Below, in pieces: positions 1 through 35,499 of a stretch of DNA of 35,499 nucleotides (within the stretch, counting starts at the first letter, position 1; each line of letters begins with the position of its first letter). Both the position numbers and the translations under genes were made by a program. A model generated the notes under the pieces. The model searched no databases, was not told the origin of the DNA, and saw only the letters and a list, made by a program, of their open reading frames with translations. The stretch is taken from positions 1-35,499 of the forward strand of contig DATFKK010000191.1 of assembly GCA_035268685.1 (NCBI GenBank). The letters run 5' to 3'. This DNA is from Candidatus Krumholzibacteriia bacterium. GTDB lineage: Bacteria; Krumholzibacteriota; Krumholzibacteriia; JAJRXK01.

Positions 1-185
1 TGCGCGTGGACAGGTGTCCGCACCCGCGCCCGCGCTGCGGTTCCACCACTCCACCCGCTCGAAGAGCGCCGCCTCATCGCCACGTGTGTGGAACGCGCTC
101 TCGGTCACCAGCGCGTGGACGTGTCGATGGAATTTCGCGGCGAGACTGCCGCAGGTCTGGATGCCGGCGATCGTGCCCACACGCA

Positions 186-362
186 CGCGGCGATCTCCTG
201 CTGCTGTCCTGGGAACACTCCGGCTTCAGCGTGTGGGCCGGCGAGCCCATCCGACCCGGCGACACCGAGCGGCAGGAGCACGTCGCCCGGTACGTCACCC
301 GCGCCCCCGTGCGTCTCGACGCCATCGAGCGCAAGGACCAGGGCACGATCCAAGTCCCGATC
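186..362 (+). pseudogene. IS91-like (Y2) transposase C-terminal remnant
   Basis: Read on the plus strand, this stretch encodes a block with LSWEHSGFSV followed by a charged segment and EHVARYVTRAPVRLDAIE. That order matches my memory of the C-terminal part of IS91/IS801-type rolling-circle transposases (W-R-H-S/T-G-F-S-V, then LARY-x-x-R-P-P). No start codon, zinc-binding N-terminal domain or catalytic tyrosine region can be joined to it, and bases 1-185 show no recognisable continuation in any frame, so it is a dead fragment. It lies beside IS-end-like repeats and a broken toxin-antitoxin locus, which fits a decayed mobile region. Family assignment is by motif recall only. Confidence 0.5.
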
Positions 363-410
363 CTGACTCGGAGGAACAACCTTCACCCCCCGCCGTTCAC
401 GAACGAGCCG

Positions 411-456
411 GGTGGCTCAGTTTCCGAGCGTTGGGGTGGCTCACTTCTCCGGCGTT
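411..456 (+). repeat. Two 22-bp direct repeats resembling IS21-type terminal repeats
   Basis: Two 22-bp copies sit at 411-432 and 435-456, both starting GGTGGCTCA and ending GCGTT, with 17 of 22 positions identical. IS21-family insertion sequences carry multiple short direct repeats at their ends, often with a GTGGCTCA-like core, so this may be one end of a lost element. No istA or istB gene is present. The repeats are seen directly; the IS21 link is an inference. Confidence 0.45.
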
Positions 457-774
457 GTGAACACGGGCTGAGGGGTCGGTCGCGGCCTTGCCAGGAGTTC
501 GGACTCCGGCGCGTGCATGACTGCGACGACGACCACCCGCTCCTGCCGCACGCGATGGAGAACGAAGTAGGGAAAACGCCGGAAGGCTTCGTCGATCGGC
601 ACGTCGGCATCTTCGTCATGGGCCATCTCGTCGAGCCGTCGGTCGAGTTCCTCGATCTGGGCGGGAGTGAGCGGCACGGCATGCCGGTGGCCGGAGAAGG
701 CTGTCCCACAACTCCTCGATGAGGGCGAGGCGCTCTTCTGGCGTCATGGCCTGGATGTCCACACGTCGATCCAT
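441..774 (-). pseudogene. Broken addiction module: antitoxin N-terminus fused to ParE/RelE toxin C-terminus, with frameshift
   Basis: From ATG at 774 the minus strand reads MDRRVDIQAMTPEERLALIEELWDSL, typical of the short 'putative addiction module component' antitoxins. The frame is then lost: an extra T near 697-699 moves the remainder (PLTPAQIEELDRRLDEM, the usual second half) into another frame. Past about position 570 the sequence changes character to FPYFVLHRV followed by RVVVVAVMHA, which resembles the C-terminal strands of a RelE/ParE toxin rather than an antitoxin. The simplest reading is an internal deletion joining antitoxin to the end of its toxin, plus a one-base insertion. The toxin body is missing, so no function is expected. 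Confidence 0.6.
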
Positions 775-827
775 GACGAGGGGATGGGGCCGGTGTACGG
801 TCGCGGCAAGTCCGGTGTGCGCGAACG

Positions 828-1451
828 TTACCGCCGCGGAACACCCGCCGACCGCTCGTGGAACCGGGCCTTCAGCGTACCGAAGCTCTGCGCCTCGCCG
901 CGTACGGACTCGAGGATCGACGCGCTCGTCCCCCCCGCCGCGGTCCAACCACAGGGCCAGTCCAGTTCGTCGGTGATGGCGGTCAGGCACACCGCGGCCT
1001 CGTCGATCGTGATCGACGTCTCCCCGAACGAATCCACCCGTTCGAACAGCAGGTCGAACCACGCCGGCCCGTCCAAGGGGGTGTCGCCGAAACCTTCGAC
1101 CGAGGCCGGGTCGCGCCATTCGATCTCCACCACTCCGGGCTCGATCGGCGTCGCCGTGAAGTTCCACGCCGTCAGCGCGGTCGAGAGCAGGACGAGACGC
1201 ACGAGTGGATAGACGTCGGGTCCCCGGCACGAGGAGAACTCGGCGGAGTAGATCCGGGCCTCGTCCTCGGTGCGAACGGTCAGATCGCGGGCCAGGAGTT
1301 CTTCCTCCAAGAGGACGAGTCCGGACGACTCGAGTCCTTCGACACCGACCTCGAGGGCCTCGAGCGTTCCCCCGTCGCGCAGGGCGACGAGATAGACCTC
1401 GAAGGGCTGGTTCGCCGACACGCATTCGGCGCCGACGAACACACGAAGCAT
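828..1451 (-). CDS. Hypothetical protein with secreted-type C-terminal motif
   Basis: A 207-residue ORF with ATG at 1451 and a GAGGAG ribosome-binding site 8 bases upstream. I do not recognise the family. Residues around TAWNFTATPIEPGVVEIEW look like a beta-sandwich segment of a secreted protein, and there are several cysteines (in AEC, SSC, AVC and WPC). No signal peptide is visible at this start, so the 5' end may have been lost or the protein may be cytoplasmic. The C-terminus contains QSFGTLKARF, similar to the TWSLMKALFG end of the tetraheme cytochrome near 12.1 kb. It lies between the broken toxin-antitoxin locus and hipA, on the same strand as both. Confidence 0.6.
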   Translation of the reverse strand: MLRVFVGAECVSANQPFEVYLVALRDGGTLEALEVGVEGLESSGLVLLEEELLARDLTVRTEDEARIYSAEFSSCRGPDVYPLVRLVLLSTALTAWNFTATPIEPGVVEIEWRDPASVEGFGDTPLDGPAWFDLLFERVDSFGETSITIDEAAVCLTAITDELDWPCGWTAAGGTSASILESVRGEAQSFGTLKARFHERSAGVPRR

Positions 1452-1578
1452 CAGGGGGCTCCTCGACCTGTGGCCGGATCTGCGAAGGGAGGGAAGGCGC
1501 GGAGCGAGCGTACCAGAATTCCCGAGGGGGGGGGCAACCGCTGCCATCCACGAACGAACGCCGCGCCCTGACCCGCGA

Positions 1579-2898
1579 TCACGCGGGATCCGCCAACCAG
1601 GCCTCGAGACCCTCCAGCCGGCTCTCGTAGCCACCGACGATGCTTCGGATCGACCCCTCCGGCACGACCGTCGACGTTTCCTCTCTCGCCACCTCGAGAG
1701 CGCGCCCGCTCTTCCGGAGCAGACCGCGCGCGACGTCACGGACGAGACCGTCGGGCAGGCCGGCGATGCGTTCCATCTGTTCGAAGTGTCGACCGGCGAT
1801 CTTGTCGAGAATCGTGTGACGCCGATCGCCGATGGCGAGTGCGAAGCGCACCTGATTCCGGCGGAGTTCACCGCGATCGAAGAGCGGCTGCAGCGACACG
1901 ACGTCGTACAGCGGCGCCAGACGGAAGCCACCGCGCGGATGCAGGGCGAGACTGAAGTTCTTGGCGTGGACGTCCGTCGCACCGAGCAGCCAGTTCGCAA
2001 TCACGGCTTCGACGAAGAATCGTTGGTCGTCGGCGGGACGATCGCTCGCCCGAAGTACCCTCGAGATCTCGACGAAGCCGGGCCCTCCGTCGATCTCGTA
2101 CTTTCGCGCTGGCGGGATGCCGCATGCCTGACAGAGATCCTCCTGCGGTCGCCGGAGCAGACGACCATCGGACGCCCACTGCCGGTCGAACCGCTCCACG
2201 ACGAGCGCTCGGGTCGTCGCGAAGGTCTCGACGCGCGTCTTTGCCACGGGTAGATCGAGGGCGGCGAGAACACGCAGGCAGAAGTGTTCGTTCTCGACAC
2301 TGTCGCCCAGGTCGATGCCGTCGGATCGCCGGCCGATCGGGGGCTTCAGGATGTGCGTCGTCGCCGTCGTGCCGCGCGGAAGCTTCCACCGATCTTCGTG
2401 CCACAGCAGCGCGGTCTTCTCCTGGGCGCCGGCGAGCGAGATGCGGAAGGCCGCATCCGCGTCGATCCCGAGAGGCTCGCTCCCGAGGTGCTCGAGAATC
2501 GACGCGATCTCGTCGTCATCCACCGGGCGTGCGTCGATCGTTCCCGGATCGCCGGGGTCCTCGTCCGCCGGGAGGAATTGCAGGGCGCCGACGCAGTCCC
2601 GACCGATCGCGCGCAACAGGTTCAGGACGTCGGTGTCGCGGGTTCCGGTGCGCGTCGCGATGCGCTGCCGCACGCTTTCGTCGTCGGGCAGGAGATTGTC
2701 GAAGACCGCATCGACCGCGTCGCCTCTGTGGGGCTCTTCGCGGAGTGGGAGCGACGCGGAGATCGCGAAGGCCTGCTCCCACGTGAGCCAAGAGGGTGCG
2801 TAACGGAACTCGAGACGACGGGTCCGGGAGTTCCCGAGCTCGCCGACCGAACGCCCGTTGAGCAAGACGTGCAAGGGCCCCGCCGGATACCGCGGCAT
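1579..2898 (-). CDS. hipA: HipA-family serine/threonine kinase toxin
   Basis: A 439-residue protein of normal HipA length. The characterised Escherichia coli HipA phosphorylates glutamyl-tRNA synthetase to arrest growth; the substrate here is unknown. Visible motifs are the P-loop-like SLAGAQEKTAL carrying the autophosphorylated serine position, the nucleotide-binding lysine in HILKPP, ERFDR, the catalytic loop ATDVHAKNFSL (Asp and Asn present) and the metal-binding Asp in APLYDVVS. The glycine usual in GATDGHAKN is replaced by Val. The N-terminal 'HipA_1' domain occupies about residues 8-110. ATG at 2898 overlaps the stop codon of the upstream HTH gene by one base, indicating coupled translation of toxin after antitoxin. 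All catalytic residues remain, so the toxin is probably active. Confidence 0.93.
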   Translation of the reverse strand: MPRYPAGPLHVLLNGRSVGELGNSRTRRLEFRYAPSWLTWEQAFAISASLPLREEPHRGDAVDAVFDNLLPDDESVRQRIATRTGTRDTDVLNLLRAIGRDCVGALQFLPADEDPGDPGTIDARPVDDDEIASILEHLGSEPLGIDADAAFRISLAGAQEKTALLWHEDRWKLPRGTTATTHILKPPIGRRSDGIDLGDSVENEHFCLRVLAALDLPVAKTRVETFATTRALVVERFDRQWASDGRLLRRPQEDLCQACGIPPARKYEIDGGPGFVEISRVLRASDRPADDQRFFVEAVIANWLLGATDVHAKNFSLALHPRGGFRLAPLYDVVSLQPLFDRGELRRNQVRFALAIGDRRHTILDKIAGRHFEQMERIAGLPDGLVRDVARGLLRKSGRALEVAREETSTVVPEGSIRSIVGGYESRLEGLEAWLADPA

Positions 2899-3149
2899 CA
2901 GAAGAGTTCCTCGAGCGATCGCTCCGCATGGCGGACCCGCGATCGCAACACGAGTTCCAGATCGAGGGCCGCGAGCACGGCGATCACGGTGCTCAGGCGC
3001 GTGGCGCCTGCCCCGCCCTCGAGGCTGGAAATCGTCGCTTGCCGCAGACCGGCGCGGCGGCCGAGCTCCTGCTGGGTGAGCCCTGCGCGACGCCGCAGAC
3101 GCCGGAGGGCGCTGCCGAGCTGCTTTTCGTCACGAAGAGAGGTGTCCAT
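2898..3149 (-). CDS. hipB: HipB-like HTH antitoxin
   Basis: An 83-residue Cro/C1-type helix-turn-helix protein; residues 10-65 hold the HTH (TQQELGRRAGLRQATISSLE, then a hydrophobic helix TVIAVLAALDLEL). In HipBA modules this protein binds and neutralises HipA and represses the operon. The ATG at 3149 is chosen because GAGGAG lies 6 bases upstream and the HTH would begin too far in if any upstream start were used. The stop codon overlaps hipA. A sigma-70-like promoter and an operator array lie immediately upstream, as expected for autoregulation. Confidence 0.92.
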   Translation of the reverse strand: MDTSLRDEKQLGSALRRLRRRAGLTQQELGRRAGLRQATISSLEGGAGATRLSTVIAVLAALDLELVLRSRVRHAERSLEELF

Positions 3150-3167
3150 GGCGATCTCCTCGAGCAG

Positions 3168-3196
3168 ACAATACGCTTTGACGTATGCGGCGTCAA
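3168..3196 (-). promoter_or_regulatory. Sigma-70-like promoter of hipBA
   Basis: On the minus strand TTGACG (3196-3191) is followed by exactly 17 bases and TATTGT (3173-3168). The start codon of hipB is about 19 bases further on, leaving room for GAGGAG. One operator dyad (3171-3186) fills the spacer and touches the -10 element, so a bound repressor would block polymerase. This is one of the few consensus-like promoters in the window. Confidence 0.75.
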
Positions 3197-3240
3197 TATA
3201 CGCTTTGGCAGTTAGACGAGGAGCATACGGTATCGCGTAT
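3171..3240. promoter_or_regulatory. Triplicate HipB operator array, 27-bp period
   Basis: ATACG-N6-CGTAT occurs twice as a perfect 5-bp-arm dyad, at 3171-3186 and 3225-3240. Between them, at 3198, lies a third ATACG with the same CTTTG spacer start but a degenerate right arm (CAGTT). The three left arms begin at 3171, 3198 and 3225, a period of exactly 27 bp. Known HipB proteins bind arrays of dyads upstream of hipBA, so these are likely the autoregulatory operators. The arm sequence differs from the TATCC-N8-GGATA dyad of Escherichia coli. Confidence 0.75.
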
Positions 3241-3390
3241 ATCGCCTGGAGTCCACGGCATGGCGCGCGGCGGTAGGTATCCGCTCGAGAGGGCAGCGCA
3301 TTGCAGGGTCGACGGAGGCGCACCCCCTGCTCTACCCCCAATGTGGCGTCGAGACGAAAGGTGTCGCCATGATCCAGGACGTCGGCGTCG
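3241..3390. other. Gap between hipBA operators and propeller gene
   Basis: No convincing coding region, RNA gene or hairpin was seen. It separates the upstream side of hipBA from the 3' end of the next minus-strand gene. Confidence 0.5.
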
Positions 3391-3429
3391 TCACGGACGG
3401 AAGGGGCGAGTGGTGGGGATTGATCCACC
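3391..3429 (+). repeat. 39-bp imperfect repeat, copy 1
   Basis: Thirty-three of 39 bases match 8829-8867 in the same orientation, with the shared core GTGGTGGGGAT-Y-GAT-Y-CACC. This copy lies inside the last codons of the propeller gene, including its stop. Flanks do not match, so it is a short dispersed repeat. Confidence 0.6.
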
Positions 3430-3990
3430 TTTTCGCTCGAGCGCTATGAACCCAGACCCGGATTCCTCCTTGGTGCAGCGGCTGAGCTGTCCGAGGAACG
3501 GGGTCCACCTCTGCCGCTCGATCGCGGTCAGACCGACGCAGTCGCGATACAGCAACTGCGCCCACGACTGTCCCGCATCCCGGGTCTCCCAGAGTCGGCC
3601 ACCCTCGCCGTGGGAGATGCCCAACCAGTGCTCGTCGGTCAGACACGCGCTGCCGATGAGGTAGAACGGCCCCTGGAAGGTCGAGTTCATCGTCCAGGAG
3701 CCGCCCCCGTCGTCGCTTCGTCCGTGCCCGTTGCCGAACAGGGCGAACACCGTGTCGGGATCGAGCAGGAACACCTCTTGGAGCCCGCCGAACGGGGGCG
3801 TGAAGACCTGCGTCCACGTCGCGCCTCCGTCGACGGAGCGGTGGGCAAGACCCTCGCCCACGAGAAAGACCTCGGTGGAACTCTTCCAGAGGTGATGGTG
3901 GCCCCGGCCCACGCCGGGGCCCACGTCGTTCCAGGTGATCCCGTCGTCGGTGCTGACCAGCAGCACGCCTGCCTCACCGGTGACGGACAC
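3391..3990 (-). CDS. YCF48/BNR-repeat propeller protein, probably 5'-truncated
   Basis: A 199-residue ORF from a GTG start. It contains repeated Asp-box-type blades: STDDGITWNDV, SVDGGATWTQVF, SDDGGGSWTMNS and TRDAGQSWAQL. These S-x-D-x-G-x-T/S-W motifs are typical of YCF48/sortilin/sialidase-like beta-propellers, which are usually exported. There are only four visible blades and no signal peptide, and an in-frame TGA lies a few codons upstream, so the gene probably lost its 5' half or has been frameshifted. The last 12 codons or so fall in a 39-bp repeat found again at 8829, which may mark a rearranged 3' end. No enzymatic residues are apparent. Confidence 0.6.
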   Translation of the reverse strand: MSVTGEAGVLLVSTDDGITWNDVGPGVGRGHHHLWKSSTEVFLVGEGLAHRSVDGGATWTQVFTPPFGGLQEVFLLDPDTVFALFGNGHGRSDDGGGSWTMNSTFQGPFYLIGSACLTDEHWLGISHGEGGRLWETRDAGQSWAQLLYRDCVGLTAIERQRWTPFLGQLSRCTKEESGSGFIALERKGGSIPTTRPFRP

Positions 3991-4266
3991 CGCGCCGTCC
4001 GTCGTGATTCGTCACGCCGCTGCCCCGATCCGGGCCCCTCCATGTCCCAGAGTGATCAGCCCTCGTCACCCGCTTCCATCGAGAAACGGCACGGCGCAAC
4101 GATCGGCCACCACCACGACCGCGATCGGGAGCCGGCGTCCGTCCCCCTTTTTCCTGACGGAATCCACGGACTCCCGACGGCTGGAGGGACACACCCGATC
4201 CAACGAGGATTCCGCCTTGTCGATGCGCTACACTCCCGCAGTCGCCCCTCCGACCCCCGCCTGCCC
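3991..4266. other. Gap upstream of the ECF sigma factor
   Basis: Probable regulatory region for the sigma factor. A TACACT hexamer at 4229-4234 is a possible -10 element, but no matching -35 is visible at normal spacing. Part of the region may be decayed 5' sequence of the propeller gene, though I could not reconstruct blades in it. Confidence 0.35.
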
Positions 4267-4836
4267 ATGTCCTCGTTGCCCTCCGACATCACGCGACTCC
4301 TCAACCTCGCGGCGCAGGGAGACCATGCGGCGGCCGACGCCGTTCTCCCGGCCGTCGTGCGCGAGCTCCGGGACCTGGCGAACGCCCGTCTCGCACGGCT
4401 TCCCGCCGGACAGACGCTGCAGCCGACCGCACTCGTCAACGAGGTCTGGCTCCGCCTGGCCGATGGCGGCGCCACGGAATGGGAGGGCCGCCGGCACTTC
4501 TACTTCGTCGCCGCGCGTGCGATGCGCGACGTGCTGGTCGAGGTCGCGCGCCGGAAGGGGGCGGCCAAACGCGGCGGGGAACGCCAGCGCGTCACCATCG
4601 ACGAGGCCCATCTCGTGATCGAATCTCCCACCGACGACATTGTCGCTCTCGATCGCGCCCTCGAACGTCTCGAGGAGATCGACGCGCAGGGTGTGCAGAT
4701 CGTCATGCTGCGCTTCTTCACCGGACTCGACGTCGACGAGACCGCGCGCGCCCTCGAGGTGTCCAAGAGCACCGTCGAACGCAAATGGCGTTTCGTGCGC
4801 GCGTGGCTGAAGAAGGAACTCGACGCCGGGGACTGA
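4267..4836 (+). CDS. ECF-type RNA polymerase sigma factor (planctomycete-type)
   Basis: A 189-residue sigma-70 family protein. Region 2 is recognisable from PTALVNEVWLRLAD through HFYFVAARAMRDVLVEVARRK, a form typical of the ECF group abundant in Planctomycetes and related phyla. Region 4 carries the promoter-recognition HTH (VMLRFFTGLDVDETARALEVSKSTVERKW). No anti-sigma factor is adjacent. Instead a membrane Ser/Thr kinase begins 20 bases after the stop codon, a common arrangement in which the kinase is thought to control or be controlled by the sigma factor. The ATG is chosen at MSSLPSDI because the N-terminus then matches family length; no strong Shine-Dalgarno precedes it. Confidence 0.85.
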   Translation: MSSLPSDITRLLNLAAQGDHAAADAVLPAVVRELRDLANARLARLPAGQTLQPTALVNEVWLRLADGGATEWEGRRHFYFVAARAMRDVLVEVARRKGAAKRGGERQRVTIDEAHLVIESPTDDIVALDRALERLEEIDAQGVQIVMLRFFTGLDVDETARALEVSKSTVERKWRFVRAWLKKELDAGD

Positions 4837-4856
4837 ACTCCTTGCCGAGGTCGATC

Positions 4857-6995
4857 GTGGACCGAGAACGCCATGAACGGCTCGAGGAACTCTTCCACCG
4901 GGCCCTCGAAGTGCCCGGGGAGCAGCGCGCCGCCTTTCTCGACGACGTCTGCGGCACCGACACCGCGCTGCGCGCCGAACTCGAGGCTCTGCTCGCCGAG
5001 GACGCCGGCGCCGACGAAGTGATCCGCCCCACCGCGATCATCGAGCGCGAGGCGGCGGCACCGGAGACGATCGGTCCCTACCGCGTGATCGAGACGCTCG
5101 GCGAGGGCGGATTCGCCACGGTCTACTCTGCCTGGCAGGAGGAGCCGGTCCGTCGCAAGGTCGCGGTCAAGGTGCTCAAGCCGGGACTGGACTCGAAGGC
5201 GGTGCTCACACGCTTCGAGGCCGAGCGACAGGTCCTGGCGCGCATGGACCACCCCTCGATCGCGCGCGTCTACGACGCGGGTCGTACCGAGGACGGCCGC
5301 CCCTACTTCGTCATGGAGTTGGTCGACGGCCCCGACATCGTCCGCTACGCGGACCACGAACGCCTCGACGTCGAGTCCCGCGTGGTGCTGATGATCGACG
5401 TCTGCCGCGCCGTCCAGCACGCCCACCAGAAGGGGATCATCCACCGCGACCTCAAACCCAGGAACGTGCTCGTGACGACGGTCGACGACCGTCCGCTCGT
5501 GAAGGTCATCGACTTCGGCATCGCCAAGGCGGTGTCGCCGGACCTGGGGTCGACGTTGGTCTTCACCACGCACGGTCAGTTCGTCGGTACCCCGGAGTAC
5601 TGCAGCCCCGAGCAGGCCGACCCCGGCAACCTCGACGTCGACACGCGGGCCGACGTCTACTCGCTGGGTGTCCTCGCCTACGAACTCCTCACGGGCACCC
5701 TGCCCTTCCCGCGCGAGTCCCTGATGCGAGCCGGTCTGGCCGAGGTGCTGCGCGTCCTCCGCGAGGAGACCCCGCCTCGGCCGAGCACCCGCGTGAGCAC
5801 CGCGGGCGGCGACCTCGATTCGATCACGTCCTCGAGGAAGACCGACGAGCGCGCGCTCACGCGCCGACTGCGCGGCGAACTCGACTGGATCCTGCTCAAG
5901 GCCCTGGAGAAGGAACGTACCCTTCGCTACGAGACCGCGAACGGGCTGGCCATGGATCTACGACGCTTCCTCGACGGCGACGTCGTCCTCGCCGGCCCGC
6001 CGAGCGTGGGCTACCGGCTGCGCAAGACCCTGCGGCGCTACCGCGTGGCCGTCACAGTGACGGGCGCGTTCATCGGAGTGCTCGTCGCCTTCGCCGCCGT
6101 CATGACGGTACAGGCGCAGCGCATCGCCGTCGCGCGCGACGAGGCCGAGCGCGAGGCCCGCACCGCCGAACGCACGGCGAGCTTCCTGGGCGGTCTCTTC
6201 GAGTACTCCGACCCCGGCGAGTCGCGCGGGCGCGTCCTGTCATCGCGGGAACTGCTCGACCTCGGCGCGGAGAAGATCGACGAGGACCTGCAGGACGAGC
6301 CGCTCGTGCGGGCGAATCTCCTGGTCACCCTCGGTCAGGTCTACCGCCGGATCGACGAGGCGCCGCGTGCGGTCGACTTCCTGGAGCAAGCCGTCGCCCT
6401 GCGCGAGCAACACCTCGGCGACGACGCACTCGAGACGATCTACGCGCGGGCCAGCCTGGTGGGCGCCTACATCGCCGCCGACCGCTTCGGCCACGCGATC
6501 CCCCTGGCCGAACGCAACGTCACGGACCAGGCGCGCCTGCGCGGAGCGACGGATCGAAGCGTCCTGCGCGCCCGCCACTCGCTCGCGAATCTGTACCTCG
6601 GTGCGAGCCGTGTCGACGACGCGATCGCGTTGTACGGAGAGGTGTGGGAGGTGCGGCGCCGCGTGCTCGGCGACGACGACAAGGACACCCTCTACGCGCA
6701 GTACGGCCTCGCCAACGCCCATGTCGAGAACGGGCGCGACGACCTGGCAGAGCCGCTGATGCGCGAAGCACTCGAGCGTCTGCGCGTCGTCCGCGGCGAG
6801 GACCACCACAACACGCTCATGATCATGGCCGCGATGGGGCGGCTCGACGCGCGCCAGGGCCGCACCGAACGAGCGATCGCTCTGCTCGAGGAAGCGCTCG
6901 CCGGCCAGATCGCTGTGTACGGCGAGGCCAGCTCGGTGGTCCGTGGGACCCGAACGGCACTCGAGAACGTGCGTTCGGGCCGGACGCGGGACTGA
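4857..6995 (+). CDS. Transmembrane Ser/Thr protein kinase with C-terminal TPRs
   Basis: A 712-residue eukaryotic-type kinase. The kinase domain spans about residues 74-372: glycine loop LGEGGFATVY (81-90), lysine in VAVKVLK, catalytic loop HRDLKPRN (196-203), DFG at 219-221 and activation segment GTPEYCSPEQ. A single membrane helix lies at about 397-419, then a coiled stretch rich in Arg/Glu/Ala and several tetratricopeptide-like repeats to the end (for example AVDFLEQAVALREQHLG and AIALLEEALAGQIAVYG). The TPR half is therefore predicted outside the cytoplasmic kinase. The start is GTG with GAGG 6 bases upstream; an upstream in-frame TTG is possible. It follows the ECF sigma factor by 20 bases, so they are probably co-transcribed. 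All catalytic residues are present. Confidence 0.9.
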   Translation: MDRERHERLEELFHRALEVPGEQRAAFLDDVCGTDTALRAELEALLAEDAGADEVIRPTAIIEREAAAPETIGPYRVIETLGEGGFATVYSAWQEEPVRRKVAVKVLKPGLDSKAVLTRFEAERQVLARMDHPSIARVYDAGRTEDGRPYFVMELVDGPDIVRYADHERLDVESRVVLMIDVCRAVQHAHQKGIIHRDLKPRNVLVTTVDDRPLVKVIDFGIAKAVSPDLGSTLVFTTHGQFVGTPEYCSPEQADPGNLDVDTRADVYSLGVLAYELLTGTLPFPRESLMRAGLAEVLRVLREETPPRPSTRVSTAGGDLDSITSSRKTDERALTRRLRGELDWILLKALEKERTLRYETANGLAMDLRRFLDGDVVLAGPPSVGYRLRKTLRRYRVAVTVTGAFIGVLVAFAAVMTVQAQRIAVARDEAEREARTAERTASFLGGLFEYSDPGESRGRVLSSRELLDLGAEKIDEDLQDEPLVRANLLVTLGQVYRRIDEAPRAVDFLEQAVALREQHLGDDALETIYARASLVGAYIAADRFGHAIPLAERNVTDQARLRGATDRSVLRARHSLANLYLGASRVDDAIALYGEVWEVRRRVLGDDDKDTLYAQYGLANAHVENGRDDLAEPLMREALERLRVVRGEDHHNTLMIMAAMGRLDARQGRTERAIALLEEALAGQIAVYGEASSVVRGTRTALENVRSGRTRD

Positions 6996-7250
6996 AACGC
7001 GTCGACCGAACGTCGTCTCGGTGCAGGGTTTCTTCCACGGTGTCGACGCGGTTCTTCAGCATGGATGCTCCCGTCGGGCCCGTCTCGGCCCGCGATCACG
7101 ATCGTGGCCGCAGAGCGTAGCAGTCCTGAGGGCTTCGGCCAGCCGCACCCAGATCCGGTGAAGGACGGCACCGCCGTTTCACGGCCGAGTAGGTGTCGGC
7201 GTCGCCGACGACCGTTCCCCCGTTCCTGCTCGATTCCGGAGTTCCACGGC
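6996..7250. other. Gap between kinase and Ig-like lipoprotein
   Basis: No gene of good quality seen. A 15-bp palindrome, GTCGGCG-T-CGCCGAC, lies at 7195-7209, about 40 bases upstream of the lipoprotein start; it could be an operator or a small 5'-UTR hairpin. No clear terminator follows the kinase. Confidence 0.4.
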
Positions 7251-8810
7251 ATGCGAAACCTATTGCTGCTCGCTTTGATCGTTCCCGGGCTGGTCGCCCT
7301 CTCCTCCTGCTCCGACGACGACGACCCGACCTCTCCCGGCGAAGGAGGCGGGGGCGACGACACGACGGCGCCCACGCTGGTGTCCTTCAGCCCCGCCGAC
7401 GGGGCCACCGACGTCGAGCCCGACGCGATCGTCCGCGCGACCTTCAACGAAGCGCTCGATCCCGAGACGGTCGACGAGACGACCTTCGTCCTGCGCCAGG
7501 GCGCCGTTCCACTGAGCGGAACGGTGACCGTCGACGGGGCCGAGGTCACCTACGTGCCCGCCGTCGCCCTCGTTCGTGCCCGCTCGCACAACGTGCGCGT
7601 GACCACCGACATCACCGATCTCGCCGGCAACCCCATCGCCGAGTTGCAGACCTGGACCTTCGTCGTCCCGGAGGAGGCCGACGCCACCGCGCCCACCGTC
7701 ACCAGCTTCACGCCCGCCTCCGGGGCGACGGGCGTGGCCGCAGGGACGAACGTCGTCATTCAGTTCTCCGAGGCCATCGATCCGGCCAGCGTGACCTCGA
7801 CCAGCGTGCGCCTGCTGCGCGGGAGCCAAGCGGTGGGCGCGTCGCGCAGCACGTCGGGATCGACGGTGACTCTCGATCCGTCGTCGGACCTGGCCGGCGA
7901 GACGACCTACACCGTCCAGGTCGGCACCGGTGTGCGCGACCTCGCCGGCAACGCCCTCGCGACGGCGCGCACGTGGACGTTCACCACCGCCGACGCCACC
8001 GGTCCGACCGTGGTGTCGAACCAGCCCGTGGACACGTCGATCGGTTTCGACATCGACGACCGCGTGCTCGTCCGCTTCAGCGAGCCGGTCCGCCAGTCGT
8101 CGGTGAACAACTCGACCTTCGTGGTCCAGGCCGACACCTGGGTCGACGGGACCTTCGAAGCCGTGTTGCCGGGCAACTTCGAGTTCCAGTCCGACGACAC
8201 CGTCCTGTGGCGACCCCAGCGCGGCCGTCTGCAAGAATTCGAAACGGTCTACACCGTGCGACTGACCGACGGAATCCAGGACCTCGCCGGCAACCCGCTC
8301 GCGCCGGCCTCGTTCGTCTTCACGACCACCTTCCTCGACACCGACTACTGGTACCACGTCAAGAACGAACTGCGTGGCGACAGCTTCGCGCTGGGAGTCT
8401 TCACCGACACCTACGTCGCCGTGCTCTACCCGACCTCGTCGGACTTCTCGAGCACCTACTGGTACGGCTTCCCCGCGTTCGGGAGCTGGCGGCTGCGCAA
8501 CAATTTCCTGGGCGACGGCCACTCGCTCGAGGGGTGGGACGGATCCCGGTTGGCGGACATGCAGCCCACCGGGGACTTCACGGGCCAGTACTGGAGCTTC
8601 GAGTTCGTGAGCGGCCGGACCTCGCTGCCGACCCCGCCGCAGAACGGCGAGAGCCCGGTGGCCTACCGCTTGCGCACGCAGTTCCAGGGCAGCGATCGGT
8701 CCCTGAGCGCGCGGCTCGAGAACGGCAACTACGTCACGCGGATGGAAGACGACTCCAACTACGTGGGCAGCTGGTGGTACCTGGAAAACCGGGGCCGCCG
8801 GTCGAAGTGA
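7251..8810 (+). CDS. Lipoprotein with three SbsA-type Ig-like domains
   Basis: A 519-residue exported lipoprotein: signal peptide and lipobox LSSC with Cys20, then an acidic/glycine-rich linker. Three 'Big_5/SbsA_Ig-like' domains follow, each with the signature P-x-[VT]-S-x-x-P-x-[DS]-G at its start and DLAGNPI / DLAGNAL / DLAGNPL followed by W-T-F-T or FVFTT at its end (about residues 42-140, 145-240 and 245-360). The C-terminal 160 residues are rich in Tyr/Trp and repeat a pattern (YHVKNELRGDSFALGVF, WRLRNNFLGDGHSLEGW, YRLRTQFQGSDRSLSARL) suggestive of a ricin-type beta-trefoil. A binding or structural surface role is likely; ligand unknown. Confidence 0.85.
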   Translation: MRNLLLLALIVPGLVALSSCSDDDDPTSPGEGGGGDDTTAPTLVSFSPADGATDVEPDAIVRATFNEALDPETVDETTFVLRQGAVPLSGTVTVDGAEVTYVPAVALVRARSHNVRVTTDITDLAGNPIAELQTWTFVVPEEADATAPTVTSFTPASGATGVAAGTNVVIQFSEAIDPASVTSTSVRLLRGSQAVGASRSTSGSTVTLDPSSDLAGETTYTVQVGTGVRDLAGNALATARTWTFTTADATGPTVVSNQPVDTSIGFDIDDRVLVRFSEPVRQSSVNNSTFVVQADTWVDGTFEAVLPGNFEFQSDDTVLWRPQRGRLQEFETVYTVRLTDGIQDLAGNPLAPASFVFTTTFLDTDYWYHVKNELRGDSFALGVFTDTYVAVLYPTSSDFSSTYWYGFPAFGSWRLRNNFLGDGHSLEGWDGSRLADMQPTGDFTGQYWSFEFVSGRTSLPTPPQNGESPVAYRLRTQFQGSDRSLSARLENGNYVTRMEDDSNYVGSWWYLENRGRRSK

Positions 8811-8828
8811 CGTCGTGACGTGCGAGCG

Positions 8829-8867
8829 TCACGGCCGGATGGAGCGGGTGGTGGGGATCGATTCACC
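8829..8867 (+). repeat. 39-bp imperfect repeat, copy 2
   Basis: Second copy of the sequence at 3391-3429, 33/39 identical. Here it lies 18 bases past the lipoprotein stop. A GGGGATC / GATCCCC inverted repeat starts inside it and ends just beyond. Confidence 0.6.
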
Positions 8868-8981
8868 TGATCCCCGTCCGGGCTCACGGGCGGCGCGTCC
8901 GCCACGGTCTCTGGCACGGTCGACCCACGAGCTTTCCATGGCTGCCGGCGTTGCCTGTCGAGCCGGCGGCGTGCGAAGACA

Positions 8982-9108
8982 TTCGAAAAGGCTGGGTTCA
9001 GGGTTGTCAGTCGGCTGGGGCTGACAAAGGGAAACGTCAGCCTCTGGGGGCTGACATTCGCCGTTGTCATCCGTTGGCGGCTGACAACCCGAAATCCGGC
9101 TTTTCGAA
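8982..9108. repeat. Nested dyad: three 24-bp palindromes at 30-bp intervals inside a 9-bp inverted repeat
   Basis: Palindromes with consensus TTGTCAGCC-N6-GGCTGACAA occupy 9004-9027, 9034-9057 and 9064-9087. Each departs from perfect symmetry at one position. Six-base separators make the period exactly 30 bp. The set is bracketed by TTCGAAAAG (8982-8990) and CTTTTCGAA (9100-9108), with 13 and 12 bases between bracket and array. The centre of the middle palindrome (9045.5) is also the centre of the whole structure. It could be an operator array, a transcription terminator cluster for the converging genes, or fused ends of an IS21-like element. Confidence 0.8.
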
Positions 9109-9179
9109 GAACGAATTCACCGCCCGACAACACGCGGCGACACCGCACGGCAGCGATCGACACGCGTGGATCCAGCAGA

Positions 9180-9800
9180 TCAGCCGGCCAGCACGGGCAG
9201 CACGATCCGCGTCCAGTCCTCCCACGCGCCGTCCTGCGGGGCGTGCAGCGGATCGAGCTCGCGGCGGTCCAACCACTGCACCCGGTAGGGCTCGGCCTGG
9301 GCGGTCACCTTCTCGGCGATCTCCCCGGCGTCGAGTCCGGTGGCGTCGAGTGACACGGTGAAGAACACGCCCACGTGGACGCTGCTCACGTCCTCGGCCT
9401 CGCTGTTGATGCATCCGCGCTCGACGAGGGCGTCGGGCGCGACGGTGAAACCGGTCTCTTCCTCGAGTTCGCGCAGGCCGGCGGCGTGCAGCAACCCACC
9501 GGGCGCGTCGGAGCGGTCCATGGGCTCGATGTGTCCCCCGAAGCCGACCGTCCACAGACCGCCCAGCCGCGTCTCGCTGTGCTTCGCCTGCCGCTGGTAG
9601 GCGAGCACGCGGTCGCCGAGGGTGAGCGCGACGTAGGGGATCAACTGCTTGAAGTGCGAGCAGCGTTCCATGTAGTCGCGCTCGGCGAAGAAGCCGTGGC
9701 GGTCGACCACGTCGAGGTCGATGGTGTCGAGCGGCAGGAAGCCCTGCGGCGACAGCCCCGGGAACAGCAGCTTGCGATCGATCACGAGGACGAACTTCAT
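9180..9800 (-). CDS. NUDIX-family hydrolase
   Basis: A 206-residue protein. The NUDIX helix is visible as GLRELEEETGF, matching R-E-U-x-E-E-x-G-U; the preceding GGHIEP segment carries the glycine and probably the first glutamate, separated by an insertion compared with the strict 23-residue box. Members hydrolyse nucleoside diphosphates linked to another moiety. The long N-terminal region (about 60 residues before the domain, starting MKFVLVIDRKLLFPG) is shared with predicted phosphoesterase-like NUDIX proteins, but I cannot name the substrate. The ATG at 9800 overlaps the upstream epimerase stop by 4 bases (ATGA), so the two are translationally coupled and a sugar-nucleotide substrate is plausible. 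Confidence 0.82.
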   Translation of the reverse strand: MKFVLVIDRKLLFPGLSPQGFLPLDTIDLDVVDRHGFFAERDYMERCSHFKQLIPYVALTLGDRVLAYQRQAKHSETRLGGLWTVGFGGHIEPMDRSDAPGGLLHAAGLRELEEETGFTVAPDALVERGCINSEAEDVSSVHVGVFFTVSLDATGLDAGEIAEKVTAQAEPYRVQWLDRRELDPLHAPQDGAWEDWTRIVLPVLAG

Positions 9801-10813
9801 CCGATCTCTCCCGGCGTCCAGTAGTGCTCGCGGTTCTGGCGGTAGAACTCGACCGTTCTCGCCAGGCCGTCCTCCATCTCGACCTCGGGCTGCCATCCCG
9901 TGGCCCGCGTGAACTTCGAGTAGTCGGCCACGTAGTCGCCCGTCTCGATCGCCTTGCGGTCGTCGGGCCAGGGCGCGAGCTCGAGCGATCCGCTCTGCGC
10001 GTACTCGATCACCATCTCCGTGGCCTCGCGCAGCGTGCGCGGTTTGCCGCTGCCCAGGTTGAAGGCTTCGCCGTTGCAGGTGTCGGGGTTCGCGCCGGCC
10101 AGCAGGAAGGCCCGCACGGCGTCGTCCACGTAGTTGTAGTCGCGCTTCTGGCTGCCGTCGCCGTAGAGCTTGATGGTCTGGCCGTCCATGGCCAGGCGGA
10201 TGAACCAGTTCAGGATGCCGTACTTGGCGTGGCGCATCTGGTGACGCGGGCCGTAGCAGTTGTTCACGCGCAGGCTGCAGAAGGGCATCTGGTAGGCGCG
10301 GTTGTAGACGAAGCCGTATCCCTCGGCCGCGACCTTGTTCACGCCGTAGATGTCGGTGGGCTGCATGCGGTGCGACTCGTCGACCGGCACGTGCTCGAGC
10401 ACCCCGTACTGGCCGCGCGTGCCGGCGTAGATCACGTAGCACTCGGGATTGTGCCGGCGCACGGCCTCGTACACCACCATGTTGCCGCGGCAGTTGACGT
10501 CGATGTCCCAGAAGGGATCGGTCATCGAATCGACGTGGCTGGTCTGCATGCCGATGTGGAACAGGAGGTCCTGTCCCTTCACCAGGTGATCCATGGCGTC
10601 GGCATCGCGGATGTCGCAGACGTTCACGCGCACGCGGTCGCGCACCGGCGCCAGATTGTGGTCGTTGGCGCCGAACATGTGGAAGTGGTTGTCGACCACG
10701 GTGACGTCGCAGCCGAGTTCGACGAGCTCGATGGCCAGGCTGCTGCCGAGGCAGCCGAGCCCACCGGTGACGAGGGCACGCTTGCCGGCGTAGGCGTCGC
10801 GGAGGTCGGTCAT
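9797..10813 (-). CDS. NAD-dependent sugar-nucleotide epimerase/dehydratase (extended SDR)
   Basis: A 338-residue extended short-chain dehydrogenase. The N-terminal Rossmann motif is TGGLGCLGSS (G-x-x-G-x-x-G), an acidic residue ends beta-2 (VVDN), and the catalytic pair is in DIYGVNK (Y-x-x-x-K). The substrate-binding half contains RVNNCYGPRH and RDYNYVDDAVRAFLLA, standard for UDP- or CDP-sugar 4-epimerase/dehydratase relatives. The exact sugar cannot be read from sequence. It probably supplies surface polysaccharide precursors. A TAGACT hexamer about 75 bases upstream (minus strand) is a possible -10. It is the first gene of a two-gene unit with the NUDIX hydrolase. Confidence 0.88.
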   Translation of the reverse strand: MTDLRDAYAGKRALVTGGLGCLGSSLAIELVELGCDVTVVDNHFHMFGANDHNLAPVRDRVRVNVCDIRDADAMDHLVKGQDLLFHIGMQTSHVDSMTDPFWDIDVNCRGNMVVYEAVRRHNPECYVIYAGTRGQYGVLEHVPVDESHRMQPTDIYGVNKVAAEGYGFVYNRAYQMPFCSLRVNNCYGPRHQMRHAKYGILNWFIRLAMDGQTIKLYGDGSQKRDYNYVDDAVRAFLLAGANPDTCNGEAFNLGSGKPRTLREATEMVIEYAQSGSLELAPWPDDRKAIETGDYVADYSKFTRATGWQPEVEMEDGLARTVEFYRQNREHYWTPGEIG

Positions 10814-10979
10814 GGTGCTGGATCCAGGGTTCGGGGGCGAGACGGAACGAGGGCGCGGCGGCCCGGAGGCGCCACGGTCCGGGGAGTCTAGCGGTCGGGC
10901 GACCATGTGGCCACCGGTGCCCTCGTCGCCGCGGCCGAGCCGTGGTAGGGTGCCGCCGACCCGCAGCCGTGGAGCCACC

Positions 10980-11411
10980 ATGAGGATCCAGGAGACCGAC
11001 GACCGCCTGCTGATCTCCCTCTCCCGCGGAGAAGACGTCCCGGCGTCGATCACGCGCGCCCTCGTCGAGCGCGAGGTCGGCCACGCGTGGATCCAGGCCA
11101 TCGGTGCGATCGAGCAGGTGACGATCGGCGCCTACGACCTCGAGCGCCGCGAGTACCTGCGCGAGGAACTCCAGGGAGGCTGGGAGGTGCTGTCGATCAA
11201 CGGCAACTTCGGCTGGGCCGACGGCGAGCCCGTCCTGCACGCCCACGCCATGCTCAGCGACCTGCAGAACCACGTGCGCGGGGGACACCTGTTCGCGGCG
11301 AAGGTCCACGTCACCCTCGAGGTCGTGGCCTTCACCGGCGCCGCCCGCCTCGAGCGCGGCTACGAGGACGCGGTCGGCCTGAAGACCTGGGAACTCCCCC
11401 ACGAGGCCTGA
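10980..11411 (+). CDS. PPC-domain (DUF296) protein
   Basis: A 143-residue single-domain protein of the PPC/DUF296 family, named after plant AT-hook proteins but common and stand-alone in bacteria. Visible hallmarks are the LSRGEDVPASI start, AIGAIEQVTIGAYD, GNFGWADGEPVLHAHAMLSD with the conserved His-x-His, GGHLFAAKVHVTLEVV and the closing hydrophobic strand. Bacterial members form trimers and may bind metal through the histidines; DNA binding has not been shown for most. GGAG lies 8 bases before the ATG. The stop codon shares one base with the next start, so it is co-translated with a cysteine-rich YkgJ-like protein, which supports a metal-linked role. Confidence 0.88.
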   Translation: MRIQETDDRLLISLSRGEDVPASITRALVEREVGHAWIQAIGAIEQVTIGAYDLERREYLREELQGGWEVLSINGNFGWADGEPVLHAHAMLSDLQNHVRGGHLFAAKVHVTLEVVAFTGAARLERGYEDAVGLKTWELPHEA

Positions 11412-12019
11412 TGTTCACGCCCGACCAGATCGAAGAACTGCTCGCCACCCTGCACGCCCCGGTCACCGACTTCGACTGCGGCACCCTTTGCGCACCCGAC
11501 AACGACGACGTGCCGATCTGCTGCGACCGCGACCGCGTGGTGCCGGTGCTGTTCCGGAGCGAGTACTCCCTGCTGCGCGAACGCAGCGACCTGTGGCGGC
11601 CCTTCCGCGCGCGCACCGAACAGCAGAAGACCCTGCGCGAGGACATGCGCGCCTGCGACCGCCTGTGCGAGTGCAAGGGCGTGGCCCACTGCGAGCGCGA
11701 CAACCGCTCGCTGGCCTGCCGCACCTTCCCCTTCGAACCCTACCTCGACCACGACGGACAGCTCGCCGGCCTGGTCTGGAACTACGATTTCGAGGGGATC
11801 TGTCCACTGGTCGCCGCGAAGTACGCCATCCGCGCCGACTACATCGACCAGTGCCTGCGCATGTGGGACCAGGCCTTCGCGTGGAGCGAGCACGAGTGGG
11901 AGTTCCACTTCGGACACTCCGAGTCGCTGCGCCGCAGCTTCGGACAGAAGCGGCGGCCGATTCCGGTGTTCACACGCGACGGGATCGTGGAGATGCCCAC
12001 CCGGCGCGAAGCCGGCTAG
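11411..12019 (+). CDS. Cysteine-rich YkgJ-like (putative Fe/Zn-chelating) protein
   Basis: A 202-residue cytoplasmic protein with many cysteines. Cys23, Cys27 and the pair Cys37-Cys38 are near the N-terminus; a cluster C-x3-C-x-C follows, then a CRTFPFEPY segment, the signature of YkgJ-like proteins (often annotated 'zinc/iron-chelating domain'), and an isolated Cys in EGICPL. The reaction, if any, is unknown; a role in metal or Fe-S chemistry is assumed from the family. It overlaps the PPC-domain gene by one base. Its last codons run into a convergent fragment of a duplicated cytochrome-like 3' end. Confidence 0.78.
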   Translation: MFTPDQIEELLATLHAPVTDFDCGTLCAPDNDDVPICCDRDRVVPVLFRSEYSLLRERSDLWRPFRARTEQQKTLREDMRACDRLCECKGVAHCERDNRSLACRTFPFEPYLDHDGQLAGLVWNYDFEGICPLVAAKYAIRADYIDQCLRMWDQAFAWSEHEWEFHFGHSESLRRSFGQKRRPIPVFTRDGIVEMPTRREAG

Positions 12020-12066
12020 TCGTCGCCGAACAGCGCCTTCATGGCGCCCCAGGTGGCTGTGTCGGC
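12016..12066 (-). pseudogene. Orphan 3' end encoding the C-terminal motif TATWGAMKALFGDD
   Basis: On the minus strand these codons read ADTATWGAMKALFGDD-stop, nearly the same as the end of the tetraheme cytochrome (ESTWSLMKALFGAE-stop). Twenty consecutive bases are identical between 12024-12043 and 12139-12158, an offset of 115 bases. Upstream in frame there is a TGA within about 30 codons and no start, so this is a leftover gene end. It overlaps the stop codon of the convergent YkgJ-like gene. Confidence 0.65.
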
Positions 12067-12078
12067 CAGGACGACGAA

Positions 12079-12102
12079 GCGGCGGGACCTCCGCCCCGCC
12101 GC
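12079..12102 (-). terminator. GC hairpin downstream of the cytochrome gene
   Basis: Perfect 8-bp arms GCGGCGGG (12079-12086) and CCCGCCGC (12095-12102) around an 8-base loop, 29 bases past the cytochrome stop. No T-run follows, so it may be a pause or processing structure rather than an efficient intrinsic terminator. It separates the two copies of the C-terminal motif. Confidence 0.5.
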
Positions 12103-12130
12103 TCACCGGATCTCGCGGTTGCGATGCGAT

Positions 12131-12697
12131 CTACTCCGCGCCGAACAGCGCCTTCATGAGGCTCCAGGTCGACTCGTCGGTGTCGACGATGCCGTCGCAA
12201 TCGCTGTCGGCCGCGTCGTAGGCGCCGTCGCCGTCGTTGTCCAGACCCTGGCCGTCGCCGTCCCAGTCCTCACCGCCGTTGGTCGGATCGAGACGGCAGG
12301 TGTTCACCACGCTGCTGCGACCCTCGGTGTAGAAGAACGGCAGGACGTTCTCGCCCTCGCTCGTGCCGATGACACCGGTGTGGCACGGTCCGCAGAAGCT
12401 GTCACCGTGCACGGTGGCCAGACCCGCGACCTCGTGACAGCCATTGCACGAGTACTCGGCGTAGTTCGCGCTCTCGTTCGTGCGGAGCGGATCGGAAACA
12501 CTGGCCGCGTGGCAGTCCTGACAACTGTTGATGTTGTCGATGTGCAGCGAATGCAGCGACGGGGAACCGTCGCGGAATCCGCTGTGACAAGTAAGACATT
12601 CGTCGACCGCCCCCCAACCGAAGGCCGACTCGGCGCCGATGCCGACGAACGACATCGCCACGAAGAGAACGAAGAGGTTTCGGGCGCATTGCTTCAC
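12131..12697 (-). CDS. Exported tetraheme c-type cytochrome with calcium-binding-like tail
   Basis: A 188-residue protein with a signal peptide (about residues 1-27, cut near ESAFG). Four CxxCH heme sites are at Cys34 (CLTCH), Cys59 (CQDCH), Cys84 (CNGCH) and Cys102 (CGPCH). Additional histidines (for example in LHSLHID and TVHGDS) could serve as distal ligands. Residues 144-178 are Asp/Gly-rich (DWDGDGQ, DNDGDG, DSDCDGIVDTD), resembling thrombospondin type-3 or dockerin calcium loops. The protein ends with STWSLMKALFGAE. A periplasmic or surface electron-transfer role is likely; no partner oxidoreductase is adjacent. The start is GTG; upstream ATGGGGTGA runs out of frame, leaving GTG as the best choice. 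Confidence 0.88.
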   Translation of the reverse strand: MKQCARNLFVLFVAMSFVGIGAESAFGWGAVDECLTCHSGFRDGSPSLHSLHIDNINSCQDCHAASVSDPLRTNESANYAEYSCNGCHEVAGLATVHGDSFCGPCHTGVIGTSEGENVLPFFYTEGRSSVVNTCRLDPTNGGEDWDGDGQGLDNDGDGAYDAADSDCDGIVDTDESTWSLMKALFGAE

Positions 12698-12924
12698 GAT
12701 GGATCACCCCATGAGCAGGAGGAAGTGTCGATCCACGCTCCCGGGGACCGGGCGTACGTATCTCGGACTCGTTTCGAAGCTATCACATCCACGCGCGAGC
12801 TCCCGGAACGATGTCTGTGAAAGTGTGATCCCGTCCCCGATAGTGGAGTTCCGCACGTTATCCTGGCGAACCCCCGTTCTCGCTCCCGACCCATCCCTGC
12901 CCGATCGCACGGAGGTGACCCACC
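12698..12924. promoter_or_regulatory. Divergent promoter region, cytochrome / acyl-CoA synthetase
   Basis: The two genes diverge across 227 bases. TGTGA- and TCACA-like half-sites occur (ATCACAT near 12782 and GTGAAAGTGTGAT near 12816), which could be Crp/Fnr-family half-sites but are not spaced as a normal dyad. GGAGGTGA at 12911-12918 is a strong ribosome-binding site for the synthetase. Confidence 0.4.
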
Positions 12925-14874
12925 GTGTCGGACTCCGACATCGAACTCACCGGTTCCCAGAAGTCCACCATCGACAGCTTGCTGAAGGGAGAAGCACCCA
13001 TCGCGCCGCCCGACTGGCTGAAGGCCCGCAGCGTGGTCGACCACGCCAGCGAGGTGCGCCGCGCCGAATCCGACCCCGACACCTTCTGGGCGGAGAAGGC
13101 CGACGCGCTCCACTGGGAGACCAAGTGGAACGAAGTGCTGCGCTTCGACCCTCCGCACCACCAGTGGTTCGTGGGTGGACGTCTGAACGCCACCGTGAGC
13201 TGCATCGACCGCCACGTGTACTCCGACCGGCGCAACAAGGCGGCGCTGATCTGGGTGAGCGAGGACGGCGACGAGCGCACCTATACCTACAATCGCCTGT
13301 ACCGCGAGGTGAATCGCTTCGCGAACGCCCTGCGCGGCCTCGGGGTGGGACGCGGCGACCGCGTGATCCTGTACATGCCCCTGGTCCCGGAAGGGATCAT
13401 CACCATGTTGGCGTGCGCACGCATCGGCGCGATCCACTCGGTGGTCTACGCGGGCATGGGCACGCAGGCGCTCAAGGCGCGAATCCAGGACGCCGGCGCC
13501 AAGGTCGTGGTGTGCAGCGACGCGACGTTCCGGCGGGGCAAGGCGATTCCCCTGAAGCCCGCCGTCGACGAGGCCGTCCGCGACCTCACCGAGGTCGAGC
13601 ACGTGATCGTGCACCGGCGCGGCAGCAAACCCGGCGACGAAGAGGTGGAGTTCGAGAGCGAGCGCGAACACGACTGGTACGACGTCCAGGGACCGCACGC
13701 GATCCACTGCCCGCCCGAGATCGTCGACAGCGAGCACCCGCTGTTCGTCCTCTACACGAGCGGCACCACCGGGAAGCCGAAGGGCGTCGTGCACGCCACC
13801 GGCGGCTATCTCACCGGCGTGAACTACCTGAGCCGCGCCTACTACCAGATCGAGGACCGCGACATCTACTGGAGCACCAGCGACATCGGCTGGATCGTGG
13901 GCCACAGCTTCATCGTGTACGGTCCGCTGTCGGTCGGGGCCACGGTGCTCGTGCGCGAGGGCGTGCCCGACTACCCGAACCCCGACGTCACCTGGGAGTT
14001 GTGCGAGCGCTTCGGCGTGAACCTCATGTTCACCGCGCCCACCGCGCTGCGCATGTGGATGAGCCACGGGGCCGAGGCGGTCGACAAGTACGATCTCACG
14101 CGCCTGCGGCTGGTCGCGTGCGCCGGCGAGCCGCTGAATCCCGAGGCGCATCGCTGGGCGCAGGAACACCTCGTGGGCCAGAGCGACGGCATGGTCGTCG
14201 ACAACTGGTGGCAGACCGAGATCGCTGCCCCCGTGCTCGGCACCCTGCCGAGCTTCGAGGCCCGCCTGGGCAAGGTCGGCAAGCCCATGCCCGGCGTGGC
14301 CGCGGACGTGGTCGACCGCGAGGGCAACCCCACACCCGCCAACGAGGGCGGCCGCCTCGTGATCCGGCGCCCGCTTCCCTACATGCTGCGAACGGTCTGG
14401 AACGACGACGATCGCTACCGGGAGTACTGGAACCAGATCACCGTGGACGGACAGCCGGTGTACACCGCCGGCGACGTCGCCGTGCACGACGAGGACGGCT
14501 GGTTCGCGGTGCTCGGCCGGATGGACGACGTGATGAACGTCGCCGGCCACCGCATCGGCACGGCCGACGTCGAAGGCTCCCTGCTGCGCCATCCGTCCGT
14601 GGCCGAGAGCGCCGTCGTGGGCCTTCCCGACGAGGTGAAGGGCGAACGGATCAAGGCCTTCGTCGTGCTCGAGGCCGATGCCTCCTCGGGTGCCGGTCTG
14701 CTGGGATCGCTGCGCGACCACGTCCGCGAGGACCTCGGACCGATCGCCACGCCGAGCGAGATCGAGATCCGCGACTCGTTGCCGAAGACGCGGTCGGGCA
14801 AGATCGTGCGGCGCCTGCTGCGGGCCGAGTCGCTGGGCGAGGATCCGGGAGACCTGAGCACGCTCGCGGACTGA
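12925..14874 (+). CDS. AMP-forming acetyl-/acyl-CoA synthetase
   Basis: A 649-residue adenylate-forming enzyme that would activate acetate or another short acid with ATP and CoA. An Acs-type N-terminus (WFVGGRLNATVSCIDRH), the AMP-binding loop YTSGTTGKPKGVVH (277-290), DNWWQTE, the hinge region GRMDDVMNVAGHRIGT and the C-terminal catalytic lysine in LPKTRSGKIVRRLLR are all visible. In acetyl-CoA synthetase the WWQTE motif is followed by TGG; here it is IAAPVLG, and HSVVYAGMGTQAL replaces the usual HSVVFGGFSPEAL. The acid may therefore be something other than acetate. The GTG start has an excellent Shine-Dalgarno 6 bases before it. A hairpin terminator follows. Confidence 0.88.
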   Translation: MSDSDIELTGSQKSTIDSLLKGEAPIAPPDWLKARSVVDHASEVRRAESDPDTFWAEKADALHWETKWNEVLRFDPPHHQWFVGGRLNATVSCIDRHVYSDRRNKAALIWVSEDGDERTYTYNRLYREVNRFANALRGLGVGRGDRVILYMPLVPEGIITMLACARIGAIHSVVYAGMGTQALKARIQDAGAKVVVCSDATFRRGKAIPLKPAVDEAVRDLTEVEHVIVHRRGSKPGDEEVEFESEREHDWYDVQGPHAIHCPPEIVDSEHPLFVLYTSGTTGKPKGVVHATGGYLTGVNYLSRAYYQIEDRDIYWSTSDIGWIVGHSFIVYGPLSVGATVLVREGVPDYPNPDVTWELCERFGVNLMFTAPTALRMWMSHGAEAVDKYDLTRLRLVACAGEPLNPEAHRWAQEHLVGQSDGMVVDNWWQTEIAAPVLGTLPSFEARLGKVGKPMPGVAADVVDREGNPTPANEGGRLVIRRPLPYMLRTVWNDDDRYREYWNQITVDGQPVYTAGDVAVHDEDGWFAVLGRMDDVMNVAGHRIGTADVEGSLLRHPSVAESAVVGLPDEVKGERIKAFVVLEADASSGAGLLGSLRDHVREDLGPIATPSEIEIRDSLPKTRSGKIVRRLLRAESLGEDPGDLSTLAD

Positions 14875-14894
14875 TCCGGCCTCGCGGACCGCTC

Positions 14895-14931
14895 CGGACG
14901 GGGCAGCACGATTTCGATGTTGCCCCGTCCG
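14895..14931 (+). terminator. Hairpin terminator after the acyl-CoA synthetase
   Basis: Eleven-base perfect arms CGGACGGGGCA (14895-14905) and TGCCCCGTCCG (14921-14931) around a 15-base loop, 21 bases past the stop codon. There is no T-run, common for high-GC genomes. Confidence 0.65.
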
Positions 14932-14993
14932 CGTGCGCCCGGTGACCCTCGTTCCCGGGTTCCGAAACGCCTCCCGGGAAAGGCCGGTCCACG

Positions 14994-16133
14994 ATGGGTC
15001 GTACCCTCGTCCTGATCGCCGTCGTCGCGCTGTCCTGCGCTCCCGCCACGGCCAACGACACCACCTACGAACTCGATCCCCTGTTCACGCTCGGCCTCGA
15101 CGACGAGATCCTGCTGGGACGTCCGGTGGACGTGGCCCTGCACCCCGACGGATCGCTGCTGGTGCTCGACCAGCAGTTGTCCCACCTCCTGGTCGTCGAC
15201 ACCGACGGCACCGTTCTGCGCGAGATCGGGCGCGAAGGTCAGGGCCCGGGAGAACTGACCATGCCCTTCGACCTGCACCTCGAGCCCGACGGCACGATCG
15301 CCGTGGCGCAGACGCCACCGGCGCATCTCGAGCGCTTCGGCGTGGACGGATCGGTCCTCGAATCCACGCCGCTCGAGCTCGGAGCCGGATTGCGGATTCC
15401 CGTCCGCCTGCATCGTCACGACGATGCGCTGGTCCTCGAGATGTCGCTCGTCGAGATCGAGGGGCAGTCGGTCACGCAGGCGACGCAGCTCGGGATCCTC
15501 GATCCCACGACCGGAGACCTGCGGACGCTCGCGCGGCACGCCACCGAGATCGACATGGTCAAGTCGGTGGTCCGCGAGGGCGAAACGTCGCCCTTCAACG
15601 AGGCGTGGACGGCCACGCCGACCGGAGCCGTCGTGTGGGCGAGCGATCGCATCGAGTACGACGTGCGGCGCCGCGATCCGGTGAGCGGAGAGGTCGTCAC
15701 GCTCACGCGTCCCGGCTACGAACCGCGCCTGCGCTCGGACGCGCGGAAGCAGGAGATGATCGAGGCCAGCGAGTCCGCCATGGAACGGGCCGGTACGGGC
15801 CTGCGCATGCGCTTCGTGCCGACCGACGAGGCTCCCTACGTCGAGGGCATCCTCGCCCGGCCCGACGATTCGGTGTGGGTTCGACGCTCTCCCCGCAGCC
15901 TGCCGGACTTCGAGGAGGACGACGCCGTCGAGAGCATCGTGTTCGACCGCTTCGACGCGGGCGGCACCTTCGTGGGCGAGGTCCGGATCGGCGCGCCGGC
16001 CTGGATCGCCGATGCTCGCGTGTTCCTGTTCGACGACCTGCTCGTGGCGATCCACGTGCCCACCGAGGGCGGCGACGACGATCCGCTCCGGCCGGTGACG
16101 GTGGACGCGTTCAGGCTTCGGCAGACGTCGTAG
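14994..16133 (+). CDS. Exported six-bladed beta-propeller-like protein
   Basis: A 379-residue protein with a signal peptide (MGRTLVLIAVVALSCAPATAN; the Cys at 15 may even act as a lipobox, LSC). Blade-like repeats are visible: VDVALHPDGSLLVLDQQLSHLLVVDTDGTVLREIGREGQGPGEL and FDLHLEPDGTIAVAQTPPAHLERFGVDGS. The IGREGQGPGE-x-x-x-P sequence is typical of '6-bladed beta-propeller' proteins common in Bacteroidota and relatives. No catalytic residues are recognised, so a binding role is most likely. Its last 23 bases overlap the 3' end of the convergent metal ATPase gene. Confidence 0.78.
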   Translation: MGRTLVLIAVVALSCAPATANDTTYELDPLFTLGLDDEILLGRPVDVALHPDGSLLVLDQQLSHLLVVDTDGTVLREIGREGQGPGELTMPFDLHLEPDGTIAVAQTPPAHLERFGVDGSVLESTPLELGAGLRIPVRLHRHDDALVLEMSLVEIEGQSVTQATQLGILDPTTGDLRTLARHATEIDMVKSVVREGETSPFNEAWTATPTGAVVWASDRIEYDVRRRDPVSGEVVTLTRPGYEPRLRSDARKQEMIEASESAMERAGTGLRMRFVPTDEAPYVEGILARPDDSVWVRRSPRSLPDFEEDDAVESIVFDRFDAGGTFVGEVRIGAPAWIADARVFLFDDLLVAIHVPTEGGDDDPLRPVTVDAFRLRQTS

Positions 16134-18168
16134 TCACCTCCGTCCGTCCCAGCAGCTTCGCGTTGATCGCCACGATCACCGTGGAGATCGACATGAGCAG
16201 CGCGCCGACGGCCGGCGAGAGCATGATCCCCGCCCAGGCCAGCACCCCGGCGGCGAGCGGGATCGCCACGATGTTGTAGCCGCTCGCCCACCACAGGTTC
16301 TGCACCGTCTTGCGGTAGGTGGCCTGCGCCAGATCCATGATCTTGGGCACGTCGCGGGGATCGGAACGGACCAGGACCACGTCGGCCGACTCGATCGCGA
16401 CGTCGGTCCCCGCGCCGATGGCCACACCCAGATCGGCGGTGGCGAGCGCGGGGGCGTCGTTCACGCCGTCGCCGACCATGGCCACGCGCAGACCACGGTC
16501 GCGGACCTCCTCGATCTTCTCGGCCTTCTCGTCGGGCAGGACCTCGGCGAAGACGTCGTCGAGCCCGAGCTCCTTCGCCACGGACTTCGCCACTGCCTCG
16601 CTGTCGCCGGTGATCATCATGACCTCGAGGCCCAGTTCGCGCAGACGATCGATCGCCGCCCGCGACTCCTCCCGCACCAGGTCGGCCAGGGCGATCGCGC
16701 CCACGGGCTCGTCGGCCGACAGCACGTGCACCACGGTGTGGCCCTGCTCCCGCGCGTCGCGCAGGGCGTCGTCGTCGACCTCGATCCCGTTCTCCTCGAG
16801 ATAGCCGGGGCTGACCACCTTCACGGTTTCGCCGTCGACGTCGGCCTGGGCCCCCTTGCCCGGAATCGCCTCGAAGTCACTCGCCTCGTGGAGCTCGAGT
16901 TCACGCTCCTGCGCGGCCTCGACGATGCCCTCGCCGATCGGATGCTCGGAGTGCGACTCCAGGCTCGCGGCCAACGTCAGCACCCGTTCCTCGGAGGCGT
17001 CGCCGAAGGGAATCACCTGCTGCACGCCGAAACGGCCCTGGGTCAGGGTGCCGGTCTTGTCGAAGACCACGGCGTCGAGATCGCGCGCCCGCTCGAAGGC
17101 CGAGCGGTTGCGCACCAGGAGTCCGTGCCTGGCCGACAGCGTGGTCGACACCGCCACCACCAGCGGAATGGCCAGCCCCAGCGCGTGCGGGCAGGTGATG
17201 ACCATGACCGTGACCATGCGCGCCAGGGAGAACTGGAAGTCGCGCCCGATGGTCAGCCATGCCGCCAGCGTGATCGCGCCCGCCCCCAACGCGACGAAGG
17301 TCAACCACATGGCCGCGCGGTCGGCGAGGTCCTGCGATCGCGATCGCGACTGCTGCGCCTCGCGCACCATGTCGACGACCTGCGAGAGATAGGTGTCCTC
17401 GCCCGTCTTCTCGACCGCCACGGTGATCGTCGACTCGCCGTTGACCGAGCCCCCGATCACCGTGTCCTCCTCACCCTTCTCCACCGGCTCGCTCTCGCCG
17501 GTGAGCATCGACTCGTCGATGCGCGTCCGGCCCTCGACCACGGTGCCGTCGATCGGGATCTTCCCGCCCGGCTTCACCCGCACGTGGTCGCCGGCCTCGA
17601 GTTCGGTGATCTCGACCTCTTCGGTCTCCCCGCCCGGCTTCACCCGCAGTGCCGTCGAGGGCATGAGTTCGATCAGCTCCTCCAGAGCACCGGACGCGCT
17701 CTGGACCGATCGCATCTCGATCCAGTGGCCCAGGAGCATGACCACGATCAGCGTCGCCAGCTCCCAGAAGAAGACCTTGCCCGCGAGTCCGAAGACCACG
17801 GCCGACGAATAGACGTAGGCCACGGCGATCGCGAGGGCGATCAGGGTCATCATTCCCGGTTGCAGTTCGCGCAGCTCACCGACCAGTCCGGTGAGGAAGG
17901 GCCAACCGCCGTAGAAGAACACCACCGTCGACACGGCGAAGACCACGTACGAATCGCCGGTGAAGTCCAGAGCACCCTCGATCCCGAGGAACGACTGGAT
18001 CAACGGCGACAGCAACAGGATCGGGATCGACAGGACCAGTGAGATCCAGAAGCGCCGCCGGAAGTCGGCGATCATCGCGGAGTGGTCGTGTCCGCCGTGC
18101 TCGGAGTGTTCCGACGAGCCCTGGTCGCTCTCGTTCGCAGCAGCGTCTTCGGTGTGGGCATGGGCCAT
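16111..18168 (-). CDS. copB: CopB-type (CPH) heavy-metal P1B-ATPase
   Basis: A 685-residue inner-membrane ATPase that would pump copper or silver out of the cytoplasm. The N-terminus is His-rich ([16 protein letters not shown]) and lacks a Cys-based metal domain. The metal-site motif is CPH (326-328) in [13 protein letters not shown], which marks the P1B-3/CopB group, not the CPC group. Other motifs are TGES (223-226), the phosphorylated Asp370 in DKTGTLT, the His-Pro nucleotide motif in SEHPIG (409-410) and GDGVND (566-571). The late helices carry [11 protein letters not shown] and [12 protein letters not shown], also CopB-like. AGGAGGG precedes the ATG by 9 bases. No copZ or regulator is adjacent. 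Confidence 0.92.
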
Positions 18169-18438
18169 GGGAGCTTTCCCTCCTGGAGGCGCGCGGTGCG
18201 TGGCCCCGCGCGGACGTGGCCTGCGCGCTCCAACCCCGCCAGGCTAGGCATTCCCGGAATCCGGGAGCACCCAGGAATGCCCCACCACGGGCTCCGTGGG
18301 CTCCCGAAACGGCGCAGCCGCGGTGACCATCGGTGGAATCGGGAACATCCCGCTGAATCCGACCACCGGTCGGCGTCGAAACGGGTGTGTGTCGGCGGCG
18401 GAACCGTCGCCCCGCACGCCCCCCCTCCCGGAGCAATC
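18169..18438. promoter_or_regulatory. Divergent promoter region, metal ATPase / fasciclin gene
   Basis: A 270-base region with a nested dyad at 18247-18281: GGCATTCC (18247-18254) and GGAATGCC (18274-18281) enclose CCCGG-AAT-CCGGG (18253-18265). On the minus strand TAGCCT lies just past the dyad and could be a -10 element for the ATPase gene. A metal-responsive regulator site is a reasonable guess only. Confidence 0.5.
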
Positions 18439-18978
18439 ATGAATCACTTCGTGCGCGGTCTCTGCGCCGCCCTCGCCATTGCCTTCGTCGTCACCATCGC
18501 CGCCGGTCCGGCGCTCGCCCACGACCACAAGGGCTACGGCAAGGAGAAGCAGAAGAACATCGTCGAGACCGCCATCGCCGCCGACGGCTTCGAGACGCTC
18601 GTCGCCGCCGTCAAGGCCGCCGGACTCGTCGAGGCCCTGTCGGGCGAGGGTCCCTTCACCGTGTTCGCCCCGACCGACGCCGCCTTCGCCGCGCTACCCG
18701 AGGGCACGCTCGAGACCCTGCTGAAGCCCGAGAACAAGGACCAGCTCGTCTCGATCCTCACCTATCACGTCGTTCCCGCGAAGGTGCCGGCCGAGGTCGC
18801 CGTCACCCTCGACGAGGGCGAGACCCTGAACGGCCAGAAGGTCAGCCTGGAGTTCGACGGTGAGACGCTGACCGTCGACGGCGCCAAGGTCGTCAAGAGC
18901 GACATCATGGCGAGCAACGGTGTGATCCACGTGATCGACAAGGTCATCCTGCCGGGTTCCGGGCAGAGCAGCCGCTGA
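18439..18978 (+). CDS. Exported single-domain fasciclin (FAS1) protein
   Basis: A 179-residue protein with a signal peptide ending near GPALA-HDH (residue 27). The FAS1 domain fills the rest: [28 protein letters not shown], the H1 motif [27 protein letters not shown], and the H2-type end [14 protein letters not shown]. Single-domain bacterial FAS1 proteins are extracytoplasmic and often linked to adhesion. It is transcribed away from the metal ATPase. GGAG precedes the ATG by about 6 bases and a strong terminator follows the stop. Confidence 0.92.
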
Positions 18979-19008
18979 ACCGAACACCACGACACCACGC
19001 CCGGTACG

Positions 19009-19039
19009 CGCCCCGTCTCCTCGTGAGGCGGGGCGTTTT
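19009..19039 (+). terminator. Rho-independent terminator of the fasciclin gene
   Basis: Stem CGCCCCGTCTC (19009-19019) pairs with GAGGCGGGGCG (19025-19035), eleven pairs with one G-U, five-base loop, followed by TTTT at 19036-19039. It is the clearest intrinsic terminator in the window. Confidence 0.88.
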
Positions 19040-19046
19040 CGTTGGC

Positions 19047-20894
19047 TCACGGGCCGGGTCGATCGACCTCCGGCGGAACCGGCAGCCCCTCCCGCTCCAT
19101 CAGCTTCAGCGCGTTGGTGGTCGGGCACGGGCCCTCGCGCAGCAGGAAGTCGAACTCCATGTGCTGCTCGTGCACTTCCTCGCGGAAGTGGAGATTGCGC
19201 ACGTCGTCGATGGTGTCGGCCAGGGCGGCCAGCTCGAGATCGTGGGTCGACAACAGGACGACGCCCCGCGACCCGGCCACGTGTTCGATGAACGCGCGGC
19301 TCCCCGACCAGCGCTCGCGGTTGTTCGTGCCACGGTAGATCTCGTCGATCAGGCTCAACTGCGGATGTGCGTCCCGATCCTCGAGGCCGCGCAGCAGGGC
19401 GGCCAGGCGCCGGACCTCGGCGTAGAAGTACGAGATCCCGTCGTTCACCGAATCGCTCACCTGGATGCAGGTGAACGGTCGCAGCGATCGTAGTCGCAGT
19501 GAATCGGCGAGCACCGCGCCCCCCGCGTTCGCCAGCACCACGTTCAGGCCGACCGTCCGCAGGAAGGTGCTCTTGCCCGACATGTTCGAGCCGGTCAGCA
19601 ACAGCACCCGCCCGAAGCGATCCACGGTGAGGTCGTTGCGCACCACCTGCTGCGGGTGCAGCAGCGGGTGCCCCAGGGCCGATGCCTCGAACACCGACTC
19701 CTCGTCGTCGAAGGTCGGGAAGCAGTGGCGGGGGTTCAGGTCGGCGAAGTTCGCCAGCGCGCACAGGGCCTCGAGATCGTGCAGGGCGTCGAGCCAGTGC
19801 GGCAGGTGCTCGCGGAGTTCGTCGCGCACCGCCTCCAGCCGCAGCGCGAACCACAGATCCCAGGGAACGACGACGTTCACCAACAACCAGAGCAGCTGAT
19901 TGGTGCGCAGGGCCGCGCCCCACACCACGTGCTGCGTCCGGCGCAGCATCGCGGCGGGGCGGTGCGCCTCGGTGCGGCGCAACGGAGCCACCACGGGCTC
20001 GACCGCGGCGGGCACGGCGCGGTCCTCGAGCCAGCCCAGCACGTGCCGCAGGGGCGTGACGATCTCCTGCAGCTTCAGCGCGTCGTCGAACAGCGGGGCG
20101 AGTTCGCGCAGACTGAACACGTAGCCCATGAAGTACAGCGGCACGCTCAACCCCCACCACGGCGGCCAGCCGGCGAACACGGCACCCAGGATCAGCGCCA
20201 CGTTGCCGGCCGCGAGCAGACCCAGCAGCCCGACGCGCCAGCGCAACGACCGGGTCGGACGCCGATCGCCGATCCACGCCACGAGCCGGTCGGTGTCCCA
20301 CGATCGCGCGCGCGCGGCGAGCCCGAGCCGCGCCACGAGCGCGAACGAGTCCCGCAGGTGCCGCCGCGGCACGAGCGCGGCCACGCGTTGCTGCCGTCGT
20401 TCGACCGTCGCCACGTCGGGCTGGTGGGCGAGCAACCATTCGCCGAGCCGGCGATGGCCTCCGGTCGACACCGTCGTGTCGACCAGGTGCAGGAACGAAC
20501 GCTCGCCGACCAGGTCGAGATCGTGGGCGAAGGGATGGGCCCCGTCGACCTCGTCGTGGTGCTCCCACGCCAGCGCATCCCATTCGTGGTCGAGCCGCGC
20601 TCGCTGGCGGCGTTGCAGGGCCGCCCATTCGGCCCACCGGGTGCGGGCCCGCTCCAGGCGCGCGTGGACGAACACCAGGCCCTGGAATCCCACGAAACCC
20701 ACCGCACCCAGGCTCCAGGCCACGGCGTCGCCGGCGCGGAAGCCGGCCACGACGACCACCGCCACCGTGGTCAGGAACACCGCCATGCGCGCGTGGCCGA
20801 GACGCGCACTGCGCCGGGCCAGCCGGGCGCGGTGGCTCTCGATCCGCGCGAGTCGTCGGTCCAGGCGGGCGACCGCCTCCGCGTGTGCGTCCAT
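19047..20894 (-). CDS. Membrane-anchored MutS-like ATPase
   Basis: A 615-residue protein with the MutS C-terminal ATPase only: P-loop TGSNMSGKST (434-443), Walker B LIDEIYRGTN (515-524, compare DELGRGTS of MutS) and the switch STHDLEL. The mismatch-binding domain is absent. Two pairs of hydrophobic helices (about 37-76 and 221-262) predict membrane insertion, so it is not a mismatch-repair enzyme in the usual sense. Such TM-MutS proteins occur widely in Bacteroidota-like phyla with no known role. The start is set at MDAHAEAV because this ATG falls just after the upstream stop; a longer reading would overlap that gene. Confidence 0.85.
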   Translation of the reverse strand: MDAHAEAVARLDRRLARIESHRARLARRSARLGHARMAVFLTTVAVVVVAGFRAGDAVAWSLGAVGFVGFQGLVFVHARLERARTRWAEWAALQRRQRARLDHEWDALAWEHHDEVDGAHPFAHDLDLVGERSFLHLVDTTVSTGGHRRLGEWLLAHQPDVATVERRQQRVAALVPRRHLRDSFALVARLGLAARARSWDTDRLVAWIGDRRPTRSLRWRVGLLGLLAAGNVALILGAVFAGWPPWWGLSVPLYFMGYVFSLRELAPLFDDALKLQEIVTPLRHVLGWLEDRAVPAAVEPVVAPLRRTEAHRPAAMLRRTQHVVWGAALRTNQLLWLLVNVVVPWDLWFALRLEAVRDELREHLPHWLDALHDLEALCALANFADLNPRHCFPTFDDEESVFEASALGHPLLHPQQVVRNDLTVDRFGRVLLLTGSNMSGKSTFLRTVGLNVVLANAGGAVLADSLRLRSLRPFTCIQVSDSVNDGISYFYAEVRRLAALLRGLEDRDAHPQLSLIDEIYRGTNNRERWSGSRAFIEHVAGSRGVVLLSTHDLELAALADTIDDVRNLHFREEVHEQHMEFDFLLREGPCPTTNALKLMEREGLPVPPEVDRPGP

Positions 20895-20902
20895 GGAACC
20901 GA

Positions 20903-22477
20903 TCACGGGGCGGGGGCGTCGGTCACCCACCACTGGTCGACGGCGGCGAAGGGTGTGAGCCACGTGGGCGCGATCCCGCGCAGGCGATCGCGACGCGCCA
21001 CCAGCGTGGCCGGGTAGTACAGAGGCGTCACGACCTGACGCTCGACGAGCATCTGCTGCATGGCGCGCGCGGCGTCCAGTGCCTCGGCCCGATCGGTGGC
21101 ATTGACGGCAGTGTCGGCCCAGGTGTCGAAGCGCTCGTCGGAGAAGCCACCGAAGTTGAAGCGTCCGTCGCTGCGGAAGAAGGGGCGGACGTCGGCGTCG
21201 ACCGGACCGCTGAGCTGCGCGAACAACATCTGGAAGTCGTCACCGCGCACGGCCTGCACCAGCGAGGCGAGTTCGATCGGCCGCAGGACGATCTCGATGC
21301 CCACCTCCGCGAGCTGTGCGCGGATCGACGAGGCCACGGCCTCGCGGATCGGATCTCCCGTCACGCTGAGCATGCGGATGCGCAGGGCTTCGTCGTCGCG
21401 CGTGCGCACCCCGTCGCCCACGAACCCCGCCTCGTCGAGCAGGGCACGTGCCGCGTCCAGGTCGCGCGCGGTGGGTTCGAGCGACACGTCGTACGCCCAG
21501 CTCACCGGCGGCAGGAAGGTCCCCGCCGCCCGCGCGTGGCCGAAGAGCACTCCCCGCACCAGCGCGTCGCGGTCGAGCGCGAGGTCGATGGCGCGGCGCA
21601 CCCGCACGTCGCCGACGATCGGATCGTCGAGGTCGTACTGCAGGAAGGCGACACTGCGCCCGAACACGCGCTCGATCGCGACGTCGGGCTCGTCCTGCAG
21701 GTTCGCCGCCTGGTTCACGGGCAGCGCGGCCACCAGGTCGGCCTCGCCGGTGCGCAACTGCAAGGCGCGGACGGCGGCGTCGGGCACGACGACGACTTGG
21801 ATCCGGTCGAGGCGCCCGGCCGGCCCCGGATGGTGGGGATTGCGCTCGAGCACCAGGCGATCGTCCTGTTCCCAGCTCGCCAAGCGGTAGAAGCCGAGCG
21901 TGACCGGGGCCCGCCCCACGCTCCACGCCGACGGATCGTCGCGATCGAATCCCTCGATCACGTGCGCCGGCAACACGATGTGGGCGAGCAACGCGATCGG
22001 ATCGCCGGGCGCCGACGCGAAGTCGATCCGCACGGTCCCGTCGTCGACCGCCACCACCCCTTCGATCGGATCCAGCCGCGCCCGCTGCGGATACGCCACC
22101 CCGGGGTCGCGGTAGAGGTCGAAGCTCGCCACCACGTCGTCGGCGGTGAAGGGCTCGCCGTCGGACCAGCGCAGCGTGGTGTCGAGGGTCAGCGTGACCT
22201 GCATCCCGTCATCGGCGACCGTCCACCCCGTGGCCAGCCCCGGCTGCCAGTCGCCGGTGTCCGGATCGAGCCGGACGAGGCCCGGCTGCAGCATGGCGAA
22301 CACCCGCGCCGCCTGGGCCGTGGTCATGCGCACGGGGTTGAAGGTCCGCGGATCGGCGTCGAGCGCGACGACGGCGACGCCTCCGGTTCGCGGCTCGTCC
22401 GACGTCGCGGTGCGTTCACGATCCCCGCAGCCGACGAGCAGAAGGACGACCCACACGCCCAGCAACATGGATTTCAT
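20903..22477 (-). CDS. Peptide/nickel ABC transporter substrate-binding lipoprotein (SBP family 5)
   Basis: A 524-residue lipoprotein with a lipobox LLVGC (Cys17). The SBP_bac_5 fold is recognised from DPRTFNPV, the LATGWTVADDGMQVTLTL section, LRWSDGEPFTADDVVASFD (the family's signature W-x-D-G-x-P-x-T-A-x-D-V), VRRAIDLALDRDALV and the C-terminal VVTPLYYP. Members deliver oligopeptides, nickel or other small solutes to an ABC permease, but no permease or ATPase gene is near. It may serve a transporter encoded elsewhere, or act as a chaperone or sensor. It is followed at 8 bases by the MutS-like gene and preceded by the peptidase gene on the same strand. Confidence 0.87.
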   Translation of the reverse strand: MKSMLLGVWVVLLLVGCGDRERTATSDEPRTGGVAVVALDADPRTFNPVRMTTAQAARVFAMLQPGLVRLDPDTGDWQPGLATGWTVADDGMQVTLTLDTTLRWSDGEPFTADDVVASFDLYRDPGVAYPQRARLDPIEGVVAVDDGTVRIDFASAPGDPIALLAHIVLPAHVIEGFDRDDPSAWSVGRAPVTLGFYRLASWEQDDRLVLERNPHHPGPAGRLDRIQVVVVPDAAVRALQLRTGEADLVAALPVNQAANLQDEPDVAIERVFGRSVAFLQYDLDDPIVGDVRVRRAIDLALDRDALVRGVLFGHARAAGTFLPPVSWAYDVSLEPTARDLDAARALLDEAGFVGDGVRTRDDEALRIRMLSVTGDPIREAVASSIRAQLAEVGIEIVLRPIELASLVQAVRGDDFQMLFAQLSGPVDADVRPFFRSDGRFNFGGFSDERFDTWADTAVNATDRAEALDAARAMQQMLVERQVVTPLYYPATLVARRDRLRGIAPTWLTPFAAVDQWWVTDAPAP

Positions 22478-22507
22478 GGACGAAGACTCCGGTGGAGGAC
22501 TCGGGAC

Positions 22508-23482
22508 TCAGCGCGACTCGCTCGGTCCCGCCGCGTTGCCCGGCGGCGGTTCGGGCGCGAGGCGATCCCAGTAGGCCTGCTCCTCGCGGTCCATCTCGCG
22601 CAACCGGCGACGGTTCCTGAGTTTCGTACGGACCAGCCCGACGAGGAAGAGCAGGGACATGCCGAAGAACAGCGTGCTGGCCCCGGCGATCGCCGCGATC
22701 CAACCGTAACGCCCCCGCAGGCTCGACGACAGCTCCGTCTCGAACTCCGCGATCCGGATCCCGAGCAACGATTCGAAGGCCTCGCGGAAGCTCTGCCGCC
22801 GCACGGTCTCCTCGACGAGGGTCACCCAGCCGCCGCGATCGGCCAGGCGCTCGTCGATCTCGCCGAGGGCCTGCAGGCTGATCCGGTAGGCGAGTTCGGC
22901 GCGCGCGCCGCCGGCCGGGAAACGCGTCACCAGTTCCGACAGCCGTGGCAGCGCGCCGGCCGAGGCAACCTGCACGAGGGCGAGCGTGTCACCGAATCCC
23001 CACTCGGCGGCCTGGTGCTGCGCCACCCCCTCGACGAACCACGTGGGCGGACGCAGACCCTGCAGCTTCTGACCGAGGTAGACGTGCGAGATCTCGTGGC
23101 GGAGCACCACGTCGAGCGGTTTCCGCCCGGCGGTGATCGCGCCCACGTTCAGCGCGATGGGGCCGTCGGGCCAGTTCGCGTAGCCGACGCCCCACTCGGG
23201 CAGCAGCCCCCGCGCCCAGCGCGTGAAGCTGCGGTCGTGCATGAGGTACACGGCCACCGGTTCGGGCTGCAGGCGCAGTTCGTCGGCGATGGAGCGCGCC
23301 GCCGGAACCCAGGATCGTGCGATCCGTTCCGCCGCGCCCTCCAGACCGGCCTCGGCCAGGATCCGCGCCGGCGGGTCGGACACGTCGACGACCACCGGAA
23401 AGGGATCGCTCCGGTCGCTGCCCTGCGCCATCGCCGCCGGGGCGATGGTCGCGAGCAGCAGGGCTGCGACGACGAGCCTCAA
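22508..23482 (-). CDS. Membrane-anchored HExxH peptidase (Peptidase_MA-like)
   Basis: A 324-residue protein with a signal peptide (cut near AAMAQ). The zinc motif HEISH is in VLRHEISHVYLG, and a glutamate in PPTWFVEGVAQHQA lies about 20 residues on, matching gluzincin-type MA metallopeptidases (PF13485-like). A C-terminal membrane helix (about residues 264-285, AAIAGASTLFFGMSLLFLVGLV) is followed by a basic tail, so the catalytic domain should be periplasmic. Its ATG overlaps the hydrolase stop codon by 4 bases, so the two are coupled. Substrate unknown. Confidence 0.85.
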   Translation of the reverse strand: MRLVVAALLLATIAPAAMAQGSDRSDPFPVVVDVSDPPARILAEAGLEGAAERIARSWVPAARSIADELRLQPEPVAVYLMHDRSFTRWARGLLPEWGVGYANWPDGPIALNVGAITAGRKPLDVVLRHEISHVYLGQKLQGLRPPTWFVEGVAQHQAAEWGFGDTLALVQVASAGALPRLSELVTRFPAGGARAELAYRISLQALGEIDERLADRGGWVTLVEETVRRQSFREAFESLLGIRIAEFETELSSSLRGRYGWIAAIAGASTLFFGMSLLFLVGLVRTKLRNRRRLREMDREEQAYWDRLAPEPPPGNAAGPSESR

Positions 23483-24459
23483 GGCGATGTCCCGATCGGT
23501 TCGGCGAGTGCGCGTCGCACGAACGACAGGATGTCACTCCACGCTGCTCGGGTGTCGGCGAGCTCTTCGACGGAGCGAGTCTCGGGATCGTCCCAGTACA
23601 GGAAACCGTGTCCACCGTGTTCGTACACCCGCAGCGCGTCGCCCCGCCGGCCGCGGCCGGCCAGGGCCGAAGCCATGACCCGCGCCTGCGGCTCGGGTAC
23701 GATCGGATCGCGCGCACCCTGCACCAGGAGGATCGGGGCCGGACACAGGTCGTCGAGCACGTTCAGCGCGTGGCGTTCGGAGAAGGCCTCGGGCCGGTCG
23801 CCCGGACCGTCGCCGTAGACCTTCAGACTCAAGGGGTCGCGCACGTCGAAGTCGTCGTCCAGCAGGTGCTGGTACCACTTGTAGATGTCCATGACGCCGT
23901 AGGCGGCCACCACCGCCCGCACCGGGCCACACATCTCCGGCCGCGCGGCGGCCAGCACCGAGATCAGCGCTCCGTGACTGGTCCCCATCAACACGAAGTG
24001 ACCTGGACGGATGCCGGGGTGGTGACGCAGTTCGAGCACGGCGTGCACCACGTCGTCGACCTCGCCGCGGGCGATCTCGATCTCACCCTCGCTGTCGTCC
24101 TCGCCACGGTAGCTGGGCGCGAACACCACGAAGCCCTGCTTCGCCAGCCAGCGCGCCTTGGCCCGGGTGCCCTCGGTCACCCCGCCGACACCGCCGTGGT
24201 TGAACACCACGCAGGGTTCGACGTCCTGCTCTCCGAAGGGGTGGACGAACAGCCAGCCGGTGACCATGAGATCGCCGGAGGGGTAGCGGACGTAGGCCTG
24301 CTCGACCCGGTCGATCATCTCGTGCTCGAGGATCTCGAAGCGGGGCTCGGGCACGTCGACGGCCGCACCCGCGGTCGCGCTCGCCCAGAGCACCAACGCC
24401 AGGACACAAGGCAGTTGGCCGGGGCACCACCGAGGGGCTAGGCTGCCGACATGGATCAC
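23479..24459 (-). CDS. Exported alpha/beta hydrolase (dienelactone/acyl-peptidase type)
   Basis: About 326 residues. The serine-hydrolase triad is visible: nucleophile in MGTSHGALIS (G-x-S-x-G), acid in ARDPIVP and histidine in HGGHGFLYWDD. The oxyanion region VVFNHGGVGGVTEG is typical of the prolyl-oligopeptidase/dienelactone-hydrolase branch. A hydrophobic stretch (LPCVLALVLWASATAGAA) looks like a signal peptide, indicating export. The start is uncertain: GTG at 24459 gives a basic leader but overlaps the divergent sirtuin start; non-ATG codons at 24414, 24396 or 24393 are also possible. It precedes the peptidase gene with a 4-base overlap, suggesting a joint periplasmic role. Confidence 0.78.
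   Translation of the reverse strand: MIHVGSLAPRWCPGQLPCVLALVLWASATAGAAVDVPEPRFEILEHEMIDRVEQAYVRYPSGDLMVTGWLFVHPFGEQDVEPCVVFNHGGVGGVTEGTRAKARWLAKQGFVVFAPSYRGEDDSEGEIEIARGEVDDVVHAVLELRHHPGIRPGHFVLMGTSHGALISVLAAARPEMCGPVRAVVAAYGVMDIYKWYQHLLDDDFDVRDPLSLKVYGDGPGDRPEAFSERHALNVLDDLCPAPILLVQGARDPIVPEPQARVMASALAGRGRRGDALRVYEHGGHGFLYWDDPETRSVEELADTRAAWSDILSFVRRALAEPIGTSP
24439..24444 (+). promoter_or_regulatory. Possible -10 element of a leaderless sirtuin transcript
   Basis: TAGGCT ends six bases before the sirtuin ATG. A start site at the usual distance would fall at or near the ATG itself, giving a leaderless message; consistent with this, there is no Shine-Dalgarno at proper spacing. No clear -35 is seen. 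Confidence 0.4.
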
Positions 24460-25266
24460 GATTCCCACGACTCCTCCGCTCTCGACACCGCGGCACGGAC
24501 CGCGATCGACGCGCTCGTGCCGCACCTCGGCCCCGAGGCCCGGGTCGGCGTGCTGAGCGGCGCCGGGATCTCGGCGGCCAGCGGCATTCCGACCTTCCGT
24601 GGCGACGACGGTCTCTGGAAGAACGCCCGCGCCGAGGATCTCGCCACCCCCGAGGGATTCGCCGCCGACCCCGAGCTCGTGTGGGAATGGTACGGCTGGA
24701 GGCGCGACCGCATCCGGGCCGCCTCCCCCAACGCTGCCCACCACGCGCTCGTGGAGCTGGCGCGTCGCGTGGCATCGCTCGACGTGCTGACCCAGAACGT
24801 CGACGGCCTCCACGCCTCGGCCCTCGCGGCGACCCACGATCCGCCGCCCATGCCCGTCGTCGAGCTCCACGGCAGCATCTGGCGTCTACGCTGCACGGGC
24901 TGCGGCCGCGAGGCCGAGGACCAACGCCCCGGCCCGGCCCCCGGAGAGCTGCCGACCTGCGAATGCGGAGCGCTGCTGCGCCCGGCCGTCGTGTGGTTCG
25001 GCGAGTCGCTCGATCCCGACGCGCTGGAACGCGCGGCCGACGCGGCGATCCGCAGCGACGTCTTCCTGGTCGTGGGGACCAGCGCGCTGGTCTACCCGGC
25101 GGCTTCCTACGGTGCCATCGCCCGGCAACACGGGGCGTACGTGGTCGAATTCAACCTCGAGGCCACGGGCACGACCGGCGGCGGCGCGGGCGCCGTGCAC
25201 GCTCCGGCCGAGGTGGCCCTGCCGGCGCTGGTCGAGCGGATCGATCGTGAGCGGGGCGTGCAGTGA
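24451..25266 (+). CDS. cobB: Sir2-family NAD-dependent protein deacylase (CobB/SIRT5-like)
   Basis: A 271-residue sirtuin. It removes acyl groups from lysines, consuming NAD. Motifs: GAGISAASGIPTFRG (37-51), TQNVDGLH (114-121), catalytic His140 in ELHGSIW, zinc ligands Cys148, Cys151, Cys170 and Cys172, VVWFGESL and VGTSALVYPA. Tyr81 and Arg84 form the Y-x-x-R pair that in SIRT5 and CobB reads succinyl/malonyl lysine, so desuccinylation is likely. Its stop overlaps the next start (GTGA, 4 bases). The first 25 residues are acidic and poorly conserved, so a later start is possible. Confidence 0.92.
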   Translation: MDHDSHDSSALDTAARTAIDALVPHLGPEARVGVLSGAGISAASGIPTFRGDDGLWKNARAEDLATPEGFAADPELVWEWYGWRRDRIRAASPNAAHHALVELARRVASLDVLTQNVDGLHASALAATHDPPPMPVVELHGSIWRLRCTGCGREAEDQRPGPAPGELPTCECGALLRPAVVWFGESLDPDALERAADAAIRSDVFLVVGTSALVYPAASYGAIARQHGAYVVEFNLEATGTTGGGAGAVHAPAEVALPALVERIDRERGVQ

Positions 25267-26675
25267 TCCGCGCGGCGATGATCGTGCTCGTGCTGCTGCC
25301 GGCCACGGTCGCATTCGCCCAGCTCCTCGACGCCCGCACCATGGCCACCGGTGGCACCGCCCTGGGTCGCCCCACCGCCGACGTGTTCCGCGTGAATCCG
25401 GCCTACCGCGCCGTCCCGTCGCGCGAGCCCGTGGGAGAGCGGTCGATCCCGCTGCCGATCGGACTGCTCGACGCCGAGGTCCCCACCTTCGACCCCGACG
25501 ACGACGACTTCGAGTTGACCGCGGCCGCCGACTTCCTCTGGAACATCCCGTGGTCGGTCCAGATCGGTCGCCCGGATCCGCTGTCGGGCGACGTCGGCCT
25601 GGGGATCGCGCAGAACGCCGTGACCATCGACCTGAAGGACGCCCGCGAGGCCGTTCCCGACGAAGAGGTCCGCGGAGGCGACCACCGCACGCTCTTCGAG
25701 GTCGGCCGCACCTACGACCTGGGGCCGCGCTACGGCACCGTCCACGTGGCCCCGCTGCAGGTCTTCGTGGCCGACCAGATCGAGGTCGACATCGACGACT
25801 CGCTGATCGGGGTCCTGCGCGACGGCGACCCCATCGTCGGCGGCCGACGCTACGGACTCGACGCCCGGGGGATCGCCCAGACCGGCTTCTCGAGCGCCAT
25901 CGCCTACGCCCGCGAGATCCCCCTCCCGGGTGGCCGTGCCGAGGCCGGCGACGACTGGCTCGAGTCCCACTGGGAGCGCGAACGGGACCGTCCGCGGCTG
26001 TGGGTGGGCGTCGGCGTGCGCCGGATCTTCGGGCTGGCCCACGTGGATCTCGACACCCGCTCGACCCTGGTGGGCGAGGACCCCATCCTGGGCGACGACG
26101 GATCCTTCGACGTCGAGCTCGACTCCGAACTCCGCCACTCCACCCCACGCGGTCTGACCGGATGGGGGCACGCCTGGGCCGTGGACCTCGGCGCGGTCCT
26201 GCGTTGGCGCGACTTCGAGTTCGGCGCCGGCGTGGCCGACCTCTTCGCCGATCCCACGTGGAGCCGCACGCGGATCGAACGCTACGCCTACGACTCCGAC
26301 ACCGACGCGTTGATCGACACCACCGTCGCCCGCAGTGCCGAGGTCGAGACTCCGTTGCCGGCGAGCTGGCGCCTGGACGCGATCCACCGCGACGGCCGTC
26401 GGCGTACCCTGGGCGCGTCGCTCGAGCACGGCCCGGGCGGCACCTCTCTGCACGCGGGGGTGGAATCCTGGGTCCGTCCCTCGATCGCACTCCGCGCGGG
26501 AACCGAACTCGACCCACGCGGCATGCTCCAGTTCGGTACCGGCGTGGGCGTGCGTCTGGCCTCGGTGGGCTTCGACCTCGGAGCTCGCACCCACGCACGC
26601 AACCTGCGCGGCGACCGTGTCCTGGAGATCGGTCTGTCGCTCGTACTGGGGGCCCGCCCCCGGGAAGGACTCTGA
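25263..26675 (+). CDS. Predicted outer-membrane beta-barrel (TraF/PorV-like)
   Basis: A 470-residue exported protein (signal peptide MIRAAMIVLVLLPATVAFAQ). Its N-terminus DARTMATGGTALGRPTADVFRVNPAYRAV is the usual opening of FadL/TraF/PorV-like barrels in many Gram-negatives ('the product is A-x-G-G-x-x-A, then N-P-A'). The rest alternates aromatic and charged strands (GVGVRRIFGLAHVDLD, GHAWAVDLGAVLRW, FEFGAGVADLF, LDAIHRDGRRRTLGASLEH) and ends in LEIGLSLVLGAR. No function can be given. GTG overlaps the sirtuin stop; the next gene starts 3 bases after its stop, so the three form one operon. Confidence 0.75.
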   Translation: MIRAAMIVLVLLPATVAFAQLLDARTMATGGTALGRPTADVFRVNPAYRAVPSREPVGERSIPLPIGLLDAEVPTFDPDDDDFELTAAADFLWNIPWSVQIGRPDPLSGDVGLGIAQNAVTIDLKDAREAVPDEEVRGGDHRTLFEVGRTYDLGPRYGTVHVAPLQVFVADQIEVDIDDSLIGVLRDGDPIVGGRRYGLDARGIAQTGFSSAIAYAREIPLPGGRAEAGDDWLESHWERERDRPRLWVGVGVRRIFGLAHVDLDTRSTLVGEDPILGDDGSFDVELDSELRHSTPRGLTGWGHAWAVDLGAVLRWRDFEFGAGVADLFADPTWSRTRIERYAYDSDTDALIDTTVARSAEVETPLPASWRLDAIHRDGRRRTLGASLEHGPGGTSLHAGVESWVRPSIALRAGTELDPRGMLQFGTGVGVRLASVGFDLGARTHARNLRGDRVLEIGLSLVLGARPREGL

Positions 26676-26678
26676 TCC

Positions 26679-27266
26679 ATGCCGATCGTTCGTCGGACCG
26701 CGCTCGTCGTGGCGGTCGTCACCGGACTGGCCTGCAGCGGCGGAGACGTCACCCTCGACGTCGACCTGCTCAGCTTCCTGACCGACTCGGGCGCACGTCC
26801 CGATCCACGGGCCGATTACGCGCTCCCGGCCCCGACGACCGATCTGCTCCTGCGCGGGGTGGAAATCGTCGCACCGACCGAGGCCCGCCTGCTCGAGGTC
26901 ATCGACGACCTGACGGTCGTGCGCGAAGGCACGCTCTTCTACGAGATCGAGGCGGCCAACCGGAAGGGCAGTGCCGATGCCACCGTCGAGATCCGCCTGG
27001 CCAGCAGTCGCGACGCACTCGACGCGGCGGAGAGCATCGTCGACGGGATCGACCTCGCGCTGCTTCCCGGAGAGACCACGAGCGCCGACGGACGAGTGGC
27101 GCTGAGCGACGAACAGGTCGCCCTCTTCGCGAACGATCGCGTGTGGATGGCGGTCGACGCCGATCTACGGATCGGTGCGGCGACCGCTCCCGACGACTCG
27201 GTCGCCGGCCGGTTCCGGCTCCGCGGACTCGACGTCCGGGTGGTCGCGCGCGAGGACTTCTTCTGA
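26679..27266 (+). CDS. Hypothetical lipoprotein
   Basis: A 195-residue protein with a lipobox TGLAC (Cys19). The remainder (DLLLRGVEIVAPTEARLLEVIDDLTVV ... LFYEIEAANRKGSADATVEIRLASS) looks like a beta-sandwich, LEA14-like or fibronectin-like, but I cannot name the family. It follows the barrel protein immediately and may be its partner. Its last 102 bases overlap the 3' end of the convergent histidine kinase gene. Confidence 0.72.
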   Translation: MPIVRRTALVVAVVTGLACSGGDVTLDVDLLSFLTDSGARPDPRADYALPAPTTDLLLRGVEIVAPTEARLLEVIDDLTVVREGTLFYEIEAANRKGSADATVEIRLASSRDALDAAESIVDGIDLALLPGETTSADGRVALSDEQVALFANDRVWMAVDADLRIGAATAPDDSVAGRFRLRGLDVRVVAREDFF

Positions 27267-29264
27267 TCGCTCGGGCAAGGGTTCGTCGACCGTCGCGTCG
27301 TCGACCGTCGCGTCGTCGATCTCGGCCAGATGGGCGGCGGCGACCGTCTCGTCGACCCCCTCGAGGTGTTCGCCGTCGCCGCGCCGCGGCTGGGGCCCGA
27401 CCCGCCCCGGCAGGACGAGGTAGAAGGCCATTCCCAGATCGTCGACCGGCCGCACCTCGACACAGCCCCCGTGGTAGTTCAGCACGTAGTTCGCGATCGG
27501 CAGCGAGAGCCCGCTGCCCCGCTGGTGATTGTCGATGTCGTGGGTCAGTTCGAAACGTTCGAACAACTGATCGACGCGTTCGGGCGGAATGATGGGCCCG
27601 GTGTTGAACACGCGCAGCGCACGCCACCGCATGGTCGATTCGGGACGTTCGACCCCGCGCGAAGTCATCATGCGCGGAAGGTCCCCGTCCGGATCCTCGA
27701 GGATGCGTTCGACCAGCTCGATCACCACGCGCCCTTCGGTGCGATTGTGGCGCACCGCGTTGTGCAGGACCTTCTCCAGCCCCACCTGCATCAGGGTCCA
27801 GTCGCCGTGCACGAGGAACTCGCGCTGGGCATCGGCCCGGTTCTCGACCAGGACACCCTGCTGCCGCCAGTAGGATTCCAGTTCGCCGAGCTTGCTCCGC
27901 AGCAGACCGGTGAGCGAGAACATCTCGAAGCTCGACTGGGAGCGATTCGCCTGCAGCGAGGCCATGAGGATGGCGTCGTTCATGAAGCCCGCGAGTCGCC
28001 GAGCACTGTCGTGGACGATCTCGATGAACTCCGATTCCATCTCGCTGCGCTGGTCGCGGAACTCCTCGCGCAGGAACTCCACACCGCCGAGGATCGAGGT
28101 CAGGGGCGTGCGCACCTCGTGCGAGACCAGAGCGAGGAAACTGTCCTTCATGGCCTCGACGTCCTCGACCTCGCGCAGGGCCTCGGCCAGCCGCTCGCTC
28201 TGGCCGCGCAGGGCCACGTGCGTGGTGTGGAGGTCGCTGATCATCGTGTTGAAGGAGCGCGCCAGGTCCGCGAGTTCGGCGGGACCGGTCACGGGCAGAC
28301 GTTGGGAAAGGTCGCCCGTGGCGACGGTGCGCATGGTCTTCGACAGGCGTGAGATCGGCACGGTCACGTCGCGCGACAACCGATGCACGACGACGAAGAC
28401 CACGAGCAGGACCGCGGCGATCGAACCCAGGACCACGCTCCTCCAGGCGGCGTAGGGCCCCAGGGCCACATCGCGCGGTACGGCGTGCACGATCGACAGC
28501 CCGAGCTCCGGGTCGTGGTGCCGCGCGCGGAACCAGCGACCGCCGTCGGCGCCCGCACCCACGCCGGGATCCGCTCCGGGCATCGCGCCGGCGCCCGTCA
28601 AGAATCCCCGCCCGCTGTCGTCGCTCAGGATCGTGGTGGCGCCCCCGACCGTGCCCAGGTTCCCCAGGGCGATCGAGCAGGTCCCGGGCCGCATCCGCGC
28701 GCCGACCACGGTGCGCCCGTCGCGCGAGGCGCGCACCAGCCAGACGTGGTGCTCGTCGCCGCGCTCCTCCACTCCCACCGCCGGCTCGTCCGCGGCCCCA
28801 GGACCTCGGCGGCCAGCACTTCCGAGTTCGGTGACGACGGCGAGGAATCGTCCGCCGTCGGGCCGGCGATCCACGATGAAGCGGGCGCCGTCCCGATGGA
28901 CGATCCAGGGAATCGAAGGGTCCTCGCCGTCGCTCAGCCGCACGACGTCGACGATCTCGGGCCAGGTACGGAGCACGGTGGTCGCGCGTTCGTTCCAGGT
29001 GCGGCGCCGGGTCGTCGAGTCGGGCCGCGCGGCGACCTCGTCGGCCACGGCGGCCAGACCCGTGGCCATCGCGTTCAGGCGTGCGGTCAGCGGGCGGGCC
29101 CGGGCCTCCAGGCGCAGCTCCATGCGCTCGTCGAACCACGACTCGTAGGCCGGAGCGACCAGGGCCCGCTCCGCGAGCCACAGACCGCCGACGACGAGCA
29201 ACACCGGCGGCAACACCACCAGGGCCACTCGACGTTCCAGTGTGAGCCTTCCGCCCGATAGCAT
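27165..29264 (-). CDS. Membrane sensor histidine kinase
   Basis: A 699-residue kinase. Membrane helices at about 13-30 and 274-294 flank a 240-residue periplasmic sensor; HAMP (295-347) and a HisKA domain with His382 in SHEVRTPL follow. The ATPase domain has an N box HNAVRHN and a G2 region RGSGLSLPIANYVL. Its G1 box reads NTGPIIPPE, so the usual D-x-G-x-G is N-T-G-P-I, a variant seen in some active kinases. About 75 residues of low-complexity tail (DATVDDATVDE repeats) follow the domain. The gene lies 131 bases after the hybrid-kinase-like gene on the same strand; no response-regulator gene is otherwise present. ATG at 29264 is favoured over an upstream one because GGGGA lies 8 bases before it. 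Confidence 0.87.
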   Translation of the reverse strand: MLSGGRLTLERRVALVVLPPVLLVVGGLWLAERALVAPAYESWFDERMELRLEARARPLTARLNAMATGLAAVADEVAARPDSTTRRRTWNERATTVLRTWPEIVDVVRLSDGEDPSIPWIVHRDGARFIVDRRPDGGRFLAVVTELGSAGRRGPGAADEPAVGVEERGDEHHVWLVRASRDGRTVVGARMRPGTCSIALGNLGTVGGATTILSDDSGRGFLTGAGAMPGADPGVGAGADGGRWFRARHHDPELGLSIVHAVPRDVALGPYAAWRSVVLGSIAAVLLVVFVVVHRLSRDVTVPISRLSKTMRTVATGDLSQRLPVTGPAELADLARSFNTMISDLHTTHVALRGQSERLAEALREVEDVEAMKDSFLALVSHEVRTPLTSILGGVEFLREEFRDQRSEMESEFIEIVHDSARRLAGFMNDAILMASLQANRSQSSFEMFSLTGLLRSKLGELESYWRQQGVLVENRADAQREFLVHGDWTLMQVGLEKVLHNAVRHNRTEGRVVIELVERILEDPDGDLPRMMTSRGVERPESTMRWRALRVFNTGPIIPPERVDQLFERFELTHDIDNHQRGSGLSLPIANYVLNYHGGCVEVRPVDDLGMAFYLVLPGRVGPQPRRGDGEHLEGVDETVAAAHLAEIDDATVDDATVDEPLPERSEEVLARDHPDVESAEPEPAGDRVVGSGRRTDP
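27283..27319. repeat. 15-bp tandem repeat in the kinase tail
   Basis: Two and a half perfect copies of TCGTCGACCGTCGCG, encoding (minus strand) the DATVD repeats in the C-terminal tail of the histidine kinase. Such repeats are prone to copy-number change in 15-bp (five-codon) steps without frameshift. Confidence 0.7.
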
Positions 29265-29395
29265 GCGGTGCGTCCCCACGATCTTCCCCGAAGGAGATCC
29301 GTCCGAATCCGGCCGGCGGATCCGCCGCGTCGGAGTGGGGATCGGCCGATCATCCCCGAACCTTGACGCCACTTCCGGTTCCGGCGTGGTTCCGA

Positions 29396-31951
29396 TCAGC
29401 GCTCGATGCCGACGGCGGCCCCGGAGGGTTCCACGTGGTCCAGGAGGGCGCGGAGTTCGTCGTGGCGGAGAGGTCCGCTGACGGTCGTATCGGCGCCGGC
29501 GGCCAGACAGCGGTCGATGGACAGCGTGTCGTGGCGGCGGCAGACCCCGACCACCGGTGTGTGCCGACCACGGCCGTCGGCACGGCGGATCGCCTCGATC
29601 ACCCGGCTACGGCCGGTGCGCTCGGACTCGTCGCTGAGCAGGACGAGGTCGAAGGGGCCGTCGCGGTCGGCCACGGACACCACGTCGCTGGCGTCGGCCG
29701 AGACGGCACGGCAGCCCAGGCGTTGCAGAGCCAGTCCGGTGAGGCGTCGCGACAGAGGCTCGTCGTCGACCACGAGCACCCGTGCCGATGGAGTCCGCGA
29801 GCCAGGCGTGCCGCTCTCGGCGTGGTCCGGGTCCATCGCGCCCACGCGGTTCACCAGTTCGGTCCGCAGTCGGTCGCGATGGACGGGTTTGGCCAGCGTC
29901 GGCAGGCGATCGGAACGGGGCCGCCGTCCGAAGGGCACGAGCAGATGGATCCGGTCGGCGAGCCCCGCGGGCAGCGCGTCGACCCACGCATCGGGGTCGA
30001 AGTCGTCGAGGGTCTGGTCGACGAGCACGCAGTCGTAGCTCCAGTCGTCCTCGGCCGCGGCGCCGATCATGGACCTGGCCTCGTCGGCCGTCGCGGCCAG
30101 GTCCACCAGCGCGGCCATGTCGCGCAACTGCCGCTCCAGGACCACCGCCATGGTCGGTCGATCCTCCACCACGAGCACCCGTGCTCCCGGACACGGCTCG
30201 ACCGGTGCCGGATGGGCGTCGGGAACGTCGACCGGTCCGAAGGGCAGCGTGCACCAGAACGATCGGCGTTCGTCGGGGTCGATCTCCATACCGGCCGCAC
30301 CACCGAGCACCTGGACCAGACGGTGGGCCAGGGCGAGCCCGACCGCACCCGGAGCCGGCTCGCCGCCCAGGACCTCGTCGCCGTGCAGATAGGGTCCGAA
30401 GCGAGCCTCGAGCTGTCGGGCGGTCAGTGCCCACTCGGTGGCGTGGACCTCGAACCGGACCTCCCAGCGACGGTCGCTGCTCATCACGCTGCGCACCGTG
30501 AGCAGGACCTCGCCCCCTTCGGTCGAGCGCACGGCCTGGGCCAGGAGTTGCACGAGGATCTGCCGGGTCCTCGCCTCGTCCCCCGCGAGCGTCGGCGGCA
30601 GGATTCCGTCGACGTGCACGGCCACCTCGTCGTCGCGCGCGTGGGCGGCCTGCGACACCAGGTCCGCCACGCCCTCGGCCAGATCACCCACGGAGAAGGG
30701 ACGGATCTCCACGGGAAGGTTCCCCGCCTCCACCCGTTCGAAGTCGAGCAGGTCCTCGACGCACTGCGCCGCTCGTCCCATCGAGCGGCGGGCCTCGTCC
30801 AGTCGTGATCCCACCGATCCGTCGACGGCGCCGGCGAGGTCCTCGAGGATCTCACCGACGCGCCGTAGCGGACCACGCACCTCGTCGGCCAGCGCGGCCA
30901 GCGCATGACTGCGCATCCGCCGAGCCCGGTCCGAGGCGCGGTCGGCCGCCTCAACCCGTCCCTCGGCCAGGTGTTCGCGCGTGATGTCCCGCGCGAGCAC
31001 GACGATCGCCTCGACGTCGCCCCGGTCGTCGAGCAACGGCGTGCGGTCGACCCGCGCCCATCGCGGCTCCCCGTCGGGCCCCACGCGTTCCTCGAGTTCT
31101 CCGATCAGTGCATCGCGCGTCTCGATGACCTCGAGATCGCGCCGGTAGCTCCGTGCAGCATTCTCGGGATCGAGTTCCCAGAGGAAGCGGTTCTCGATGG
31201 AGGACGCCGGCAGCCCGAGTTCCCGCGCCGCCGTGAGGTTGGCCCGCAGAATTCGGTTGTCGCGATCCTTCACCCAGAGCGCAGCCGGGACCAGATCGAG
31301 GACCCGTTGTTCCTGTTCCCGGAGACGGCGGGCGGTGTCGGCGACCGCCTCGTGCTCGGCCCGGTCGCGGCGGGCCGTTTCGGCCTCTTCGTCGTGAGCG
31401 AGGACCGTGGAGACGAGATGGGCCAGAGCCTCGAGCAGCTCGACGTCCGCGGCGGTGAAGGCGCGCTGTCCGGCCTCGCTGGCCACGCACAGAACGCCGA
31501 CCACCGTGTCGGCGGCGCGCACGGGAACGCCCACCAGGGCCTGCGCACCGTCGGCCGAGACGTCGATGCCTCGCCCGGTCCACGAATCGTGGTCCTCGAC
31601 GACGACGGGCGCCGCCGTACTCCAGACCTGGCCCACCAGACCCGTCCCGGGTTCGAAACGACGGCCGGATGCTCCGTCGAACAGGCCGTCTCCACCCACC
31701 AACCGCATGGTCGCCCCACCGTCGTCGAGCCGGGCGACGAAACCGTGGTCCACGCCGACCGTCGCCCGCGCGGCGACGAGCAACGCGGGCAGGACCTCGT
31801 CCGGACTGCGGCGCTCGGCCACGGCCCTCGAGGCCAGCGTCAGGGCCCGGAGCAGGGGACGCGGAAGCGACGACCGCTCGTCGCGCCCCGGCTGGGCCGT
31901 TCCCGCCGCCGGTGGTCGATTTCCGATCGTGCGCGACCGCGCGAGGTCCAT
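29396..31951 (-). CDS. Pseudo-hybrid histidine kinase (GAF-PAS-degenerate kinase-REC-REC)
   Basis: An 851-residue cytoplasmic protein. Order: GAF (about 35-190), PAS/PAC (214-330), HisKA-like helix (340-410), HATPase-like domain (455-570), REC1 (590-705) and REC2 (724-845). In place of the S-H-E-x-R-T-P-L H box it has ADEVRGPL, so Asp356 stands where the phosphorylated His should be. The N box (LVQLLAQAV) has Gln for both Asn positions and no D-x-G-x-G can be found. REC1 keeps E596-D597, Asp645 and Lys688. REC2 keeps D729-D730 but has Ser773 at the phospho-Asp site and Gly826 for Lys. It therefore appears unable to phosphorylate itself and may be a GAF/PAS-gated scaffold or receiver for the kinase encoded downstream. 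Start ATG at 31951; a longer reading exists. Confidence 0.82.
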   Translation of the reverse strand: MDLARSRTIGNRPPAAGTAQPGRDERSSLPRPLLRALTLASRAVAERRSPDEVLPALLVAARATVGVDHGFVARLDDGGATMRLVGGDGLFDGASGRRFEPGTGLVGQVWSTAAPVVVEDHDSWTGRGIDVSADGAQALVGVPVRAADTVVGVLCVASEAGQRAFTAADVELLEALAHLVSTVLAHDEEAETARRDRAEHEAVADTARRLREQEQRVLDLVPAALWVKDRDNRILRANLTAARELGLPASSIENRFLWELDPENAARSYRRDLEVIETRDALIGELEERVGPDGEPRWARVDRTPLLDDRGDVEAIVVLARDITREHLAEGRVEAADRASDRARRMRSHALAALADEVRGPLRRVGEILEDLAGAVDGSVGSRLDEARRSMGRAAQCVEDLLDFERVEAGNLPVEIRPFSVGDLAEGVADLVSQAAHARDDEVAVHVDGILPPTLAGDEARTRQILVQLLAQAVRSTEGGEVLLTVRSVMSSDRRWEVRFEVHATEWALTARQLEARFGPYLHGDEVLGGEPAPGAVGLALAHRLVQVLGGAAGMEIDPDERRSFWCTLPFGPVDVPDAHPAPVEPCPGARVLVVEDRPTMAVVLERQLRDMAALVDLAATADEARSMIGAAAEDDWSYDCVLVDQTLDDFDPDAWVDALPAGLADRIHLLVPFGRRPRSDRLPTLAKPVHRDRLRTELVNRVGAMDPDHAESGTPGSRTPSARVLVVDDEPLSRRLTGLALQRLGCRAVSADASDVVSVADRDGPFDLVLLSDESERTGRSRVIEAIRRADGRGRHTPVVGVCRRHDTLSIDRCLAAGADTTVSGPLRHDELRALLDHVEPSGAAVGIER

Positions 31952-32116
31952 GGAATCGTTCCGATCCGCCGGATTCCACCCTCCCGGGGGACGGTGGCGG
32001 CACGGGGAGCAAGGCGCGGAGAAAGAGTGCAAAGCCGGGGCCAACACACCGGAAGGAGGCATTGCTCCGGCTTTCCACTATGCTGCCGCGGAACCGAGAT
32101 CCCAGGAGGCCGACCG
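31952..32116. promoter_or_regulatory. Divergent promoter region, pseudo-kinase / oligoendopeptidase
   Basis: A 165-base gap. TATGCT at 32079-32084 is a fair -10 element for the peptidase, 32 bases upstream of its ATG; no good -35. AGGAGG at 32104-32109 is its ribosome-binding site. Confidence 0.45.
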
Positions 32117-33937
32117 ATGACCACCGCGATCCCACCCCGCACCGAGATCCCCGACGAACTCCGCTGGAACCTCGCCGACATCTGCTCCGGCTGGGACGAG
32201 TGGGAGGAGGGCGTGCGCGAGCTCGAGCGACGGGTCGAGGACTTCGCTCGACGGCGCGGGACGCTCGGCGAGGGACCCGAGTCCCTGCACGCCGCTCTCG
32301 CCGCCCACGACGAGCTCGAGGTGCTGGCCCACCGGGTGTGGTGGTACCCGTCGCTGATGCACGACGAGGACCTGCGCCGCAACGACATCGAGGAACGCAA
32401 GCAGCGCGTGCAGATCGTCCTGGCACGGGCCGACACCGAGAGCGCGTGGCTGCGCCCCGAGATCCTCGCCCTGGGCGAGGACACCGTCCGTCGCTGGCTC
32501 GGCGAACACGACGCCCTGTCGCTGTACCGCTTCCTGCTCGAGGACCTCTTCCGCCAGCAGGAGCACGTGCTCGACGAGCCCCGCGAAACGCAGTTGAGTT
32601 ACGCGAGTCGTCTCGGATCGACTCCGTCCGACGCCTACACCATGCTCAGCACCGCCGACGTCGAGTGGCCCACGATCGAACTCACCTCGGGCGAGTCGGT
32701 GAAGCTGACCTACGGCACCTACCATCACCTGCTGCAGACCGCACGGGAGCAGGACGACCGCCGCCGGGCCTTCGAAGCCCTCTACGGCACGTTCACCCGG
32801 CACCGGAACACCTACTCCAGCCTCTACGCCGGGGTCTGCCAACGCGACTGGTTCGTCGCCCGCTCGCGTGGCTACGCCTCCACGCTCGAGGCCGCACTGC
32901 ACGGCAACGACATCCCGACGACCGTGGTCGAGAACCTGATCGCGACCACGCGCGAGGGTGTCGCTCCACTGCGCCGCTACTACGGTCTTCGCAAGCGTGC
33001 GCTGGGCCTGGACCATATCCATCTGTACGACGGCATGGTGCCCCTGCTGGACGACGACCGCCGTTACTCGTGGAAGCAGGCGACGAAGCACGTGCTCGAC
33101 TCGGTCGCGCCGCTCGGTGACGAGTACGCCGCGCTCATGCACGAAGCCTTCGAGGGCCGCTGGATCGACGTGCTCGAGAACGAGGGCAAACGCAACGGGG
33201 CCTACAGCGCACCGGTCTACGGCGTGCACCCCTACGTGCTGATGAACTACAAGGACACGCGCAGCGACCTGTTCACCCTGGCTCACGAGATGGGCCACAG
33301 CCTGCACACCGTGCTCAGCCACCGCAGCCAGCCCTACGTGTACTCGGGCTACACGATCTTCGTGGCCGAGGTCGCCAGTACATTGAACGAAGCCCTGCTG
33401 CTCGACCTGCTCATGGAACGCACCAACGATCCGCGCGAGCGGGTGCTCCTGCTGCAGCACGCGATCGACAGCATCGCGGCGACCTTCTACACACAGGTCA
33501 TGTTCGCCGACTTCGAGTTGCAGGCACACCGGCGCGTGGAACACGACGAACCGCTGACCGCCGACTCGCTCGACGATCTCTACGCCTCGATCATGGGCGA
33601 CTTCTACGGTGACGCCGTCGTGCACGACGATGCCTATCGCAGCACCTGGGCGCGGATCCCGCACCTGTACCGCTCGCCCTACTACGTGTACCAGTACGCG
33701 ACCTGCTTCGCGTCGGCGGCCACTCTGAAGCGTGAGATCAGCGCCGGCGACGGCGGCCGAGCCGCCGTCGATCGCTATCTCGAGTTGCTGCGGTCGGGCG
33801 GCAGTGCCCACCCCATGGATCAGCTGCGCCGCGCCGGGGTCGATCTCGGCCGCCCCGAGCCCGTGGCGGCGGTGGTCGCGCAACTCGACGACCTGGTCAC
33901 CCAGCTCGAGTCCGAACTGGACGCGCTCGACCGATGA
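32117..33937 (+). CDS. pepF: Oligoendopeptidase F (M3 family)
   Basis: A 606-residue cytoplasmic zinc endopeptidase that cleaves oligopeptides. The zinc motif is HEMGH (390-394) in TLAHEMGHSLHTVLS and the third ligand region is FVAEVASTLNEALL, about 25 residues on. Other M3 hallmarks are GAYSAPVYGVHPYVLMNYKDT and the C-terminal SPYYVYQYATCFASA. Length agrees with PepF/M3B. An AGGAGG site lies 7 bases before the ATG. No peptide transporter is adjacent; the orphan peptide-binding lipoprotein lies about 10 kb away. Confidence 0.93.
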   Translation: MTTAIPPRTEIPDELRWNLADICSGWDEWEEGVRELERRVEDFARRRGTLGEGPESLHAALAAHDELEVLAHRVWWYPSLMHDEDLRRNDIEERKQRVQIVLARADTESAWLRPEILALGEDTVRRWLGEHDALSLYRFLLEDLFRQQEHVLDEPRETQLSYASRLGSTPSDAYTMLSTADVEWPTIELTSGESVKLTYGTYHHLLQTAREQDDRRRAFEALYGTFTRHRNTYSSLYAGVCQRDWFVARSRGYASTLEAALHGNDIPTTVVENLIATTREGVAPLRRYYGLRKRALGLDHIHLYDGMVPLLDDDRRYSWKQATKHVLDSVAPLGDEYAALMHEAFEGRWIDVLENEGKRNGAYSAPVYGVHPYVLMNYKDTRSDLFTLAHEMGHSLHTVLSHRSQPYVYSGYTIFVAEVASTLNEALLLDLLMERTNDPRERVLLLQHAIDSIAATFYTQVMFADFELQAHRRVEHDEPLTADSLDDLYASIMGDFYGDAVVHDDAYRSTWARIPHLYRSPYYVYQYATCFASAATLKREISAGDGGRAAVDRYLELLRSGGSAHPMDQLRRAGVDLGRPEPVAAVVAQLDDLVTQLESELDALDR

Positions 33938-34017
33938 TTCCGGTGTAACCCCGATCGCGGTTCGAGCGTCCGTTGCGTGTGTGCCGAAGCCGTGGCCGTT
34001 CCTCGCGGAGGTCCGCC

Positions 34018-35151
34018 GTGTTCCGAACCGTCGTCTCCATGTTCTGTCTCGCCCTTCTCGTGCCCCGGCCCGTCGCCGCGAACTCCCTCGACCTGGGCGT
34101 GGCCGACACCGGGATCTCGTTCGGCGACTCCCCGCGTTGGACCGGGATCCGCGTGAACCTGGTCGACGAGCAGGTCGAGCACGTCCGCGGACTGAACCTC
34201 ACGTTGTGGCGACCGTCGGACCGGGTCGGCGGTCGGATCACCGGAATCGGAATCGGTCCCTACGGACCGCGCGCCGACGAGCTGACCGGACTGCACGCCG
34301 GCCTGTGGACCGTGCACGCGAATCGCGGGTTCGACGGCATCGGCTTCGGACTGGCCGGTGTCTCGACCGGCTCCGACGGCACCCATCGGCGCGGCTCGGG
34401 AGCGATGCGCGGTCTCGTGGTCGGCGGCGTCGGTCTGGCCTCGGCGGGCGACCTGACCGGCGTGGCCGTGGGCGGCCTCGGCGCGAACGTGGGCGACGAC
34501 CTGACCGGGATCGCCATCGGGGGCCTGGGCATGAACGTGGGCGGAACGGCGCGCGGCCTGGTCCTGGCCGGACTCGGCGCGAACGTCGCCGGCGACCTGA
34601 CCGGCGGAGCGGCAGCCGGACTCGGCTTCAACGTGGGCGGAGACGCCCGTGGCCTGATGGCCACCGGTCTCGGCAGCAACGTGGACGGAAGCATCACCGG
34701 TGGATCGCTCGCCGTGCTCGGCAATGCCGTCGGACGCGATCTGCACGGAGTGGCGTTGGCGGGCGTCGGGACCGGCGTCGGCCGCGACGCGACGGGTGTC
34801 GTGGTGACCGGCGTCGGCTACAGCATCAGTCGCGACTTCACCGGGATCAGCGCCGCTCTGGTCGGCGGCGCGACCGGGGGACGTCTCACCGGGCTGCACG
34901 TCGCCGGGGTGGGAATCCATGCCCGCGAGACGCGCGCGATCACCGTCACCCTGGGCGGCACCCGCGGCGAGATCATGCGCGGGGCGACCCTGGGCGCCTA
35001 CAACCGCTTCGACGAATCGACGACCGGCCTGGCCATCGGCCTGGTCAACGTCACGGACGAACTGCGCGGGGTGCAGATCGGACTGTTGAACATCGTCCGC
35101 GAACGTGATGGCTGGAATCGAATACTGCCCATTCTGAACGTGGGACGTTAG
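34018..35151 (+). CDS. Exported repeat protein, LA_2272-like surface repeats
   Basis: A 377-residue protein with a signal peptide (FCLALLVPRPVAAN). Residues about 155-315 are about ten tandem 16-residue units of pattern D-L-T-G-[VI]-A-[VI]-x-G-L-G-x-N-V-G-x, a short-period glycine-rich solenoid. A less regular half follows, ending TGLAIGLVNVTDELRGVQIGLLNI and PILNVGR, the style of the 'LA_2272 family surface repeat' proteins. Glycine every third to fourth residue suggests tightly packed beta-helix turns. Start is GTG with GGAGGT 5 bases before. Function unknown; cell-surface location likely. Confidence 0.8.
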   Translation: MFRTVVSMFCLALLVPRPVAANSLDLGVADTGISFGDSPRWTGIRVNLVDEQVEHVRGLNLTLWRPSDRVGGRITGIGIGPYGPRADELTGLHAGLWTVHANRGFDGIGFGLAGVSTGSDGTHRRGSGAMRGLVVGGVGLASAGDLTGVAVGGLGANVGDDLTGIAIGGLGMNVGGTARGLVLAGLGANVAGDLTGGAAAGLGFNVGGDARGLMATGLGSNVDGSITGGSLAVLGNAVGRDLHGVALAGVGTGVGRDATGVVVTGVGYSISRDFTGISAALVGGATGGRLTGLHVAGVGIHARETRAITVTLGGTRGEIMRGATLGAYNRFDESTTGLAIGLVNVTDELRGVQIGLLNIVRERDGWNRILPILNVGR

Positions 35152-35196
35152 GATCGCAGGACGCCCCCGAGACCCCTCCCGGTGGAGGACCTGCGA

Positions 35197-35499
35197 ATGA
35201 CCGTCCGCTTCGGCCTGATCGGCCCCGGCAGGATCGCCGACCGTCGCCTCGCTCCCGCCCTGCGACACGTCGAGGGCGCGCAGCTGTGGTCGGTGCTGAG
35301 CCGCGACCCCGAACGCGCCGCCGCCTTCGCGCACGAACACGAGGCCGCGGCGGCGCAACCGACACCGGCCACGCTCGACACGATGCTCGCCGACGACGAA
35401 CTCGATGCGGTGATCGTCGCCACGCCCGACAAGCTGCACGCCGAGCAGGCCGTGGCCGCCGCGCGCGCGGGCAAGCACGTATTCGTCGAAAAACCCATG
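35197..35499 (+). CDS. Gfo/Idh/MocA family oxidoreductase (partial, runs off the window)
   Basis: The first 101 residues of an NAD(P)-dependent sugar or inositol oxidoreductase. The Rossmann motif is FGLIGPGRIADRRLAPAL (G-x-G-x-[IA]); DAVIVATPDKLHAEQAVAAARAGKHVFVEKPM ends at the conserved EKP lysine. GGAGG lies 8 bases before the ATG. The catalytic domain lies beyond the window. Confidence 0.9.
   Translation, partial: MTVRFGLIGPGRIADRRLAPALRHVEGAQLWSVLSRDPERAAAFAHEHEAAAAQPTPATLDTMLADDELDAVIVATPDKLHAEQAVAAARAGKHVFVEKPM

Follow-up and report, generated by a model that had tools for sequence, protein, structure and literature searches.

Among the closest described systems are the REP/BIME repeats with their RAYT proteins, in which regularly spaced palindromes lie at gene ends or between convergent genes and the protein gene is flanked by copies (PMC2817692, PMC3733652). 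The GTAG-tagged REP arrays of Planctomycetota belong to the superfamily described in PMC3733652. MITEs are short, non-coding and dispersed, with terminal inverted repeats, and the cooperative multi-operator arrays of dimeric repressors contain near-identical palindromes about three helical turns apart. A further point of comparison is the SatD family (PF16264), which occurs in both bacteria and archaea. In the strains of Streptococcus pyogenes tested, satD is seemingly essential, yet it is accessory in the population (PMC11323703, 2024), and in streptococci it is unstudied except in S. mutans (PMC11323703). The literature searched, with subscription papers mostly outside its scope, held no description of SatD operators, of such an operator architecture or of a satD–DUF3307 gene pair.

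Here, we focus on a palindrome array in the genome of a Candidatus Krumholzibacteriia bacterium, and on its relation to the SatD family. The window is the whole stretch of DNA that was analysed, 35,499 nucleotides in length.

Architecture of the array

The array and the repeat unit that contains it have the following parts, with the orientation in the window taken as reference:

about 8964 to 9131, + strand: conserved repeat unit, about 168 bp long (columns conserved among seven copies)
8982 to 8990, + strand: left arm of the outer inverted repeat, TTCGAAAAG (sequence; kept in most copies)
9004 to 9027, no strand: palindrome 1, TTGTCAGTCGGCTGGGGCTGACAA, putative dimer site (sequence; GTCA/TGAC invariant in all copies)
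9034 to 9057, no strand: palindrome 2, ACGTCAGCCTCTGGGGGCTGACAT, putative dimer site (sequence; motif search; half-site conservation)
9064 to 9087, no strand: palindrome 3, TTGTCATCCGTTGGCGGCTGACAA, putative dimer site (sequence; motif search; half-site conservation)
9100 to 9108, + strand: right arm of the outer inverted repeat, CTTTTCGAA (sequence; conservation across copies)
9113 to 9131, + strand: right end of the unit, GAATTCACCGCCCGACAAC (consensus GGTTTCACCNGCCGACAAC; consensus-end search)

The three 24-bp palindromes follow one another at an exact 30-bp period, each has a single departure from symmetry, and the outer inverted repeat brackets the set, just as the initial annotation had described. 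The same annotation gave the whole block one symmetry centre at 9045.5, which holds for the palindromes but not for the outer repeat, whose centre at 9045.0 is displaced by half a base. The 127-bp block that it delimited (8982–9108) is real, but the conserved unit is wider. Chance is a poor explanation, as had been supposed: no array of three arose in 1.4 Mb of dinucleotide-shuffled window sequence, the RNA folding of the block stands at z = −8.2 and −8.1 against shuffles for the two strands, and the genome holds seven further copies.

Dispersed copies in a single genome

The source genome (4.6 Mb in 202 contigs, 99% complete) was searched with the block, as the annotation had proposed, and the block proved to be one of eight dispersed copies. 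BLAST returned six more at 72–93% identity (contigs C189, C159, C101, C107 and, twice, C172), and a pattern search added an eighth on C129, which has a 31-bp period instead of the 30 bp of the other seven and shares with them the palindromic core and nothing more of the unit. A covariance model search of the genome found no copies beyond these eight. Conservation extends about 42 bp to the left and about 46 bp to the right of the 80-bp core, which gives the unit its length of about 168 bp and its unlike ends; outside it, identity among the seven similar copies drops to 31–32%. Perfect matches to the consensus right end occur at three other copies of the unit and nowhere else, and a search with this end returned no free-standing partner or larger element, only known copies and two sites with three mismatches that were taken as chance. 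Degenerate short tandem repeats of the CGACAACGCGCG type run past the right end of the copies C159, C172b and C191 (for example L027:7955–8000) and are similar to the palindromes at their GACAAC end.

The array is missing from all 79 other class genomes that were searched, among them one from its genus and two from its family. Absence from relatives had been put forward as a sign of an artefact; the relatives do lack the block, yet it is real, because it has eight copies in one genome and look-alikes beside satD genes in distant lineages.

The seven similar copies are all intergenic, some of them between tandem genes. Convergent genes flank four of the seven, whereas in a 590-kb sample of the genome they flank 14 of 181 intergenic regions of at least 100 bp (p = 0.002); against all intergenic regions of the sample, which is the fairer test because insertion itself lengthens a region, the excess has p = 0.013. 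Genes whose 3′ ends adjoin a copy include groEL, purF and lipA, identified by reading their proteins. The window copy lies between two gene ends: a gene with Big_5 domains stops 153 bp before it starts, and a NUDIX gene that runs the opposite way ends 48 bp from it. C129 is upstream of a DoxX-like gene, about 90 bp from its longest start. Copies stand in both orientations relative to genes, and most are not in promoter positions. In answer to the earlier question of gene ends or transposases, the copies are mostly at gene ends, and no transposase gene was seen beside any of them. The boundaries of the unit are fuzzy. The nearest relative compared has a lipA that is 69% identical and a different gene downstream of it. 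Beside the C159 copy, an esterase-like ORF (L025:7008–7571) seems to be without its N-terminal part and is possibly a remnant.

Conservation of sequence and of pairing

GTCA/TGAC is invariant at 42 of 42 half-sites in the seven similar copies and also in C129, 48 of 48 overall; the pattern search demanded these letters, while the seven BLAST copies were found without such a demand. The remainder of the unit is much less constant, with pairwise identities among the seven copies of 61% in the N6 centres, 80% in the spacers and 61–76% in the inner flanks, and with copies that, half-sites apart, diverge to 64%. When the motif was sought with up to three mismatches, every match lay inside an array and none stood singly. 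The base preceding GTCA is T in 19 of 24 palindromes and C in the other five.

Fourteen of the 27 stem pairs never vary, and covariation of stem pairs does not rise above its control, the score being reached by 148 of 500 shuffles. The compensating changes that had been read into the palindromes thus find no support in the covariation analysis. Because the half-sites and stem core are invariant while covariation stays at shuffle level, it is sequence rather than pairing that is conserved. What selection preserves is thus the sequence, as in a site recognised by a DNA-reading protein, and not base pairing alone. The spacers are partly complementary, and perfectly so in C129, which leaves some room for a rod-like structure.

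Palindrome arrays at satD genes of other lineages

A geometry scan for three copies of GTCA-N12-TGAC at 28–32 bp in the genomes of 85,000 species yielded 48 stretches. Eight of them, spread over at least six distant lineages, directly adjoin a gene of the SatD family (PF16264, with a C-terminal HTH); they come from ANGP1 (L039, L044), Zixibacteria (L040, L043), Deferribacteres (L048), bacterium USDV (L064), Planktomarina (L081) and Bacteroidales (L082). PF16264 is above cut-off at L039, L040, L048 and L064, and the assignment at L081 and L082 rests on a home-made HMM (E = 3e-7 and 1e-6); the partial protein at L082 has no Pfam match. The gene order is often satD, array, then DUF3307 or a similar membrane protein, and the array is found nowhere else in each of those eight genomes. 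No element homologous to the unit in the window was seen among the 48 matches, many of which are GTAG-tagged REP arrays of Planctomycetota, or coding or simple tandem repeats, unrelated to SatD.

satD and DUF3307 recur as neighbours in bacteria and on haloarchaeal plasmids (L039, L044, L048, L189, L190), and at L040 and L043 satD is paired with a shorter membrane protein of a similar kind. The REP palindromes, GTCAGGCTTTCCAGCCTGAC, often with GTAG before them, form tandem arrays with a period of about 30–32 bp and come mostly from Planctomycetota, on up to six contigs per genome (L041, L047, L049, L051, L053, L056, L059, L062, L063, L065, L068, L073, L074, L078, L086). Two viral contigs (L087:8221–8300; L088:18–97) contain GTCACGCAAGTTTGCGTGAC or its reverse complement at least three times at an exact 30-bp period; no SatD was found in phages and viral contigs.

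The association was also measured on 16 satD genes that were found by protein search, and hence independently of any array: ten Pfam matches and G079 among the class relatives, and five on plasmids. A strict detector with a 26–32-bp period found upstream arrays at 6 of the 16, against 2 of 434 control genes (p about 2e-8), and at 5 of 13 once near-duplicates were removed (p = 2e-7). By eye, tandem palindromes are also present at L163, L165, L167 and L192. A 7-N6-7 detector gave 5 of 16 satD genes and 3 of the 434 controls. Since a single GC-rich genome supplied all the controls, the better comparison for AT-rich loci is with other windows of the same loci, where 0 of 246 were positive. The half-sites vary by lineage and the 7-N6-7 geometry is constant, with GTTCGCC-N6-GGCGAAC in two haloarchaea, TACAACC-N6-GGTTGTA in Natronosalvus, TTAGCCC-N6-GGGCTAA in Sphingomonas and GTTGGCC-N6-GGCCAAC in the class relative G046. 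At several satD genes of the class no array was detected. In three genomes (G014, G040, G017) a TTGACA-like box, read by eye, lies near or inside the palindromic stretch, which suggests that satD is controlled by its own product.

The SatD-like protein of the source genome

The two copies on C172 (C172a and C172b) are about 1.06 kb apart in the same direction, and flank a gene for a 224-aa protein on the other strand. Two copies within 1.1 kb have a chance of about 1% under random placement, so that the flanking of this gene is suggestive, and local duplication is possible. The protein has no PF16264 match of its own and its N-terminal motif is degenerate. Profile comparison with hhalign aligns it to SatD at 93% (E = 3e-7) alone and at 99.8% (E = 1.5e-30) together with three class homologues, over both the domain and the HTH, and the homologues in G007, G052 and G040 have PF16264 above cut-off. 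These profile alignments show the relationship and identify the protein as a divergent SatD-like relative. Palindromes stand upstream of satD in G079 and G040. DUF3307 is not next to the satD-like gene of the source genome.

An AlphaFold model of the protein (pLDDT 73) has a beta-alpha-beta domain followed by a helical C-terminus with an HTH-like region. A PDB structure search with the model gave no match at E ≤ 0.001; the weak matches include adenylyl cyclases and the palm domains of Cas10/Cmr2, which are not significant and are suggestive only. A second weak SatD-like match is present on C192 (1244–1723, L170; 25.8 bits against a cut-off of 29), with a weaker counterpart in the same-genus genome and no array found nearby.

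Alternative explanations

Several readings of the block compete, and the most substantial of them holds that the block is a dispersed palindromic repeat of a MITE-like or REP-like kind that a transposase moves in trans, with palindromes that serve mobility as cruciforms or ssDNA hairpins and a satD-like gene that adjoins two copies by chance. The eight dispersed copies, the defined ends, the outer inverted repeat and the restriction to one species all accord with this, as do the strong folding of both strands, the apparently truncated esterase-like ORF beside one copy and the four of seven copies between convergent genes, a position described for REPs (PMC3733652). The genome, however, has no Y1/RAYT transposase (PF01797, 0 matches at 99% completeness), there is no GTAG or CGTC tag, and the right end occurs on no larger element. 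The half-sites have also stayed invariant while the remainder decays, and mobility leaves the same geometry at satD genes of other lineages unexplained, all of which makes this reading unlikely, though still to be reckoned with. A miniature mobile repeat built round an operator, as its means of dispersal, is possible. Fused ends of an IS21-like element, or of another insertion sequence, have a single point in their favour, the inverted arrangement of multiple short repeats, and are very improbable: the three-palindrome unit is the same in all eight copies, the search for a larger element sharing its end found none and, with the neighbouring genes read and the nearest scanned, no transposase was seen beside any copy, so the earlier suggestion of IS21-like debris is disfavoured.

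An RNA element of transcript ends, whether a bidirectional terminator or a 3′ UTR stabiliser, and folded as three hairpins or one long rod, would fit the position at gene ends, the folding z of about −8 and the spacer complementarity. Against it stand the missing U-tract, the both-way orientation of copies relative to genes, the place of C129 upstream of a gene, and the unvarying stem core with covariation at shuffle level. No Rfam family reached its gathering score, and the sub-threshold matches are nearly all microRNA hairpins with E values of up to 10. The role of a stop for two converging genes, proposed from the window copy, fits poorly with the terminator-like hairpin that groEL beside C159 has of its own, and with the copies between tandem genes and upstream of a gene. 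We consider an RNA element improbable.

A candidate SatD operator array

The remaining reading is the best supported: the block would be a three-site (six half-site) operator array of a SatD-family HTH protein, to which we assign a probability of about two in three; binding, cooperativity and effect are what we infer. The first role proposed at the outset was that of a cooperative operator array whose dimeric regulator was unknown; the family of that regulator can now be named. Dimers of a SatD-like protein would occupy each GTCAGCC-N6-GGCTGAC palindrome, and neighbouring dimers, 30 bp or about three helical turns apart, would bind cooperatively. The regulator in the source genome would be the 224-aa SatD-like protein from C172, encoded between two arrays. 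At satD itself self-control is likely, because several relatives have palindromes just upstream of satD near a promoter-like TTGACA.

Two of the eight copies lie beside satD, and the window copy and five others do not. An operator alone is insufficient as an explanation of the wider repeat unit at gene ends; an operator needs neither the outer repeat nor the unlike ends of the unit, features that suggest a repeat element. Probably the 168-bp unit first spread as a repeat, after which its binding sites would have been kept by selection. Dispersal to eight loci is seen in the source genome only. It is a tentative idea, and on balance doubtful, that SatD proteins are widespread regulators (a possible cyclase-like domain with an HTH) acting on tandem 7-N6-7 palindromes, and that the array described here is a dispersed element placing SatD assemblies at eight loci, mostly gene ends, where they would act as barriers to transcription, as organisers of the chromosome or as a self-spreading regulon.

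The recurring operator geometry gives the SatD family a testable role, as DNA-binding and probably self-regulating proteins, and makes SatD sites predictable from sequence. The dispersed form raises the question of how an operator array becomes a genome-wide repeat with every binding site kept.

Comparison with known systems

The locus shares features with each of the systems outlined above. Like REP/BIME repeats it has regularly spaced palindromes at gene ends and a protein gene flanked by copies, but the genome is without RAYT or another Y1 transposase and the arrays are without the GTAG/CGTC tag; there are eight copies, not many, always with exactly three palindromes, and the flanked gene is SatD-like with an HTH. 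The unit is MITE-like in being short, non-coding and dispersed, with terminal inverted repeats and further degenerate symmetry; in contrast to MITEs, no partner transposon was found, no target duplication could be made out at the fuzzy boundaries, and the copies are old and diverged with invariant internal sites. The palindromes are spaced as in cooperative multi-operator arrays of dimeric repressors, but here the three fixed sites are part of a dispersed unit that is mostly off promoters.

In geometry the locus resembles SatD loci elsewhere, often with satD next to DUF3307, where tandem palindromes have a 28–31-bp period (30 bp here, 31 bp in C129). Adjoining palindromes are present at SatD loci of ANGP1, Zixibacteria, Deferribacteres, Bacteroidales, Planktomarina, Sphingomonas, Agrobacterium and haloarchaeal plasmids. 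In eight genomes such loci have one array per genome, at satD, whereas the genome studied here has eight arrays, which belong to a wider 168-bp unit and mostly lie a long way from satD, and no DUF3307 stands beside its satD-like gene.
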